DNA from: Brevibacterium permense
Lineage (GTDB): Bacteria > Actinomycetota > Actinomycetes > Actinomycetales > Brevibacteriaceae
NCBI RefSeq assembly: GCF_025506275.1
Contig: NZ_QYCP01000075.1
Coordinates: 1-64,000, forward strand
Direction of reading: 5' to 3'
DNA length: 64,000 nt
This document shows, in pieces, positions 1 to 64,000 of this stretch. The translations under genes were made by a program, and so were the position numbers. Below the pieces are notes generated by a model. The model was given only the letters and a program-made list of their open reading frames with translations, ran no database searches and was not told the origin of the DNA. Within the stretch, counting starts at the first letter, position 1; every line of letters begins with the position of its first letter.

Positions 1-1161
1 GCCGACCCCTCCGACCTGCTCGACCTCGCCGGACTCCTCACCGACGACGAGCTGGCGCTGCGCGAAAAGGTCCGCACTTTCGTCGACGAGCGGATCCGCC
101 CGAACATCGCCGACTGGTACGAAGGCGCGATCTTCCCGACCGAGATCGTGCGTGAGATGGGCGAGCTCGATCTCCTCGGCATGCATCTGCAGGGCTACGG
201 CTGCCCGGGGCGTTCCGCCGTCGAATACGGTCTCGCCGCCCTCGAACTCGAAGCCGGCGACTCCGGACTGCGCACCTTCGTCTCCGTCCAGGGATCGCTG
301 GCGATGTCGGCAATCCACAAGTTCGGCTCCGAGGCGCAGAAGAACCGCTACCTGCCCGGAATGGCCGCCGGAGAGATCATCGGCTGCTTCGGACTGACTG
401 AACCTACCGCCGGGTCCGACCCGGCATCCATGGCCACCACTGCCACACGTAACGCCGACGGATCTTGGACGCTCAACGGCGCCAAGCGCTGGATCGGTCT
501 GGCCTCGATCGCCGATATCGCCGTCATCTGGGCCGCCACCGACGACGGCATCCGCGGCTTCCTCGTGCCCACCGACACCCCCGGATTCACCGCCACCCCG
601 ATCACGCAGAAGCTGTCGATGCGGGCCTCCATCCAGTGCGATATCGAACTTGAGGACGTGAAATTGCCCGCCGAGGCGGTCCTGCCCGAGGTCACGGGAC
701 TGAAGGGGCCGTTCTCCTGCCTCAATGAGGCCCGGTACGGAATCATGTGGGGCGCCATGGGGGCCGCCCGCGACTCCTTCGAGGTCGCCCTCGACTACGC
801 ACAGAACCGCCTCCAGTTCGACAAGCCGCTCACCGCCTACCAGATCACTCAGGAGAAGCTGGTGAACATGGCCCTCGAGATCCAGAAGGGCACCCTCCTG
901 GCCATCCAGACAGGACGGCTCAAGGACGCCGGGACCCTCGATCCCGTGCAGATCTCCGTCGGAAAGCTGAATAACTGCCGCGAAGCCATCGCCATCTGCC
1001 GGGAAGCCCGGACGATGCTCGGCGGCAATGGCATCACCCTCGAATACTCACCGCTGCGGCACGCGAACAACCTCGAATCCGTGCGCACCTACGAAGGTAC
1101 CGACGAGGTCCACACCCTCATCCTCGGCCGCCACATCACCGGCCAGCAGGCATTCCGCTGA
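1..1161 (+). CDS. Glutaryl-CoA dehydrogenase-like acyl-CoA dehydrogenase (5' partial)
   Basis: The reading frame is open from the first base, so the N-terminus lies outside the window; 386 residues are visible. Seen: the FAD/substrate motif FGLTEPTAGSDP near residue 132, the central block CLNEARYGIMWGAMGAAR, and the C-terminal block with YEGTDEVH, whose Glu near residue 365 is the expected catalytic base, followed by LILGRHITG. This combination is closer to glutaryl-CoA dehydrogenase (FAD-dependent oxidative decarboxylation in lysine, tryptophan and aromatic catabolism) than to short-chain acyl-CoA dehydrogenases; that subfamily call is inference. The last 13 codons are duplicated 4.4 kb downstream at 5583-5631. 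Confidence 0.85.
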   Translation, partial: ADPSDLLDLAGLLTDDELALREKVRTFVDERIRPNIADWYEGAIFPTEIVREMGELDLLGMHLQGYGCPGRSAVEYGLAALELEAGDSGLRTFVSVQGSLAMSAIHKFGSEAQKNRYLPGMAAGEIIGCFGLTEPTAGSDPASMATTATRNADGSWTLNGAKRWIGLASIADIAVIWAATDDGIRGFLVPTDTPGFTATPITQKLSMRASIQCDIELEDVKLPAEAVLPEVTGLKGPFSCLNEARYGIMWGAMGAARDSFEVALDYAQNRLQFDKPLTAYQITQEKLVNMALEIQKGTLLAIQTGRLKDAGTLDPVQISVGKLNNCREAIAICREARTMLGGNGITLEYSPLRHANNLESVRTYEGTDEVHTLILGRHITGQQAFR

Positions 1162-1171
1162 TCTGAGTGGG
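1123..1171 (+). repeat. 49-bp direct repeat, left copy (3' end of acyl-CoA dehydrogenase)
   Basis: Bases 1123-1171 match 5583-5631 at 48 of 49 positions; the only difference is 1162 t versus 5622 g. The copy covers the last 13 codons and stop of the dehydrogenase plus 10 bases. The two copies bracket the tetronate cassette, which suggests insertion with target-end duplication. Confidence 0.9.
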
Positions 1172-1217
1172 TTGAAGCAGAGGCGGGCTGCATGGTCCGG
1201 GCAGGAAATTATTGGCG

Positions 1218-1262
1218 CATCGTTAGTTTGTACGTACACTGTGTACGTACAAACTAACGATG
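1218..1262 (+). promoter_or_regulatory. 45-bp perfect palindrome, probable GntR operator
   Basis: Two 22-base arms (1218-1239 and 1241-1262) are exact reverse complements around a single centre base at 1240. Each arm contains the self-complementary decamer TGTACGTACA, so the site holds two stacked operator-like units. It lies 37 bp before the permease start. GntR-family proteins bind GT/AC-centred palindromes, and the cassette ends with a GntR gene, so this is the best candidate for its binding site. The assignment is inference. Confidence 0.75.
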
Positions 1263-1298
1263 ATGCTCTCACATCACTTCTTGCAAAGGGGATTCGTC

Positions 1299-2321
1299 AT
1301 GGTTGCCGAATCGCAGATCAAAAGTCGCATTCCGCTTTTCGACGGGATGAATCGGATTCCGGGTGGAATCATGCTCATTCCGCTCATCCTCGGCTCCATT
1401 GTCGGGACCTTCTTCCCCGGATTCCTTGACCTCGGGAACTTCACCACGGCGCTATTCAAAGACTCGGCTCTACCGCTAATCGGCATCCTCATCTTCGCCA
1501 CGGGGATGCAGATCACATTGAAGACTTCGGGTCCGGTTCTGGCGACAGCGGGAACAATTCTCCTGACGAAATCACTCATTCCCGCAGCGCTGGTCGTCCT
1601 CTTGGGGCATTTCGTCGGGATCGACGGAATCCTGGGAGTCTCTATCCTTGCGCTGATCGTCACCATGGACAACAGCAACGGCGGCTTGTGGCTTGCCTTC
1701 ACCGGTCGTTATGGAGATGCCCGTGATCGGGGAGCGTATATGGCCTCAGCCATTAACGATGGTCCCTTCTTCTCAATGCTCTTCCTTGGCGCGGCAGGAC
1801 TTGCCGACATTCCCTACACTCTGCTTCTGGCTGCAGTGATCCCGCTCGTTCTCGGTATCATCGTCGGCAACCTCGATGAGAAATGGACCGAGATCATGCG
1901 TCCAATTCCGAATATGGTGATCCCGTTCTTCGCCTTTGCCCTCGGAACCGGAATCGATCTCGGAAACGTCGTCACTGGTGGCCTTTCGGGCCTTTTGGTC
2001 GGCGCCTTTGCCACTCTCTTCACCGGAACTTTGGCGTACTTCGGATACCGGTGGATCCTCCGTCGTGGCAATCAATCCGGAATCGGAATTGCCTCGGCGA
2101 CGACAGCAGGAAACGCCATCGCCACCCCAGCGATCATCGCTGGCGCTGATCCGACGTTCGAGCCCTTCGTCGAGGTCGCAACAGCCCAGGTCGCCTCGGC
2201 AGTTCTCGTCTCCGCCGTTCTCGCTCCGCTCCTCGCCGCTTGGGTCCTCAAACGGGAGCGCGGACTCAAAGCTCAGGACGAGAATACCGAGTCAGCCCCG
2301 CTGCGCCCCGAGGGACTGTGA
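1299..2321 (+). CDS. KdgT-family sugar-acid permease of a tetronate cassette
   Basis: A 340-residue, strongly hydrophobic protein with about ten membrane segments, of the 2-keto-3-deoxygluconate permease (KdgT) family. Family-like stretches include MNRIPGGIMLIPLILGSIVG near the N-terminus, TMDNSNGGLWLAFTG in the middle and TTAGNAIATPAI near the end. The start at 1299 is chosen because AAAGGGG lies 7 bases upstream; an earlier ATG at 1260 sits inside the palindrome. KdgT-like permeases paired with DUF1537 kinases and PdxA2 are known in D-threonate/erythronate catabolism, so the substrate is probably a tetronate rather than KDG. It is first in a tight four-gene cluster whose codon use is visibly less G+C-rich than the flanks. 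Confidence 0.85.
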   Translation: MVAESQIKSRIPLFDGMNRIPGGIMLIPLILGSIVGTFFPGFLDLGNFTTALFKDSALPLIGILIFATGMQITLKTSGPVLATAGTILLTKSLIPAALVVLLGHFVGIDGILGVSILALIVTMDNSNGGLWLAFTGRYGDARDRGAYMASAINDGPFFSMLFLGAAGLADIPYTLLLAAVIPLVLGIIVGNLDEKWTEIMRPIPNMVIPFFAFALGTGIDLGNVVTGGLSGLLVGAFATLFTGTLAYFGYRWILRRGNQSGIGIASATTAGNAIATPAIIAGADPTFEPFVEVATAQVASAVLVSAVLAPLLAAWVLKRERGLKAQDENTESAPLRPEGL

Positions 2322-3565
2322 CATCCCCGGCAGTCCTCGTCGTCGCCGACGACCTGACTGGAGCAACTGACTCGTCTGTGCAGTTCGCGCGTGCCGGTTG
2401 GCAGGCGCGACTTCAACTCGACGAGTCCGTCAGCGAGAATCAGTCGAACGGGACGGTGAGTGCGCGAGTTACCGACGCTCGTGCCATGAACGACGACGAA
2501 GCACGTCAACTGACGCGGGAAGCAGTGCTCGCTGGTACTGCTGGTCAAGATCAGTGCCTCTTCCTCAAGATCGACTCAACCCTGAGAGGCTCCGTCGCCG
2601 CGCAGATCGACGGCGCCCTGGCTGGATGGAAGACTGGACAACCGGAAGCGGTGGCCCTTGTCTGCCCTGCCTACCCGGCGATGGGTCGGACCGTCATCGG
2701 AGGCAGGCTGCTCGTCGACGGTACCCCGGTTGACGAGACAGCCATCGGAAACGACCCGGTCACGCCGGTGACAACCTCATTTGTGGCGGAAATACTGCCT
2801 GACAGCGAAGCTTTCAACGGCTCAATCGAGCACGAGCACCTAAGGCGTGCCATCAAAAGGGCTCAAGGCTCGGGCACCGCGTCTCTGACGGTGGACGCCC
2901 GCACCGACAACGATCTCAGTACCATCGCGGAGGTGGTCGCAGAGTTCGGCGGCACCGTCGTTCCTGTCGGCTCCGCTGGGTTGGCTTCCGCTCTCTCAAC
3001 TGTCTGGGGCTCAGAACTGGAATTCCGGGAATGGGTCGTGCCGACCTGCCGTCGACTTATTATCGTGGCTAGCTCTCTGCACACCGTGACCCGCGAGCAG
3101 ATCGTCGCACTCACTGAGTCAATGGCTGGAGCAGTCGAAGTCTGGAAGCCTGATCTGACGCAGATCCTGCACCGGGAATCACGTCGAGCATGGCTGGAAG
3201 AGGTGCGCGCAGATGACTCATCTGCGCCTGTCGTCGTCATCGATGCCCCAGCTGGACGGACAGTCCAGACGGACCTAGTCGCAGAATTTATCGCTGAGAC
3301 GACGGCCGAACTCACCGGGTCGGATCCATCGACAGGACTCATGTTGTTGGGCGGTGAAGGAGCGCGAGCAGTGCTCAACCGGCTCGGCGCTCGCGGCCTG
3401 CTTATTCATTCGACGGTGCGGGAAGGCATCCCGATCGGCACCATCGACGGCGGGAATCGCCACGGGACAACTGTCGTCACAAAAGCCGGCGGCTTCGGTC
3501 GCCTCCCTGATGTTGCATATATTGCTGCAGATCTGCTTGGCATCGAGCTAGAAGGAAAAGAATAA
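2318..3565 (+). CDS. Four-carbon acid sugar kinase, DUF1537 family
   Basis: About 415 residues. The N-terminal DUF1537 domain opens with VVADDLTGATDSSVQFARAG and has LFLKIDSTLRGS and VCPAYPAMGRTVIGG. The C-terminal nucleotide-binding domain carries LLGGEGARAVLNRLGARG and IPIGTIDGG. The family phosphorylates D-threonate, D-/L-erythronate or 3-oxo-tetronate at C4 using ATP. The GTG at 2318 is preferred because it overlaps the permease stop as GTGA and begins just before the conserved ADDLTG motif; its GAGGG is only 3 bases upstream, so the start is not certain. Together with PdxA2 downstream it would feed dihydroxyacetone phosphate into central metabolism. Substrate stereochemistry cannot be read from sequence. 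Confidence 0.88.
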   Translation: MTSPAVLVVADDLTGATDSSVQFARAGWQARLQLDESVSENQSNGTVSARVTDARAMNDDEARQLTREAVLAGTAGQDQCLFLKIDSTLRGSVAAQIDGALAGWKTGQPEAVALVCPAYPAMGRTVIGGRLLVDGTPVDETAIGNDPVTPVTTSFVAEILPDSEAFNGSIEHEHLRRAIKRAQGSGTASLTVDARTDNDLSTIAEVVAEFGGTVVPVGSAGLASALSTVWGSELEFREWVVPTCRRLIIVASSLHTVTREQIVALTESMAGAVEVWKPDLTQILHRESRRAWLEEVRADDSSAPVVVIDAPAGRTVQTDLVAEFIAETTAELTGSDPSTGLMLLGGEGARAVLNRLGARGLLIHSTVREGIPIGTIDGGNRHGTTVVTKAGGFGRLPDVAYIAADLLGIELEGKE

Positions 3566-4590
3566 TGTCACTACCTGTTTTGGCCATCACTTTGGGAGAC
3601 GTTGCAGGGATCGGTCCCGAGATCACCGCGAAGTCACTTCTCGGACACGACGAGCTGCGTGAGAAGTGCGTGCCGGTCGTCATCGGCGATGTGGCCTCGG
3701 TCCGGCGCGGAGTCGAAGCAGTTGGAGGGGAAGCCTCGGCAGTTCGAGAGATCAGCTCGCCTGCTGAAGCTCGCAACATTCCCGGCACCGTTGAGGTCGT
3801 TCAGGTCGGTCAGGATCTGAGCGATGTCGTCGTCGGCGAGCTCAGCGCAGCTGCGGGAGACGGTTCTTATCGGTACGTCGTCGAAGCGTGTCGACTGGCC
3901 AAGGCCGGGGACGTTGACGGCATTGTCACTGCACCGCTGAACAAAGCCGCGATGCACGCCGGCGGTCACCAGTTTCCCGGCCACACCGAGCTGCTTGCCC
4001 ATGAGTTCGGTGTCAAGGATTACTCCTTGGTCCTCTCCGCGGGAGACCTCTATTTCTTTCACCTGACCACACATGTATCAATGCGCCAGGCGATCGAGGA
4101 CATCACCTACGGTCGCACGCTCAGCGTCCTCAAACTCGCAGGCGCCTTTGCCAAATCGATGGGTACTCCGGACGAACTGATCGGACTTGCCGGACTCAAC
4201 CCGCACGCTGGGGAGAACCGCCTGTTCGGTAATGAGGATGCCGATGTTCTAGCGCCAGCCGTCGCCGCGGCGAAGGACTCCGGGCTCAACGTAGACGGGC
4301 CGCTCCCCGGCGATGCTCTCATTCCCTCTGCAGTGCGCGGCAAGGTCAACCTCGTTGTCGTTTGCTACCACGACCAAGGTCACGCTCCGTTCAAGGCTGT
4401 CTACGGCGATGACGGCGTCAACATCACCGTCGGTCTGCCCGTAGTTCGCGTGTCCGTCGACCACGGCACAGCCTTCGATATCGCCGGACGGGGAATCGCA
4501 CGCGAGACCAGCCTTGTGCTGTCTATCGAACGCGCCGCGGCTCTGGCACCCGAATGGGGTGTCGTGTGGGAAGCCGCGCAAGTGATGTGA
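3565..4590 (+). CDS. pdxA2: PdxA2-type 4-phospho-tetronate dehydrogenase
   Basis: 341 residues of the PdxA family (NAD-dependent oxidative decarboxylation of a 4-phosphorylated hydroxy acid, metal-dependent). Seen: GDVAGIGPE at residues 11-19, TAPLNKAA, FPGHTE, GLNPHAGE and YHDQGHAPFK (metal-ligand histidines), and VSVDHGTAFDIAGRG near the end. The second residue of the first motif is Val where many homologues have Pro. Next to a DUF1537 kinase, the known role is oxidation of 4-phospho-D-threonate or -erythronate to dihydroxyacetone phosphate and CO2, not pyridoxine synthesis. The start overlaps the kinase stop by one base (TAATG), indicating translational coupling. Confidence 0.9.
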   Translation: MSLPVLAITLGDVAGIGPEITAKSLLGHDELREKCVPVVIGDVASVRRGVEAVGGEASAVREISSPAEARNIPGTVEVVQVGQDLSDVVVGELSAAAGDGSYRYVVEACRLAKAGDVDGIVTAPLNKAAMHAGGHQFPGHTELLAHEFGVKDYSLVLSAGDLYFFHLTTHVSMRQAIEDITYGRTLSVLKLAGAFAKSMGTPDELIGLAGLNPHAGENRLFGNEDADVLAPAVAAAKDSGLNVDGPLPGDALIPSAVRGKVNLVVVCYHDQGHAPFKAVYGDDGVNITVGLPVVRVSVDHGTAFDIAGRGIARETSLVLSIERAAALAPEWGVVWEAAQVM

Positions 4591-4649
4591 GATATTCTGA
4601 TCCGGCCGGGTGAGTCAGCCGAAGGTCCCCGTTCGGACAGAGGAGAATC

Positions 4650-5543
4650 ATGTGGATCGATGATCAGTCTCCCACCAGACTCGACCCTGCGTCCGATGTC
4701 CCGTTGCACAGGCAACTTGGTGATACGGTGCGAACTGCAATTGCAGGTGGTCAGCTGCCTCCTGGGACTCGATTGCCTACTGAAGCTCAGTTCCAGGAGC
4801 GATTTGGAATCTCCCGGTCGGTAGTCAGGCAGGCGCTGTCGGGACTCACCAGTGATGGTCTGATCCAACGAGGCCGAGGACGCGGAAGCGTTGTTGCACC
4901 GAAGCATGAGCATCACCGGGCGGTTCAGAAGATGTCTGGACTGTCTGCTCAGATTGCTACCTCCGACGACGTAGTTACTACCGAAGTTCTTCGACTCGAG
5001 AGCGAAGCTGATCCTCGGGCAGAGGCGGCTCTAGGGACTTCGGATCTCGTATCGATATTGCGTCTACGCAGTGTCGGAAGCGAGCCGATTGCACTTATCC
5101 ACACATGGTTGGCAAGGTCGACTGTGCCGGGACTGCAAGCCAGCGACCTTGTCGATGTCTCTCTGCACGAGACTCTCGCAGCGCGTTATGGGGTCCCCGT
5201 TTCCGCTGGGCGCAGGCAAGTGCGAGCAGTCGCAGCTTCGGGATCTGTGGCTGCCGAAATGTCCGTGCCAGTCGGCGCTCCATTGCTGGTGCTAGAAGGC
5301 ACCAGTCTCGATTCTGCAGGGTCAGCCATAGAATACTTCTGCACCTGGCACAGAGGCGATCAGGTAGCTTTCGATGTCGATGCAGGGGCCAATGCCCAGG
5401 ACAATTCGCGCTCGTTCAAATCAGGAAGCGTGAATCCACACAGTTCGCCAGACGAAGCCTTGGGACTGAGCGTCAGTGCACTACAACTCGCTGAGTCCTT
5501 GACAGAATTTGCTGCGCGTATCTCAGATGAGTCTCAAAGTTGA
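4650..5543 (+). CDS. GntR/HutC-type transcriptional regulator with UTRA-like effector domain
   Basis: 297 residues. The N-terminal winged helix-turn-helix (about residues 17-85) shows PLHRQLGDTVRTAIAGGQL, LPTEAQFQERFGISRSVVRQAL and RGRGRGSVVAP, standard for GntR proteins. The C-terminal half resembles the UTRA fold that binds small-molecule effectors. A strong AGGAGA lies 6 bases before the ATG. It is last in the cassette, 59 bp after pdxA2, and probably acts locally on the 1218-1262 palindrome with a tetronate or its phosphate as inducer; this is inference. The tail after about residue 250 looks poorly conserved. Confidence 0.88.
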   Translation: MWIDDQSPTRLDPASDVPLHRQLGDTVRTAIAGGQLPPGTRLPTEAQFQERFGISRSVVRQALSGLTSDGLIQRGRGRGSVVAPKHEHHRAVQKMSGLSAQIATSDDVVTTEVLRLESEADPRAEAALGTSDLVSILRLRSVGSEPIALIHTWLARSTVPGLQASDLVDVSLHETLAARYGVPVSAGRRQVRAVAASGSVAAEMSVPVGAPLLVLEGTSLDSAGSAIEYFCTWHRGDQVAFDVDAGANAQDNSRSFKSGSVNPHSSPDEALGLSVSALQLAESLTEFAARISDESQS

Positions 5544-5582
5544 ATTGCTGGGCACCTTTTGATGAGTTAACTATTCGGGGGA

Positions 5583-5631
5583 CTCGGCCGCCACATCACC
5601 GGCCAGCAGGCATTCCGCTGAGCTGAGTGGG
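5583..5631 (+). repeat. 49-bp direct repeat, right copy
   Basis: Second copy of the dehydrogenase 3' end (13 codons, stop, 10 more bases), 48 of 49 identical to 1123-1171. It lies outside any gene, 39 bp after the GntR stop. It marks the right edge of the inserted tetronate cassette. Confidence 0.9.
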
Positions 5632-5655
5632 GCTGCAGTCGGCCGGTACCCAAGG

Positions 5656-6562
5656 TCAGCCGCTGACCTGCATCCCGCCGACCCACACCTCGGCGGGGGT
5701 GCGCAGACCCTCCAGGTCAGTCAGTGGATCGGTCCCGAGGACCAGTAGATCCGCACGGCCGCCGTCGACAATCCGCCCCCGGTCATCCAGCCCGAGCGCA
5801 TCGGCTGCGCCCGAGGCGGCCGACCGGACCGCCTCGGCGGCAGTCATCCCGGCTTCGAGGAGATAGCCGAGCTCATCGTGCAGCGACGCACCGTGGGGCA
5901 CGGGCGCGAACGGCGTCTCATTCGCGTCGGTGCCCGCAATGATCCGCGCCCCCGCCTCATGCAGGGCGCGCACATTCGCCAGAGCGAGCGCGAACGCGGA
6001 ATCGGCACGCTCGCCGAGGCGGGCGTCGGCAATCGCACGCATCATCACCAAAGTGGGGGAGACGATGGTGCCCGTCTCGACGATCCGAGAGATCGTCGCC
6101 TCGCTCAGCCGTGCCCCGAACGGGACATGCGTGAGCACATCGACACCGGCCTCGAGGCCGCGATCGAACGCCCCCGGAGTGACCGCATGGGCGACGGTGA
6201 GCAGCCCCCGGCCACGGGCACCGTCGACGAGCGCCCGCAGCGTCGGAATATCGAGGGCGGGCACCTCGGTGGCGCCCCGATCCTCGATGATGATCTTGAT
6301 GAGATCTGCTCCGCCGGCCTCCCTCCAGTCGAGGAACCGCTCGGCATCGTCGGGCCCGGTGACACCGGATTCGATGGGGAATCCCATCGCCTCGATCTGC
6401 GTGCTGCCCGGCGCCGAGGCGGCCGATCCGGCGCTGACGATCCCCGGGATTCCGCGGTCGGACCGGAATTCTTCGACAAACGAGTCCGGATGCGTGCCGA
6501 GATCGACGAGCGTCGTCAGCCCCGAGTGAAGAGCACCGACGAGCATTGCGCAGAATCGTCAT
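5656..6562 (-). pseudogene. Amidohydrolase-family gene with N-terminal deletion
   Basis: The main frame (6546 to 5656, 296 aa) matches the C-terminal three quarters of an imidazolonepropionase/prolidase-type amidohydrolase: GLTTLVDLGTHPD, LIKIIIEDRG (Lys ligand), TVAHAVTPGAF, LTHVPFGA, IIAGTDANE (Asp ligand) and DDRGRIVDGGRADLLVLGTDPL. The N-terminal beta-sandwich and the HxH metal motif, roughly the first 90 residues, are absent. A second ATG at 6562 in another frame encodes MTILRNAR, the usual beginning of such enzymes, directly before the junction. The simplest reading is an internal deletion that fused the first codons out of frame to the body. It is probably non-functional; a short protein from 6546 cannot be excluded. 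Confidence 0.65.
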
Positions 6563-6597
6563 TGACCCACCCTAGTCACCGCAGGCACCCGCCGTCC

Positions 6598-7482
6598 TCA
6601 CAGTTCCGGGAACGTGACCCCGGTCAGCTCTTCGGACACCGCCCACAGTCGGCGAGCCACCTCGGTGTCGGTGGACTTCGCCGAACGGGAGGCGAACCCC
6701 GGTCTTCCGCGGATCTCGAACGGACCGGTGGGGCCGATGTAGCTGCCACCGGGCAGATCGGCGACAGCGGCACAGAGCGTCGGCCGTGCCCCGTTCTGCT
6801 CGCTCTGGGCGACCACCCGGGTGAACGCACGGCTGACTCGGGCGTCCAAGGAGCCGTCGTCGCTGGACCCGAAGAGGTTCGTCGCCGCCAACCCCGGATG
6901 GGCCGCCGTCGCGAGCACCGAGGATGACCGTTCGGACAGTCGACGTTGGAGTTCACAGGTGAAGAGCAGGTTCGCCAGCTTCGACTGACCATAGGCGGCC
7001 ATCGGCCGATACGGTCGGCCCGTCCATTGGAGGTCGTCGAATTCGATCGTGCCGAACCGGTGGGCGATGGAAGCGACGGTGACGATGCGCTCACGCACCT
7101 GCGGGAGCAGCAGATTCGTCAGGGCGAAATGGCCGAGGTGGTTCGTCCCGAACTGCGATTCGAACCTGTCGACGGTCCGGTACAGGGGCGGGATCATGAT
7201 TCCCGCATTGTTGATGAGGAGATCGATCGGATCGGTGAAGTCCGCTGCGAAATCGTGCACCGAGGACAGATCGGCGAGGTCGAGGTCGCGCACCTCCGTA
7301 CTGCCGGACATCGTCGTTGCGGCGGCTTCACCCTTCGCGCGATTGCGCACGGCCAGGATGACGTGGGCACCGCGGCTTGCGAGTACCCGAGCTGTCACCC
7401 GACCGAGACCGCTGTTCGCGCCGGTGATGAGAACCGAGCGCCCTGTGAGATCGGGAATGCCGAAGTCGATCGGAGAAGTCAT
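6598..7482 (-). CDS. Short-chain dehydrogenase/reductase (retinol dehydrogenase-like)
   Basis: 294 residues with a Rossmann fold: cofactor motif TGANSGLG around residue 20, NNAG around residue 91, active-site Ser in VTVASIAHRFG and YGQSK with catalytic Tyr and Lys. The long C-terminal region with AAHPGLAATNLF places it with the retinol-dehydrogenase/WWOX-like SDRs, usually NADP-dependent; the substrate is unknown. It is divergent from the ABC exporter at 7566 and directly upstream of the damaged amidohydrolase. Confidence 0.82.
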   Translation of the reverse strand: MTSPIDFGIPDLTGRSVLITGANSGLGRVTARVLASRGAHVILAVRNRAKGEAAATTMSGSTEVRDLDLADLSSVHDFAADFTDPIDLLINNAGIMIPPLYRTVDRFESQFGTNHLGHFALTNLLLPQVRERIVTVASIAHRFGTIEFDDLQWTGRPYRPMAAYGQSKLANLLFTCELQRRLSERSSSVLATAAHPGLAATNLFGSSDDGSLDARVSRAFTRVVAQSEQNGARPTLCAAVADLPGGSYIGPTGPFEIRGRPGFASRSAKSTDTEVARRLWAVSEELTGVTFPEL

Positions 7483-7551
7483 GAGGCCATCCTAGATTTC
7501 CGCCCTGGCAGTCGGCTGTTCAACCGAGCCGCCACCGCACCACCGAATTTG

Positions 7552-7570
7552 TTAGGGTAGCCTTCGTGCC
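7552..7570 (+). promoter_or_regulatory. Promoter with partial iron-box similarity; probable leaderless start
   Basis: TTAGGGTAGCCT matches 10 of the first 12 positions of the actinobacterial DmdR/IdeR box, but the right half is poor. A TAGGGT -10-like hexamer (7553-7558) ends 7 bases before the GTG at 7566, and no ribosome-binding site is present, which fits leaderless transcription. Iron control is speculative. Confidence 0.35.
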
Positions 7571-9305
7571 GAAGACCCCTGAAACCGGTGCGCAGATTCT
7601 GCGCCGAGCCGCCCGTCGGCGCATCCGTCCACTGCTCGGCGGGTCGGGCGCACTGTCCGTGTGGCAGGTGTGCGAAGCGCTCGTGCCGGTGGCGATCGGC
7701 ATCATCGTCGACCGGGCGATCATCCCGCTGTCGATCCCGGCTCTCGTCATCTCGATCATCGGCCTCGGCCTCCTCTTCACCGTGCTCAGCCTCGGGTACC
7801 GTTTCGGCGCACGTCTGTGCAACTCCGCCCGTGAACACGAAGCCCACGCCCTGCGCGTCGAGATCACACACGCGGCGCTGACCGCCCCGAGCCTGCCGGC
7901 CGACCGCACCTCGGGCGAAATCCTGTCCACCGCGTCCGCCGATGCCGACACCGCGGCCGCGTCCTTCCAGCAGGCCGGACGCGGCATCGCCTCGGTGTTG
8001 GGCATGATCACCGCCGCGGTCTTCCTCCTCATCGCCGACCCCGTGACCGGACTCGTCGTCCTCATCGCCGTGCCCATCGGTCTGATCATCGTCGCCCTGC
8101 CCGGCCGGTCCGTCTCCGTGCGCGCGACCGCGCAGCTCGAAGCTGTCGCCTCCGCCGGACGCTCGGCCTCCGACCTCATGCACGGACTGCGCGTGATCAA
8201 AGCGATGGGAGGGGAACCGTGGGCGGTGCGTCGCTACCGGACCACCTCCGATGCGGCCGCCGAAGCCGGCGTCGCCACAGGTGAGAGAACCGGCCGCGTG
8301 GCCGGACTCGGGGCGCTCGTCATGTCCGCGGTGCTGGCGATCGTCCTCATCGTCGCGGGCCTGCGTCTCATCGACGGCCAGATGAGCGTCGGGGCGCTGA
8401 TCGGCATCCTCGGCATGACCGCCTTCCTCACCGAACCCATGCGCGCACTCGCCGACATCGTCGGCCTCTTCGCCCAATCACACGGAGCCGCCGACCGGAT
8501 CGCCCGCCTGCTCACCAGCCTCGATGCTGCAACCAGCACAGCCGATGCGACGGACACCCTCGCCGAGGCGGCCCCCACCACCCGTGGCACCCGCCCGAGT
8601 GTCACCACCACCGAATCCGGAATCACCGTGACCGGATGGCCGACGAACGGCGAGGCCCGAGAACTCACCACCACCGGCGGAGCGCTGACCTGCATCGTCT
8701 CCGAGGATGCCGAGGACGCAGCCGTGCTGCTGGCTGAGCTGACCTCTCATGCCCGGATCCTCGGCCCCGCCCGGATGCTCGTCGCGCCCCACGACGTCGA
8801 CCTGTTCGAAGGCACCATCGGATCGAACATCACGATGGTCGTCGCCGACGATCGGACAGAGGCAGCCGATCACCCGACCGGCCACCCGCCGATCTCGCCC
8901 GAGGTGCTCACCGCCTCGGGAGTCGATGAGCTGCTCGACCTCGTCGACGGGGGACTCGACTATCGGATCCAGGAACTCGGCGGGAACCTCTCCGGCGGTC
9001 AGCGGCAGCGCGTCGCATTGGCTCGAGCCCTGAACGCCGACCCGAAGATCCTCGTCCTCGCCGAACCCACCACCGCCGTCGACGCGGTCACCGAAGCGAA
9101 GATCGCCCAGGGACTCTGCCGACTGCGCCACAGGGGAGGAGACCAGGCCACGATCATCCTCACCTCGTCACCGGCCTTCCTCGCCGCCGCCGACACCGTC
9201 GTCTATCGCCCCACGTCAGGCCCGCTGCTCATCGGCCGCCACGCCGACCTCCTCGAGACAGACACCGACAGCGCCGCAGCATACAGAGATGCGGTGACCC
9301 GATGA
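7566..9305 (+). CDS. ABC exporter half-transporter with degenerate ATPase site (signature donor)
   Basis: 579 residues: a six-helix type-1 exporter membrane domain (about 1-320) and a nucleotide-binding domain. The NBD has an intact signature LSGGQ at 475-479, but no Walker A can be found where expected (the stretch ELTTTGGALTCIVSEDAEDA), the Walker B Asp is Ala499 (LAEP), and the H-loop His is missing (TSSPAF). It can therefore serve only as the signature partner of the next gene. It starts at GTG 7566 without a Shine-Dalgarno sequence and overlaps the next gene by 4 bases. The pair would export a hydrophobic compound or peptide, or move a siderophore if the iron-box hint is real. Confidence 0.88.
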   Translation: MPKTPETGAQILRRAARRRIRPLLGGSGALSVWQVCEALVPVAIGIIVDRAIIPLSIPALVISIIGLGLLFTVLSLGYRFGARLCNSAREHEAHALRVEITHAALTAPSLPADRTSGEILSTASADADTAAASFQQAGRGIASVLGMITAAVFLLIADPVTGLVVLIAVPIGLIIVALPGRSVSVRATAQLEAVASAGRSASDLMHGLRVIKAMGGEPWAVRRYRTTSDAAAEAGVATGERTGRVAGLGALVMSAVLAIVLIVAGLRLIDGQMSVGALIGILGMTAFLTEPMRALADIVGLFAQSHGAADRIARLLTSLDAATSTADATDTLAEAAPTTRGTRPSVTTTESGITVTGWPTNGEARELTTTGGALTCIVSEDAEDAAVLLAELTSHARILGPARMLVAPHDVDLFEGTIGSNITMVVADDRTEAADHPTGHPPISPEVLTASGVDELLDLVDGGLDYRIQELGGNLSGGQRQRVALARALNADPKILVLAEPTTAVDAVTEAKIAQGLCRLRHRGGDQATIILTSSPAFLAAADTVVYRPTSGPLLIGRHADLLETDTDSAAAYRDAVTR

Positions 9306-11089
9306 CGACACCGACCAATACCACCCTGACGATCGCCTCGCGGCGTCGCTCCTTCGCTCATCTGGCCCCGCTGCTGCGCCGCAGAGTCGGCTGGATCGTC
9401 CTCCTCGTCGTCGCGGGACTGGCCAACGCCGGAGCCGGCCTCGTCGGGCCGTGGGCGATCGGCCGTCTCGTCGACGAACTCCCCGCCGGAGCCGACACCG
9501 AACTCGTGTGGACGTGCGCCATCGCCGTCGCGATCGCCGGCATCGTCATGGCCGCCGGTACATGGATCGGCGCCTGGGCGCTCGCCCGGATCGCGATGCC
9601 CGTCGTCGCCGAACTGCGCACCGAGGTCGTCGACTCGGCCCTGACACTCGAGTCCCAGCGGATCGAACGCACCGGCACCGGCGACCTCGTCTCCCGCGTC
9701 GCCGACGACTCCCGCAAGATCGGCGAGGCCGCCGGCCAAGTGCTGCCGCTCGTCGTCGAATCCCTCCTCGTCGTCGTGGTCTCCGGCTTCGGTCTGGCCG
9801 CCATCGATTGGCGTCTCGGCCTCACCGGTCTTGTCGCCGTGCCGATGTACTGGCTCACCCTGCGCTGGTATCTGCCCAGATCAGAACCCATCTACAAAGA
9901 AGAACGCGCGGCTTTCGGCAGGCGCGCCGGCCGCCTGCTCGGCGGCCTCACAGGTAGCACGACCCTGCGTGCCTATCGCGCAGAGGCCGGGGAGATGCGA
10001 CGCATCGACTCCGCCTCCGCGCATGCCCGCGACCTGTCGATCGACGTCTTCCGATTCGTCACCCGCGCCTTCGGTCGCAACAACCGCGCCGAGGCGGTCG
10101 TCCTCTCCCTGCTCCTGGTCGCCGGCTTCGTCCTCGTCTGGTTCGGGGAGTCCACCGCCGGCGCCGTGACCACGGCGGCCCTGGTCTTCCACCGCCTCTT
10201 CAACCCCATCGGCGCCCTCGTGGGACTCTTCGATCAGGTCCAATCGGCCGGCGCCTCCCTGACCCGGATGGTCGGAGTCATCGACGAAGCCAGAACCGCG
10301 CCGAGGCGACCGATCCAGGCTGCACCCACCACCCCCACGCTCGTGCTCGAGGACCTGTGGTTCTCCTACGACACCGACCCGGATACGGACAATCACGTGC
10401 TGCGCGGGGTGAACCTGAGCATCGCGCCGGGTGAGCACATCGCCGTCGTCGGCACCACCGGTGCCGGGAAGACGACGCTGGCGAAGATCGCCGCGGGACT
10501 GTCCGCACCCGGTCACGGACGGGCACGTCTCACGGATGGCGGGGCCGCCTCGGCGAACGGGGTGAACGTGGGGTCGATGGACGAATCCGCGCTGCGCCGG
10601 CATATCGCCATGGTCGCGCAGGAGGTGCACACCTTTTCCGGCAGTCTGCGCGAGAACATCACCCTGCCGCGTCCGGACGCAAGCAATGACGAGGTTCGCA
10701 ATGCCGTGGACATGGTCGGCGCCGGGTGGGCGACGTCCCTGCCCAACGGCCTCGACACGCAGGTCGGGGAGGGCGGGGTCCGCCTGTCCGCGGTTCAAGA
10801 GCAGATGATCGCGCTCGCCCGCCTCGTCCTCGCCGACCCGGACTTCGCGATCCTCGACGAAGCCACCGCCGAGGCGGGATCGGCCGGAGCCCATGTCCTC
10901 GAATCCTCCGCCGAGGCGGCCCTTGCCGGCCGTGGTGCGCTCATCGTCGCCCACCGGCTCAGCCAAGCGGAGAAAGCCGACCGGATCCTCGTCATGGAGC
11001 ACGGGCAGGTCATCGAGGAAGGCACCCACGCCGAACTCGTCGGTGCGGGCGGCCGCTACGCCGAGCTGTGGGAGGCCTGGTCGGGCTGA
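9302..11089 (+). CDS. ABC exporter half-transporter (catalytic ATPase partner)
   Basis: 595 residues with an N-terminal membrane domain (about 20-310) and a complete ATP-hydrolysing core: Walker A GTTGAGKTT at 384-392, Walker B AILDE with Asp519/Glu520 and H-loop VAHRLS. Its own signature is degenerate, LSAVQ at 495-499 instead of LSGGQ. With the preceding protein it makes exactly one canonical ATP site (this Walker A/B with the partner LSGGQ) and one non-catalytic site. The start overlaps the upstream stop as ATGA. Such asymmetric heterodimers are an established class of exporters; the substrate is unknown. Confidence 0.9.
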   Translation: MTTPTNTTLTIASRRRSFAHLAPLLRRRVGWIVLLVVAGLANAGAGLVGPWAIGRLVDELPAGADTELVWTCAIAVAIAGIVMAAGTWIGAWALARIAMPVVAELRTEVVDSALTLESQRIERTGTGDLVSRVADDSRKIGEAAGQVLPLVVESLLVVVVSGFGLAAIDWRLGLTGLVAVPMYWLTLRWYLPRSEPIYKEERAAFGRRAGRLLGGLTGSTTLRAYRAEAGEMRRIDSASAHARDLSIDVFRFVTRAFGRNNRAEAVVLSLLLVAGFVLVWFGESTAGAVTTAALVFHRLFNPIGALVGLFDQVQSAGASLTRMVGVIDEARTAPRRPIQAAPTTPTLVLEDLWFSYDTDPDTDNHVLRGVNLSIAPGEHIAVVGTTGAGKTTLAKIAAGLSAPGHGRARLTDGGAASANGVNVGSMDESALRRHIAMVAQEVHTFSGSLRENITLPRPDASNDEVRNAVDMVGAGWATSLPNGLDTQVGEGGVRLSAVQEQMIALARLVLADPDFAILDEATAEAGSAGAHVLESSAEAALAGRGALIVAHRLSQAEKADRILVMEHGQVIEEGTHAELVGAGGRYAELWEAWSG

Positions 11090-11111
11090 GGTCGTTGCCC
11101 AACCCGCGTCA

Positions 11112-12479
11112 TCAGCTCAGGCCGAGCACCGTCGTGGCGATCGTGAAGTAGAGGATGAGGCCCGTGGCATCGCAGAACGTGGAGATGAACGGGTTGGAGA
11201 ACACCGCCGGATCCGCCCCGACTTTCTTCGCGATGATCGGCATCAGCCCGCCGACGGTCGCGGCCATGATGCACACCGAGAGCAGGGTCAGTCCGATGAC
11301 CAGGCCGATCGCCCAGCCGTAGACGAGCCCGGCGATGACGAATCCCAACGCGCCGAGCACAGAACCGAGTACCGCGCCCACGCGCAGCTCCCTCCAGATC
11401 ACTCGTCCGAGGTCGCGGACGCGCACCTCGCCGACGGCCAGGGCGCGGGTGACGGTGGTGGCCGCCTGGTTGCCGGTGTTGCCGCCGGTGCCGGTGAGCA
11501 GCGGAATGAATAGCGCGAGGACGACGACCTGATCGAGTCGGTCCTCATAGACTTCGAGGACCTGGACGGTGAGGATCGCTGATACGGCGAGGACGAGCAG
11601 CCACACGATGCGGCTCTTGACCAGGCGAATGATCGTCGAGGACAGGTAGGAGCGGTCCAGCGGTTCCGTACCGGACCCGCGGGCGAGGTCCTCCGCGTCC
11701 TCCTCGTCGACGATATCGAGGACGTCGTCCATGGTGAGGATGCCGACGAGCCGCTCCTCCTGGTCGGTCACCGGCATCGCGATGAGCCGGTGGGAGAGGA
11801 ACTCACGCGAGGCTTCCTCACGATCCGTCAGCGCATGAGTGCTCAGCGAATCACGAACCATGTCCTCGATGATCGTGTCATCCTCGGCGGCAAGCAGGTT
11901 GCGCAGCGACACCACTCCGCGCAGCACCCGGCCGGGACCGACGACGGGCAGCAGGTAGACGGTCTCGGGTCCGTCGATACGGGCGCGTACGACCTCCATC
12001 GCTTGGGCGGCCGTCCAATCCTCGTGGATGCCGAGGACTTCCGGAGACATGTACCGACCGATCGCGGACTTCGGGTAGCCGAGCACCGCGGACGTCATCG
12101 ACCGCTCGCCCGGGGTCAGCCCCTTCATCAGGCGGCTGGCCACGCTGGCGGGCAGTTCACCGAACAGTTCGGCGCGGTCATCGGGGTCGAGGCCCTCGAC
12201 GATATCGGCGACCTCGGGTTCGCGGAGATTGCCGATGAGTTCGGCTTGGTACGCCGGAGGCAGGTCCTCGAAGACGTCGAGTGCCTCCTCCTTCGTCAGC
12301 ACGCGGAAGAGCATCGCCGACTGCAGCGGGGTCGAGGTGTGAACGAGTCGGGCAATCTCGGTACGCGGGACCAGCCTGGCCAGACCGGAGATCTCGTCGA
12401 GAGTGCCGGGATCGATTCTGCCGGTGAGCGCGGATTCGAGTCGGTCGGCCGCCTCGGTGCCCTCTGTCGTATCGGCCAC
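11112..12479 (-). CDS. mgtE: Magnesium transporter MgtE
   Basis: 455 residues with the MgtE layout: N-terminal helical domain with repeated DLPPAYQAEL- and DPDDRAELF-type motifs, two CBS domains (YMSPEVLGIHEDWTAAQAMEVV; MPVTDQEERLVGILTMDDVLDIV), then a membrane domain of about five helices with TGTGGNTGNQAATTVTRAL, the conserved pore segment. MgtE is a homodimeric Mg2+ channel gated by cytosolic Mg2+. The GTG at 12479 is chosen because AGGGGG lies 5 bases upstream and the length then fits the family; the frame is open farther upstream but that part is not conserved. No M-box riboswitch is visible upstream. Confidence 0.93.
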   Translation of the reverse strand: MADTTEGTEAADRLESALTGRIDPGTLDEISGLARLVPRTEIARLVHTSTPLQSAMLFRVLTKEEALDVFEDLPPAYQAELIGNLREPEVADIVEGLDPDDRAELFGELPASVASRLMKGLTPGERSMTSAVLGYPKSAIGRYMSPEVLGIHEDWTAAQAMEVVRARIDGPETVYLLPVVGPGRVLRGVVSLRNLLAAEDDTIIEDMVRDSLSTHALTDREEASREFLSHRLIAMPVTDQEERLVGILTMDDVLDIVDEEDAEDLARGSGTEPLDRSYLSSTIIRLVKSRIVWLLVLAVSAILTVQVLEVYEDRLDQVVVLALFIPLLTGTGGNTGNQAATTVTRALAVGEVRVRDLGRVIWRELRVGAVLGSVLGALGFVIAGLVYGWAIGLVIGLTLLSVCIMAATVGGLMPIIAKKVGADPAVFSNPFISTFCDATGLILYFTIATTVLGLS

Positions 12480-12616
12480 ACATGCCCCCTCACCTCGGAC
12501 GGAAACTCCCGCAGTCAAGCCTAGGCCATCCACGAGGCGGTGCCGACCTCGCCTCGACAGCGCGCAGCCGCGACAATTCGGGCAGCACCGAAACAACACA
12601 GCCCTACGATGGTGGC

Positions 12617-13327
12617 ATGACGAGGAGATTCCCGGAGTCCGCACCGAACATCGCCGCCCTGGCGTCGGCCATTGCCGACCCGAGGCGGGTGATGATCTGT
12701 GCCGGCCTCCTCGACGGTCGTGCCTGGACGCTCACCGAGCTCTCCCGCGCCCTGTCGATTCCGATGTCGTCGATGTCCGAACACGCCAACGTCCTCATCG
12801 ACCACGATATTCTCGCCGAGCGACGGGAGGGGCGACACCGCTATGTTCAGATCGCTTCGGCCGACATCGCCGACTGGCTGGAGCACACGGGAGCCCTGGC
12901 CGGCGGATCGATGACCGCAGCACCGACGCTGGCCGCGAAGACCCGTGACCGTCAGCTCATCGAAGCCCGCACCTGCTACCGACACATCGCGGGCCGGTTC
13001 GGAACTCAGCTCTTCTCCGCACTGATGCAGCGAGAATGGATCGATCCGTCACTCACCATCACCGAATCCGGGAGGGCCGGGCTCGCCGAGGCATTCGGAC
13101 TCGAGGTCGGTCAACCGTCCGCCTCGTCGCGACCCCTTGTGCGCCGGTGCCTCGATTGGACGGAGCGCCGCTCCCACCTCGGCGGTCGACTCGGCGATGA
13201 TATCTGCCGCACCTTCTTCGACCGCGGGTGGATCCTGCGACGCCCGCGCTCGCGAGCTCTGACGATCACCGCGGACGGGCGCGACCGCCTCGACTGGGTG
13301 CTCAGCGCACAGAGAGATCATCTCTGA
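12617..13327 (+). CDS. Winged-helix (ArsR-like) transcriptional regulator
   Basis: 236 residues. The N-terminal 90 form an ArsR-type winged helix: ALASAIADPRRVMICAGLLDG, LTELSRALSIPMSSMSEHANVLIDHDIL and REGRHRYVQIAS. No cysteine metal site of the ArsR/SmtB type is evident. The C-terminal half, with a duplicated look (TITESGRAGLAEAFG and LTITADGRDRLDWVL), is found in a subgroup of regulators with unknown effectors. It is divergent from mgtE and 41 bp upstream of the PEP-mutase-fold gene, which it may control. Confidence 0.78.
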   Translation: MTRRFPESAPNIAALASAIADPRRVMICAGLLDGRAWTLTELSRALSIPMSSMSEHANVLIDHDILAERREGRHRYVQIASADIADWLEHTGALAGGSMTAAPTLAAKTRDRQLIEARTCYRHIAGRFGTQLFSALMQREWIDPSLTITESGRAGLAEAFGLEVGQPSASSRPLVRRCLDWTERRSHLGGRLGDDICRTFFDRGWILRRPRSRALTITADGRDRLDWVLSAQRDHL

Positions 13328-13368
13328 CCGCCAGCGAACATTCCGACAGCGAACAACGGAGACCGACG

Positions 13369-14190
13369 ATGACCGCACCCACCGACACCGCGAGAGCCTT
13401 CCGCGAACTGCACGTTCCCGGCGACCCGCTCATCCTGCCGTGCGCCTGGGACGTGGCCAGTGCGCAGCTCTTCGCCGAGGCGGGGCATGCGGCCATCGGC
13501 ACCACAAGTCTGGGAGTCGCCGCTGCCATCGGCGCCGCCGACGAGGATCGCGAAACCCTGACCACAAGCGCGGATCTTGCCGCCGACCTGCGACGGGCGC
13601 TGCCGGACCTGCCGCTGACCTGCGACTTCGAAGACGGCTATGGCGACGGCCCTGAACTCGTCGTCGACTCCGTGTCCGAGGCATTCGCCGCCGACTCCGC
13701 GACCGGACTCATCGTCGACGGCATCAACATCCAGGACTCGCGACAGAATCGGATGAGCGAACCCGGAGTGCTCGCTGCGAAGGTGACGGCGATCAAGGAG
13801 TCGTTCCCTGCTCTGTTCGTCAACGCCCGGATCGACACATTCTGGACCGGCCAGGACAACCTCGGCGAGGTCACCTGCCGCATCGACGCCTACACCGATG
13901 CCGGCGCCGATGGCATCTTCGTCCCCGGAAACCTCGACCTCACGACGATCGAGGTGATCACCGGCCGCAGCCGGGTTCCGGTGAATGTGCTGGCAAGTCC
14001 GGGATATTCGCGGACGACGCTCGCCGAGGCGGGGGTGGCCCGGATCAGCACCGGATCCCTGCTCTACCGGGCGGCGATGTCGGGGGCGCTGGGTACCCTG
14101 CAAGTGCTCGCCGACGACCGCCCCGCACAGGCGGAGAACGTGCTGCCGTATCGGGCTTTCACTGGACTGAGTCGAGCTCAGTCCTCCTGA
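13369..14190 (+). CDS. Isocitrate lyase/PEP mutase superfamily protein
   Basis: 273 residues, TIM-barrel fold of the isocitrate lyase/phosphoenolpyruvate mutase superfamily. Seen: ILPCAWDVASAQLFAEAGHAAIGTTS at the start, CDFEDGYGDGPE (Mg-binding acidic cluster), GINIQDS and FVNARIDTFW. The catalytic Cys loop of true isocitrate or methylisocitrate lyases (KKCGH) is not present, so it belongs with the oxaloacetate decarboxylase/carboxyphosphonoenolpyruvate-mutase-like members of unknown substrate. The start at 13369 has GGAGA upstream. The 3' end overlaps the convergent acidic-protein gene by 13 bases. Confidence 0.8.
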   Translation: MTAPTDTARAFRELHVPGDPLILPCAWDVASAQLFAEAGHAAIGTTSLGVAAAIGAADEDRETLTTSADLAADLRRALPDLPLTCDFEDGYGDGPELVVDSVSEAFAADSATGLIVDGINIQDSRQNRMSEPGVLAAKVTAIKESFPALFVNARIDTFWTGQDNLGEVTCRIDAYTDAGADGIFVPGNLDLTTIEVITGRSRVPVNVLASPGYSRTTLAEAGVARISTGSLLYRAAMSGALGTLQVLADDRPAQAENVLPYRAFTGLSRAQSS

Positions 14191-14675
14191 TACGAGTCGT
14201 CGATGACTTCGGGCATGCCGTCGATGACCGAGACCTCTTCGGTTCCGTCGTCGGCCAGGGCATCGACATCGAGGTCGTCACCATCGAGCTCGGCGACTTC
14301 GAACTCGTCATCGTCATCGGAGACCATCTCGTCGCCGACACGATTGCCCTGTTCCGCGGCAGGTGACTGATCGGTGTTGAACTCGTCGGTGAGGCCGGGA
14401 GCCTCGTTCTCGTCGTCCCAGCCGGCGTCGTCGATGAGAGCATCGTCGGCCCCTTCGATGCCCGTGCCTTCCGGCCCTTCGGCACCGGGCTCGACGGTCG
14501 CCTCGGCGGGCTCATCGTCGATGCCGGAGTCGACGTCGACCTGGTCGGCCTCGGCCTCGGCGGCGCTGAGTTCGGGATCATCCAACTCTTCGGCCGTCGG
14601 ATCGTCGAGTTCGGGATCGTCGAGGATGGGGTCGTCTTCCAATCGGTCGGCCGCATCCGAATCGAACTCGCTCAT
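14178..14675 (-). CDS. Very acidic low-complexity hypothetical protein
   Basis: 165 residues, dominated by Asp and Glu with many DDPELDDP-, EEPA- and DDDD-like stretches and hardly any basic residues. No signal peptide, membrane segment or folded-domain motif is visible, and it is probably disordered. Similar acidic proteins are common in actinobacteria (for example DUF5709-type), but I cannot confirm membership. The start at 14675 has GGAG about 7 bases upstream. It follows the patatin gene by 76 bp in the same direction and could be co-transcribed. Confidence 0.7.
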   Translation of the reverse strand: MSEFDSDAADRLEDDPILDDPELDDPTAEELDDPELSAAEAEADQVDVDSGIDDEPAEATVEPGAEGPEGTGIEGADDALIDDAGWDDENEAPGLTDEFNTDQSPAAEQGNRVGDEMVSDDDDEFEVAELDGDDLDVDALADDGTEEVSVIDGMPEVIDDSYQED

Positions 14676-14751
14676 GATCTCTCCTTCGCTCGCAATCATG
14701 TTCGGGCCCTCATTCTTACACGTTGATGGGCCGCAGGCCACGGGCGCGCAC

Positions 14752-15735
14752 TCACTTCCGGTCGAAGCGCTCTTTCCACTCCCGCCAATCCCAGTGCGCC
14801 AGAAACTTCTCTCCGGCCATTCGGCCCGACGAGATGAGATCGAGTTTGTCGGCCGTCGTCAAAGCGAAGTCCGTGCTGCTGTGGCCGGTCGTGTCGACGA
14901 ACACCGTCCTTTCGGTCACCGAAGGGTCGTCGATGTGCCGCCGGTCGTGCGCGTTGATCATCGTTGACAGCAGGGACTTCGCGTATTGGAAGGTCGTCGC
15001 GTTGGGCCGCCATTCCGCGGCCGCCGTTCGCCGGGCCGAGAGCATGACGCCGAGGGTCGGCCACCGTGCCGGCAACGCGTCCTTGCGGTCGAAGATGTCG
15101 ACGGGAAAGTTCGAGAGCAGTCCGCCGTCGGCACCGAGCACGGAGTCTCCACCGGCCACATTCGGCTGGGCGGGCAGAGCGCGCGGTCGGAAGAAGAACG
15201 GGCTGGCCGCCGAGGCGCACACCGCCTCGGCGACGGACTGACTGTCCGCATCGATGCCGAGGGCCTCCTCGTAGTCCCAGGGGAGACGGAGCATGCGGCC
15301 GCGGGAGACGTCGGAGACGATGACGACGAGGCGATACGACCGTTCCGGCGGAATTGCGCTTTCCGGATCGTCGAGCTTGAGGTCACCCCATGTGCGCACC
15401 CCCTGATCGGCCAAAGCCGTGGCGAGGAAGTCGTGGAGTGCCTGCCCCACATATATCCCCTTGTGCAGCAGCAGTCCCTGCACTCGCCCCAACCAGGGGA
15501 CGTGGCGGAAGGCAGCAGAAAGGTCCTCGAACTCGGTGAAATCCTGTTCGAGGACCTTCTGCCGCAGAGTCTGCGGGCCGATGCCCGCCGCGGTCAGCGC
15601 ACCGACGATGGCCCCCGCCGAGGTGCCGGCGATCCGGTGGAAGCCATAGCCGCCGTCGGCGAGAGCTTCGACCGTGCCGACCAGGCCCGGCAGCTTCGTA
15701 CCGCCGCCCTCTAGAACGAGATCGGTCATCGCCAT
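14752..15735 (-). CDS. Patatin-like phospholipase family protein
   Basis: 327 residues. The patatin core is clear: oxyanion loop EGGGTKLPG near residue 11, nucleophile elbow GTSAG near residue 40 and the catalytic-dyad Asp in ADGGL near residue 208. The family hydrolyses acyl ester bonds of lipids by a Ser-Asp dyad. There is no signal peptide or membrane anchor, so it is probably cytosolic. The ATG at 15735 is chosen because AAGGAG lies 5 bases upstream; a second ATG two codons later is possible. The substrate is unknown. Confidence 0.85.
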   Translation of the reverse strand: MAMTDLVLEGGGTKLPGLVGTVEALADGGYGFHRIAGTSAGAIVGALTAAGIGPQTLRQKVLEQDFTEFEDLSAAFRHVPWLGRVQGLLLHKGIYVGQALHDFLATALADQGVRTWGDLKLDDPESAIPPERSYRLVVIVSDVSRGRMLRLPWDYEEALGIDADSQSVAEAVCASAASPFFFRPRALPAQPNVAGGDSVLGADGGLLSNFPVDIFDRKDALPARWPTLGVMLSARRTAAAEWRPNATTFQYAKSLLSTMINAHDRRHIDDPSVTERTVFVDTTGHSSTDFALTTADKLDLISSGRMAGEKFLAHWDWREWKERFDRK

Positions 15736-15794
15736 GGCGGCTCCTTTCCTTTGCACACTGATTCCATTGTGGACCAGCGCTGAGGATGTGCCGC

Positions 15795-16664
15795 CTAGTG
15801 ACGTGCGACGGTGACGGGCACGTCTCCTTCCGGTGACCTGTGCGTCCGGTTGGGGCCGGTGCGACCGGTGAAGTGGTCCATCGTCTGGTTGACGCCGAGG
15901 AAGTCCATGACCTTGTCGAAAGCGCGGGTCGGCAGGAGGCGGGCACCCGGAACCAGGCGGACGAGTGAGGGCATGACCAGCTGCTCACGACCGGATTCGA
16001 CGGAATCGAGGACCCGCGTGGCCACATCGTTCTCTTCGAGGATGGGGAGCAGGCGGGGGAATTTCGTCTGCACTCCCTTGAACATGCCGGTGTTGATATA
16101 GAAGGGGCACACAGCAAGCGTATTGACCCGGCTGCCGTCGGCGCGCAGCTCTCCGCGCAGTGACTCGGTGAAGCCCACCGCCGCCCATTTGCTCGCCGAG
16201 TAGTCGGTCTGTCGAGCGACGCCGGTCAGGCCGGCAGCGCTGGCGATGGTGACCACCGAACCGCGGTCACGTTCGATCATTCCGGGCAGGAATGCTTGGG
16301 TCGTCCAGTACAGGGCGAAGGTGTTGACGTCGTAGAGGCGACGGATCGCCGCCTCCTCCATGTCGAGAAGCTTCTTGCCGGAGACGATGCCGGCGCAGTT
16401 GACGAGGATGTCGATCTGACCGGTCTGCTCGGCCATGGCGGCAACCTGGTCAGCATCGCCGACGTTGAGGGTGAAGGATCGGGTCCTGGTTCCAGCGGCC
16501 TCCACCTCGGCGCGCACCGCGTCCCCGCGTTCGTCCGAGAGGTCCCAGATGATGACCTCGGCTGCGCCGCGTGCCGCCGCGTCCAGAGCCATGAGTCTGC
16601 CGATTCCGCTTCCGGCCCCTGTGATGAGGATGCGGTTGCCGGCGATCTTCGTTCCACGCGTCAT
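15795..16664 (-). CDS. Short-chain dehydrogenase/reductase
   Basis: 289 residues. Seen: TGAGSGIG cofactor loop, acidic residue of WDLSDE after strand 2 (suggesting NAD preference), NCAG, Ser in IASAAG and YSASK active site. The C-terminal portion (CPFYINTGMFKGV, then ALLPTRAFDKVMDFLGV-like helices) resembles the SDR16C group (retinol dehydrogenase 10/17-beta-HSD11-like) acting on lipophilic alcohols. AAGGA lies about 11 bases before the ATG. It lies upstream of patatin in the same direction, which may hint at lipid metabolism; this is inference. Confidence 0.82.
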   Translation of the reverse strand: MTRGTKIAGNRILITGAGSGIGRLMALDAAARGAAEVIIWDLSDERGDAVRAEVEAAGTRTRSFTLNVGDADQVAAMAEQTGQIDILVNCAGIVSGKKLLDMEEAAIRRLYDVNTFALYWTTQAFLPGMIERDRGSVVTIASAAGLTGVARQTDYSASKWAAVGFTESLRGELRADGSRVNTLAVCPFYINTGMFKGVQTKFPRLLPILEENDVATRVLDSVESGREQLVMPSLVRLVPGARLLPTRAFDKVMDFLGVNQTMDHFTGRTGPNRTHRSPEGDVPVTVARH

Positions 16665-16813
16665 GTCTGTGCGTCCTTGCAGTTAGGCGTCAGTGCTGTC
16701 CCTCGCGAGCAGAACCCGCCCAAGCGGACCTCACGAGATGTTACTCAACAGTACATCAGTGTGCTGTGGGTCACGCAAGGGCGGGTTGGCCGATCGCCTG
16801 TCGCCCGGGAAGG

Positions 16814-18763
16814 TCAGCTCTCCTTCATGCCTTTCTGGATGAGGTCCATCACCGAGGAGTCAGCGAGGGTCGTGACATCGCCGACCTCGCGATTCTCGGC
16901 GACGTCCTTGAGCAGCCGTCGCATGATCTTGCCGGACCGGGTCTTCGGCAGATCGGGCACGATCATGATCGAACGGGGAGTCGCGATCGGTCCGATCGAG
17001 GACCGCACATGACTTCGCAGCTCACCCACGACATCGTCCCCACCGTCGTTCGCGCTCTCCCGGAGGATGACGAAGGCCTCGATCGCCTGCCCTGTCATCT
17101 CATCAGCAGCCCCGACCACGGCCGCCTCGGCGACCTTCGGATGTGCGACGAGGGCGGACTCGATCTCCGCGGTCGACATCCGGTGACCGGAGACGTTGAG
17201 CACGTCGTCGACGCGGCCGAGGACCCAGAAATCGCCGTCGCGGTCGATCTTCGCTCCATCCCCGGCGAAGTACACGTCCGGATACTGCGACCAGTAGGTC
17301 TTCTTGAACCGTTCCTCATCGCCCCATAGGGTGCGCAGCATCGACGGCCACGGCTCCTTGATGACGAGGTAGCCGCCGTTTCCGGGTTCGACGGATTTGC
17401 CCTCATCGTCGTAGACGTCGGCGACGATGCCGGGCAGCGGACGCATCGCCGAGCCCGGCTTCGTCTCGGTCACGCCCGGCAGAGGGCTGATGAGGATGCT
17501 GCCGTTCTCCGTCTGCCACCAGGTGTCGACGACGGGGCAGCGGTTCCCGCCGATGTGTTCGCGGTACCACATCCACGCTTCGGGATTGATCGGCTCACCG
17601 ACGCTGCCGAGCAGACGCAGGCTGGACAGGTCGTACTGTGCGGGGATGTCGCGGCCCCATTTCATGAACGACCGGATGGCCGTGGGCGCGCAGTAGAGGA
17701 TGGAGACCTTGTACTTCTGCACGATCTCCCACCACCGGCCCCGGTGCGGTGTGTCCGGGGTGCCCTCATAGAGCACCGAGGTGGCCCCATTGGCCAGCGG
17801 ACCGTAGACGATGTACGAATGGCCGGTCACCCAGCCGATGTCGGCGGCCGTCCAGTAGACGTCGGTCTCGGGTTTGATGTCGAAGACCGCCCAATGGGTG
17901 AAGGAGGTCCCGACGAGGTAGCCGCCCGTGGTGTGCATGATGCCCTTGGGCTTTCCGGTCGTGCCGGAAGAATACATGATGTAGAGCGGGTGCTCGGAGT
18001 CGAAGGCCTCCGGAGTGTGCGTCTCCGCCTGCCGATCGACGACCTCGTGCCACCACAGATCGCGGTCGCCATTCCAGTCCACGTCCTGGCCGGTGCGGCG
18101 GACGACGAGGACATTGCGCACCTCGGGGCAGTCCTCCATCGCCTCATCGACGACGGATTTGAGGCCTGAGGCCATGCCTTTGCGATAGCCGCCATCTGCG
18201 GTGATGACGAATTCGACTCCGCAGTCTTTGACGCGGTCGGCGATCGCCGAGGCGGAGAATCCGCCGAAGATGACGGTGTGCGGGGCGCCGAGGCGGGCGC
18301 AGGCCAGCATGGCGAACACCGTCTCCGGGATCATCGGCATGTAGATGGCGATGCGGTCGCCGGTCTTGACGCCGAGTTCGGTGAGAGCATTCGCGGTCTT
18401 CGAGACCTCGCGCAGAAGATCGGAGTACGTGATGGTGCGGGTGTCGCCGGATTCGCCTTCGAAGTAGTAGGCCACACGATCGCCGAGGCCGTTCTCGACA
18501 TGGCGGTCGACGCAGTTGTAGCAGGCGTTGAGGCTGCCGCCGGTGAACCATTTCGCGAAGGGCTTCTCCGACCAGTCGAGGACCGTGTCGAAAGGCGTCT
18601 CCCAGCTGATCCGCTGAGCTTGCTCCTCCCAGTAGCCGATGCGGTCGGCTGCTGCCTTGTCGTACTCGTCGGCTTTCGCATTCGCATTCTCGGCGAAGTC
18701 CGATGGGGGTGGGAAAGCCCTGTCCTCGTGGCTGAGTTCCTGAATCGTCGGATTGTTCGTCAT
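16814..18763 (-). CDS. acs: Acetyl-CoA synthetase (AMP-forming)
   Basis: 649 residues, the full length expected for Acs. Seen: YSSGTTGKPKGIMHTTGGYL (P-loop), DIGWVTGHSYIVYGPLANG, VDTWWQTENGSILISPLPG (acetate pocket Trp), GDGAKIDRDGDFWVLGRVDD and the C-terminal TRSGKIMRRLLKD, whose Lys is the catalytic residue and the usual acetylation target. It activates acetate to acetyl-CoA via acetyl-AMP in the cytosol. AAAGGAGAG precedes the ATG. It is a single-gene unit between the tRNA cluster and an SDR. Confidence 0.95.
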   Translation of the reverse strand: MTNNPTIQELSHEDRAFPPPSDFAENANAKADEYDKAAADRIGYWEEQAQRISWETPFDTVLDWSEKPFAKWFTGGSLNACYNCVDRHVENGLGDRVAYYFEGESGDTRTITYSDLLREVSKTANALTELGVKTGDRIAIYMPMIPETVFAMLACARLGAPHTVIFGGFSASAIADRVKDCGVEFVITADGGYRKGMASGLKSVVDEAMEDCPEVRNVLVVRRTGQDVDWNGDRDLWWHEVVDRQAETHTPEAFDSEHPLYIMYSSGTTGKPKGIMHTTGGYLVGTSFTHWAVFDIKPETDVYWTAADIGWVTGHSYIVYGPLANGATSVLYEGTPDTPHRGRWWEIVQKYKVSILYCAPTAIRSFMKWGRDIPAQYDLSSLRLLGSVGEPINPEAWMWYREHIGGNRCPVVDTWWQTENGSILISPLPGVTETKPGSAMRPLPGIVADVYDDEGKSVEPGNGGYLVIKEPWPSMLRTLWGDEERFKKTYWSQYPDVYFAGDGAKIDRDGDFWVLGRVDDVLNVSGHRMSTAEIESALVAHPKVAEAAVVGAADEMTGQAIEAFVILRESANDGGDDVVGELRSHVRSSIGPIATPRSIMIVPDLPKTRSGKIMRRLLKDVAENREVGDVTTLADSSVMDLIQKGMKES

Positions 18764-18869
18764 CGTGCTCTCCTTTCACCCTGCGCCACCACGACGTGGG
18801 CGGGTCATCGAACTCACCTTCAACCTACTCCAGTCGGTTCGGATTTCAAGGGGTGCCCGCAGACGCGAA

Positions 18870-18910
18870 GAAGCCCCGCTGCCCAGTCCAGGACTGGGAA
18901 GCGGGGCTTC
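18870..18910 (-). terminator. Terminator-like hairpin after tRNA-Phe
   Basis: 20-base arms (18870-18889 and 18891-18910) pair with one mismatch around one centre base. On the minus strand the hairpin begins 5 bases after tRNA-Phe. No long T-run follows, as is common in high-G+C actinobacteria. Confidence 0.75.
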
Positions 18911-18914
18911 CATC

Positions 18915-18990
18915 TGGTGGCTCCGACCGGCGTCGATCCGGTGACCTTTCGATTTTCAGTCGAACGCTCTACCAACTGAGCTACAGAGCC
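18915..18990 (-). tRNA. tRNA-Phe (GAA)
   Basis: Full cloverleaf on the minus strand. The acceptor stem GGCTCTG pairs with CGGAGCC, the anticodon loop CTGAAAA gives anticodon GAA, and the T-arm is present. The CCA end is encoded (18915-18917), unlike the two neighbouring tRNAs. Confidence 0.96.
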
Positions 18991-19030
18991 GAGCCGCCGA
19001 CATACTCAATAAGTATGTCGAGAGAAACAA

Positions 19031-19052
19031 AGGCTCTTCCGAAGAAGAGCCT
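19031..19052 (-). terminator. Hairpin terminator after tRNA-Asp
   Basis: 9-base arms (19031-19039 and 19044-19052) with a 4-base loop. On the minus strand the stem is followed by a T-rich TTTGTTTC tract, so this is a convincing intrinsic terminator. A second small stem (18999-19019, 8-base arms) lies between it and tRNA-Phe. Confidence 0.7.
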
Positions 19053-19061
19053 TATGCTCCG

Positions 19062-19135
19062 CGACCCTGACGGGACTCGAACCCGCGACCTCCGCCGTGA
19101 CAGGGCGGCGCGCTAACCAACTGCGCCACAGGGCC
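19062..19135 (-). tRNA. tRNA-Asp (GTC)
   Basis: The minus-strand cloverleaf has acceptor GGCCCTG against CAGGGTC, an anticodon stem of CCGCC/GGCGG and loop CTGTCAC giving anticodon GTC. The discriminator base is G. CCA is not encoded. Confidence 0.96.
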
Positions 19136-19172
19136 TTGCTGTTGTGATGGAAGACCTTACGATCTTACACCG

Positions 19173-19245
<73 letters not shown>

Positions 19246-19413
19246 CCAGGTTGTCCTCGGATTCCCCGTGGGCAACGACGTTAAGCTTATCCCACCCGAT
19301 TCGCGGAATGCAAAACGAAAAGGGGTGTCCTCGGTCACACGACGGAAACGGTGCACTTCGACGTTCCGCAGGGCCGCCTCGGCGTGGGGATCGGGGTCGC
19401 TAGAGTGGGAGGC

Positions 19414-19761
19414 ATGGAGGCCCTGAGTGATGAGGAGTTCGACGGGATCCTCGGCGAAGCCCTGGATCTGCTGCCCGCCGGGGTGACCGAACAGCTGGAC
19501 AATGTCGCCCTGTTCGTCGAGGACCGGCCGGAGAACGGTGATCGACACCTGCTCGGCCTCTATGAGGGCACACCGATCGGGGAGCGGGGGATCGCCGGGT
19601 TCGAGATGCCCGACAATATCTTCATCTATCGTGACAACCTCATCGACTTCGCCGAGGATCGGGATCACCTGCGCGAGGAGATCGTCATCACCATCGTCCA
19701 CGAGATCGCCCATTTCTATGGGCTCGATGACGAACGGCTCCACGAACTCGGGTGGGGCTGA
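19414..19761 (+). CDS. Small zincin-like metallopeptidase family protein
   Basis: 115 residues. A single HEIAHFYGLDDERLHELGW motif near the C-terminus gives HExxHxxGxxD, the signature of the small DUF1025/PF06262 metallopeptidase family of actinobacteria; the two His and the Asp are the expected zinc ligands and Glu the base. No signal peptide is present. The start at 19414 has GGGAGG adjacent. Its biological substrate is not known. It is read away from the tRNA cluster. Confidence 0.85.
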   Translation: MEALSDEEFDGILGEALDLLPAGVTEQLDNVALFVEDRPENGDRHLLGLYEGTPIGERGIAGFEMPDNIFIYRDNLIDFAEDRDHLREEIVITIVHEIAHFYGLDDERLHELGWG

Positions 19762-19968
19762 ACATCCCCGACCGAAGGGGTTGACGGGCTTACCGACGAG
19801 TCACTTGACGTCACGGGAATTGGCGTCCGCAAGCCTACTTCGCCTATTGTGGGCGGGTACATATCAGCACCGATACAACATTCCGTCCGTATCGATGCGG
19901 GGACACGGAGCCGTGAAAGCTGCGCCTCCTGGCCCCGCTGACCTGCGGGCAGGAGGCACTACCCCCTT

Positions 19969-20469
19969 ATGACAGTTGCATCCAAGACTTCCAGCGCGGC
20001 GACCCCGGCCGTGCGAGTGCTCAATCTGGCAGGCATCGACTACAGCCTGCGCAGCTTCGACCACGACCCCGCCACCCGCCGTTATGGTTCGGAGGCCGCC
20101 GACAAACTCGGCGTCAGCTCCGACCAGGTGTTCAAGACCCTGATGATTCAGGTCGACGGGCAGCCCGTGACCGCGCTCGTCCCTGTCTCCGGTCAGCTCG
20201 ACCTCAAGGCCCTCGCCTCCGCGCGTGGAGCGAAGAAGGCCCAGCTGTCTGGCGTCGCCGAAACCGAACGTCGGACCGGATACCCCGTCGGCGGAGTCTC
20301 TCCGTTCGGACAGCGCCATGCCGTGCCGGTCGTCGTCGACCGCACAGCTCTCGACCATTCGACAGTGTTCGTCTCGGCGGGCCGTCGCGGTCTCGAGATC
20401 GAGATCCGCCCCGAGGATCTCGTCATGCTCACGAACGCCCAGGTCGCGAAGATCGCCGCGCTCGACTGA
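19969..20469 (+). CDS. ybaK: Cys-tRNA(Pro)/Cys-tRNA(Cys) deacylase YbaK
   Basis: 166 residues of the YbaK/EbsC family, which hydrolyses mischarged Cys-tRNA(Pro) in trans. Seen: the start of the fold YSLRSFDHDP, LGVSSDQVFKTLMIQVDG with the invariant Lys, SGQLDLKALASARGAKKAQL and GYPVGGVSPFG, the substrate pocket loop. AGGAGG lies about 12 bases before the ATG. It is monocistronic, convergent with yigZ. Confidence 0.9.
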   Translation: MTVASKTSSAATPAVRVLNLAGIDYSLRSFDHDPATRRYGSEAADKLGVSSDQVFKTLMIQVDGQPVTALVPVSGQLDLKALASARGAKKAQLSGVAETERRTGYPVGGVSPFGQRHAVPVVVDRTALDHSTVFVSAGRRGLEIEIRPEDLVMLTNAQVAKIAALD

Positions 20470-20485
20470 TCAGCTCTCGCTGATC
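20468..20485 (+). terminator. Short symmetric hairpin between ybaK and yigZ
   Basis: 7-base arms (20468-20474 and 20479-20485) with a 4-base loop sit in the 35-bp gap between two convergent genes. The hairpin could end transcription from both sides. It is short and lacks a T-run. Confidence 0.4.
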
Positions 20486-20504
20486 TGAACGTCGGTCCCC
20501 GGCC

Positions 20505-21116
20505 TCACACCCATTCGACCTCACCGACCTCGGGCTCTGCCCGACCGGCGGTGAGGTCGGCGTACATCGCCACGGCATCGGCCACCTCGGCGAGGGGAAC
20601 CAGGACGTCGAGTCCGACCTCACCTCCGTAGTCGGCCCGCGTCGTCCACCCCCGGTTCCCGGCCGCCCGCTCCAGGGCGTTGGCCTGGGCATAGTCGACG
20701 TGTGCGGACACAGGGACGCGCTCACGACGGGTGACGATCCTCGCCTCATCCACGGCCGCAGAGGTGGCCTGACCGTAAGCGCGCACGAGCCCGCCCGCAC
20801 CCAGCAGGGTGCCCCCGAAATACCGGGTGACGACGGCGACGACGAAGGTCAGACCATGACCGGTGACCACATCGAGGATCGGAGCACCCGCAGTGCCGGC
20901 CGGTTCCCCGTCATCGCTGAAGCGCTGAGTGCGCGAATCGGTGTCGAGGACGAACGCCGAACAATGGTGGCGGGCCTTCGGATGCTCGGCGCGCACCTCG
21001 GCGATGACGGACCTGGCCTCGGCCTCATCCGCGGCGGGGGAGAGCCGGGCGAGGAAACGGGATCTCCTGATCTCGATCTCGGCCTCGACGGGGCTGACGA
21101 TGGTCCGGTAAGACAT
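20505..21116 (-). CDS. YigZ/IMPACT family protein
   Basis: About 203 residues. The UPF0029/IMPACT N-terminal domain shows IRRSRFLARLSP, KARHHCSAFVLD, RFSDDGEPAGTAGAPIL and VVTRYFGGTLLGAGGLVRAYG, the most conserved block. The C-terminal domain is a ferredoxin-like DUF1949 type. The bacterial family has no firmly established biochemical role; eukaryotic relatives regulate Gcn2. Start is ATG 21116; an in-frame GTG at 21125 is an alternative and neither has a clear ribosome-binding site. Confidence 0.88.
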   Translation of the reverse strand: MSYRTIVSPVEAEIEIRRSRFLARLSPAADEAEARSVIAEVRAEHPKARHHCSAFVLDTDSRTQRFSDDGEPAGTAGAPILDVVTGHGLTFVVAVVTRYFGGTLLGAGGLVRAYGQATSAAVDEARIVTRRERVPVSAHVDYAQANALERAAGNRGWTTRADYGGEVGLDVLVPLAEVADAVAMYADLTAGRAEPEVGEVEWV

Positions 21117-21204
21117 GCTCGTCACTGTAGTCGAATGTGTTCTACGATGAGCCCACGGGCGCGGATTCCGCGCTCATCCCCGGTACTTCAGTGAAAGGGT
21201 GACA

Positions 21205-22569
21205 ATGGTGCACCAGCCAGGCGAGATCGACCTCGCAGCGCTCAAGGACGAATCCGCTCGAGCCCGTGAACTCGACCGCGCGCACGTCTTCCACTCGTGG
21301 TCGGCACAGCGACTCATCGACCCGCCGACCGTCGCCCGCGCCCACGGGTCGACGGTCATCGACGGTGAGGGTCGGGAATTCCTCGACTTCTCCTCGCAGC
21401 TGGTGAACACGAACATCGGCCACCAGCATCCGGCCGTCGTGCAGGCGATCAAGGACCAAGCCGATGTGCTGTGCACCATCAGCCCGGCCACCGTCAACGC
21501 GGCCCGCTCCGAAGCAGCTCGCCTCATCACCGACCGCACCCCAGCCGGGCTCGATCACGTGTTCTTCACCAACGGCGGAGCGGACGCGAACGAACACGCT
21601 ATCCGCATGGCACGCCTGCACACCGGGCGAACGAAGGTGCTCTCCCGCTACCGGTCCTACCATGGTGGAACCCAGACGGCCGTCAACGTCACCGGTGACC
21701 CGCGCCGGTGGGAGAACGAGACCGGAGAATCGGGCGTCGTCCACTTCTTCGGACCCTTCCTCTACCGTTCGGAATTCCACGCCACCACGGAGGCTGAAGA
21801 GACCGACCGTGCGCTCCGGCACCTGCGTCGGACCATCGAACTGGAGGGGCCGGCGACGATCGCCGCGATCATCCTCGAATCCATTCCCGGCACCGCCGGC
21901 ATCATGGTGCCCAGTCCCGAGTACATGCAGGGTGTGCGGGCGCTGTGCGACGAGCACGGGATTGTGCTCATCGCCGACGAGGTGATGGCCGGGTTCGGAC
22001 GGTCGGGCAAGTGGTTCGCCTTCGAACACTTCGACATCGTCCCCGATCTCATCACCTTCGCCAAGGGCGTGAACTCCGGGTACGTGCCGCTGGGCGGAGT
22101 CGTCATCAGCGACGCGATCTTCGAGACCTTCGCCGAACGCGTCTACCCCGGCGGGCTGACCTACTCCGGGCATCCGCTGGCGTGCGCCGCGGCGGTCGCG
22201 ACGATCAACGCGATGGCCGAGGAGGGCATGGTCGAACACGCCGCTCACATCGGGGAGACGATCATCGGGCCCCGTCTGCGGCAGATCGCTGAGAACTCGA
22301 AGCACGTCGGCGAAGTCCGCGGCACCGGAGCGTTCTGGGCGATCGAACTCGTCTGGGACAAGGAGTCCAAGGAGCCGCTGGCCCCTTACGGCGGTGGCTC
22401 ACCCGAGGTCGCCTCGGTGGTGGCGGCGCTGAAGGAACACGGCGTCATCCCTTTCAACAACTACCACCGGCTGCACGTGGTCCCGCCGATCAACATCAGC
22501 GAAGAGGACCTCGAACGCGGCCTCGGAGTCTTCGAGAAGGTCCTCACCGACTTGGACTTCCCCCGCTGA
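21205..22569 (+). CDS. Class III (PLP-dependent) aminotransferase
   Basis: 454 residues, fold-type I. Seen: NTNIGHQHPAVVQAI, TNGGADANEHAIRMAR, YRSYHGGT, the cofactor Asp in LIADEVMAGFGRSGKWFAFE and FAKGVNSGYVPLGGV with the PLP Lys. Members with this pattern use omega-amino acids, taurine or polyamines with pyruvate or 2-oxoglutarate; the exact substrate cannot be read. The ATG at 21205 fits AAAGGG 5 bases upstream better than the in-frame GTG at 21199. It is divergent from yigZ and ends at the 60-bp palindrome. Confidence 0.88.
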   Translation: MVHQPGEIDLAALKDESARARELDRAHVFHSWSAQRLIDPPTVARAHGSTVIDGEGREFLDFSSQLVNTNIGHQHPAVVQAIKDQADVLCTISPATVNAARSEAARLITDRTPAGLDHVFFTNGGADANEHAIRMARLHTGRTKVLSRYRSYHGGTQTAVNVTGDPRRWENETGESGVVHFFGPFLYRSEFHATTEAEETDRALRHLRRTIELEGPATIAAIILESIPGTAGIMVPSPEYMQGVRALCDEHGIVLIADEVMAGFGRSGKWFAFEHFDIVPDLITFAKGVNSGYVPLGGVVISDAIFETFAERVYPGGLTYSGHPLACAAAVATINAMAEEGMVEHAAHIGETIIGPRLRQIAENSKHVGEVRGTGAFWAIELVWDKESKEPLAPYGGGSPEVASVVAALKEHGVIPFNNYHRLHVVPPINISEEDLERGLGVFEKVLTDLDFPR

Positions 22570-22580
22570 TTAACTCCCAC

Positions 22581-22640
22581 TACTACCTGACGGCGGCCCA
22601 GCAACCTCGCGCGAGGTTGCTGGGCCGCCGTCAGGTAGTA
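22581..22640 (+). terminator. 60-bp perfect gapless palindrome between convergent genes
   Basis: Arms 22581-22610 and 22611-22640 are exact reverse complements with no spacer. It starts 11 bp after the aminotransferase stop and ends 1 bp before the stop of the amidohydrolase, so it probably serves as a bidirectional terminator. Confidence 0.8.
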
Positions 22641-22641
22641 A

Positions 22642-24273
22642 TTAGAGGGATTGGTGGGTGTAGTTGCCGCCTAAGACTGTCGCGCGGACCGGGATTGCTG
22701 CGATCTCGTCCGCGGCCACGTTGGCGGGGTGGGTCTCCAGTGCGACGAAGTCGGCGAGCTTGCCTCGGCTCAGCGTTCCCTTGTCCGCGCCCTGGCCCGA
22801 GGCCTTCGCCGCCTCGACCGTGTATGCCGCGATCGCCTCATCGACGCTTAAGGCTTCGGCCGCCGAACCCATGACGTCCCCGTCGCGGGTCTTCCGGGTG
22901 ACATAGGCTTCGATTCCGCGCAGCACATTGCCGTCGGCACAGGGTCGATCCGAGCTGCCGGCCATCGGCACACCCGCATCGACGAACGACTTCGCCCGGT
23001 AGATCAGGTGCCGCCGGTCCGGCCCGAGCGAAGCGTTCATCCCGTCCCCGATGCCGTCGGCGAACGCCGCCTGCGGAGTGACGACGATACCGTGTTCGGC
23101 CAGCGTCGCCAGGTGCTCGTCATGGACCAACGCGGCATGCTCGATCCGGTTCGGCACCGCACGGCGGCCATAGCGCTTCTGCGCCTCGACGATGTTGGCG
23201 ATCGCAGCATCCACGGCGGCATCACCGATGGCGTGCACGGCCAGCGACCAGCCGGAGGCATAGGTGTCGAGGATCTGCTGACGCAGCACCTCGGCGTCGT
23301 CCTGCAGATAACCGGGGTGGCCCTTGCCCGCGTAGTTCTCCCGCAGCGCCGCGGTTTCGCCGGACAGGGCCCCGTCCATGAAGAACTTCACGGGCCCGAT
23401 CGAGATGAGATCATCGCCGAGGCCGGTGCGCAGTCCCGCATCCAGACCGATGCCGAACCCGTCGGCGGAATTCGCCTCGATCGGGTGCAGCCCGTCGGCC
23501 TGCGGCATGAGCTGAGCCCGCGCTCGCAGCTTGCCCTCTTCCCGGGCTCGCAGGTAACCGCTGATCTCGATGGGGGAGTGGCCGATCCAGCCGTAGGCGA
23601 TACCGCATTCGCCGAAGGACGTGATTCCTTCCTTCGCGTAGTAGGCCGTCGCCAGGTCGAGGGCGTCGACGACGGTGTCCAGCGAATACGGGCGGATGAG
23701 ATCCTGCACCAGGGTCTGCGCGGTCTCTTCGATCAGCCCCGTCGGATGTCCGGCCGCGTCACGCACGACCCTGCCGCCGACCGGCTCCTCGAAACCGGGA
23801 TCCAGGATCCCCGCCCGACGCATCGCCTCGGTATTGGCGATCGCGGCGTGACCGGACGTCTGCCGCATGAACAGGGGCCGGTCACCGGTGATCTCGTCGA
23901 GTCTGGCCAGGTCCGGATACTGCCCGTCGTAGTCACGGTGGGCATACCCCGTGGCTTCGATCCATTCCCCGGACGGAGTCGTCGCCGCGGCCTTCTCGAG
24001 CGCCGCATACACATCGGGCAGACCGCCGGGCAGCGCCGTGACATCGACCGAGGCCAGGGTGAGACCGAACCACGTCGTGTGGCAGTGGACATCGTTGAAG
24101 CCCGGCAGCACAGTCGCCCCACCCAAGGACTCGACACGATCGGCATCGATGCCGTCGAGCTCCTCGTCGAAGCCGATGATCCGGTTGCCCCACACTCCGA
24201 TCTTCTGCGCCCGCGGGCGCGTCGGATCCAGCGTAAATGCGTCGAGGTCGGTGAAGATCGCGTCGATTCTCAT
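22642..24273 (-). CDS. Amidohydrolase 3 (YtcJ-like) family protein
   Basis: 543 residues, close to the YtcJ family length. Metal-site motifs: LPGFNDVHCHTTW with HxH near residues 63-65, a central KFFMDGALSGETAAL with Lys (bridging ligand position), VHAIGDAAVD, RIEHAALV and GSSDRPCADGNVL with the Asp ligand. The C-terminal composite beta-sandwich GTLSRGKLADFVAL is typical. Members hydrolyse exocyclic amides, N-formyl groups or similar; the substrate is unknown. It is convergent with the aminotransferase and 64 bp downstream of the ThDP enzyme gene in the same direction, so possibly co-transcribed. Confidence 0.87.
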   Translation of the reverse strand: MRIDAIFTDLDAFTLDPTRPRAQKIGVWGNRIIGFDEELDGIDADRVESLGGATVLPGFNDVHCHTTWFGLTLASVDVTALPGGLPDVYAALEKAAATTPSGEWIEATGYAHRDYDGQYPDLARLDEITGDRPLFMRQTSGHAAIANTEAMRRAGILDPGFEEPVGGRVVRDAAGHPTGLIEETAQTLVQDLIRPYSLDTVVDALDLATAYYAKEGITSFGECGIAYGWIGHSPIEISGYLRAREEGKLRARAQLMPQADGLHPIEANSADGFGIGLDAGLRTGLGDDLISIGPVKFFMDGALSGETAALRENYAGKGHPGYLQDDAEVLRQQILDTYASGWSLAVHAIGDAAVDAAIANIVEAQKRYGRRAVPNRIEHAALVHDEHLATLAEHGIVVTPQAAFADGIGDGMNASLGPDRRHLIYRAKSFVDAGVPMAGSSDRPCADGNVLRGIEAYVTRKTRDGDVMGSAAEALSVDEAIAAYTVEAAKASGQGADKGTLSRGKLADFVALETHPANVAADEIAAIPVRATVLGGNYTHQSL

Positions 24274-24337
24274 ACCGCCACCTTAGTCAGATTCGCACGA
24301 CTGCCGCCTCACCGTTCACGGCGGGCCGCTGCTGAGT

Positions 24338-26059
24338 TCACGGCAGGCGCGCCCCGCGAACGACCGGATCCGTGATGCAGTGGACGAGCGAGAGCCCCTT
24401 GTGTGCCAGAGCCTGTTCGAACGCGTTCCGGAAGGCCTCGGTCCGTTCGACGCGGATGCCGAGCCCGCCGAAAGCCGTGGCCATGGCTGCGAAATCCGGA
24501 TTCTGCAGGGCCGTGGCCGTGGCCCGGCCCGGATATTCGCGGTCCTGATGACCGCGGATCGTGCCGTAGACCGAATTGTCGTTGAGCACGACGGTGATGT
24601 CCGCGCCGTACTGAACGGCCGTGGCCATCTCCTGCCCGTTCATGAGGAAATCCCCGTCGCCGGCGATGCAGAACACCGTCCGTTCCGGATGGACGAGCGC
24701 GGCGGCGACCGCGGCCGGCAGGCCGAATCCCATCGATCCGTTGCGCGGACCCAGCGCCGAGGGGAACCCGTGTGTGGGAAGGAACCTGGTCGCCCAGCCG
24801 GAGAAGTTCCCCGCCCCGTAGGTGATGATCGCGTCGTCCGGCAGCAGGTCCTGCACATGGACGAATGCTTCGTCCATGTCGACGAATCCCGCCGAGGCGG
24901 CCGACCCCGAGCCTGCCACCTGCGGTTTCCGCCACGCCTCGAGCTCGGCCCGGGCCTCTGCGACCCAAGCCGGCAGCGGCACGGCGTCCCCGGCAGCCTC
25001 GGACAGGGCATCGCCGAGCGGCGGCTCGTCGATCGAGCCGTCGGAGGACACCGAATACGTGCGGGTTCCCTCCTCGGTGAACAGGGACTGGGCGAACCGG
25101 CCGACCGAGGTGACGATGTGCTGGTCGAGGCGACCGAAGTGGCCGTGTGCATCGGCATCGGGGCCGATGACGACGGTGCGCTGTTCGACGCCGTTGCTGA
25201 ACCCGTCGGTGGCCACGTCAGTGCGGACACAGCCCAAGAAGATGTGCAGGTCCGCCTCGGCGAGGACCCTCTTCGCCACGGGGGATGCACCGTAGCCCAA
25301 GATGCCGAGGAAGTTCGGGCTGTCGTGGTCGATGCCGTCATAGGCACGGAAGGTGCCGAGCACCCCGAGGCCGCGGTCGCGTGACCATTGGGCGATGCGC
25401 CGCGAGGTCGACGGCGACCAGTCCTCGCCGCCGATGATGAGCACGGGCCGGTCGGCGGCGGTGATGCGGGCGCGCAGCTCCGTGACGTCCCCGGCATACG
25501 GTGAGGCCGATCCGTGCACGCGTGGGGGCAGCACCGTTCCCGAACTCGGGCGGACGAGGACCTCTTCGGGCAGGCCGACGATGACGGGACCGGGCCGCCC
25601 GGTCACGGCGGTGTGCATGGCGTCGACAACCACCTCGGCGGCCTTATCGGGATCATCGAGGGTGAGCACCCTCTTCGCGGTCGAGGAGAACCAGCCGTCC
25701 AGGTCGAATTCCTGGAAGGATTCGCGGCCGCGATGATCGGTGGGGATGAGTCCGACGAAGACGACGAGCGGGGTCGCATCCTGGTAGGCGGTGTGGACGC
25801 CGACCTTGACGTTCGCCGCACCGGGACCACGCGTGACCATGGCGATGCCGGGAACCCCGGTCATCCGCCCCTCGGCGACGGCCATATATGCGGCCCCGCC
25901 CTCCTGACGGCAGACGATCGGGGTGATAGCCGAATCGCGGAGACCGTCGATGACGTCGAGATACGACTCGCCGGGAACCAGATAGGTGCGAGTGACTCCG
26001 TGTGCTTCGAGTTCCTCGACGATGAGATGACCTGCAGAAAGAGACGCGGAGGTGTCCAT
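24338..26059 (-). CDS. Thiamine diphosphate-binding enzyme (acetolactate synthase-like)
   Basis: 573 residues with the three-domain layout of ALS/benzoylformate-decarboxylase-type enzymes. Seen: LVPGESYLDVIDGL, the cofactor-activating Glu in VCRQEGGAAYMA near residue 51, RGPGAANVKVGVHTAYQDATP and the ThDP/Mg motif GDGDFLMNGQEMATAVQYGA with NDNSVYGTI. The FAD-site signature of anabolic IlvB is not obvious and no small subunit follows, so it is not assigned as branched-chain biosynthesis. The frame is closed upstream of ATG 26059. A strong AGGAGG (26083-26088) instead fits an out-of-frame ATG at 26075. Confidence 0.87.
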   Translation of the reverse strand: MDTSASLSAGHLIVEELEAHGVTRTYLVPGESYLDVIDGLRDSAITPIVCRQEGGAAYMAVAEGRMTGVPGIAMVTRGPGAANVKVGVHTAYQDATPLVVFVGLIPTDHRGRESFQEFDLDGWFSSTAKRVLTLDDPDKAAEVVVDAMHTAVTGRPGPVIVGLPEEVLVRPSSGTVLPPRVHGSASPYAGDVTELRARITAADRPVLIIGGEDWSPSTSRRIAQWSRDRGLGVLGTFRAYDGIDHDSPNFLGILGYGASPVAKRVLAEADLHIFLGCVRTDVATDGFSNGVEQRTVVIGPDADAHGHFGRLDQHIVTSVGRFAQSLFTEEGTRTYSVSSDGSIDEPPLGDALSEAAGDAVPLPAWVAEARAELEAWRKPQVAGSGSAASAGFVDMDEAFVHVQDLLPDDAIITYGAGNFSGWATRFLPTHGFPSALGPRNGSMGFGLPAAVAAALVHPERTVFCIAGDGDFLMNGQEMATAVQYGADITVVLNDNSVYGTIRGHQDREYPGRATATALQNPDFAAMATAFGGLGIRVERTEAFRNAFEQALAHKGLSLVHCITDPVVRGARLP

Positions 26060-26247
26060 ATCCCATGCTTATCATCATTTCGCCTCCTGTGGTTGTCTCA
26101 GCTGCCCACCACCCTGCCCATTCGAAACTGTGAGGTCGTATGATCGTGCAACAACGGAATCAGTACGGTCCGCCGACTGAGCCCGTGAGCAGGAATTCCA
26201 CACCGGACCGGGGTGGGGACTGAGACTGACAGCCAGGAGGCTCTCGC

Positions 26248-29070
26248 ATGACCGGAATCGACTCCGACCAGGCAACGGCGCAGGAGTTTGAGCCCACCGA
26301 CCTCGGCGGCGGCCGCAGGCACGGTCGCGTCGGAGCCCCGTCGACACCGCGCCGGGCGCAGCTCGAGCGGGATCCGGGAATGCCGGCGAGCACGTGGCGG
26401 CTGCGTTCGGACGCGTGGGAGTACCTGAAGTTCGCGATCAAACGCCTGGCCGTCAGCGGCGGGGACTTCTCGATGATCGCCGAAGACGGCGAGGTGTGGC
26501 GCTCGCTGCGTTCGCTGAAGACGATCGAGCTCTACTGGGCAGGTTTCGGTCAGCGCTATGTCGAGGAGATCACCGACCTGCTCTCGAACGGCGAATTCGA
26601 CCGCGCGCACGACATGATCACACGTGCGGTCAATCGGCTCCGGGGCACCACCGTGCCCGACACCGGCGAAGACGACCTCACCGAGGACGAGCGCGCCGAA
26701 CTCAAGGACCGCCAGGACACCCGTCCCCGCTTCGAGGTCCTCATCGTCGATGAGACCACCGAGGGTGGCCGCGATGAGCTGCACACGGACCTGCTCAAAC
26801 TCCGCAACGCCTCCGACCAGTTCATCTACGACTACGTCATCGTGCCCACCGCCGACGATGCGGTGGCGGCGGCCCTGACGAACCCGAACCTGCTCGCCTG
26901 CGTCATCCGCCCCGGTTTCACCGACAGCACCCGCGAGGTGCTCAGTCGTGACCTGCGCGATTCCATCGAGTTCGCGCACACCTCGACCAAGGAATCGCCG
27001 ACGGCGCCGATGAGTCCGCTCAATTCGGTGCGCCGGGTGCTGCGGCTGGCCGACACCCTGGCGAATCTGCGCCCCGAACTCGACCTCTACCTCATGGCAG
27101 GCGCCCATATCGAAAGCCTCGCCGGTGCCCTGACGCACCGGTTCCGTCGCGTCTTCCGCCGCGAGGACCAGTTCGAACTCCATCTGTCCCTGCTGCGCCG
27201 CATCCAGCACCTCTACGACACTCCGTTCTTCGACGCGATCCGTGAGCACGCCCGCCGCCCCGCCGGTGTCTTCCACGCACTGCCCGTCTCCCGCGGCGGT
27301 TCCGTCGTCGGGTCGAAGTGGATCGGCGACTTCGTCGACTTCTACGGGCTCAATCTGCTGCTCGCCGAATCCAGTGCCACGTCCGGTGAGCTCGATTCCC
27401 TGCTGGCGCCGGTGCACACGCTGAAGAAGGCGCAGTCGCTGGCCGCCCGCGCGTACGGCGCCAAGCGCACGTACTTCGTCACGAACGGAACGTCGACGGC
27501 GAACAAGATCGTCCACCAGGCGGTCGTCTCACCCGACGAGGTCGTCATGGTCGACCGCAACTGCCACAAGTCCCACCACCATGCGCTCATGCTCACGGGT
27601 GCCCGCACCGCCTACCTCGAGGCGTACCCGCTCAACGATGTCGCCTTCTACGGGGCGGTGCCGCTGAACCGGATCAAGCAGCTGCTGCTCGACTACCGGG
27701 CCGCCGGCCGCCTCGACGAGGTGCGGATGATCACCCTGACCAACTGCACATTCGACGGCATCGTCTACGACCCCTACAAGGTCATGTCCGAATGCCTGGC
27801 GATCAAACCCGACCTCGTCTTCCTCTGGGACGAAGCCTGGTTCGCCTTCGCCCGATTCCACCCGGTCACGCGCAAGCGCACCGCCATGGTCGCCGCGGAG
27901 ACCCTGGAGGAGAACCTGTCCACGAACGCCCACGCAGCGGCGTACCGGGAGCAGCAGAAGCGCCTGTTCGACCCCGAGACCGGCGCACCCGCCCCCGATT
28001 CGGTGTGGCTGGAGGAGGACCTGCTGCCGCCGCCTGACGCGACGATCCGTGTGTACGCGACACAGTCGACGCATAAGACGCTCACCGCGCTGCGCCAAGG
28101 GTCGATGATCCACGTCTACGATCAGGAGTTCTCCTCCGGCGCCGAGGATGCCTTCCACGAGGCGTATATGACCCACACTTCGACATCGCCGAACTACCAG
28201 ATCCTCGCGTCCCTCGACCTTGGTCGCAGACAGGTGGAGATGGAGGGCTTCGCACTCTTGCAGAAGCAGCTCGACCTGGCGATGAGCCTGTCCTCGGCGA
28301 TCGCCAGGCACCCGCTGTTGAAGAAGACGTTCAAGGTGCTCACCGCCGCCGATCTCATCCCCGAGGAATACCGGGTGACCGAACGGACGATGCCGCTGCG
28401 CGATGGACTGTCGACGATGTGGGATGCCTGGGTCCGTGATGAATTCGTCGTCGATCCCAGCCGCATCACCGTCGAGATCTCGGGCACGGGAGTCGATGGG
28501 GACACGTTCAAGCACGAGCACCTCATGGACCGCTACGGCATTCAGGTGAACAAGACGAGCCGGAACACGGTGCTGTTCATGACGAACATCGGCACCTCAC
28601 GCTCGGCCGTCGCCTATCTCATCGAGGTGCTGGTCAAACTGGCTGGGAAGTTCAACGACCCGCACGAGCTGCAGGAGCAGGACGCGCTGACCGAGCCTGC
28701 CGCGGTGATGCCTCCGCTGCCGGACTTCTCGGCCTTCGCCCCCGACTACGCCGCTGAGGTGCCGGCCGAGGATCCGTCGAAGCAGCTGCCCGACGGCGAC
28801 CTGCGCACCGCCTACTATGCGGGTCTGCGTCGCCAGAACATCGAGCACGTGCTCCCGCATGAGCTGCGACGCCGCGTCGAGAACGGGGAGCAGCCGGTCT
28901 CGGCCGGATTCGTCACTCCGTACCCGCCCGGGTTCCCGGTGCTGGTGCCCGGACAGGTCATCACCGCCGAGGTGCTCGACTTCATGTCCGCGCTCGACAC
29001 CCGAGAGATCCACGGCTACGACTCCCGTCAGGGCTACCGCGTCATCCTCAAAGAGGTCCTGGAGAGCTGA
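26248..29070 (+). CDS. Orn/Lys/Arg decarboxylase family protein
   Basis: 940 residues, longer than the usual 710-760 of inducible basic amino acid decarboxylases because of an extended N-terminus before the receiver-like wing domain (FEVLIVDETTEGG...). The fold-type I PLP core is clear: YFVTNGTSTANKIVHQAVV, VDRNCHKSHHHALMLTGA, LWDEAWFAFARFHP with the cofactor Asp and STHKTLTALRQGSMIHV with the Schiff-base Lys. The C-terminal domain has GYDSRQGYRV. It forms an amine plus CO2 from lysine, arginine or ornithine; which one is not decidable. AGGAGG lies 9 bases before the ATG. The proline-racemase homologue follows after 12 bp. Confidence 0.9.
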   Translation: MTGIDSDQATAQEFEPTDLGGGRRHGRVGAPSTPRRAQLERDPGMPASTWRLRSDAWEYLKFAIKRLAVSGGDFSMIAEDGEVWRSLRSLKTIELYWAGFGQRYVEEITDLLSNGEFDRAHDMITRAVNRLRGTTVPDTGEDDLTEDERAELKDRQDTRPRFEVLIVDETTEGGRDELHTDLLKLRNASDQFIYDYVIVPTADDAVAAALTNPNLLACVIRPGFTDSTREVLSRDLRDSIEFAHTSTKESPTAPMSPLNSVRRVLRLADTLANLRPELDLYLMAGAHIESLAGALTHRFRRVFRREDQFELHLSLLRRIQHLYDTPFFDAIREHARRPAGVFHALPVSRGGSVVGSKWIGDFVDFYGLNLLLAESSATSGELDSLLAPVHTLKKAQSLAARAYGAKRTYFVTNGTSTANKIVHQAVVSPDEVVMVDRNCHKSHHHALMLTGARTAYLEAYPLNDVAFYGAVPLNRIKQLLLDYRAAGRLDEVRMITLTNCTFDGIVYDPYKVMSECLAIKPDLVFLWDEAWFAFARFHPVTRKRTAMVAAETLEENLSTNAHAAAYREQQKRLFDPETGAPAPDSVWLEEDLLPPPDATIRVYATQSTHKTLTALRQGSMIHVYDQEFSSGAEDAFHEAYMTHTSTSPNYQILASLDLGRRQVEMEGFALLQKQLDLAMSLSSAIARHPLLKKTFKVLTAADLIPEEYRVTERTMPLRDGLSTMWDAWVRDEFVVDPSRITVEISGTGVDGDTFKHEHLMDRYGIQVNKTSRNTVLFMTNIGTSRSAVAYLIEVLVKLAGKFNDPHELQEQDALTEPAAVMPPLPDFSAFAPDYAAEVPAEDPSKQLPDGDLRTAYYAGLRRQNIEHVLPHELRRRVENGEQPVSAGFVTPYPPGFPVLVPGQVITAEVLDFMSALDTREIHGYDSRQGYRVILKEVLES

Positions 29071-29082
29071 GCGAGATCGACC

Positions 29083-30099
29083 GTGCAGACCAACCGTCTC
29101 ATCCAGACCGTCGAAGCCCACACCGAGGGGCTGCCCGTCCGCGTCGTCACCGGGGGAGTGGGACCATTCCCCGGTGAGTCCATGGCCGAACGCCGTGAGT
29201 GGTTCATCGAGAACTCCGACGAACTGCGGACCTTCCTCATGTGCGAACCCCGCGGTCACGGGTGGCTCTCGGGAGCGATCCTGCAGCCGCCGACCCGTGA
29301 CGACGCGGACTGGGGAGTGCTCTTCATCGAGGTCACCGGCGTGCTCCCGATGTGCGGAGCCGGCACGATCGCAGTGGCGACCGTGCTCGTCGAGACAGGC
29401 ATGGTGCCCGTCGTCGAACCCGTCACGACCGTGCGGTTGGATGCCCCGATCGGGCTCATCACCGCCGAGGTGGTCGTCCGGGACGGTCGCGCCGAGTCGG
29501 TGACCATCGTCAACGTTCCCTCGTATGCGCACGCCCTCGGCCAGTCCGTCGAGGTGCCCGGGCGAGGGTCGATCGCCTGCGACATCGGCTTCGGCGGGAA
29601 CTTCTACGCCTTCGTCTCCGCCGCCGACGTCGGCATCCCGTTCGAGCGCGACCGGGCTGAGGACTTCATCGCCGCCGGTCGAGAGATCATGGCCGCGGTC
29701 AACGAGCAGCTCGACCCGGTGCATCCGGTGACCGGGTTCCGCGGCTGCGAGCACGTCGTATTCCTTACGCCGCCGACGGAGCCCGGGCCCGATGGCGAAG
29801 TCCCCGATGCACGCCATGTGCTCATCAACTATCCCGGCTGGCTCGACCGGTCGCCCGGTGGCACCGGGACGAGCGCGCTCATGGCCGTCCGGCACGCCCG
29901 CGCGCAACTGGGCCTGAACACGGATTTCGTCAACGAGTGCTTCATCGGCACCACGTTCACCGGACGGCTGACCGAGGAGACGAGCGTCGGCGAACATGTG
30001 GCTGTGTTGCCGACGATCACCGGCAGCGCCTGGCTGACCGCGACCTCGCAGTTCATGCTCGACCCCAGCGACCCGTTCCCCGCTGGCTTTACGCTCTGA
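29083..30099 (+). CDS. Proline racemase/hydroxyproline epimerase family protein, atypical active site
   Basis: 338 residues with the family fold and motifs EAHTEGLPVRVVTGG, RGHGWLSGAIL, IACDIGFGGNFYAFV and INYPGWLDRSP. The first catalytic Cys is kept (Cys91 in MCGAGT, where homologues mostly read MCGHGT). The second catalytic position, Cys in racemases/epimerases or Thr in trans-3-hydroxyproline dehydratases, is Gly259 in DRSPGGTGTS. A two-base racemase mechanism is therefore unlikely; a dehydratase/lyase or another one-base reaction is possible, but the substrate is unknown. GTG start. It is 12 bp after the decarboxylase and surely co-transcribed. Confidence 0.83.
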   Translation: MQTNRLIQTVEAHTEGLPVRVVTGGVGPFPGESMAERREWFIENSDELRTFLMCEPRGHGWLSGAILQPPTRDDADWGVLFIEVTGVLPMCGAGTIAVATVLVETGMVPVVEPVTTVRLDAPIGLITAEVVVRDGRAESVTIVNVPSYAHALGQSVEVPGRGSIACDIGFGGNFYAFVSAADVGIPFERDRAEDFIAAGREIMAAVNEQLDPVHPVTGFRGCEHVVFLTPPTEPGPDGEVPDARHVLINYPGWLDRSPGGTGTSALMAVRHARAQLGLNTDFVNECFIGTTFTGRLTEETSVGEHVAVLPTITGSAWLTATSQFMLDPSDPFPAGFTL

Positions 30100-30115
30100 A
30101 CCTCCGCAGATTAAT

Positions 30116-30234
30116 CGACCGCTCACGTTACCGTCGAGCGCGCGCCTCGCCTACTGGTGACCTCGCCGACCGCTCGGGTTACCGCCGAGAGCACGCCGCA
30201 GAGCTTGATACGGCGGCGGTAAGGTGAGCGGTCG
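30116..30234. repeat. Three copies of a CGACCGCTC-NNN-TTACCG repeat
   Basis: Copies at 30116-30137 and 30167-30189 (direct) and 30214-30234 (inverted) share CGACCGCTC, three variable bases, then TTACCG. The second and third copies form a 21-bp stem with a 24-base loop. The cluster fills the gap between two convergent genes and may end transcription from both. Confidence 0.7.
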
Positions 30235-30246
30235 GCTGACCGGCGG

Positions 30247-31032
30247 CTACCCTAGCTGGCCGGGATGGAGGACGCGGGAGAGGAAGTCCTTCGTCCGCTG
30301 CTCCTGCGGGTTGCCGATGACGTCCTTGGCAGGTCCGGCTTCGACGACGACTCCTCCGTCCATGAAGACGACGCGGTCGGCGACCTGCCGGGCGAACTCC
30401 ATCTCGTGGGTGACGACGACCATCGTCATCCCCGCCTCGGCGAGGTTGCGCATGACCTGGAGGACGTCACCGACGGTCTCCGGGTCCAGCGCCGAAGTCG
30501 GCTCGTCGAAGAGCATGACGTCGGGGTCCATGCTCAGTGCCCGGGCGATCGCCACGCGCTGCTGCTGACCGCCGGAGAGCGAACCGGGCTTGGCCTCCAT
30601 CTTCTCGGACAGTCCGACCTTCGCAAGGTTCGTCTCGGCGACCTTGTTGGCCTCGGCCTTCGATCGCTTGAGGACCTTCGTCTGTGCGATCGTGAGGTTC
30701 TCGCGCACGGTGAGGTGGGCGAAGAGGTTGAAAGACTGGAAGACCATGCCGATGCGGGTGCGGGCGGCATCGATGTCGAGATCGAGGTCGGTCATGTCCA
30801 TGCCGTCGACGACGATCGAGCCGCCGGTGGGAGTCTCGAGTGTGTTGATGCATCGGAGCATCGTCGACTTGCCCGAACCCGAGGGGCCGATGACGCAGAC
30901 GACCTCGCCTTTGTCGACGTCGAGGTTGATGTCGGTGAGGACCTGATTCGTGCCGAAGCTCTTCTGGAGGTTGCGGATCGCGATTATCGGGGTCTTTGTT
31001 CCCCTCGACGAGGTGGCTGCTGCGGTCATCAT
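30247..31032 (-). CDS. Amino acid ABC transporter, ATP-binding protein
   Basis: 261 residues with the polar amino acid transporter ATPase pattern (GlnQ/ArtP/HisP-like): Walker [11 protein letters not shown]-loop [13 protein letters not shown], signature [15 protein letters not shown], Walker [15 protein letters not shown] and H-loop VVTHEM. It energises the permease encoded just upstream. ATG 31032 overlaps the permease stop as ATGA; a second ATG at 31029 is equally possible, with AGGAG suitably placed for both. It is third gene of a leftward substrate-binding-protein, permease, ATPase operon. Confidence 0.93.
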
Positions 31033-31904
31033 TTCACTCCTGAATCTGCGGAACCGTACTTCTTCTCCAACACCCGCGACAGATACGACAGCGGGATCGT
31101 GATGATGAGATAGCACAGCGCGATGACGATGAACGGGGTGAGGTTCGCGGTGTTGACGATCTCGGCGCGGCCGAGCGCTGCCAGCTCACGTCCGTCGACC
31201 GAGGAACCGAGGATGTAGGCCAGCGACGAGTCCTTCGCGAGCAGAATGAGCTCGTTCGTCAACGGCGGGAGGATGATGCGCATCGCCTGCGGCAGCACGA
31301 TCGTGAACATCGCACGCGACGAGGACATGCCGAGCGACCGGGCGGCCTCGATCTGCCCTTTCGGCACGGCCTGGATGCCGGCGCGGATCGTCTCGGCCAT
31401 ATAAGCCGAGGAGACGAGGCCGAGGGCGATCATGATAATGACGAGCTGCGGCAGGTTGAAGCCGGGGAAGGCCACAGGCATGCCGAATCCCAAGACGAGG
31501 AAGACGACGAGGGCCGGCAGTCCGCGGAAGAACTCGATGTAGATCGTCGCGAGCCATCGGTAGACGCCGACGGAGGACAGGCGCATGAGTGCGACGAACA
31601 GCGCGATGACGAGGCCGAGGGCGAAGCCGAGGAATGTGTAGATGACCGTGTTCTTCAACGCCATTGTGATGACGTCGGGGAACATGCCCGTGGCGATGTC
31701 GATGCGGCCGAAGGAATCGATGAGCGTCGGCCAGTCGGCGAAGACCGCGACGAGGACCGCTATGACGCCGAGGATGGCGTATTGGATGCCGCGGGAGAGC
31801 TTCGCCTTTTGGCGTTTGCTCATCTTCGCTTTCGGAGTGGCGGTGGCGGCCGGGACGGCGGGGCCGGTCTGGCGGCCGTCCTCGCTCGCTGTGGGAACTG
31901 ACAT
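31029..31904 (-). CDS. Amino acid ABC transporter, permease protein
   Basis: 291 residues. An unusually long, Lys/Ala-rich cytosolic N-terminus (about 40 residues) precedes about five membrane helices with the HisMQ-type motifs [19 protein letters not shown] and [43 protein letters not shown] (EAA loop, ATPase contact). It is the only permease gene in the operon, so it probably forms a homodimer. Amino acid specificity cannot be told. Confidence 0.92.
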
Positions 31905-32052
31905 GGTTGTCCTTCGAAAAACTGTGGCGGAGGGTGTCTGCCGGTGGTGCGTGCCGTGAGAGACGGAAAAGACTCAGGCAGGTCGGTAGAACTCAGCCGA
32001 ACGGGCGGCCCGCTGCAATGACAGATGCAGCCGGCCGCCCATTCGCACGTGA

Positions 32053-32850
32053 TCACTTCGGTGCGTCGCCGAACCACTTCTTGTAGATCTTGTCGTACTC
32101 GCCGTTGTCCTTGATCTCCTTGATCGTGTCGTCGACGGCCTTCTTCATCTCCGAGTTGCCCTTCTTCATCGAGATGCCGTAATGCTCATCGGTCTTGATG
32201 TCGAAGCCGACCGCGAAGCCCTTGTTCTCAGTGTTGTAGTTGTACAGCACACCGTTGTCGTTGATGACGGCGTCCACCTGACCGGTCTTGAGCGCTTCGA
32301 GCGAGAGCGGGAGGTCTTCGTAGGTGATGACTTCGGAGTCTTTGAAGTGCTCGGTCGCGTAGTCGAGGCCCGTGGTGCCGGCCTGAGCTGCGATCTTGAA
32401 GTCCTTCAGCGCCTTCTCGTCCTTCGCTGTCTTGTCGGCTTTCGTCAGAATCGCCTGGTTCGCATCGAAGTACGGCTCGGAGAAGTCCGTGGCCTCTTCG
32501 CGTTCAGGGGTAATCGTCGTCGCCGCGGCCGCGACATCGCACTTGTTCTGATTGAATTCCGCCCCCGAGGTGATCGTTTCGAACGAGGTGTTGATGATCT
32601 CCTGCTCGACACCGAGCTTCTTCGCCACGGCATCGACGATGTCGACGTCGAAGCCGACGACCTCGCCGTCCTTCTCGAACTGGAAGGGCTGGTAGGACAG
32701 GTGCGTGCAGGTCGTCAGCTTGCCCTCCTTGACGAGGGGGACTCCGCCTTTTCCGGTCGCTGCGGGTTCTGAAGCACCTCCACCGCCGCATGCGGACAGA
32801 GCGAGCATGGCGCCGGCGGCCAGAATGGCCAGGCTCGAGCGTCGTTTCAT
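32053..32850 (-). CDS. Amino acid ABC transporter, substrate-binding lipoprotein
   Basis: 265 residues. A lipoprotein signal ends with LSAC (Cys21), so it is membrane-anchored outside the cell. The SBP_bac_3 fold follows: TTCTHLSYQPFQFEKDGEVVGFDVDIVDAVAKKLG, TITPEREEATDFSEPYFDANQAI (ligand Arg and Asp) and AQAGTTGLDYATEH. It delivers a polar amino acid to the permease 148 bp downstream. The 247 bp upstream hold the presumed promoter and the terminator of the MFS gene. Confidence 0.92.
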   Translation of the reverse strand: MKRRSSLAILAAGAMLALSACGGGGASEPAATGKGGVPLVKEGKLTTCTHLSYQPFQFEKDGEVVGFDVDIVDAVAKKLGVEQEIINTSFETITSGAEFNQNKCDVAAAATTITPEREEATDFSEPYFDANQAILTKADKTAKDEKALKDFKIAAQAGTTGLDYATEHFKDSEVITYEDLPLSLEALKTGQVDAVINDNGVLYNYNTENKGFAVGFDIKTDEHYGISMKKGNSEMKKAVDDTIKEIKDNGEYDKIYKKWFGDAPK

Positions 32851-33052
32851 GGTTCCTCCAGGGGATCGGTGACCGTGTCGTCACGCAAACGGATTGCCCG
32901 GACATCCGTGTCTGGGCAATGTCTGAGAGGAATCCTACCGTGAACTGGATCACACCAATGACGCTTTGATGAGCACCGAGGCGGTTGTGACGAAATCGTA
33001 GTCATTCCCGGTGACCGGGACGGCCGCTCGGTCACTGACCGCGGACGCGAAA

Positions 33053-33084
33053 GGGCCCGACCAACGAAAACGTCGGTCGGGCCC
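33053..33084 (-). terminator. Intrinsic-type terminator after the MHS transporter
   Basis: 10-base GC arms (33053-33062 and 33075-33084) with a 12-base loop; on the minus strand they are followed by TTTCG. It lies 13 bp after the transporter stop. Confidence 0.75.
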
Positions 33085-33097
33085 TGATCCAGGAGTC

Positions 33098-34531
33098 TCA
33101 GCTCAGCTGATCCTCCATGTTGAGGTCAGAGGTGTCCTTGGCCAGCCACAGGGCGACGATCGTGACGATGGCCGCGGCGATGATGTAGAGGCCGCAGTAG
33201 AAGATCGACCCACCTTCGGCCTGCCACAGAGCGACCATGGCGAACGGTGCGGGACCGGCCCCGATGACGCTGGACATGTTGTAGGAGATCGCCGATCCGG
33301 TGTAGCGGACGTTGGCGGGGAAGAGCTCCGGCAGGTACGCGGCCATGGGCCCGAAAGTCAGCCCCATGAGGATGAAGCCGACGATGAGGCCGATGATGAC
33401 TCCCGGGGTGCCGGCATTGAACAGGGCGTTGACGACGAGTCCGTAGGCGGCGATGAGCACGGTCACGCCCAGCAGCATCTTCCGGCGTCCCAGCTTCTCG
33501 GCCAAGGGGCCGGAGACGACGGTGAAGATGCCGAAGAAGACGACTCCGATGATGAGGTAGGTGAGGAATTCGTTCTTCGTGTACCCCAGCCCCGCGACGA
33601 AGCCTGCGGGGTCGAAGGGCTTTCCTGCCGCCTCGGCGGCGGTCTGGGCCTGCTCCGGGGTTGCCGGTGAGGTGCCGTAGGTGAGGGTGAACGCGGTCAT
33701 GAAGTAGAAGATCACGTAGGTCGCGAGCATGATGAACGTGCCCAGGATGAGCGGCTTCCAGCTCGTGGCGAAGACCCGCCCGAGCGGGGCCTTCGAGATC
33801 TGCTGCTTCTGCGCCACGAGCTGGAACGCCGGGGTCTCCATGAGCGACATGCGGACATAGAGGCCGACGGCCACGAGCAGGGCCGAGAGCAGGAACGGAA
33901 TGCGCCAGCCCCAGGCGAGGAACGCCTCGGGGGAGGTCCAGGTGCCAAGGGCGACGAAGAGCAGGTTCGCGATGATGAAGCCGACGGGGGCGCCGAGCTG
34001 TGGGAAAGTGCCCCAGATGGCGCGTTTGCCCTTCGGGGCATTCTCGGTGGCCAGCAGTGCCGCGCCCGACCATTCGCCGCCGAGGCCGACGCCTTGGCAG
34101 AAGCGCAGAAGAACGAGGAACAGCGGGGCGAGGACGACCCAGCCCGGCGTGCTGGCGGTCGGCAGCAGGCCGATGAGGAAGGTGCCGATGCCCATGATGA
34201 GCAGGGAGGCGATGAGCGTCTTCTTCCGGCCGATGCGGTCACCGAAGTGGCCGAAGATGATCGAGCCGAGGGGGCGGGCGACGAAGGCGACGCCGAAGAT
34301 CGCGAACGAGCTCAGCAGCTGAGTCGTCGACGTCTGATTGGGGAAGAAAAGGGCCGGGAAGACCAGCGAGGAGGCCGTGGCGTAAGCGTAGAAATCGAAG
34401 AATTCGATCGTGGTGCCGACCATCGAGGCGGTCAGGACCTTGCCGCGGGTGTTGTTCTTCCGAGTCGCTGCGATTGCGTCGTCGACTCCAGGTGCCGACG
34501 AGGGATTCTCCGGCTGTGTTTCGGTGGACAT
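33098..34531 (-). CDS. MFS metabolite:H+ symporter (MHS family)
   Basis: 477 residues with 12 membrane helices. MHS-type motifs: MVGTTIEFFDFYAYATAS in helix 1, FGHFGDRIGRKKTL between helices 2 and 3, RFCQGVGLGGEWSGAALLATE in helix 4 and LPELFPANVRYTG near helix 11. Relatives carry organic acids, shikimate or betaines with protons. The start at 34531 is chosen because the family begins there; the open frame continues 29 codons upstream through a leader hairpin. No co-transcribed gene identifies the substrate, but the pca operon lies 5 kb away. Confidence 0.87.
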   Translation of the reverse strand: MSTETQPENPSSAPGVDDAIAATRKNNTRGKVLTASMVGTTIEFFDFYAYATASSLVFPALFFPNQTSTTQLLSSFAIFGVAFVARPLGSIIFGHFGDRIGRKKTLIASLLIMGIGTFLIGLLPTASTPGWVVLAPLFLVLLRFCQGVGLGGEWSGAALLATENAPKGKRAIWGTFPQLGAPVGFIIANLLFVALGTWTSPEAFLAWGWRIPFLLSALLVAVGLYVRMSLMETPAFQLVAQKQQISKAPLGRVFATSWKPLILGTFIMLATYVIFYFMTAFTLTYGTSPATPEQAQTAAEAAGKPFDPAGFVAGLGYTKNEFLTYLIIGVVFFGIFTVVSGPLAEKLGRRKMLLGVTVLIAAYGLVVNALFNAGTPGVIIGLIVGFILMGLTFGPMAAYLPELFPANVRYTGSAISYNMSSVIGAGPAPFAMVALWQAEGGSIFYCGLYIIAAAIVTIVALWLAKDTSDLNMEDQLS

Positions 34532-34595
34532 GGTGGTGGTGCTCCGCTGCTTCGTGAGTGCAGGCACGGGCGGGTGGTCCGTGCCAATGGAAAAG

Positions 34596-34630
34596 GCCGT
34601 CGGCGCTGTGTCAGGCACAGCGTCGACGGC
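34596..34630 (-). promoter_or_regulatory. Leader hairpin upstream of the MHS transporter
   Basis: 15-base arms (34596-34610 and 34616-34630) with one mismatch and a 5-base loop, followed on the minus strand by CTTTTCC. It sits 65 bases before the start codon, where it could work as an attenuator or mRNA-stabilising stem. A TCAC-N5-GTGA dyad farther upstream (about 34656-34668) might be an operator. Confidence 0.45.
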
Positions 34631-34731
34631 GACGAATCGACATTACGCTCGTCTCACAAAACGTGATTTCTGAGTCTCGCCAATTGGGATTACTAGGTGG
34701 TCGAAGTGTTCTGGACAACTCGGACGGGCGG

Positions 34732-35466
34732 TCAGTCCGCGGTGGTGACCTCGGTGACCGTCACCTTCTCCTTGGGTGCGCCGTCGCCGGCACCGGAGTC
34801 CGTGCCTTTGGCAGCGAGATCCGCGACGGTCTTCGTGCTCTTCTCATCCAGCTGTCCGAACACGGTGTAGTCGGGCGGCAGCGAGCTGTCGTCGTAGACG
34901 ACGAAGAACTGGGAGCCGTTCGTATCCGGGCCGGAGTTCGCCATGGCCAGAGTGCCGGCCGGGTAGGTCTCGGAGCCGTCGAGCTCATCGGCGAACGAGT
35001 AGCCTGGGCCGCCGGACCCGGTTCCTGTGGGGTCGCCGCACTGGAGGACGAAGATGCCCTCGGTGGTCAGGCGGTGGCATTCGGTGTCGTCGAAGTACTT
35101 CTGCGCGGCCAGAGACAGGAAGCTGTTGACGGTGCACGGGGTGCGGTCGGCATCGAGGGTCACCGCGAGGTCCCCGGCGCTCGTCGCGACGGTGGCCTCG
35201 ACAGTGCCCTTCGCCTGCGGCTTCTCTTCAGGAGCGTCGACTTCCTTCGCGCCGGTCTGCGGGTCAGCAGGGTAGGAGCAGGTTCCCGCAGCGGCCGAGG
35301 AATCCGAGCTCCCGGAGGACTCGCCGGAGTCCCCTTCGGAATCAGACGATCCGCATCCGCTCAGCAGCAGAAGGGCGAGAACGGCGAAAGCCGCGAGGGT
35401 CAGCACAAGGGCCGACTTCGGGTGATGGGTCAGGGCTTGAGAGCGACTGGGCGCAGGGTGATCCAT
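34732..35466 (-). CDS. Cyclophilin-type peptidyl-prolyl isomerase, lipoprotein
   Basis: 244 residues. A long N-terminal segment with one hydrophobic stretch ends in LLSGC, a lipobox, followed by a Ser/Asp/Glu-rich linker, so it is an extracytoplasmic lipoprotein. The cyclophilin domain (about 85-235) has TVNSFLSLAAQKYFDDTECHR, GTLAMANSGPDTNGSQFFVVY (catalytic and proline-binding core, Gln-Phe-Phe) and YTVFGQL. It probably assists folding of secreted proteins. It is monocistronic, ending 200 bp before the MHS start. Confidence 0.9.
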   Translation of the reverse strand: MDHPAPSRSQALTHHPKSALVLTLAAFAVLALLLLSGCGSSDSEGDSGESSGSSDSSAAAGTCSYPADPQTGAKEVDAPEEKPQAKGTVEATVATSAGDLAVTLDADRTPCTVNSFLSLAAQKYFDDTECHRLTTEGIFVLQCGDPTGTGSGGPGYSFADELDGSETYPAGTLAMANSGPDTNGSQFFVVYDDSSLPPDYTVFGQLDEKSTKTVADLAAKGTDSGAGDGAPKEKVTVTEVTTAD

Positions 35467-35494
35467 GCGTTCATCGTATCGGCACTCAAACGTA

Positions 35495-35572
35495 GGTCAC
35501 CATCGGATACTTTCAGCGCTCGAAAGTATCCGATGGTGACCCATATTTTCCGGAAAGTATCCGATAGCGACC
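35495..35572. repeat. Long inverted repeat plus third half-copy
   Basis: 20-base perfect arms (35495-35514 and 35522-35541) with a 7-base loop lie 48 bp after the stop of the AraJ-like MFS gene. A third copy of the right arm follows at 35553-35572 with two mismatches. It is probably the transcription terminator of the MFS gene; the extra half-copy could form an alternative stem. Confidence 0.7.
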
Positions 35573-35588
35573 TAGATCTGCTCGGGAC

Positions 35589-36800
35589 TCAGGTCTCGAC
35601 GGAGGTGCGGGAACTCGGGTCGGGGGAGCCGCCTCGGCGAAGGAAGATCGCAACGGAGATGACGATGAGCCCGGACACGCACAGGCCCACGCCCACCCAC
35701 GCCGGTGCACGGTAGCCGAGGCCGGCGGTGATGACGATTCCGCCGAGCCACGCGCCGAGCGCATTGGCGAGGTTGAAGGCGGCATGGTTCATGGCCGCTG
35801 AGAGGCTCGGGGCGTCATGGGATTCGCGGAACAGACGCATCTGCAGGGCCGTGGTGATCATCGACCCGGAGATGCCGATGAGGAAGAGGGCGATGATGGC
35901 GATGGCCGCGATCTGGGTGAAGGCGCCGAAAGCGGCGAGCACGAGAGCCGAGAGGATCATGCCGCCGGTGGCCGAGCGCTCGATGGACTTGTCGACCAGG
36001 GGTCCGGCGATCAGCGACCCGGCGGTCATGCCTAGGCCGTAGACAGCGAGCACCCACGGGATCGCGACGCTGGGGACGCCGGCGACGTCGGTCATCGTCG
36101 GGGTGATGTAGGTGTAGACGGCGAACATTCCGCCGAAGCCGACTGAGCCGGCAACGAGGGTGAGGATGATCTGCACGCGTCCGAGCGCCTTGATCTCACC
36201 GCGGGCCGAGGGCACCGCGCCGAGCTTCACGCGCGGAACGCCGACGGCGACCATGATGACGGTGAGCATTCCGAGCGCGGCGACGAGGGCGTAGGCGCTG
36301 CGCCATCCGAACATATTGCCCAGTGCCGCAGCGAAGGGCACGCCGAAGATGTTCGCGATCGTCAGGCCGAGCATCACTCGTGACATGGCTCGGCCGCGGC
36401 GGTTGGCCGGGACGAGGGAGGCGGCGACGACGGCTCCGATGCCCAGATAGGCTCCGTGCGGCAGACCGGAGACGAAGCGCGCGATGTTGAACAGCCCGGC
36501 CGTCGGGGCGAGCATCGATGCGAGATTGCCCAGAGAGAAGAGACCCATCATGCACAGGAGCAGCAGCTTGCGATCCATGTGCGCGGCGATGGTCGTGATC
36601 AGGGGCGCGCCGACGACGACGCCGATCGCATAGAACGACACCGCATGCCCGGCCTGGGGGACCGTGATGCCCAGCTCCTCGGCGATCATCGGCAGCAGGC
36701 CCATGGTCGCGAATTCGGTCACCCCGATGGCGAAGGCGCCGATCGCCAAGGCGAAGACAGCGAACTTGTAGACTCCGCGGGAGACCGGGGCATCACTCAT
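35589..36800 (-). CDS. MFS transporter, DHA1/AraJ-like efflux family
   Basis: 403 residues, 12 predicted helices. The N-terminal pattern FAIGVTEFATMGLLPMIAEELG in helix 1 and RFVSGLPHGAYLGIGAVVAASLV in helix 4 are typical of AraJ/NepI/CmlA-type exporters. Such proteins expel sugars, purine nucleosides or drugs by proton antiport; the substrate is unknown. It is monocistronic with a long inverted repeat after its stop. Confidence 0.85.
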   Translation of the reverse strand: MSDAPVSRGVYKFAVFALAIGAFAIGVTEFATMGLLPMIAEELGITVPQAGHAVSFYAIGVVVGAPLITTIAAHMDRKLLLLCMMGLFSLGNLASMLAPTAGLFNIARFVSGLPHGAYLGIGAVVAASLVPANRRGRAMSRVMLGLTIANIFGVPFAAALGNMFGWRSAYALVAALGMLTVIMVAVGVPRVKLGAVPSARGEIKALGRVQIILTLVAGSVGFGGMFAVYTYITPTMTDVAGVPSVAIPWVLAVYGLGMTAGSLIAGPLVDKSIERSATGGMILSALVLAAFGAFTQIAAIAIIALFLIGISGSMITTALQMRLFRESHDAPSLSAAMNHAAFNLANALGAWLGGIVITAGLGYRAPAWVGVGLCVSGLIVISVAIFLRRGGSPDPSSRTSVET

Positions 36801-36909
36801 GGGGCTCCTTCAGGGGAAACGCGGGATCGGGGAGGCAACCGCACCAGCCTATTGCCCACAGCGGTTCCTCGGAACCCCTCAGGCACCCAATGTGACGATT
36901 CGAACAGCC

Positions 36910-38217
36910 TCAGTCGACGCTTGTCGCTTCCTCGGCGTCGTATTCGGCCAGAGCCTGCGAAGCGACGGAGAAGGCGGTGTTCGCGCTCGGCACGGAGCAG
37001 TAGATGGCCGACTGGAGGAGGACCTCCTTGATCTCATCGCGGGTGAGCCCGTTGCGCAGCGCAGCCTTGACGTGCATCGCCAGCTCCGCCTCGTGGCCAC
37101 CTGCGATCATGGCCGTGAGCGTGATCGCCGAGCGCATCCTCCTCTCGAGTCCCGGCCGAGTCCAGATCTCACCCCAGGCGTAGCGGGTGATGAGGTCCTG
37201 GAAGTCGCTCGTGAAATCGTCGACCTTCGCATTCGCGCGGTCGACGTGGGCGTCGGAGAGCACCTGCCGTCGCACGGCCATTCCCGCCTCGCGCACATCG
37301 TCGCGGCTCGCCTCCCGCGGCCCCGAGGCGGTCGGCAGCTCGGGACCGGCATCCGGGGAAGCGGCTCCGCCGGCCCCTGCGCCGAGTCCCTTGCCCTGCA
37401 GAAAATCAGCGAGCAGACCCGCGGTCACGACCGGAGCCTCGGCCGGGACGAGATGAGCGGCGCCCTCGATGACCTCGAGCAGCGCCCCGGGAACCCCGTT
37501 TGCGATCTCGGCGAGCTTCGTCGCCGGAGTCGGCTGATCCTGTGAACCCGCGACTGCGAGCAGGGGACGCGTGATCTCGGGCAGTCGTGCGCGGACATCG
37601 AAGTCGGCCAGCGCATAGCAGAGAGCGGCATAGGAGAAGCGGTCGGCGTCCTGCAGCGAGTGCAGGAGCGCGGCCGAGGCCTCCGGCTCCCGGTCCATGA
37701 ACCCTTCCCCGAACCAGCGCTGTGCCGAACCGATGACCTGCGTCGGGGTGCCTGAGGTCGCCACCGTCTGGGCGCGTTCCTCCCATGCCGAAGCCTCACC
37801 GATCTTCGCGCCGGTGCAGAAGACGGCGATGCGGCCGAAGCGATCCCCGTGGTCGAGCGCCAGCTGCAGGGCCGTTGCTCCGCCGATCGAATCGCCGGCG
37901 AGATCGACGGGAGCGCCGGGGCCGGCCACATCGGGAAGGACCCTATCGAGGGTGCCCAGGACCGCCTCGGCGAGGTCGGACATCGTGATTCGCGGGGCCA
38001 TGGACGTCCCCGCGGGGACATCGATCGGTGCCGAACGGCCGTGACCGGGCAGGTCGATGCCGATGACCGTCGTCTCCGGACTGAGTGCGGTCAGTTCGGT
38101 GGCGGCCTGCTGCCATAGGGCTGCTGCGGAGGTGCCAAGCGAAGGCAGGACGACGAGCACTCGGGCATCGGCGGCAGGGGAGGCGGGGGCGGCAAGAACG
38201 GATGCGGTGAGGTCCAT
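36910..38217 (-). CDS. pcaL: Fused 3-oxoadipate enol-lactonase/4-carboxymuconolactone decarboxylase
   Basis: About 435 residues in two domains. Residues 1-260 are an alpha/beta hydrolase with nucleophile elbow GDSIGG (PcaD part). After a Gly/Ala/Pro-rich linker, residues 310-435 are a carboxymuconolactone decarboxylase domain with WTRPGLERRMRSAITLTAMIAGGHEAELAMHVKAALR-type motifs (PcaC part). The fused PcaL form is characteristic of actinobacteria. It turns 4-carboxymuconolactone into 3-oxoadipate in two steps. ATG 38217 is preferred; an in-frame GTG at 38226 is possible. It is last gene of the pobA-pcaHGBL operon. Confidence 0.93.
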   Translation of the reverse strand: MDLTASVLAAPASPAADARVLVVLPSLGTSAAALWQQAATELTALSPETTVIGIDLPGHGRSAPIDVPAGTSMAPRITMSDLAEAVLGTLDRVLPDVAGPGAPVDLAGDSIGGATALQLALDHGDRFGRIAVFCTGAKIGEASAWEERAQTVATSGTPTQVIGSAQRWFGEGFMDREPEASAALLHSLQDADRFSYAALCYALADFDVRARLPEITRPLLAVAGSQDQPTPATKLAEIANGVPGALLEVIEGAAHLVPAEAPVVTAGLLADFLQGKGLGAGAGGAASPDAGPELPTASGPREASRDDVREAGMAVRRQVLSDAHVDRANAKVDDFTSDFQDLITRYAWGEIWTRPGLERRMRSAITLTAMIAGGHEAELAMHVKAALRNGLTRDEIKEVLLQSAIYCSVPSANTAFSVASQALAEYDAEEATSVD

Positions 38218-38262
38218 GGGTGTCACTTTCTTCGGTCGGTTCTCAAGTCGAAAAAACGGGTC

Positions 38263-39633
38263 TCAGTCGAAGGGCGGCAGGTCGATCTCCTGCGGTCCGG
38301 AGCTGTCGATGGTCGCCAGGATGGTGCGGCGGATGTCCTCGGCCTCACCGAGGTAGGACTCGGGGGTGAAGAATTCCTCGATTCCATCCTCGTCGCCGAT
38401 CTCGGCGCGAAGTGCTGCGACAGGGTCGGAGCCGGGGGCGATGATGGCTGCGCGGGTGTCTTTGTCGATCCGGTCACCGAAGACGATGCCGAGCTTCTCC
38501 CCATAGATCCCGGGGGAAGCGGCGTCGAGGTTCGCGCGCATGGCATCGGCGTTGACCTGCAGGCCCGCGACCATCTCGTCGAGGATGATGAGCGAGGAGG
38601 TCGCTAGGGTCATGAGCTCGGACAGGGCCGGCCATTCGGCATGCCAGGCGCCGTCGGAGCGTTCTTCGATGGCTTCGGCGGCGGCCGTGGTCAGGGTGGA
38701 CAGCGATCCGGGGACGCGCATTCCGTTGCGGTGGAGCAGCACCGCCGAGGTGGGATTCGACTTATGCGGCATCGTCGAGGATCCGCCGGTGGAGGCCAGT
38801 GACAGCTCACCGATCTCGGGGCGCACGCCGATGAGGACGTCACGGGCGATGGAGGCGCCCACGGTGACGCATTGGGCGAGGTGGGAGCCCCAAGACAGGA
38901 TGCGGACGCGATCGGTGTGCCATGGGACGGGGATCTGGGTGAGCGCCGCATCGGGGCCGACCATCTGGACGTGGAATTCGCGGAGCAGGGATTCGGTCGA
39001 GTCGCCGGCGAACCAGCGGATCGCGGCACGGGTGCCAGCTGCCCCGCCGACCTGCACATAGTCGACGTAGGGTGCCTGGCCTTGGACTTCGTTGACCTCA
39101 GCGGCCCAGGCTGCGGCCTTGAGACCGAAGGTCGTCGGCAGGGCCGGCTGGGTGAGGGTACGGGCCAGGCACAGGGTCTTCGCATGAGCGTCGGAGAGTT
39201 CGACGAGGGAGGCGCCGATCACTTCGAGCCTGGCCTGCATCTGCCGCACGACGCGGGAGACGAGCAGACCGATGGCCGTATCGATGACGTCTTGGCTGGT
39301 CAGCCCCCGGTGCAGGCATCGTGAGGCTTCGGGGGAGAGCCGGGAGCGGACGAGGGCGAGGAACGGGATGAGCGGGTTGCCGCCGGATTCGGCGGCCTCA
39401 CCCAGGGACTCGAGTTCGGTGTGATCGTCCGTGAGCGTGCGGATCGTGGCATCGATGGCGGCGGCCACCTCGGCGCGGATCTCCGACGACACCAGCCCCA
39501 CCCGTCCCTGAGCGACGATCCATGCGGTCTCGACTTGGCCGATCGCGGTGATGAACGCGGCGTCGTCGATGGCTTCGGCTCCGCGCAGATCGCCGGGGGC
39601 GAAGAGGAACCGGGTGTGGGCGGTGTCGGTCAT
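38263..39633 (-). CDS. pcaB: 3-carboxy-cis,cis-muconate cycloisomerase
   Basis: 456 residues of the fumarase/aspartase superfamily. The signature GGSSTMPHKSNPTSA near residue 280 contains the catalytic Ser loop; CLHRGLTSQDVIDTA is the other conserved block. PcaB cyclises 3-carboxymuconate to 4-carboxymuconolactone. It starts 6 bp after the pcaG stop; pcaL follows after 45 bp. Confidence 0.94.
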   Translation of the reverse strand: MTDTAHTRFLFAPGDLRGAEAIDDAAFITAIGQVETAWIVAQGRVGLVSSEIRAEVAAAIDATIRTLTDDHTELESLGEAAESGGNPLIPFLALVRSRLSPEASRCLHRGLTSQDVIDTAIGLLVSRVVRQMQARLEVIGASLVELSDAHAKTLCLARTLTQPALPTTFGLKAAAWAAEVNEVQGQAPYVDYVQVGGAAGTRAAIRWFAGDSTESLLREFHVQMVGPDAALTQIPVPWHTDRVRILSWGSHLAQCVTVGASIARDVLIGVRPEIGELSLASTGGSSTMPHKSNPTSAVLLHRNGMRVPGSLSTLTTAAAEAIEERSDGAWHAEWPALSELMTLATSSLIILDEMVAGLQVNADAMRANLDAASPGIYGEKLGIVFGDRIDKDTRAAIIAPGSDPVAALRAEIGDEDGIEEFFTPESYLGEAEDIRRTILATIDSSGPQEIDLPPFD

Positions 39634-39639
39634 GTCGCT

Positions 39640-40224
39640 TCAGTCCTCGTGGCTGGGGAATCGGAGGAAGGGGGTTTCCTCCTCACCCTGCAACCGTATG
39701 TCGAAGTGCAGTGATCCGTCAGCCCCTCGAGTGGCGATGAGGCGGGCGCGCTCGTCTTCGTCGAGCGAGGATAGGAGCGGGTCAGCGGCTAGAGCCGCGG
39801 TGTCCTCGGGCAGATAGATGCGGGTGAACAGCCGGTTGAGCAGCCCGCGGGCGAAGATGACGACGCTGATGAAGGGTGCCTTGCCCGCCTCGGTGTGGCC
39901 GGGATCGACCGTGGAGAAGCTGAACTCGCCTTCCGGGTCGACGGCGGCGCGGCCGAAGCCGGTGAAGGTGAAGCCGTTGCGGCGCAGCGATCCCGTCTCG
40001 CGGGGGACAGCGCCGTGCTCATCGGGCTGCCAGATCTCGAGAATGGCATCGGGGACCGGGTCACCTGCCCCGTCGAAGACGGTTCCCGTCAGCTGCACGG
40101 CGCGAGCCGAGCCGGGCGGGACGAGCTCATTATCGTGCTCGAAGGGCAGTGCATAGCCGTAGAACGGGCCGACGGTCTGGCCCGGTGTCGGCGTGAGATC
40201 AGGGGTCGTGGGGGTGTCAGTCAT
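39640..40224 (-). CDS. pcaG: Protocatechuate 3,4-dioxygenase, alpha subunit
   Basis: 194 residues. Seen: TPGQTVGPFYGYALPF at the N-terminus, ILEIWQPDEHGAV, FSFSTVDPG and the C-terminal FTRIYLPEDT. The subunit keeps the fold of PcaH but lacks the Tyr/His iron ligands, as expected for the alpha chain. The start overlaps the pcaH end by 8 bases, giving coupled 1:1 synthesis of the dioxygenase subunits. Confidence 0.94.
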   Translation of the reverse strand: MTDTPTTPDLTPTPGQTVGPFYGYALPFEHDNELVPPGSARAVQLTGTVFDGAGDPVPDAILEIWQPDEHGAVPRETGSLRRNGFTFTGFGRAAVDPEGEFSFSTVDPGHTEAGKAPFISVVIFARGLLNRLFTRIYLPEDTAALAADPLLSSLDEDERARLIATRGADGSLHFDIRLQGEEETPFLRFPSHED

Positions 40225-41041
40225 CGTCCTCTTCTTCCATCCAGGTCCGGTTGGCACCGGTGAGCACGATGTCCCAGTTGTAGCCCATGAGGAATTCGTG
40301 CTCGGTGATGTTGTGGTCATAGGTCGCCACGAGGCGGTCGCGCGCCTTTTGATCGGTGATCGACTGGTAGATCGGGTCGAGAGCGAAGAGAGGATCCCCG
40401 GGGAAGTACATTTGGGTGATCATCCGCTGTGTGAACTCGGACCCGAAGAGCGAGAAGTGGATGTGGGCCGGTCGCCATGCGTTGTGGTGGTTCTTCCACG
40501 GGTAGGGGCCCGGTTTGATCGTCGTGAACGAGTAAGAGCCGTCGTCGCCGGTCAGGGTGCGGCCGACGCCGGTGAAGTTCGGGTCGATCGGGGCCGGGTG
40601 CTGGTCGCGTTTGTGGATATAGCGTCCGGCCGAGTTCGCCTGCCAGATCTCGACGAGCTGGTTGCGCACGGGGCGGCCTTCCCCGTCGAGGACCCGGCCG
40701 GTGACGCGGATGCGCTCACCGATGGGTTCGCCGTCGGCCTGGATCGTCAGGTCGGATTCGAGGGTGCCGATGTCCCGGTGTCCGAAGGCGGGGGAGAAGA
40801 GCTCGATCGTCTCGGGGTCGGTATGGCGGGGATCTTTCGTCGGGTGACGCAGGATCGATGACCGGTAGGGGCGGTAGTCCAGCCGCGGCTGGGTCTCGGG
40901 TTTCTTGCCGTCGGCGACATCCTGCTTGTACTGCGCTTCGATGCCGTCGATTTCGGCAGACAGAGTCGCCTGGGACTCGGCTGCGTCGTCGGGGCCTTTC
41001 ACAGTCTGATCATCGTTCTCCGAGGACTGGTGCTGACTCAT
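40217..41041 (-). CDS. pcaH: Protocatechuate 3,4-dioxygenase, beta subunit
   Basis: 274 residues. Iron ligands are visible: Tyr in SAGRYIHKRDQHPAP, Tyr in GPYPW and the two His of RPAHIHFSLFG. An N-terminal acidic extension of about 40 residues precedes the conserved region. Together with PcaG it is the Fe(III) intradiol dioxygenase that opens protocatechuate to 3-carboxymuconate. It follows pobA by 70 bp; AAAGG precedes the ATG. Confidence 0.95.
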   Translation of the reverse strand: MSQHQSSENDDQTVKGPDDAAESQATLSAEIDGIEAQYKQDVADGKKPETQPRLDYRPYRSSILRHPTKDPRHTDPETIELFSPAFGHRDIGTLESDLTIQADGEPIGERIRVTGRVLDGEGRPVRNQLVEIWQANSAGRYIHKRDQHPAPIDPNFTGVGRTLTGDDGSYSFTTIKPGPYPWKNHHNAWRPAHIHFSLFGSEFTQRMITQMYFPGDPLFALDPIYQSITDQKARDRLVATYDHNITEHEFLMGYNWDIVLTGANRTWMEEEDDD

Positions 41042-41111
41042 CGTCGAACCTTTCTTCGTCTCTTCGTCTTTTCGTCGGTTGACATCGTGGTGGGGTCGGT
41101 GGGGGAGCGGC

Positions 41112-42296
41112 TCAGCCGTGCGGCCAGCCCGTGTAGCACTCGGCCAGGTAGCGGCGACCGTGGTCGGATTCGAGAATGGACCGGAGTTCGCCGAGGCTGC
41201 GCTTCGTTTCGAAGGCATCCTGCGTCGGGTCGGTGTGGAGCATCCGTGTCATCTGGTACGAGAAGTTCTGAGCCTTCCACACGCGTTTGGTCGCGGTCTG
41301 CGAGTAGCCGGCCAGCGCCTCTGCGTCGGAGTCCTTGAGTGCCGAGATGAGGGCCGGTGCGAGCACGGCGACGTCGGCGAAGGCGAGGTTGAGACCCTTC
41401 GCTCCGGTCGGTGGGACGGTGTGGGCGCTGTCGCCGGCGAGGAACATCGAACCGTGCTGCATCGGCTCGGTCACGGCCGAGCGGAAGGGGAGCACGGTCT
41501 TGTCGAAGATCGGCCCGGTCTTGAGTTCGAATCCGTCGGGGCCGTCGACGCGGGCCTGGAGTTCGGTCCAGATCCGATCGTCGGACCAGTCGGCGACGTC
41601 GGTGTCGGGGGAAGCCTGGAAGTACATTCTCTGGACATTGTCGGAGCGCTGGGAAATCAGTGCGAAGCCGCGTTCGGAGCGGGAGTAGATGAGGACTTCG
41701 TGGCTGGGCGGGGCTTCGCAGAGGATGCCGAACCAGGCGAACGGGTACTCGTGGAAGAAGCGCTGCCGGGTGCCGTCGGGGATCAACGAGCGGCATGGTC
41801 CGCGGGAGCCGTCGGCGCCGACGACGTAACGGGCGTCGATGCGCAGTTCGTCGCCGCCCTCAGTGGTGGCGGTGACCCATGGGCGTTCGGTTTCGACATC
41901 GCCGAGGCGGGTGTCCGTGACCGAGTAATAGGTGGGGAGGCCGGTCCGTTCGCGGGCGGCGGAGAGGTCGACGAAGATCTCGTTCTGGGGGTAGAGCCAG
42001 ACGGATTCGCCGACGAGTTCGGGGAAATCGAAGTGGTTCGAGGCGCCGTTGACTCGGATGTCGATGCCGTCGTGGCGGTGCCCGTCCGTGTGGACGCGGG
42101 ATTCGACGCCTGCGGCCTCGAGCATGCGCACCGATCCTGCTTCGAGGATGCCGGCGCGGTGGGTGTGGGCGATGTCGTCGCGGCTGCGATTGTCGATGAC
42201 GACGGATTCGATGCCTGCATTGTGCAGCAGGTGCGCGAGCATGAGCCCCGCGGGTCCGGCGCCGACGATCGCGACGTCTGTCTGAAGTTGTGCCAC
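41112..42296 (-). CDS. pobA: 4-hydroxybenzoate 3-monooxygenase
   Basis: 394 residues, the usual PobA length. FAD motifs: VAIVGAGPAGLMLAHLL at the N-terminus, YVVGADGSRGPCR in the middle and FLAGDSAHTVPPTGAKGLNLA near residue 285. It hydroxylates 4-hydroxybenzoate to protocatechuate with NAD(P)H. Start is GTG 42296 with AAGGAGG 5 bases upstream. It is first gene of the leftward operon that continues through pcaH, pcaG, pcaB and pcaL. A 17-bp sequence shared with the iclR locus lies 65 bp upstream. Confidence 0.95.
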   Translation of the reverse strand: MAQLQTDVAIVGAGPAGLMLAHLLHNAGIESVVIDNRSRDDIAHTHRAGILEAGSVRMLEAAGVESRVHTDGHRHDGIDIRVNGASNHFDFPELVGESVWLYPQNEIFVDLSAARERTGLPTYYSVTDTRLGDVETERPWVTATTEGGDELRIDARYVVGADGSRGPCRSLIPDGTRQRFFHEYPFAWFGILCEAPPSHEVLIYSRSERGFALISQRSDNVQRMYFQASPDTDVADWSDDRIWTELQARVDGPDGFELKTGPIFDKTVLPFRSAVTEPMQHGSMFLAGDSAHTVPPTGAKGLNLAFADVAVLAPALISALKDSDAEALAGYSQTATKRVWKAQNFSYQMTRMLHTDPTQDAFETKRSLGELRSILESDHGRRYLAECYTGWPHG

Positions 42297-42360
42297 CTTG
42301 GCCTCCTTGCCTGTCTCTTCTGAACAGTGTGCGCCCAGTCACGGACGCGAGGCGACGACG

Positions 42361-42377
42361 TTCTCAATGAATGGGAG
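42361..42377. promoter_or_regulatory. 17-bp site shared with the iclR promoter, probable IclR operator
   Basis: TTCTCAATGAATGGGAG is identical at 58451-58467, next to the IclR gene. In both places it lies upstream of a leftward gene in the same orientation (65 bp from pobA, 31 bp from iclR). IclR-type proteins such as PcaR, PcaU and PobR control pob/pca genes in other bacteria. Binding by this regulator is inference. Confidence 0.65.
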
Positions 42378-42542
42378 AGGGGCGGCTCCGGAGTCGAGTC
42401 GGGATGGGGTGACGTGAGAGTGCGGGAGCGGCTGCTTGATAACCATTCAATAACAGATCACAGAAGTGGTGCCTAAAAGTGTCTTTGAAGTAATGAACCA
42501 GTCACACTGAGTTCATTCCCCACTTCACTTCTTTGTGACCTT

Positions 42543-42585
42543 GGCGCTGGTGCGCCGCAGAACAGAGGCGCTGATGCGCCGCAGA
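42543..42585 (+). repeat. Two tandem mini-hairpins in the 5' leader
   Basis: Two 19-base units (42543-42561, 42567-42585) repeat with a 24-bp period and one difference. Each contains GGCGC-TGRT-GCGCC, a 5-bp stem with a 4-base loop. They end 2 bases before the AGGAG of the gene at 42598, so they probably belong to its mRNA leader. Confidence 0.75.
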
Positions 42586-42597
42586 TGAGGAGTCATT

Positions 42598-43203
42598 GTG
42601 ACGACAACCAAGACGCGTTCGCGCAAATTCAAAGCCATCCTCGCCGGTGGCATCGTCCTCGGCGTCGGCGCTGCCGTGACGCTGGCGGCCTGGACCGACG
42701 ACGAATGGGCCGAAGGTGTCTTCGGCGCAGGTTCATTCAACGTCCAGGGCAGCACCGACGGAACGACATTCGCTGACCATGAGAGCAGTGACGGTGCCGC
42801 GGCGCTGACTTTCGATCTCGATGGCGGGGACAACATGTCGCCCGGCGATACCGTGGCGGCTCCTTTCGTGCTGCGCCTCGACGGACCGACGAACTACGAC
42901 GCGGCCGTCTCTCTCGAGTCGGCGGCAGGCGGCGGGGACAACGCTGCGGCTCTGACCTACGCGATTGTTCAGGTCGACTCGGTGGGTGACTGCTCGGCCT
43001 CCGCAACGGGTACTTCCGTTGTGCCGGCGGGAACGGCGCTGGACTCGACCACGGGCGCTGCTGATTTCAATCTCACCGCGGGCGCAGACACTGCGACCGG
43101 CGACCCGGTCACGCTGTGCTTCCAGGTCACTGCCGGTGACTCGCTGGAACAGGGGCAGAACACCACCGCTCGGTGGCAGTTCACCGCGACCTCGGCCGAA
43201 TGA
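42598..43203 (+). CDS. SipW-dependent-type exported protein 1 (TasA/camelysin-like)
   Basis: 201 residues. The N-terminus is the alternative signal of SipW substrates: basic RSRKFK, then AILAGGIVLGVGAAVTLAAW followed by TDDEWAEGVFGAGSFNV, the typical WTD-x-E...G-F-AG block around the cleavage site. The mature part is Asp/Ser/Thr-rich with two Cys pairs possible and beta-strand-like alternation, as in TasA-type surface or fibre proteins. GTG start with AGGAG 6 bases upstream. It is first of four genes; the dedicated signal peptidase is the third. Confidence 0.82.
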   Translation: MTTTKTRSRKFKAILAGGIVLGVGAAVTLAAWTDDEWAEGVFGAGSFNVQGSTDGTTFADHESSDGAAALTFDLDGGDNMSPGDTVAAPFVLRLDGPTNYDAAVSLESAAGGGDNAAALTYAIVQVDSVGDCSASATGTSVVPAGTALDSTTGAADFNLTAGADTATGDPVTLCFQVTAGDSLEQGQNTTARWQFTATSAE

Positions 43204-43220
43204 CGACGCTGAGCTGATCG

Positions 43221-43919
43221 ATGAGGTCGCTTCTGCCGACGCTGTTTAAATTCTTCTCGTCCCGGCGGGTGTCTGAGGACGCCCGCCCGGTCCGTCGACG
43301 GCAGCTGCGTCAGCAACAGCTGCTGCGAGGCCGCCGCATCAAAGCGATTCTCGCCGGCGGCCTCGTCTTCGGCGTGGGCGCGACGGCCACGGTCGCCGCG
43401 TGGACGGACTCGGAAGAGGCCTCCGGCTCTTTCGAAGCCGGGCGGTTCAACATTGAGCTCCGGGCCGGCGGCGAATGGAACGGCACGAATGAGATGACCT
43501 TCAATGCGGGCAACATGTACCCGGGGCAGAAGGTCTACGCGCCAGTGTCAGTGCGCACCACGTCGAATACGTCGATCGACGGCAAGCTCACGGTCTCAGC
43601 ACGCGGTATCTCCAATCCGAATACCTTTGCCTCTGCACTCACATACCGAGCCGTGGCCCGATCAACGTCGGGTGTCACCTGTAACGCGGGCAATTTTCCT
43701 GGTCAGGGCGCCTTCGTCTTCGGCAGCGCTACTGCTGCAATCCCGCTGAGCTCCACGCCGACAGCAGACACCACCCAGACCCTCAAAGCCGCCTCAGCGT
43801 CGGTCCAGGACTATTGCTTCGAGGTGACACTGGCAAGCAACGCTCCGAGCTCTGCCCAAGGTCTGCAGTCGAGCCACACCTGGACGTTCACAGCCGAGTC
43901 CACCGCGCCGGGGAATTGA
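43221..43919 (+). CDS. SipW-dependent-type exported protein 2
   Basis: 232 residues. After an unusual basic N-terminal extension of about 38 residues comes RIKAILAGGLVFGVGATATV and AAWTDSEEASGSFEAGRFNI, nearly the same signal as in protein 1, so the two are paralogues in that part. The mature domain has two Cys and many Ser/Thr/Asn and looks like a secreted beta-sandwich. It is 17 bp after gene 1 and 2 bp before the signal peptidase gene. The long basic extension could be partly untranslated if a later start is used, but no other good start is seen. Confidence 0.8.
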   Translation: MRSLLPTLFKFFSSRRVSEDARPVRRRQLRQQQLLRGRRIKAILAGGLVFGVGATATVAAWTDSEEASGSFEAGRFNIELRAGGEWNGTNEMTFNAGNMYPGQKVYAPVSVRTTSNTSIDGKLTVSARGISNPNTFASALTYRAVARSTSGVTCNAGNFPGQGAFVFGSATAAIPLSSTPTADTTQTLKAASASVQDYCFEVTLASNAPSSAQGLQSSHTWTFTAESTAPGN

Positions 43920-43921
43920 CC

Positions 43922-45274
43922 ATGGCGGGCTCTATGACACGCAAGAGAAACGTGGGTTCATTGCTGGGCGGGGCCGTGCTCAACATCCTCGCCGTCCTCG
44001 GCGTGGTCTGCATCGTGCTCGGCATCCTCAGCTTCGTCTTCAACATATCGATCATCATGTTCAAAACCGGGTCGATGAGTCCGACGATCCCGGCCGGATC
44101 GGCCTCGCTCGTCCGTGAGATCCCCGCCGAAGAGATGGAAGTCGGTGACATCGTCACCGCCGATCGCGGGGAGAAGGTCCTGCCGGTGACCCACCGCGTC
44201 ACTGAGATCCAGAGCATTGACGACTCCACCGGTGCCGTGACCTTTGAGATGAAGGGCGACGCGAACGCCGAGAAGGACCCTGACCCCTACACCGCCGAGA
44301 CGGTCCGAACGGTGATGTTCTCCATCCCCGGGGTTGCTCCGATCCTTCAACAGTGGCGCAACCCGTTCCTGCTCGGCGGCATCACGATCGCGGCCAGCCT
44401 CCTCGTCGTGTGGGCATTCTGGCCACGACGCGATGAGGATGACGACAACACCCTCGCCGAGGCGGCCCGCCCCAGTGCGCGGTCACCGCGGCACGCAATC
44501 GCGCTGCCGATGGTGGTGGCCGTGACTGCGGGTGGGCAGATAGTGCCTGGGGTGTCGTTCGCCGAGGATGCTCTGCCCGTAAACGCTGATCATTCCCTGT
44601 CCGCGTCGTCAGGAGCGACAGATGACATCCTGCGAATGCGCGACTTCGGGGATATCGAGAAGATGCGCCACCTCAGTCCTGGGGCATCGGCCACATGGAC
44701 GGTTGATATCTGGACCGACGCCTCCGAACCGGGAGATATAACGGTCTCAATCGGGTCGGGGGCAGGGGCGGAGGCGCTGACGGATTCGCTGTCGATCGAT
44801 GTGCGGGAATGCGCGATGACTGAAGCGGAGGACCCGTGTCCAAGCGGTTCGCAGATGTTGATTCGCGGAATGGTGCTCAGCGAATTGGAGCCGGCTGCTG
44901 ACGACGGTCTCACCCTGCTGGAAATGGACAGCGATGACTCTCGCCGAATCGAGGTAACGGCGACTCTCGCTGGCGACGCTGATGTCCGCGCGGTAGCTGG
45001 CGCCACGGCGGGTGTGCGCGTGCTGGCGGAAGGACTCGGCGACAAGGTTTCGACAGGGCCAGGAGATCCCGGGGATCCAGGTGATCCTGGCGCGCCGGGC
45101 GATTCCGGCTCTGATTCTGATGGCACTGTCGAGGGCGCGGCCGATGCCGGCGGTTCCGGCGAGCTGCCGTGGACCGGAATCGATGGTTGGCAGTGGATTC
45201 TGCTCGCAGCATTCTTGCTCGTTGTCACCGGCTCAGCGATCGTGTCGCGAACCAGGAAGGCGAGGCTGTCATGA
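43922..45274 (+). CDS. SipW-type signal peptidase I fused to an LPXTG surface domain
   Basis: 450 residues. Residues 1-190 are an ER/SipW-type signal peptidase: membrane helix 20-45, nucleophile Ser51 in GSMSPTIPAG, catalytic His91 in VTHRV (Ser-His instead of Ser-Lys), KGDANAEKDPDP as the conserved Asp box, then a second helix. After RRDEDDDN and a basic SARSPRH stretch comes a second signal-like hydrophobic segment ending VSFAEDA (about 195-225), a 180-residue extracytoplasmic domain, a GDPGDPGDPGAPGD spacer, and LPWTG (415-419), a hydrophobic helix and RTRKARLS, a full sortase sorting signal. This layout is unusual. The start follows the gene-2 stop by 2 bases. Confidence 0.85.
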   Translation: MAGSMTRKRNVGSLLGGAVLNILAVLGVVCIVLGILSFVFNISIIMFKTGSMSPTIPAGSASLVREIPAEEMEVGDIVTADRGEKVLPVTHRVTEIQSIDDSTGAVTFEMKGDANAEKDPDPYTAETVRTVMFSIPGVAPILQQWRNPFLLGGITIAASLLVVWAFWPRRDEDDDNTLAEAARPSARSPRHAIALPMVVAVTAGGQIVPGVSFAEDALPVNADHSLSASSGATDDILRMRDFGDIEKMRHLSPGASATWTVDIWTDASEPGDITVSIGSGAGAEALTDSLSIDVRECAMTEAEDPCPSGSQMLIRGMVLSELEPAADDGLTLLEMDSDDSRRIEVTATLAGDADVRAVAGATAGVRVLAEGLGDKVSTGPGDPGDPGDPGAPGDSGSDSDGTVEGAADAGGSGELPWTGIDGWQWILLAAFLLVVTGSAIVSRTRKARLS

Positions 45275-45816
45275 CTTGCAGGAACTCGCCGCGACAATCT
45301 TGGAGACGAGCTCGTCTGCTGTTGGCAGTAGTCGCATTGCTCGCCCTCGTCGCCGGTCCAGCCGCAGTCAACGGCACCCTCGCCGGTTGGAATGATGAGA
45401 AGATAAGCCAGGGGGCGTTCACTGCGGGCAAGGTCCCAGCACCGGTGTTGACCGGCAAGTGCCAGTTCCGTCCGGGTCTTCTTGGTATCGGTGCTAGTGT
45501 GCGAGTCTTTTGGAAGCCTCCGGCGGGTTACTCACTCAGCAACATCGTTGTCACTGCATCTACGAGCGGTCTTGGGTCCGTCCTGGCACCGATCACCGGC
45601 TTCAATCTGACATCGAACACGACCTCGAACAGCGATGGATCGTACACGACAGACGTGCCCACCAACCTACTTGGCGGATTGCTCGGACTCGGATCCGAAT
45701 TGGAGTTAGCCTTTCAGGCCAGACATGCCAGCGGTTGGGTTTCCACATCTGCCTCTGTCGCTAGCAACGCCGGGCTGCTGGGCGGAATCGGCGGAAACTG
45801 TCGCAATCTGACGTGA
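45271..45816 (+). CDS. SipW-dependent-type exported protein 3
   Basis: 181 residues. Basic N-terminus RQSWRRAR, hydrophobic LLLAVVALLALVAGPAAV, then NGTLAGWNDEKISQGAFTAGKV, the same kind of block after the signal as in proteins 1 and 2 but more divergent. The mature region has two Cys (KCQF and NCRN) that could form a disulfide linking its ends, and Gly/Leu-rich GLLGIG-type repeats. The start overlaps the signal peptidase stop as ATGA. It is the last gene of the cluster, followed by a hairpin. It is probably a minor subunit or anchor of a surface structure. Confidence 0.78.
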   Translation: MTCRNSPRQSWRRARLLLAVVALLALVAGPAAVNGTLAGWNDEKISQGAFTAGKVPAPVLTGKCQFRPGLLGIGASVRVFWKPPAGYSLSNIVVTASTSGLGSVLAPITGFNLTSNTTSNSDGSYTTDVPTNLLGGLLGLGSELELAFQARHASGWVSTSASVASNAGLLGGIGGNCRNLT

Positions 45817-45849
45817 TTCCGGGGTCTGCCGATCTTTCGTAATGGCAGA

Positions 45850-45883
45850 TGTGCGGGTTTCCGTTCTCGGGGACACCCGCACA
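45850..45883 (+). terminator. Hairpin after the SipW-type operon
   Basis: 9-base arms (45850-45858 and 45875-45883) with a 16-base loop, 34 bp after the last stop. It lies between this operon and the convergent ComA-like remnant and is a likely terminator. Confidence 0.6.
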
Positions 45884-45902
45884 CATATGGAGCATTACCG
45901 CC

Positions 45903-46631
45903 TCACGGGCGTGGGTTGATCACCCGACCCCAGGTTGACTTATTGCCCCAGATGTTCTGCCGCAGCCCCTCGAGCTGAAGGATCTGCGAGTGGTCGACGA
46001 ACAAGTTGCATTCGTTTCCGTAGTTCTTGATGTACCACTCGAAGACCGGTCCGTCGGCGGCTTCGAACATGACGTTCTCGAGCCCCAGGCCGTTGATGAT
46101 CGAGGCTCCGGCATCGAGCGCCCGCTTGCCACGGTCGACGAGATCGCCGATGTCCTTTGCAGACTCCGCAGCCAGTTCGGCCTCACCGGAGTCTCCGCCG
46201 GAACCGATCTGGATGCCCAGCTCCGGCTTAGCTTTGAGACCGGCCTTGACGACCTTCTCGACGAGGCGCTCAAGGCCTGAGGTCGGGAGCATGATGAATC
46301 CGGTCGAGATCTCGATGACGTCGAAGCCGACCGCTTTAGCCTCTTTGAGGTACTGGTCGACTGCGTCATCTCCTTAGCGCAGGACCGTTTCGATCCATCC
46401 GCCGGAGGACACATACGCCCCGTTCTCATGGGCGATATCGCTGAAGGCCTTCACCTGCTCGGCTGGGACGAGGGAGAACGAGCCCCCGGCCCACTTGATG
46501 CCGTCGACCCACTGACCGGCGACTTCGAAGACGTCCTGCAGGTGCCGGGTGCCGAAGGTCGAGTAGTACGGGGCGCGGATCTCGGTCATCCCGATGGCGC
46601 GGGGTTTGGCCGAGCGGCGGGCGCGGGTGAC
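45903..46631 (-). pseudogene. Phosphosulfolactate synthase (ComA)-like gene, decayed
   Basis: The frame reads KPRAIGMTEIRAPYY, then FEVAGQWVDGIKWAGGSFSLVP and SSGGWIETVLR, then an in-frame TAA (46374-46376), then GDDAVDQYLKEAKAVGFDVIEISTGF and on to VFEWYIKNYGNE and NLFVDHSQILQLEGLR, all ComA-family blocks in one frame. Three lesions are seen: no start codon before the conserved KPR block (the frame closes at TGA 46634), the nonsense codon (probably from a Tyr codon), and loss of about 25 residues between ALDAGA and SIINGLG, where relatives carry a conserved acidic motif. It directly follows the MmgE/PrpD gene and was probably co-transcribed with it. Confidence 0.82.
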
Positions 46632-46637
46632 TCAGCC

Positions 46638-48038
46638 TCAGCTGCGAGTCTGGGGAACGTGCGCGAGGACCGCGGTCAGCTCGCTGACCCGGTGATTCTC
46701 GAGGTCGCGGACAAGGTCGGCGATCTCGTCACGCAGCTCCGCCTCGGCGAAGGGGGACGTCAGGGCGTCGAACTTCTTCCGGGCTCCCTTCCAATCGAGA
46801 GGATGCGCGGTGAAACCCTCATAGTCGTCGGTGTTCGCCCGGAACTGGGTCCCATCGCCGAGGGTGACGACGAGGTCGGCGCACATCTGCTCGGGGAACC
46901 GGTCGCTGAATTCCGTGGAGGGAGTGATCGTGACCTTGTGCATGAGGTCCTGGACATCGTCGGCGACGATCCGTTCAGTCTTGTACTGCGCCGGATTGAG
47001 CTCACCGTCGAGGAGGACGACCGCGAGCATCCACGGCAGTGAATGATCGGCCTCCTCCTTCGTGCGGATGGAGCGCTTGTCGCCTTCTTCGCCGCCGCCG
47101 ATGATCGAGTATGCGACATCGAAGGTCGTCAGTTCGACGCTGGCGATGGCATCGGCGCGGAATCCCTCCTGGGAGCGGACGTCCTGTGCGGCGTCGAGGG
47201 CCGACTGCGAATGGATCTCCGCATTGTGCTTCTTGATGATCGTGTCCGTGACCTTCTCGAGATCCTCCGCCGACCAGTCGAGGTCGAAGTCTCCGGCCAG
47301 GGCCTTGAAGCCCTTGTTGCCCTCGAATACCTCGGCCGGTCCGGTGATTCCGCGTGAGGCAAGGAGCGCGTCGAAGACTCCCTCCTTCGACACGTGGGGA
47401 TAGGCCAGGCCCTTCCAGTGGCTGAGGTCTCCGGTCCGGGTGACCCGCAGTGCGACGTTCGCGGTGCCGGCCATGGCGGCAGCATTCGCGATCTGTTCGA
47501 CTCCCAGACCCAGTGCCTTCGCCGAGGCGGCCGCCGCAGCGAAAGCGCCCTGTGTCGTGTGGTCGAAGCCGAGGTCTCTCACCGGTGCGACATCCGAGAG
47601 CCGGGTGTGGATCTGATAAGCCACGGCGAAGGCCGTGAGAAAGTCCGCGCCCGAGGCGTCGGCCAGTTCCGCGGCCGCGAGGACCGCGCCCATATTGTCC
47701 GACGGGTGGTTGGTTTCGCCCTTGGCCAGGTAGGCATCCATGAAGTCGAGATATCGGCTCAGGGCGGAATTGAAGAACGCGACGTGATCGGGGCTGGCCT
47801 GGCCACCGCCGATGAGCGTGGCTCCGCGACTGTCCCCGAGGTCCTCGATGAGGGTTCTGATTTCCTGCAGCGGGGGAGCGTCCAGGGCGCCGATGGCGAC
47901 GCCGATGGTGTCGAGGACGCGGATCTTGAGCTGTTCTAGAGCGGTATCGCTGAGCATGTCCAGCGAGGCATCGGCGACGAACTGAGCGAGTGATTGCACC
48001 TCTGTCGGTGCGTGGTGCTGGTCCATTGTGACTTTCAT
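46638..48038 (-). CDS. MmgE/PrpD family protein
   Basis: 466 residues of the 2-methylcitrate dehydratase superfamily, all-helical N-terminal part with FFNSALSRYLDFMDAYLAKGETNHPSDNMGAVLAAAE (active-site region) and the C-terminal lid with VTITPSTEFSDRFPEQMCADLVVTLGDG. Members include PrpD, cis-aconitate decarboxylase and iminodisuccinate epimerase, so the substrate is open. The start at 48038 has a G-rich ribosome-binding site (AAGGGGGGG) 5 bases upstream. An iron-box-like site and a 28-bp palindrome lie directly upstream. The decayed ComA-like gene follows. Confidence 0.87.
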   Translation of the reverse strand: MKVTMDQHHAPTEVQSLAQFVADASLDMLSDTALEQLKIRVLDTIGVAIGALDAPPLQEIRTLIEDLGDSRGATLIGGGQASPDHVAFFNSALSRYLDFMDAYLAKGETNHPSDNMGAVLAAAELADASGADFLTAFAVAYQIHTRLSDVAPVRDLGFDHTTQGAFAAAAASAKALGLGVEQIANAAAMAGTANVALRVTRTGDLSHWKGLAYPHVSKEGVFDALLASRGITGPAEVFEGNKGFKALAGDFDLDWSAEDLEKVTDTIIKKHNAEIHSQSALDAAQDVRSQEGFRADAIASVELTTFDVAYSIIGGGEEGDKRSIRTKEEADHSLPWMLAVVLLDGELNPAQYKTERIVADDVQDLMHKVTITPSTEFSDRFPEQMCADLVVTLGDGTQFRANTDDYEGFTAHPLDWKGARKKFDALTSPFAEAELRDEIADLVRDLENHRVSELTAVLAHVPQTRS

Positions 48039-48052
48039 TTTGCCCCCCCTTA

Positions 48053-48072
48053 TTAGGTAAGGCGTACCTTAA
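48053..48072. promoter_or_regulatory. Iron-box-like operator upstream of MmgE/PrpD
   Basis: Read on the minus strand, a 19-base window here matches the DmdR/IdeR consensus (TTAGGTTAGGCTAACCTAA) at 14 positions, including AGGT and ACCTAA. It lies 15 bp before the start codon, overlapping the leader. Regulation by iron is inference. Confidence 0.5.
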
Positions 48073-48082
48073 TCATGACCCT

Positions 48083-48110
48083 AAAAGTATCTTGACGTCA
48101 AGATACTTTT
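48083..48110. promoter_or_regulatory. 28-bp perfect palindrome, probable operator
   Basis: Arms 48083-48096 and 48097-48110 (core TATCTTGACGTCAAGATA) are exact reverse complements without a gap. It lies 45 bp upstream of the MmgE/PrpD start and 134 bp upstream of the divergent thiosulfate transporter, so either or both could be controlled. No regulator gene is adjacent. Confidence 0.65.
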
Positions 48111-48243
48111 GCTGAGAGCTGAGTCGCATCGGACTGAATGGGAGGTGCTGTGCCCGGCGGTGGTTGACTGACCAGTGATTGTTGAGCAAAATGGACGGTT
48201 GTCGTGTTCGTCCGCGAACCTGCCGTGAACAGAAAGCAGCTCA

Positions 48244-49299
48244 ATGATCATCACCGGACTCATCGTCGGCCTCGTCCTCGGATTCGTCTTCCAGCGAGGA
48301 CGTTTCTGCGTGACCGGCGCCTTCCGTGACCTCACGCTGACGGGGAACACGCGCTGGTTCTCCGCCCTCATCGTGCTCATCGCCGTGCACTCCATCGGCC
48401 TGTTCCTGCTCAACAGCTTCGGAGTCATCGCCCTCGAGGCGACGCCGTTCCCGTGGCTGGCCTCGATCGTCGGCGGACTGATCTTCGGCTGGGCCATGGT
48501 CTACGCCGGAGGCTGCGCGACTGGCACCTACTACCGTGCCGGTGAAGGACTCGTCGGCAGCTGGTTCGCCCTCATCTTCTATGCGCTCTTCTCCGCGGTG
48601 ATGAAACTCGGCCCGCTCGCCGGCTTCACCGAAGGCATCCGCGGGATCACCCTGGACGACGGCAGCCTGCAGGCGAGCACCGGCATCAGCCCCTGGGTCT
48701 TCGTCGCCATCATCTCTGCAGCGGCGATCTGGCTGACCGTCCACCATGCCCGCAGACTCAAGACTCCGATGGCCACCCTGCCTCCGCGCAAGACAGGCCT
48801 GGCGCACCTGCTCACCGAGAAGCGCTGGAACCCCTTCGCCACAGCCGTGGTCATCGGCATCATCGCCACGATCGCCTGGCCGCTCTCCGCCGCCACGGGC
48901 CGCAACTCGGGTCTGGGCATCACCACCCCCTCGGCGAACCTCGTCGGATACCTCACCACGGGTGACACTCAGCTCATCGACTGGGGCGTCATGCTCGTCA
49001 TCGGCATCCTCGTCGGCTCCTTCATCGCCGCCAAGGCCTCCGGCGAGTTCCGGGTCCGCGTGCCGGACAAGAGCGTGATCATCAAGTCGATCATCGGCGG
49101 TATCGGCATGGGCGTCGGCGCAGCCATCGCCGGCGGCTGCACCGTCGGCAACGCGATGGTCTCGACCGCACAGTTCGAATACCAGGGCTGGGTGTCGATG
49201 GTCTTCATGATCGTCGGCTCCGGAATCGCAGCGAAGGTCTCCATCAAACCGAAGAAGTCGCAGGCCGCAGAGCCCGCGGCGGAAAGCAGGACAGTATGA
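48244..49299 (+). CDS. YeeE/YedE (TsuA-like) thiosulfate/sulfur transporter
   Basis: 351 residues, about nine membrane helices. The two internal repeats each carry a Cys-containing motif: GFVFQRGRFCVTGAFRD at the N-terminus, YAGGCATGTYYRAGEG near residue 95 and AGGCTVGNAM near residue 300, the conserved cysteines that relay thiosulfate in TsuA. It overlaps the TusA-like gene by 4 bases, the same pairing as tsuA-tsuB. It probably imports thiosulfate for cysteine synthesis. Confidence 0.88.
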   Translation: MIITGLIVGLVLGFVFQRGRFCVTGAFRDLTLTGNTRWFSALIVLIAVHSIGLFLLNSFGVIALEATPFPWLASIVGGLIFGWAMVYAGGCATGTYYRAGEGLVGSWFALIFYALFSAVMKLGPLAGFTEGIRGITLDDGSLQASTGISPWVFVAIISAAAIWLTVHHARRLKTPMATLPPRKTGLAHLLTEKRWNPFATAVVIGIIATIAWPLSAATGRNSGLGITTPSANLVGYLTTGDTQLIDWGVMLVIGILVGSFIAAKASGEFRVRVPDKSVIIKSIIGGIGMGVGAAIAGGCTVGNAMVSTAQFEYQGWVSMVFMIVGSGIAAKVSIKPKKSQAAEPAAESRTV

Positions 49300-49520
49300 A
49301 GCAAGTACTCGAAACCGACGGCCAGGTCTGCCCCTTCCCTCTCGTGGAAGCCAAGGACGCGATGACCGGTCTGGAAACCGGTGACGAACTCGTCATCAAC
49401 TTCGACTGCACCCAGGCCACGGAGGCGATCCCGCAGTGGGCCGCCGAGAACGGCTACCCCGTCACCCACTTCGACCGAGTCACCGACGCGAGCTGGACCA
49501 TCACCGTCCAGAAGGCCTGA
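49296..49520 (+). CDS. TusA-family sulfur carrier (TsuB/YeeD-like)
   Basis: 74 residues with the TusA motif GQVCPFPLVEAKDAM, whose Cys12 in CPxP carries persulfide or reacts with thiosulfate. It is fused to nothing and is exactly family length. The start overlaps the transporter stop as ATGA. In this pairing the protein accepts or processes sulfur at the cytosolic side of the YeeE channel. Confidence 0.9.
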   Translation: MKQVLETDGQVCPFPLVEAKDAMTGLETGDELVINFDCTQATEAIPQWAAENGYPVTHFDRVTDASWTITVQKA

Positions 49521-49540
49521 ATCGCGGGAGACACCAACCA

Positions 49541-49578
49541 CATCGGCCGGCGCAGCTGCAAAGCTGTGCCGGCCGATG
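49541..49578 (+). terminator. Hairpin terminator after the TusA-like gene
   Basis: 17-base arms (49541-49557 and 49562-49578) pair with one G-U around a GCAA tetraloop, 20 bp after the stop. It is a stable stem, without a T-run. Confidence 0.75.
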
Positions 49579-49611
49579 CACAATGTCAGTGTCGATGCCT
49601 AGACTCAAGAC

Positions 49612-50145
49612 ATGAAGATCACGGTTCTCGAAGGCGATATCACCGAGATGGCCGTCGACGCGATCGTCAACGCCGCGAATTCCTCCCTGCTCGGTGGCGG
49701 CGGGGTCGACGGAGCCATCCACCGCGCGGCCGGTCCCGCACTCCTCGAAGCCTGTCGCGAGGTCAGGCAGGCCACCCATGTGCGCGGTCTGCCGCCGGGC
49801 CAGGCCGTGGCCACCTCGGCGGGGGAGCTGCCCGCCCGCTGGGTCATCCACACGGTCGGCCCGAATCGGACCGCGGGGGAGGCCGATCCTGAGATCCTCG
49901 AGTCCTGCTTCGAGTCGAGCCTCAACCTCGCCGAGGAGCTCGGCGCCTCCTCGATCGCGTTCCCCGCCATCGGCGGAGGAGTCTACGGCTGGTCGCCCAG
50001 GGACGTCGCCGAGGCGGCTCATTCCATCATCGTCGACGGACGGTCCCGCGGACGTTGGGAATCGATCGACGAGGTGCAGTTCGTTCTCTTCAGCGATCAG
50101 ATGACCAGCGTGTTCTGCCAGGTCTTCGACCACGATCAGTGGTGA
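49612..50145 (+). CDS. Macro domain-containing protein (ADP-ribose hydrolase type)
   Basis: 177 residues, a single macro domain. Seen: DAIVNAANSSLLGGGGVDGAIHRAAG with the conserved Asn-Ala-Ala-Asn and Gly-rich loops, GQAVATSAGELPARWVIHTVGP and FPAIGGGVYGWSP. This matches the MacroD/YmdB group that removes ADP-ribose or deacetylates O-acetyl-ADP-ribose. No toxin, sirtuin or ADP-ribosyltransferase gene is adjacent. It is 4 bp from the VOC gene and likely co-transcribed. Confidence 0.9.
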   Translation: MKITVLEGDITEMAVDAIVNAANSSLLGGGGVDGAIHRAAGPALLEACREVRQATHVRGLPPGQAVATSAGELPARWVIHTVGPNRTAGEADPEILESCFESSLNLAEELGASSIAFPAIGGGVYGWSPRDVAEAAHSIIVDGRSRGRWESIDEVQFVLFSDQMTSVFCQVFDHDQW

Positions 50146-50149
50146 TGCC

Positions 50150-50503
50150 ATGAAGGTCAACAGGGTCATTCCTGACATCGCCGTCGACGACCTCGACGCC
50201 GCACGGGAGTTCTATGCGGGCTTCCTAGGGCTGAGCAACGAGGAATTCAATCTCGGCTGGGTCGCACGCTTCACCTCTCCGGGTACCGGCGCCAGCGTGC
50301 AGGTGCTCACCGACGATGAAACCGGGCAGACGAATCCCGTGGCTTCGGTGCTCGTCGAGGACGTTGATGCCGCCTACGCCGAAGCACAGGAGCAGGGCAT
50401 CGAGATCGTCCACCCGCTCATCCACGAGAAATGGGGAGTACGGCGGTTCTTCGTCCGCGCCCCCGACGGCAACGTGTTCAATATCGTCGCGCATCCGGAG
50501 TGA
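50150..50503 (+). CDS. VOC (glyoxalase/bleomycin-resistance-like) protein
   Basis: 117 residues with two beta-alpha-beta-beta-beta modules: IAVDDLDAAREFYAGFLGL at the start and VEDVDAAYAEAQEQGIEIVHPLIHEKWGVRRFFVRAPDGNVFNIVAHPE at the end, with the usual C-terminal Asn/Ile region. The first-position metal His is not obvious, so it may be a ligand-binding rather than catalytic member. Substrate unknown. Confidence 0.85.
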   Translation: MKVNRVIPDIAVDDLDAAREFYAGFLGLSNEEFNLGWVARFTSPGTGASVQVLTDDETGQTNPVASVLVEDVDAAYAEAQEQGIEIVHPLIHEKWGVRRFFVRAPDGNVFNIVAHPE

Positions 50504-50521
50504 ACCCACGCGGGGCAGTGT

Positions 50522-50773
50522 TCACTCTGCCCTGTGCCGCACTCTGTGCACGACCGCCACTGCCAGTGTGCTGATGGCGCATCCGGCGGCGATGAGCAGC
50601 GGAATTCCGGAGACTATGGCCTCGACGAAATACTCGGGGCCGGTCTGCAGAACCGGACCGACGACCTTGACGAGGAGGAAACCGAGAACGCCGATGAAGA
50701 GGAACAGCGCCGCCCTCTTGCCGAGAACCACCGCCAGGGGCTTCGGATACTGATAGGTCTGTGTCGTGCTCAT
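50522..50773 (-). CDS. Small two-helix membrane protein, unknown function
   Basis: 83 residues. Two hydrophobic helices (about 22-42 and 52-74) are separated by a short loop, with a basic C-terminus VVHRVRHRAE. No recognised family. It is convergent with the VOC gene, and codon use is like its neighbours. Confidence 0.6.
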   Translation of the reverse strand: MSTTQTYQYPKPLAVVLGKRAALFLFIGVLGFLLVKVVGPVLQTGPEYFVEAIVSGIPLLIAAGCAISTLAVAVVHRVRHRAE

Positions 50774-50894
50774 GGTCGATCACCTTATGTTTTCGTCCAC
50801 GGTCCAAACAATTTGGGCTGTGCCTGCAACGCTACGCCTGCAAGCAGAGTGTGCACTGGGGGTACTGAAGACGTTCGATGGGAGCAGCCGGCGA

Positions 50895-51575
50895 TCACCC
50901 GCCTGAAGCACCGCCCGGCCGAACCAGCCCCGTCTCATAGGCGAGCACGATCAGCGCAGCGCGGTCCCGGGCATCGAGACGAGTGAGCAGACGACTGACA
51001 TAAGTGCGAGCAGTGGCGGGGCTGAGGAAGAGTTCGGCAGCGATCTCGTCATTGGTCAGCCCCCGCCCGATTCCGCTGAGGACCTCGACCTCCCGTTCAG
51101 TCAGCTCATCGAGCCCATGCCCGTCCGGATCGGGAGAATGCCCCTCGGCGACGGCCCGCATGACCGCGGCGGTGACAGATGGAGACAACAGGGCATCACC
51201 GGCGGCGACCGTGCGGATCGCGCCGCGCAGATCGTCGGGAGAGACATCCTTGAGCAGGTAGCCTGCAGCACCGGCGCGGATGGCGGCGAAGACGTTCTCG
51301 TCTTCGTCGAAGGTGGTGAGCATGAGCACCCTGACCTCGTTCAACGCGCCATCGGCGACGATGGCCCGCGTCGCCTCGATCCCGTCCATCACAGGCATGC
51401 GGATGTCCATGAGCACGACATCGGGGCGCAGCTCCCGCACATGCGACAGCCCTGACCTCCCGTCCGCCGCCTCGGCGATGACAGAAATGTCTCCGTCGCG
51501 TTCGGCCAATGGCCGCAGACCTGCCCGGACCAGCTCCTGATCGTCGACGATGACGACGCGGATCGCCTCGGTCAT
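50895..51575 (-). CDS. NarL/LuxR-type response regulator
   Basis: 226 residues. Receiver domain with VVIVDDQELVRAGL, phospho-acceptor Asp in PDVVLMDIRMPVMDGIEA, Thr of MLTTFDEDE and Lys of YLLKDVSPDDL. The C-terminal LuxR HTH shows LTEREVEVLSGIGRGLTNDEIAAELFLSPATARTYVSRLLTRL. It overlaps the histidine kinase by 4 bases and is surely its partner. Target genes are unknown; the divergently read membrane protein and copper-oxidase remnant are possible ones. Confidence 0.92.
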   Translation of the reverse strand: MTEAIRVVIVDDQELVRAGLRPLAERDGDISVIAEAADGRSGLSHVRELRPDVVLMDIRMPVMDGIEATRAIVADGALNEVRVLMLTTFDEDENVFAAIRAGAAGYLLKDVSPDDLRGAIRTVAAGDALLSPSVTAAVMRAVAEGHSPDPDGHGLDELTEREVEVLSGIGRGLTNDEIAAELFLSPATARTYVSRLLTRLDARDRAALIVLAYETGLVRPGGASGG

Positions 51576-52750
51576 TCATTCTCCTCCACGTCGATCGGCA
51601 GGTGCGCTGTCACAGTGAACCCTTCGTCGCTCGGTTCGGCACCGAGGCGACCCCCGAGCAGCCTCGCCCGTTCCGACATCCCGCGGATGCCGGCACCGAT
51701 GGCCGTGTCCGCGGTCCCGCCGTGACCGTCATCGTGGATGCGCACGATGAGCTCGTCGCCGCGTACCTGCGCCGAGACACGGGCCGCGCTCGCCCCCGAA
51801 TGGCGGAACACGTTCGTCACCGACTCCTGGACGATCCGGAAGGCCGCCGTGTCGACTGCTCGCGGCAGCCGTTCGGGGTCGACGTCGGTCTCGACCGTGA
51901 CTTCGAGGCCGGCGGCTCGGGCAGCTTCGACGACGGTGGAGATCGAGGCCAAACCCAGCGCCGAGGCGGGTCCCGCGTCGGTCTCACCCACGGACTCCTC
52001 ACGGAGCACCTTGACTGTGCGACGCAGTTCCCGCAGTGCCTCCGAGGTGGCCCCGCGCACCCGTTCGAGTGCGGCCGCACGGTCGTCCGGGTCCACGGCC
52101 TCGGCCGCCACGGAGGTATGCAGAGAAGCCACGGACAGGGTGTGGCCGATCGTGTCGTGGAGGTCGCGGGCGATGCGCACCCGTTCGGAGTGCATCCGCG
52201 CCTCGGCTGCCCGGGACTCCTCAGCCGTGGTGAGGGCGGCAATGCGCGCCGACTGCATGCGGGTCTCCCGGACCAGGCGAACCACGGAACCCAGGGCGAT
52301 CGCCGCGGCTGCCAGGGCGAGTTCGGTGACGAAGCCGTACCCGGTCAGTTGGGCTCGCGGATCGAGGTCATCGAACCGGTAGAACGTCGACACGGCAATC
52401 AGGACCGCGGCACCGAGCACCGCCCACGAGGTGCGTCGCACCTCGGCAGTGGAGTAGAGGGCACCGACAGCGGGTAGGACCATGCCGATCGGCGGCAGGT
52501 TCAGAGCGTAGTAGGCGAAGATCCCGAACACGGTCACGGCCAGAACGATCAGCGGAAGGCGGCGACGCAGGAGCAGCAGGGCTCCGAAGCCGATGGCCCA
52601 GGCGACGCCGGGCAACGGGGAGGACTCGGCATCGGCGGCGATGACGAGCGAGATCACCAGGGTCACCGCAACCGCCACGGACACATCGGTCAGCCACGGT
52701 TCGAGGCGCTCGCGCTCCTCACCCGTCTCACCCGCAGCTGTAGAACCCAT
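51572..52750 (-). CDS. Two-component sensor histidine kinase (HisKA_3 type)
   Basis: 392 residues. Several membrane helices in residues 20-165 with very short loops, so it probably senses within or near the membrane. The dimerisation domain RIARDLHDTIGHTLSVASLH contains the phospho-accepting His and the ATPase domain has RIVQESVTNVFRHSGA and IHDDGHGG. It is the NarL-type kinase pair with the following regulator. The ribosome-binding site at 52750 is weak. Confidence 0.9.
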   Translation of the reverse strand: MGSTAAGETGEERERLEPWLTDVSVAVAVTLVISLVIAADAESSPLPGVAWAIGFGALLLLRRRLPLIVLAVTVFGIFAYYALNLPPIGMVLPAVGALYSTAEVRRTSWAVLGAAVLIAVSTFYRFDDLDPRAQLTGYGFVTELALAAAAIALGSVVRLVRETRMQSARIAALTTAEESRAAEARMHSERVRIARDLHDTIGHTLSVASLHTSVAAEAVDPDDRAAALERVRGATSEALRELRRTVKVLREESVGETDAGPASALGLASISTVVEAARAAGLEVTVETDVDPERLPRAVDTAAFRIVQESVTNVFRHSGASAARVSAQVRGDELIVRIHDDGHGGTADTAIGAGIRGMSERARLLGGRLGAEPSDEGFTVTAHLPIDVEENE

Positions 52751-52902
52751 AGTCCAAGACTACGGAGCGTTCGCGCTCACCGCAGTCGTTCGGCGTTGAT
52801 CGGGCGATCGCCTGCAGGCGATTCGAGCCTTGACTCGGGGCGGAAGGAACTGACGCCTGAGCGTCGATGTGGGAAATCCGGCCGACTGGAAGAGTTGAGG
52901 AG

Positions 52903-53307
52903 ATGAATACGACAACACATTCGAAACGTCCCCTGTCCTGGCCGCTCATCGTCGGTCTGTCCTCGCTGGCACTGCTGTGGCCGCTGACCGGACTGTGGCC
53001 CATCCTCGGTGACGGTGCCGTCCGCGCGCTCATCCTGCTCGGCCTCACCGGAGCGGTGTGGATCGGGACAGTCGGCTTCGCCCGCGTTGCACGGCCCGTG
53101 CTCACCCTGACGATCTGCGGTGCCGCATACGGGTTCCTCAACCTCGCCCTCGGAGGCCTGCTCGCCAGTACCGGAATGACCGGCGCAGGCCCCTCTATGC
53201 TCATGGCCTTCATCCCCAGCGTGGCGATGGGCGCCGGCGTCGGCGCGCTTGCCGGGTTGGCTGCGACCGGCATCCAGAAGCTTCTGGGCGGACGGAACGA
53301 ACGATGA
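52903..53307 (+). CDS. Four-helix membrane protein, unknown function
   Basis: 134 residues, nearly all hydrophobic: helices around SWPLIVGLSSLALLWPLTGL, ALILLGLTGAVWIGTVGFA, VLTLTICGAAYGFLNLALGGLL and FIPSVAMGAGVGALAGLAATGI. No known family recognised. The ATG at 52903 with GAGGAG immediately before it is chosen over an ATG at 52867, but spacing is tight. It overlaps the multicopper oxidase gene by 4 bases, so it was made together with it and may relate to copper handling. Confidence 0.68.
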   Translation: MNTTTHSKRPLSWPLIVGLSSLALLWPLTGLWPILGDGAVRALILLGLTGAVWIGTVGFARVARPVLTLTICGAAYGFLNLALGGLLASTGMTGAGPSMLMAFIPSVAMGAGVGALAGLAATGIQKLLGGRNER

Positions 53308-54812
53308 GACCGCGCAGACGCGCCTCGGTCGCAGCCGGTACGGCGGTCACACTGGTCGTTGCGGTCGGGTTGACTGCCTGCGGAGTGTCGACCACCTCGG
53401 TGACGGAGGCCGAGTTCACGAACGAACTGGCCATCCCGCCGTTGGCGGAATCGACGGTCGAGAATGGGGTGCGCACCTTCGACCTCACCGCGCAGGCGGG
53501 GTAGACGGAGTTTCCCGGTCAGGACGGGCCGACGGAGACCTGGGGGTTCAACGGGGAGTTCCTCGGGCCCACCTTGCGGGCCGAACGCGGGGAGAAGGTC
53601 GCCGTCGACGTCGCGAACGACCTCGACGAACCGACGAGCGTGCACTGGCACGGTATGCATCTGCCGGCGACGATGGACGGAGGGCCGCACCAGATGATCG
53701 ACCCTGGTCAGACGTGGAAACCGCACTGGACGATCGACCAAGCGGCCGCGACCCTCTGGTACCACCCGCATCCGCATGGGAAGACCGAAGACCACGTGTA
53801 CAGAGGGTTGGCCGGGATGGTCATCCTCGACGATGACGCGACCCGGTCTGCCGAGCTGCCACACGAGTACGGGGTCGATGACCTGCCGCTCATCGTCCAG
53901 GACAAGTCCTTCGACGACGGTGAGCTCGAGCTTTCGCACGACGGGGCCGAGCCGGGGATGCTCGGCGACACCGTCATGGTCAATGGCACGATCGGCGGGG
54001 TGCAGGAGGTGAGCGCGGAGAAGGTGCGGCTGCGTCTGCTCAACGGATCGACGGCGAGGACGTACGCCTTCGAATTCCCCGATCGGTCGATGGATCTCAT
54101 CGCCGGTGACGGCGGACTCCTCGACGAACCAGCCGAGGTCGACCAACTCCGGTTGGCGCCGGGGGAGCGCGCCGAGGTGGTCGTCGACTTCACCGCCGGT
54201 GAGACGGTGCGGATGCGCTCGGCCGAGGTCGACCTCGGCGGAGTGGCGGTGCCGGCGACGATGGGCGGACACGATTCCTTCGACGTACTCGAATTCCGAG
54301 CAGCCGAGACCCTGACACCGGCACCCGAGCCCGCGTGGTCGCCGTCGTCACACGCCGAGGAGGTCGCCCTTGTTGAGGCTGAGACAGCCAAGACCCGTAA
54401 GTTCGAACTCGAGGAACGAGAGATCAACGGCGAGCGGATGGACATGAACCGCATCGACGAGGTGGCCTACGTCGGCGACACCGAGGTGTGGGAGGTGCGC
54501 AGCACGCAGCCGATCCCGCACAGCTTCCACATCCACGACGTGCAGTTCGAGGTGCTCTCGGTTGATGGAGAGGCGCCGCCGGTGGAGGTGAGCGGAAGGA
54601 AGGACACGATCTATCTCGAACCGAATCGCGACTACCGACTGCTCATGCGATTCGAGGATTTCGCCGACCCGACGATGCCGTTCATGTATCACTGCCACAT
54701 GCTGCTGCACGAGGACGAGGGCATGATGGGCCAGTTCGTCGTCATCGAGCGAGGTCAGGAGGCAGAAGTCGGGGTGCCGCCCGGGCACGAAGGTGCAGGG
54801 CACGAGCACTGA
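53304..54812 (+). pseudogene. Multicopper oxidase with in-frame stop codon
   Basis: The frame begins MRPRRRAS with a lipoprotein-type signal (VGLTACGV), reaches an amber codon at 53502-53504 after LTAQAG, then continues in the same frame as a complete multicopper oxidase. All four copper motifs are intact: HWHG, WYHPHPHG, HSFHIHDV and YHCHMLLHEDEGMM (type 1 Cys and axial Met). Without the stop it would be a 502-residue CueO/SufI-like exported oxidase. The probable ancestral codon is GAG (Glu), one change away. Translation restarting inside would give a protein without an export signal, so function is unlikely unless the codon is read through. Confidence 0.85.
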
Positions 54813-54842
54813 GGTGGGTTGATGCTCGCTTGCCTCTGGATG

Positions 54843-54891
54843 TTCAATTGCCGCCGATGTTCAAGGATCGTGAACATCGGCGGCAATTGAA
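54843..54891. terminator. 21-bp inverted repeat between convergent genes
   Basis: Arms 54843-54863 and 54871-54891 match perfectly with a 7-base loop, 30 bp after the oxidase stop and 160 bp before the end of the leftward SDR. It is a probable bidirectional terminator. The remaining 160 bp show nothing recognisable. Confidence 0.75.
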
Positions 54892-55051
54892 TATCGGTCT
54901 GCGAATTGGAGACAGTTCTGTCTATGCAGATATATACCGAGGGTGTCTATTTGTGCATAGGTGAGAGGCGGTCGGCGTGACGGGCGCTGCCTCTCTGGCG
55001 TCGGTAGCACATTTTATTGAACACCCGGGTTTGGATCGCCTGACGCGAACC

Positions 55052-55810
55052 TCACACCGCGGTGTAGCCGCCGTCGATGAGGTAGTAGGCGCCGGTGACG
55101 AACGAAGCGTCGTCGGAGAGCAGAAACGATACGACCTTTGCGACTTCATCGGCGGTGCCCAGGCGGCCGAGAGGGTGCTTGGCCTTGAGTCCTTCAAGCG
55201 TTTCGGCGTCCAGGCTCGATTCGAGCAGGGGAGTCGTGATGTAGCCGGGGCCGACGGCGTTGATGCGCAAGCCTTCGGCGCCATATTCGGCGGCGGCATT
55301 CTTCGTGATGCCGACGACGCCGTGCTTGGCGGCGGTGTAGGCGCCGTTGTTGATCGCAGCGACGGTTCCGTGAACCGAAGCCATATTGACAATCGCGGAA
55401 TCCTTCGCGCCGGACTCGAGCATGGCCGGGATCTGGAAGCGCATTCCGTAGAGCACGCCGTTGAGGTTGACGTCGATGACCTTGTCCCACGAATCGAGGT
55501 CGGTCTCGCCGACGGGCACCTGCTTGCCGCCGATGCCCGCGTTGTTCACGGCGAAGTTGAGTCCGCCGTAGGTGTCGACGGCGAACTTGACGACCTTTTC
55601 CGAGTCCTCCCTCGAGGACGTGTCCTGCCGGATCGCCGAGGCGGTGCCTCCGGCCTCGGTGATTTCGCCGGCGGCACGCTCGGCTGCCTCGAGATTGATG
55701 TCGGTGATGACGACCTTCGCGCCCTTGGAGGCGAGGTCCTTGGAGATAGCCTCTCCGAGGCCTGATCCGCCTCCGGTGACGATTGCGACCTTGTCCGTGA
55801 AATCTGCCAT
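55052..55810 (-). CDS. Classical SDR oxidoreductase (glucose 1-dehydrogenase/FabG-like)
   Basis: 252 residues, the usual length of classical SDRs. Seen: VTGGGSGLGEAI cofactor loop, TDIN with Asp after strand 2 (NAD preference), NNAG, Ser in NMASVHG, YTAAKHG, PGYITTPLLES and the C-terminal SDDASFVTGAYYLIDGGYTAV. The substrate is unknown. ATG 55810 gives the family-typical start MADFTDKVAIVTGG. Confidence 0.88.
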   Translation of the reverse strand: MADFTDKVAIVTGGGSGLGEAISKDLASKGAKVVITDINLEAAERAAGEITEAGGTASAIRQDTSSREDSEKVVKFAVDTYGGLNFAVNNAGIGGKQVPVGETDLDSWDKVIDVNLNGVLYGMRFQIPAMLESGAKDSAIVNMASVHGTVAAINNGAYTAAKHGVVGITKNAAAEYGAEGLRINAVGPGYITTPLLESSLDAETLEGLKAKHPLGRLGTADEVAKVVSFLLSDDASFVTGAYYLIDGGYTAV

Positions 55811-56009
55811 GGTGGTGACTCTCTTTCTCGAAAATCTTCGGGGCCCAGCTGATGTGGCCCTCACCAGGTGTAACGAGGAAGACTCGGAGAACATTCCGCT
55901 GTGAGTCGGGCTGTTTGGTCACACGGGGCATTGATCGAGGCCGGCAACAATGGTTCACTGGTTGCAATCTGCAACTAGAATGATGGTCGCCGCGGCTCGA
56001 GGGGGAGCG

Positions 56010-56588
56010 ATGGGAAAAGTGGCATGGGGTTTCACCTGTTCGATCGACGGATTCATCGCCGGGCCGGGCCATGACATGTCGTGGCTCTCGGCCTCCGAGC
56101 CGAACGCCGAAGGCACCACCGAGGGCTTGGCGTCGAAAGTCGCCGTCATCATCTCCGGCCGCCGCGGCTACGACGCGGCCAAGGTGCAGGCCGCCGAACG
56201 CGATGAGCTGACGTCCGAGGCCTACGGGGGAGCCTGGTCGGGCACGGAATTCGTCCTCACCCATCGTCCCGAGGAACTCGCCGGGGACACCTCGGTGACG
56301 GCGATGAATTGCACCGTCACCGAGGCGGTCGAGAAGGCCCAGGCCATCGCCGGCGACCGCGACATCCAGATCATCAGCGCCGACATCGCCCGGCAGGCAC
56401 TCGAGGTCGACCTCATCGACGAACTCCAGGTCTACGTCGCCCCGGTCTTCCTCGGCGACGGCACCCGGATCTTCGACGTTCCCGGCGGCCGACGCGTCGA
56501 CTGGGTGCTCGAGACGATCGACACAGTGAATCCGCGCAGTTTCGGCCGGACCTACCGGCCCAAGAGGTCTAGCCCTCCCGCCGACTGA
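56010..56588 (+). CDS. Dihydrofolate reductase/RibD C-terminal-like family protein
   Basis: About 192 residues. VAWGFTCSIDGFIAGPGHDMSWL is the hallmark start of the RibD_C/DHFR-like family found in actinobacteria, ISGRRGYDAAK and PVFLGDGTRIFDVPG are further conserved blocks. It probably reduces a flavin- or folate-like substrate with NADPH, but true DHFR activity is doubtful. The start at 56010 follows the family pattern; an in-frame ATG about 30 bases upstream is possible. The 3' end overlaps the convergent alarmone synthetase gene by 20 bases. Confidence 0.83.
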   Translation: MGKVAWGFTCSIDGFIAGPGHDMSWLSASEPNAEGTTEGLASKVAVIISGRRGYDAAKVQAAERDELTSEAYGGAWSGTEFVLTHRPEELAGDTSVTAMNCTVTEAVEKAQAIAGDRDIQIISADIARQALEVDLIDELQVYVAPVFLGDGTRIFDVPGGRRVDWVLETIDTVNPRSFGRTYRPKRSSPPAD

Positions 56589-57300
56589 GGTCCCAGAGGA
56601 TGCGCAGCGCTTCCTCGTCGAACTCCTCCCCGGAATCGATGTCGGCGGTACCCTCGCGGACCTCGGAATGGAGCTGCTCCATCCTGCGGTCGAGCTGATC
56701 GGAGGCATCGGCCGCCTCGGTGAGTTCGCCGACGAGGCGAGCGGGGACGTCGCCGTCGAACTTGTAGTGGATCTTGTGCTCGAGGCTCGCCCAGAAGTCC
56801 ATCGCGATCGTGCGGATCTGCACCTCGCAGATGACCGGGGTCGGCCCTCCGATGAGGAACACGGGCACCTCGAGGATCGCGTGCAGGCTGCGGTAGCCGT
56901 TGGGCTTCGGGTGGGCGATATAGTCCTTGATCTCGACGACCCGGATGTCGTCCTGCGCCGTGAGCAGCTCGAGCACATGATAGGTGTCGGCGATGAAGCT
57001 GCAGGTGATGCGGATGCCGGCGATGTCCGTGATCTTCTCGCGGATGACGTCGGTGTCGAGTGGCAGGCCCCGACGATGCACCTTCTCCAGCAGGCTGCGC
57101 GGAGACTTCACCCGCGACGAGATGTGTTCGATCGGGTTGTAGCTGCGCGCATAGATCGATTCCTCGCGGAGGATCGACAGTTTCGTGAGGACCTCGTTGA
57201 CGACGAAGCGGTGGTGCATGAGCATCCTCGAGAATTCCAGCCGCAGGGTGCGAATGCTCTCGATCTGCTGAGGGGTCATAGCGGTGTCTGTTGGCGTCAT
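56569..57300 (-). CDS. Small alarmone synthetase (RelA/SpoT synthetase domain)
   Basis: 243 residues consisting only of a RelA_SpoT synthetase domain: SRVKSPRSLLEKV, ITDIAGIRITCSFIADTYHVLELL, KPNGYRSLHAIL and ICEVQIRTIAMDFWASLEHKIHYK, including the catalytic Glu of EVQIRT. No hydrolase, TGS or ACT domains, so it is a RelQ/SasB-type enzyme that makes (p)ppGpp from GTP/GDP and ATP. GGGAGAG lies just before the ATG. It is divergent from the DUF2277 gene. Confidence 0.92.
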   Translation of the reverse strand: MTPTDTAMTPQQIESIRTLRLEFSRMLMHHRFVVNEVLTKLSILREESIYARSYNPIEHISSRVKSPRSLLEKVHRRGLPLDTDVIREKITDIAGIRITCSFIADTYHVLELLTAQDDIRVVEIKDYIAHPKPNGYRSLHAILEVPVFLIGGPTPVICEVQIRTIAMDFWASLEHKIHYKFDGDVPARLVGELTEAADASDQLDRRMEQLHSEVREGTADIDSGEEFDEEALRILWDLSRREG

Positions 57301-57381
57301 CTCTCTCCCGATCTCATGGGTGGCATCAGTGTATCGGCGGAATATCTGTTCTGCGTCAGTGCCGAGGAGTACCGTTTTGGC

Positions 57382-57648
57382 ATGTGCAGAAACATCAGGA
57401 CCCTCCATAATTTCGAGCCCGCCGCCACCTCCGACGAAGTCCACGCCGCCGCCCTGCAGTACGTGCGCAAGATCGCCGGTACGACGAAGCCCTCGCAAGC
57501 CAATGTCGAGGCCTTTGACTTCGCGGTCGAAGAGATCGCGCACACCACCCAGCACCTCCTCGACGCGCTCGTGACGAATGCGCCGCCGAAGAACCGTGAA
57601 ATCGAGGCCGAGAAGCGACGAGCCAGATTCGCGGCCCGGACCGGCTGA
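57382..57648 (+). CDS. DUF2277 family protein
   Basis: 88 residues: MCRNIRTLHNFEPAATSDEV at the N-terminus and YVRKIAGTTKPS, the two strongly conserved stretches of DUF2277, a small actinobacterial/proteobacterial family without known function. Charged C-terminus with no signal or membrane segment. It ends 2 bp from the stop of the convergent IclR gene. Confidence 0.88.
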   Translation: MCRNIRTLHNFEPAATSDEVHAAALQYVRKIAGTTKPSQANVEAFDFAVEEIAHTTQHLLDALVTNAPPKNREIEAEKRRARFAARTG

Positions 57649-57649
57649 C

Positions 57650-58420
57650 TCAGCCGGCGAAGCGACGATCGGCCGAAAGGTCCTGCGTGATCCTCGCCGA
57701 GGCGGTCCGCAGGACCCGCATGATCGCGGGCACGCCTTTCCGGTGCTCCGAATCTATGACGACCCCGAGCCCGGCGATCGCCGCCCCGCCGGCGTCGAAG
57801 ACGGGAACCGTGATTCCCGTCGTGCCCTCATCGATATGGCCGGAGAGTTCGGCGAAATGGTGAGAACGGATCGAGGTGAACATCGTGCGCAGAGCGGCCG
57901 GATCCGTCGTCGTCTTCTCCGTGATCGCGGACAGGGGCCCGCGCAGATATGCCTCGCGCACATGTTTGGGTGCATACGCCAGCAGCACGAGCCCACACGA
58001 AGACGCATGTGCCGGCAGTCGACCGGCAGTCTTCGAGCGGTGCACGACCGCATTGGGCGCCGACATGCGCTCGATGATGAGCACCTCGCGTTCGCGCAGG
58101 ATGCCCAGCTGTGTGTTCTCGCCGACGAACTCATGCACGCCCATCATATGCGGCCTTGCCACTGACGCCAGATCGACGGCGTCGGAGGCGCGATTGGACA
58201 GCTCCCACATTCCGACTCCGATCCGGATGCGGCCGTTGGGATCGCGTTGGAGCAGATCATGGCGCATCATCTCACCGATGAGCCGGTAGGCCGTCGACTT
58301 CGGCAGTTCGGCACGTTCGGCGATCTCGTCGGTGCTCAGGCTCTGATGATCCGGGTCGAAGGATGCGAGCACGCGCACGAGTCGATCGATCATCGAGTCG
58401 CCGGAAGGAGAGTTCGCCAT
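57650..58420 (-). CDS. IclR-family transcriptional regulator (probable aromatic-catabolism regulator)
   Basis: 256 residues. N-terminal IclR winged helix: SMIDRLVRVLASFDPDHQSLSTDEIAERAELPKSTAYRLIGEMMRHDLL. C-terminal effector domain with HASSCGLVLLAYAP and GTTGITVPVFDAGGAAIAGLGVV. IclR proteins such as PcaR/PobR/PcaU control protocatechuate pathways. It is divergent from the aldehyde dehydrogenase-transporter operon, and the 17-bp site at 58451-58467 in its promoter recurs upstream of pobA. The effector is probably an aromatic acid; this is inference. Confidence 0.88.
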   Translation of the reverse strand: MANSPSGDSMIDRLVRVLASFDPDHQSLSTDEIAERAELPKSTAYRLIGEMMRHDLLQRDPNGRIRIGVGMWELSNRASDAVDLASVARPHMMGVHEFVGENTQLGILREREVLIIERMSAPNAVVHRSKTAGRLPAHASSCGLVLLAYAPKHVREAYLRGPLSAITEKTTTDPAALRTMFTSIRSHHFAELSGHIDEGTTGITVPVFDAGGAAIAGLGVVIDSEHRKGVPAIMRVLRTASARITQDLSADRRFAG

Positions 58421-58450
58421 GCCTCGAATTCTAGCGGTTCTCAAGAAAAA

Positions 58451-58467
58451 TTCTCAATGAATGGGAG
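58451..58467. promoter_or_regulatory. 17-bp site shared with pobA promoter, probable IclR operator
   Basis: It is identical to 42361-42377. A second TTCTCAA half occurs just to its left at about 58438-58444, so the operator may hold repeated half-sites here. It lies 31 bp from the iclR start and 138 bp from the aldehyde dehydrogenase start, compatible with autoregulation and control of the divergent operon. Confidence 0.65.
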
Positions 58468-58604
58468 CACTGTGGCTTCGGGTGGTGCGGGTCACTACTC
58501 TGACGAGAGGCGCACCACAGTCCTTCGTCGACTGTGCCCGCAGATCGGCTCGTTGCACGGAACCACAGACATGACCCGCCCCGACAAAGAAGTGAGGACA
58601 GACA

Positions 58605-60062
58605 ATGACTGATTTCCTGGGAACCGACTGGCACGAGAAGATCTTCACAGGCACCTGGACCGCAGGCTCCGGCGAGACCTACGACGTCATCGAACCGGCC
58701 ACGGGTGAGACCCTCGGCCGCCTCGGCGCCGCCAGCGCCGACGACGTCACCGCCGCCGCCACGCGAGCCGCATCTGCACAGAAGGAATGGGCGAGGACCA
58801 CTCCGGCCGAAAGGGCCGCAGTGCTGCGCCGTGCCGGTGCCCTGTGGGCCGAACACGCCGATGAGCTCGCCGGATGGATCATCCGCGAAGCCGGCTCCAT
58901 CCCGCCGAAGGCCGCACTCGAACTCTCCTCGGCCGAAGCCATCTGCTTCGAATCCTCCGCCCTGCCCAGCCACCCAAAGGGGCAGGTGCTCACCTCGAAC
59001 GAACCCCGCTGGTCCTTCGCCCGCCGAGTGCCCGCCGGAGTCGTCTCCGTCATCGCCCCGTTCAACTTCCCCCTCATCCTCGCCATGCGCTCCGTCGCCC
59101 CGGCCCTGGCCCTGGGCAACGCGGTCCTGCTCAAGCCGGACCCCCGCACCGCCGTGTGCGCCGGAGTGGCGATCGCGAAGGTCTTCGCCGAGGCGGGACT
59201 GCCCGAAGGACTGCTCCAGGTCCTGCCGGGCGGCCTCGACGCCGGTGAAGCCGTCGTCGCCGCACCCGAGGTCTCCGTCATCTCGTTCACCGGCTCCACG
59301 GCGGCCGGACGCAAGGTCGGCGAAGCCGCCGGTCGCCTCCTCAAACGCTGCCACCTCGAACTCGGTGGAAACAATGCGCTCGTAGTCCTTCACGGAGCCG
59401 AGGTCGGTCCGGCCACCTCGGCGGGGGCCTTCGGATCGTGGATGCACCAAGGCCAGATCTGCATGACCACAGGCCGCCACCTCGTCCACGAATCCATCTA
59501 CGACGAATACGTCGAACAGCTGGCCGAACGCGCCCGCAATCTGCCGGTCGGCAACCCCGCCACCGAGGAGGTTGCGATCGGACCGATCATCGACGAGAAG
59601 CAGCGCACCCACGTCCGCGACATCCTCGACAAAGCCACCGCCGACGGTGCCACACTCGTCGCCGGAGGACCGGGCGAAGGCGCCTTCGTCCCGCCCACAG
59701 TGCTCACGGATCTCAGCCCTTCGAACCCTGTCTGGGCGCAGGAGATCTTCGGACCCGTCGCCCCGGTGGCCCGATTCTCCACCCTCGACGAAGCCGCCGA
59801 GATGGTCAACGCCAGCGAATACGGACTCTCCTTGGGCATCCTCGGCGATGTGGGCATGGCCATGGACCTGGCCGACCTCGTCGACACCGGGAAGGTCCAC
59901 ATCAACGAACAGACCGTCTCCGATGAGGCCAACGTCCCCTTCGGCGGAATGAAGGACTCCGGCAACGGATCCCGTTTCGGAGGCGCCGAGGCCAATATCG
60001 AAGCCTTCACCGAAACCCAATGGGTGACGATGCGCTCATCCATCGCGCCCTACCCGTTCTGA
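58605..60062 (+). CDS. Aromatic-type aldehyde dehydrogenase (benzaldehyde/vanillin dehydrogenase-like)
   Basis: 485 residues. ALDH motifs: VISVIAPFNFPL-like cofactor entry (VVSVIAPFNFPLILAMRSVAP), LELGGNNALVVL with the general-base Glu and MHQGQICMTTGRHLV with the nucleophile Cys. The subfamily pattern resembles benzaldehyde and vanillin dehydrogenases, which oxidise aromatic aldehydes to acids with NAD(P). An AGTGAGGA ribosome-binding site precedes the ATG. The aromatic-acid transporter follows after 28 bp. Its products would feed the pob/pca operon. Confidence 0.88.
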   Translation: MTDFLGTDWHEKIFTGTWTAGSGETYDVIEPATGETLGRLGAASADDVTAAATRAASAQKEWARTTPAERAAVLRRAGALWAEHADELAGWIIREAGSIPPKAALELSSAEAICFESSALPSHPKGQVLTSNEPRWSFARRVPAGVVSVIAPFNFPLILAMRSVAPALALGNAVLLKPDPRTAVCAGVAIAKVFAEAGLPEGLLQVLPGGLDAGEAVVAAPEVSVISFTGSTAAGRKVGEAAGRLLKRCHLELGGNNALVVLHGAEVGPATSAGAFGSWMHQGQICMTTGRHLVHESIYDEYVEQLAERARNLPVGNPATEEVAIGPIIDEKQRTHVRDILDKATADGATLVAGGPGEGAFVPPTVLTDLSPSNPVWAQEIFGPVAPVARFSTLDEAAEMVNASEYGLSLGILGDVGMAMDLADLVDTGKVHINEQTVSDEANVPFGGMKDSGNGSRFGGAEANIEAFTETQWVTMRSSIAPYPF

Positions 60063-60090
60063 CCCGCACGACAACACCCCGGAGACACCG

Positions 60091-61377
60091 ATGTCCGCAA
60101 CCACCCCGTCCGCATCCATGACCAGTACCGCCCCTGCGGGTCGCTGGCCGGCCGTCCTGTGCTGGCTGGCCGTCGCCTTGGAGGGCTTCGACCTCGTCGT
60201 CCTCGGTGCGGTCATCCCCGAGCTGCTGGCCACCGAGGCCCTCGGATTCACCCCCGAGGCGGCCACGATGGTGGCCACGCTCAGCCTCGTCGGCGTCGGC
60301 CTCGGTGCCGTGGCCGTCGGACCGGTCGTCGACCGCATCGGACGCCGATGGACGATCATCGCCTGCGTCATCGGCTTCAGCGTCTTCACCCTGCTCGTCG
60401 CCTTCGCCCCGAGCGTCGCACTGTTCACGACGTTCCGGTTCATCGCCGGACTCTTCCTCGGCGCCGTGATGCCCAGCTGCCTTGCCTACATCGGCGAATA
60501 CACGAAGGCCGGCAACACCGCCAAGGCGACGACGCTGACGATGACCGGCTACCACGCCGGGGCCGTCGCGATCTCGCTGCTCGCCGTTGCGTATTCCCAC
60601 AACTGGCATCTGCTCTTCCTCGCCGGCGGAATCGCCGGCCTGGTCATGGTTCCCCTCCTGGTCTGGAAGCTGCCCGAATCCCAGGCGTTCCTCGCAACTC
60701 AGGAGGCGAAGCGGAACCCGGCGGCCGCCTCGGCGCAGACCCGCGAAACCGAGGCGAATGATCCCACCGGCACCGTGGATGCGACGGCGAAGACGGGGAT
60801 GGCAGGTCTCTTCGAGGGCAAGCTGGCACTGGTGACCATCGGCGTGTGGGCGGCGAGCTTCATGGGGCTCCTGCTGGTCTACGGGCTCAACACCTGGCTG
60901 CCGAAGATCATGGCCGACGCCGGCTACGAGGTCTCGGACTCCCTCGTCATGCTCTTCGTCATGAACATCGGCGCCGTCGTCGGACTCGTCCTCGCCGGCT
61001 GGCTGGCCGACAAGCACGGGACGAAGAAGATCGTGCTCATGTGGTTCGTCCTCGCTGCGATCTTCCTCGCCGCACTGTCGATCCCGATGACAAGCCAGGT
61101 CCTGCTCAACATCGCCGTGTTCATCACCGGAGTCTTCGTCTTCTCCGCCCAGGTACTCGTCTACGCCTTCGTCTCTGCGATCTACCCGGCTCAGGCCCGC
61201 GGCACCGCACTCGGCATGGCCTCGGGCATCGGGCGCATCGGCGCCATCGTCGGCCCCTTCATCACCGGCACCCTGGTCACCGCCGGGATCGCCTATCCGT
61301 GGGGCTTCTACCTCTTCGCGGTCGTCGCGATCCTCGGGTTCGCGTCGATGGTCATCGTGCCCAGGGCGGTGAAGTGA
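60091..61377 (+). CDS. MFS aromatic acid:H+ symporter (AAHS family)
   Basis: 428 residues, 12 helices. Helix 1 has ALEGFDLVVLGAVIPELL, with the Gly-Phe-Asp of AAHS transporters such as PcaK and BenK, followed by the DRIGRRWTI loop and LFLGAVMPSCLAYIGEY in helix 4. A charged cytosolic loop of about 40 residues lies between helices 6 and 7. It probably imports benzoate, 4-hydroxybenzoate or protocatechuate with protons. It is co-transcribed with the aldehyde dehydrogenase. Confidence 0.88.
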   Translation: MSATTPSASMTSTAPAGRWPAVLCWLAVALEGFDLVVLGAVIPELLATEALGFTPEAATMVATLSLVGVGLGAVAVGPVVDRIGRRWTIIACVIGFSVFTLLVAFAPSVALFTTFRFIAGLFLGAVMPSCLAYIGEYTKAGNTAKATTLTMTGYHAGAVAISLLAVAYSHNWHLLFLAGGIAGLVMVPLLVWKLPESQAFLATQEAKRNPAAASAQTRETEANDPTGTVDATAKTGMAGLFEGKLALVTIGVWAASFMGLLLVYGLNTWLPKIMADAGYEVSDSLVMLFVMNIGAVVGLVLAGWLADKHGTKKIVLMWFVLAAIFLAALSIPMTSQVLLNIAVFITGVFVFSAQVLVYAFVSAIYPAQARGTALGMASGIGRIGAIVGPFITGTLVTAGIAYPWGFYLFAVVAILGFASMVIVPRAVK

Positions 61378-61412
61378 GGTCAGTGCCGCGCTGATGCCAG
61401 TACCTTGAGGGC

Positions 61413-62282
61413 ATGACTGAGCGGAACGCCGCCACGTTCGCTCGCGGCGGCACAAGCAAGGGTCTCTTCTTCGTCGAATCCGGACTGCCTCCGCTGGGCT
61501 CGGACAGTGACCATACGGCGTGGGACAGGCTGTTCGCCTCGGCGAGGGACGGGCTCGACCTGGACTACACCTTCGGTCAGGTCTCCGTCAGCGAGGCGGC
61601 TGTCGACTGCTCCGGCGACTGCGGAAATCTGTCGTCCTGGGTCGTTCCCTTCGCTCTGTCGGCCGGGCTGATCAGCGCCGCCGATGGGCGGCACGTTTTT
61701 CGCCTGTTCAACACGAACACTGAGAAACTCGTCGACGTGGGACTCACCATCAGTGACGGGCAGGCCGAATCTCCGGAGGAGACCGACGCAAACTCGCACG
61801 CGATGGGCATGCTCGCGGAGCTGCGCCGCAACGCCGCGGTCAGGATGGGACAGTGCAAGACGCCGGAGGAAGCCTCAGACGTCGTCTCGAAGGTCGCCGT
61901 CGCCACCGAACCGAAGCCCACTCGACTGCTCGACGGAACGACCCCGGCCACCGAGGGGGCCGATCTGCCCGTGCGGATGATCTCCATGGGGCAGACGTAC
62001 AAGGCCGTACCCGGGGCCGTCGGGCCGGAAATGCGGCTGGCTATCCCCTCTGGCGTGGTTACGGCCGGTGCCGTCTTCGATGCGGACACGGTGACGGCCA
62101 CCTCCCTCTTCCGCACGGCACGAGTGCTCATGCGGGGGCAGGTGGCCGTCACCGACTGGGTATCACCAACCGTTGTGGCGGCCGTTCTTCCCGGCGTTCT
62201 TGCCTCCGGGATGGTCGCCGTCGCGGCTGCCCCAGTGATTGCCGTTCTTGCCAGCGTTCTTCTCGCCGAGGTGGTCGCTTGA
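61413..62282 (+). CDS. Shortened PrpF-family protein (possibly decayed)
   Basis: 289 residues versus 350-390 in PrpF/methylaconitate isomerases. Conserved parts are kept in one frame: ARGGTSKGLFF, LDLDYTFGQVSV, VDCSGDCGNLSSWVVPFA, NTNTEKLV, VRMGQCKTPEEAS, RMISMGQTYKA and RTARVLMRG. The stretches normally between them (the GSPD...GG..S..SK block, the PG..G...P.G...G.LLPTG block, and an Ala-rich segment before IPSG) are missing, each without a frame change. The last 40 residues read antisense through the end of the convergent nuclease gene and are not PrpF-like, so the true stop has been lost. The second conserved Cys region is altered. Activity is doubtful. Confidence 0.6.
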   Translation: MTERNAATFARGGTSKGLFFVESGLPPLGSDSDHTAWDRLFASARDGLDLDYTFGQVSVSEAAVDCSGDCGNLSSWVVPFALSAGLISAADGRHVFRLFNTNTEKLVDVGLTISDGQAESPEETDANSHAMGMLAELRRNAAVRMGQCKTPEEASDVVSKVAVATEPKPTRLLDGTTPATEGADLPVRMISMGQTYKAVPGAVGPEMRLAIPSGVVTAGAVFDADTVTATSLFRTARVLMRGQVAVTDWVSPTVVAAVLPGVLASGMVAVAAAPVIAVLASVLLAEVVA

Positions 62283-64000
62283 TCCATCGGCGTCATCGGC
62301 CGCGTCCGCTCCGGCGTCATCGTCCCCGCCCTCATCCGAGGAGTCGAAGAGACCGACGACGACCGGATCGTGGTCGGAGGCACGGAACTGATCCGGTGCG
62401 TAGAGGTCGGAGATGTTGTAGTTGAAGCGGCTGTATTCGAGCGCCAGGGACTCGACCGAGTTGATGTTCCAGACATCGGCACCGGTGACCGAGTCGAAGG
62501 CCGTTGCATCCGTGCTGTCCGAGGCGTCGAGGGCGAGGACATGGTCGAGGCTGCCTGTGCGCGAACCGAAGACATACGTGGATTCGTCCGTCTTCTCCGC
62601 CGCTATGTCCTTGTATCCGGCCTCGTAGAAGACCTGCATCGGGTCCTCCTGAGTGTAGGAATTGAAATCGCCGAGGAGGTAGACCAGGTCGCTGTTCGTT
62701 GCCTCCTGTTGGTCATCGGCGAACCCGACGAGCGCTTCGGCCTGCTTCACGCGGTCGGCGTTCGACGCGCCCTGACCGTCACCGGAGTCTTCGTTGCCCG
62801 GACCTGACCCGGATCCCTTGGACTTGAAGTGGTTGGAGATCGTCACGAAGGTCTTGTCCCTTTCGATCTCACCGGTACCGTCCTTCGGGGCGAACGCCTG
62901 GGACAGGGGTTCGCGGGCATTGGAGAACGCATCCTGATCGTCAAGGATCGTGGATTCGTTCTGCGGGGCCACCTCGGTGGGTTGGTAGATCAGGGCCGTG
63001 CGGATGACATCCTCGTCGGACGGAACGGCGGCAGGGGAGTCGACGAAGTCCCATTTTTCGGTTCCGGCGGCCTCGTTGAGGCGCTTGACCAGGGTCGCCA
63101 GGGCATCGTCGCGGTCCTTGCCGAACGCGGCGGAATTCTCGATCTCCATGAGCGATACCACCGAGGCGTCGAGCTTGTTGATCGCGGTGACGATCTTCGT
63201 CTCCTGACGTTTGAGACTCTCCGCGTTTGCGGCACCGCGGGCATCGCAGCCGCCGCGGACGGTGATGTGGTTGCCCTCACGGTCGTCGTAGTACTGGCAG
63301 CCAGAGAGCTGGTCACCGGTGGTGGTGAAGTAGTTGAGGACGTTGAAGCTGGCGAGGCTGACCTGCCCGTTGACGGCCTCGGGAGTCTCGGTGCGAGTGT
63401 CGGTGAAAGTGGTCGGCTGCACAGCCTCGGCGTTGTCCCCGGTCAGACGGGTCGTCGGCTGGAATCGCCACTTCTCGTGATCGAAGCCGAGGACGACGGG
63501 GGAGGTGAAGTTCGCCTGCGCACCGACGCGGACCGGGTCCTCCTTGCTGAGGTAAGGCAGGGGGATGTCCGTATCGGCTTTGAGGAAGTTCACGGTGGCG
63601 CCGTCGTCGAGGACGACCTCACGGTCGAGGTTCTCGGCTTCCAGGGCCTTCGCCTCGGGGGTGCCGGGGCGGTGGACGTCGGTGGGTTGGTCGAGCGTGC
63701 CCTCACCGGTGGCAAGGACGACCTCGCCGTACGTGTTCGTGTTGTAGTTGTCGGCGACGGTCAGCGATTCGCTCGGCTGCAGGAGCATGCCTTCGAGGGA
63801 TTCGCGCTTCTCATCTCCTGCAGGAAAGGCGTCTTCGACGGGTTTGACCGCCTCGGCGGGTTCGTCGACCGTTTTGAGACCGGACGCGGTTACGGAGATC
63901 TGGGTCTGACCGTAGTGTTCGGATACGGTGCCGGTGACCTCGACGTGGTCATTGATGGTGATATCGGCGACGGTGTCGGGAGAGTAGACGAAGATTCCGT
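62163..64000 (-). CDS. Secreted ExeM/NucH-like endonuclease/exonuclease/phosphatase (5' partial)
   Basis: The frame is open to the window end, so the N-terminus and signal peptide lie outside. About 612 residues are visible. The first part is an OB-fold-like region (DITINDHVEVTGTVSEHYGQTQISVTASGL), then an EEP nuclease domain with SLASFNVLNYFTTTG, VVSLMEIENSAAFG with the metal Glu, VTISNHFKSKGSGSG, LLGDFNSYTQEDP and FRASDHDPVVVGLF with the catalytic Asp-His pair. The C-terminus is an acidic Asp-rich stretch followed by Gly/Asn/Lys/His-rich repeats (GEKNAGKNGNHWG, GGKNAGKNGRHNGW). It probably degrades extracellular DNA. No LPXTG signal is seen. Confidence 0.88.
   Translation of the reverse strand, partial: GIFVYSPDTVADITINDHVEVTGTVSEHYGQTQISVTASGLKTVDEPAEAVKPVEDAFPAGDEKRESLEGMLLQPSESLTVADNYNTNTYGEVVLATGEGTLDQPTDVHRPGTPEAKALEAENLDREVVLDDGATVNFLKADTDIPLPYLSKEDPVRVGAQANFTSPVVLGFDHEKWRFQPTTRLTGDNAEAVQPTTFTDTRTETPEAVNGQVSLASFNVLNYFTTTGDQLSGCQYYDDREGNHITVRGGCDARGAANAESLKRQETKIVTAINKLDASVVSLMEIENSAAFGKDRDDALATLVKRLNEAAGTEKWDFVDSPAAVPSDEDVIRTALIYQPTEVAPQNESTILDDQDAFSNAREPLSQAFAPKDGTGEIERDKTFVTISNHFKSKGSGSGPGNEDSGDGQGASNADRVKQAEALVGFADDQQEATNSDLVYLLGDFNSYTQEDPMQVFYEAGYKDIAAEKTDESTYVFGSRTGSLDHVLALDASDSTDATAFDSVTGADVWNINSVESLALEYSRFNYNISDLYAPDQFRASDHDPVVVGLFDSSDEGGDDDAGADAADDADGSSDHLGEKNAGKNGNHWGSRDGDHPGGKNAGKNGRHNGW

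Follow-up and report, generated by a model that had tools for sequence, protein, structure and literature searches.

A SipW-type signal peptidase joined in one chain to a predicted wall-anchored domain in Brevibacterium, with fused and split relatives across the order

Introduction

The operons tapA-sipW-tasA of Bacillus subtilis and sipW-tasA/calY, with CapP, of Bacillus cereus share a dedicated Ser-His signal peptidase, SipW, clients with SipW-type signals, jelly-roll subunits and one extra surface component. Knowledge of TasA-type fibres comes mainly from Bacillus, from other Firmicutes and from archaea; their attachment to the wall is unsettled. To our knowledge, TapA and CapP carry no sortase signal. 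TasA-type filaments are started by TapA and CapP (PMC10151520, PMC13082335), and CapP filaments have been described as sortase-independent (PMC13082335). Polymers are the products of the known SipW operons (PMC9674648, PMC7395162). In the sipW-bsaABCRSD locus of C. perfringens, SipW likewise adjoins its client genes, one of which encodes a polymer-forming client; SipW is required to export the TasA-like BsaA, the neighbouring srtB can be deleted without effect, and BsaA lacks an LPXTG motif (PMC7395162).

Two further systems resemble parts of the locus described here. Streptococcal pilus clusters likewise combine a protein of signal peptidase fold needed for assembly, SipA, with a sortase-anchored basal pilin; S. 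pyogenes SipA is without catalytic residues (PMC4049620). These clusters differ in that SipA is a separate protein and the pili are built by a sortase. The fbcH gene of Bradyrhizobium, encoding the cytochrome b/c1 precursor, joins a membrane protein and a secreted protein in a single chain that contains an internal signal sequence; its products are respiratory proteins, and its cleavage is experimentally established.

The DNA analysed here, a stretch of 64,000 nucleotides from Brevibacterium permense (the window), contained an operon that resembles those of Bacillus in its SipW-type peptidase and client signals and in its predicted jelly-roll subunits and surface component. SipW is a separate protein in Bacillus and in C. 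perfringens, whereas in Brevibacterium the extra component is fused to it and carries an LPXTG signal. The one-chain design resembles that of fbcH, although cleavage of the fusion is only predicted. Each of the parts is known, but a search of the open-access literature gave no published account of the fusion, nor of such an operon in Actinobacteria; apparently neither a SipW operon with a sortase-anchored partner nor the repeated joining of that partner to the peptidase is described there.

Results

Organization of the operon and its clients

Reading of the open frames in the window revealed a four-gene operon on the + strand (42598-45816), encoding client A, client B, a fusion of SipW to a C-terminal domain (cdom), and client C. 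Clients A and B were separated by 17 nt and client B and the fusion by 2 nt, while the fusion and client C overlapped by 4 nt (ATGA). On the - strand upstream, divergent genes at 40217-42296 resembled, by eye, an intradiol ring-cleavage dioxygenase and a 4-hydroxybenzoate-type monooxygenase, and were unrelated to the operon.

The initial annotation had proposed a tight operon with three SipW-type clients, and this was borne out, with weaker evidence for the third client. Client A (42598..43203, +; GTG start, 201 aa), a predicted fibre subunit, had a SipW-type signal (LAAWTDDEWAEGVFGAG) followed by a jelly-roll body and matched TIGR04088, the model of the SipW-type signal, at 35.7 bits (cut-off 19). 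Client B (43221..43919, +; 232 aa) was homologous to client A (hhalign probability 99.9%) and also scored above the cut-off, at 36.6 bits. These two were the only TIGR04088 proteins in the genome. Client C (45271..45816, +; 181 aa) gave no match in the family scan; hhalign profiles aligned its signal region to that of client A (P 1e-7) and that of client B (P 3e-11) across 45-48 columns, and its body was different. The position of client C after the fusion was the same in most Brevibacterium copies.

The AlphaFold2 model of client A (pLDDT 77.7) showed a jelly-roll preceded by 14 disordered residues at the mature N-terminus. In VIA alignments it matched TasA (5of2) with Z 7.1 at rank 2, a value inside the background range, and FimG-like pilins with Z of about 6.9, also at background level. 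A Foldseek search with the model at 0.001 returned nothing. The TasA/camelysin family PF12389 (Peptidase_M73) was absent from the whole genome, while the B. subtilis control matched.

Architecture of the SipW-cdom fusion

The fusion (43922..45274, +; 450 aa) began with a SipW-type signal peptidase domain (residues 1-170; 43922..44431), assigned by TIGR02228 and hydropathy, with a first transmembrane segment, the residues Ser51, His91 and Asp113, and a second transmembrane segment ending in WPRR. Ser51 and His91 lay where the initial annotation had placed them, making the catalytic residues of the Ser/His rather than the Ser/Lys type. TIGR02228 matched residues 24-130 at 59.1 bits (cut-off 51.85), and the motifs TGSM, THR and GDAN were conserved across all aligned fusions. 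The score against the Bacillus SipW equivalog NF046067 was 44.1 bits, below its 190-bit threshold.

The peptidase domain was followed by a linker, acidic and then basic, which is predicted to be cytosolic and varied in length in the alignment (residues 171-191; 44432..44494), and by a third hydrophobic stretch, either a membrane segment or an internal signal peptide, ending in VSFA (residues 192-214; 44495..44563; hydropathy). Its core followed RSPRH, contained Pro and was short (13-residue mean 2.1, 19-residue mean 1.7). Beyond it lay cdom, a predicted extracellular beta-sandwich with two conserved Cys (residues 234-376; 44621..45049), and a Gly/Pro/Asp-rich spacer of variable length in the alignment (residues 377-413; 45050..45160).

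The chain ended with a sorting signal conserved in relatives (45161..45271), in which an LPXTG-like motif, LPWTG (residues 415-419; 45164-45178), was followed by a hydrophobic stretch and a basic tail (LPWTGIDGW...RTRKARLS). LPWTG or LPRTG was kept in Brevibacterium, and LAxTG or LPxTG was found in other families. TIGR01167 scored the fusion at 10.6 bits, below its cut-off of 15.9, and PF00746 matched 6 of 26 relatives (best 7.4e-5). The genome had one sortase, of class E (249.5 bits), distant from the operon (L101:4719-5960); its neighbours, judged by eye, were a pabA/trpG-type glutamine amidotransferase and, nearby, a rhomboid-like gene. Class E sortases usually take LAXTG, a preference that agrees with the signals of family f11 and some of f19 better than with the LPXTG found in Brevibacterium.

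Conservation within Brevibacterium

Among 57 Brevibacterium genomes (that of the window and 56 relatives), 24 had the fusion as a single open frame with the same gene order, client A, client B, fusion, client C. The nearest named relative found was B. sediminis, with 88% identity over the fusion. The peptidase thus runs on into the second signal-like segment, domain, spacer and LPWTG signal as first annotated; a stop and start between the peptidase and the LPXTG part was sought and none was found. Since the frame is open end to end in 24 genomes of one genus, chance and sequencing or assembly error were ruled out as its source.

The cdom is under purifying selection; dN/dS between close pairs was 0.11-0.39 for cdom and 0.13-0.25 for the peptidase. 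In the alignment of the C-terminal part, nine columns were invariant even across families, one of them a Cys, and a second Cys was present in more than 90% of rows. The possibility that this part is a random, unconserved extension was rejected on its conservation, on dN/dS and on its independent occurrence as a separate gene.

Two Brevibacterium genomes (G032 and G016; loci L102 and L103) had clients A and B, SipW and client C without any cdom, so the system does not always require it. Two further loci (L105, L106), in fusion-bearing Brevibacterium genomes, were second and distant SipW operons that had clients and no cdom.

Fused and split forms across the order

A profile of the C-terminal part was searched against 396 genomes of the order, and the loci were re-read with wider flanks. 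The SipW/cdom module was present in at least five other families, either fused, as in families f6, f11, f13 and f19, or split. In the split form, a stand-alone secreted cdom protein, usually with LPXTG or LAXTG, adjoined or lay near a stand-alone SipW and clients, as in L075 (A, B, cdom, small client, SipW) or in L088 and L091 (A, B, SipW, cdom). In total, 36 loci were fused and 13 were split, and two f11 genomes had both a fused and a split paralogue (L076/L099 and L078/L100). A non-exhaustive sample of the class beyond this order, searched at E 1e-10, gave no families other than those already seen.

On a SipW tree of 55 rows, several of them long-branched, the fused or split state required at least six changes, at least four of which were forced by the starred branches. 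A single clade of fused proteins was rejected (p-AU 0.0139), with the reservation that several branches of this tree are long. Because cdom is a separate secreted protein elsewhere, the fusion brings together two genes that already belonged to one operon; on the evidence of the tree, this joining of neighbouring genes arose or was lost several times. Two Brevibacterium fusions (L021, L022) grouped with f11 at low support, a placement that hints at possible horizontal transfer.

Cleavage at the third segment

The initial annotation had offered two ideas for the fusion, namely that it tethers fibre assembly to the wall, or that it releases a further exported protein by self-cleavage at VSFA-EDA. 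The third segment occupies the same position as the signal peptide of the stand-alone cdom relatives, and that signal peptide is a normal one. Cleavage sites were scored with a simple home-made -3/-1 matrix on cores placed by eye, rather than with a trained predictor. By this measure a strict AXA was present in 13 of the 14 split cdom proteins, in 7 of the 12 fusions of other families and in 5 of the 24 Brevibacterium fusions. Most f11 fusions had GHA-E/D at the AXA position, and about ten species of one Brevibacterium clade had no acceptable site. Scores of the Brevibacterium fusions were below those of the split proteins (Mann-Whitney p 3.6e-5) and of the other-family fusions (p 0.016), p values that are only a guide because the species are related and not independent.

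The particular site VSFA-EDA did not hold up as a conserved one: it occurs in the genome of the window and only the closest species come near it, three of them with SFA/SIA-ED and B. sediminis with WFA-ED, in which the Trp at -3 is disfavoured. The short 13-residue core with Pro, which is like that of a signal peptide, and the AXA of relatives favour cleavage in general over the order. The segment is probably the signal peptide that cdom inherited, and its cleavage likely persists wherever AXA has been retained. Most Brevibacterium have an eroded AXA and no clear site, which speaks against simple cleavage in this genus, where the peptidase may be permanently tethered. Of the two ideas, release appears the better supported across the order, judged by the site motifs.

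Predicted fold of cdom and its relation to the clients

The AlphaFold2 model of cdom, built from ten sequences, was nearly all beta, with a domain of about 140 residues (pLDDT 82.4, pTM 0.80). Its best Foldseek match in the PDB was the TasA fibre 8aur (E 1.2e-4, TM 0.47), and the list also held the archaeal bundling pilus 7ueg (E 5e-3), whose system has been reported to be related in structure to TasA (PMC9674648). In VIA alignments the N3 domains of staphylococcal MSCRAMMs came first (Z 9.7), and TasA reached Z 7.7. Beta-sandwiches are a common fold.

By sequence, cdom had no match in the PDB, and its Pfam scan gave weak unrelated names only, apart from the LPXTG anchor. A first profile comparison with client A gave a weak match. 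With a broader set, cdom aligned with client B over 125 colinear columns (hhalign P 1.7e-4, probability 49%), against P 0.4-0.6 for reversed-profile controls. These profile matches are suggestive of homology between cdom and the clients; together with the models, whose fold matches are middling, they point to a probable TasA-like fold common to both.

Discussion

We consider it reasonably probable that the locus is an operon of the TasA/SipW type in which peptidase and wall-anchored subunit became fused on repeated occasions. Clients A and B, predicted jelly-roll subunits of fibre type, would use their SipW signals for export, and the peptidase half of the fusion would mature them, by analogy with the SipW of Bacillus and Clostridium, which matures TasA-like proteins (PMC9674648, PMC7395162). 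The cdom, a distantly related and probably TasA-like beta-sandwich, would be inserted as a second translocated unit; its old signal peptide may be cut, where the site survives, by the housekeeping signal peptidase or by the fused one itself. The class E sortase would then join cdom to peptidoglycan. There cdom may serve as a wall anchor or assembly platform that receives or starts the client fibre, in the manner of TapA or CapP.

Other readings were weighed against this one. It is doubtful that the operon makes SipW-dependent monomeric surface proteins whose clients form no fibres. The client folds do match pilus subunits only at background-level Z, as this reading would have it, but polymers are what known SipW operons make (PMC9674648, PMC7395162), and client A has the disordered mature N-terminus followed by a jelly-roll that is found in donor-strand subunits. 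The cdom might instead be an independent MSCRAMM-like wall adhesin that shares a transcript and a chain with SipW and has no fibre role, since VIA matched it best to the N3 domains of LPXTG adhesins from staphylococci. We regard this as quite unlikely: cdom is kept with SipW and the clients across families, fused or split, and its best Foldseek match is a TasA fibre.

The remaining alternative concerns Brevibacterium, where the third segment might stay uncut and cdom would fix the active, membrane-embedded peptidase covalently to peptidoglycan, so that processing and assembly take place at one site. The lower cleavage scores, with about ten species siteless, speak for such a permanent link, as does the longer linker that follows the third segment in this genus. 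The short Pro-containing core, however, is nearer to a signal peptide than to a membrane anchor, split relatives manage without the link, and wall growth would presumably pull on a membrane protein joined to the wall. No multi-span membrane protein linked to the wall is known to us, and we consider this reading unlikely. More specific, and improbable in our judgement, is the proposal that in Brevibacterium the site was lost after fusion and that the peptidase, held covalently at the wall by a TasA-like subunit, both matures the fibre subunits and starts the fibre there; if true, the fusion would be a single protein that serves a Gram-positive fibre as both processing and anchoring station.

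If the reading of a TasA/SipW-like operon with a wall-anchored subunit is correct, a large group of Actinomycetes would have a system of the TasA kind that is explicitly and covalently anchored to the wall. That anchor and peptidase were fused repeatedly is evolutionary evidence that the two act together. Naturally fused, split and cdom-less versions occur within one genus or order, which makes the question of anchoring directly testable. The presence of the fusion in many Brevibacterium and relatives hints at how such fibres may be tied to the wall.
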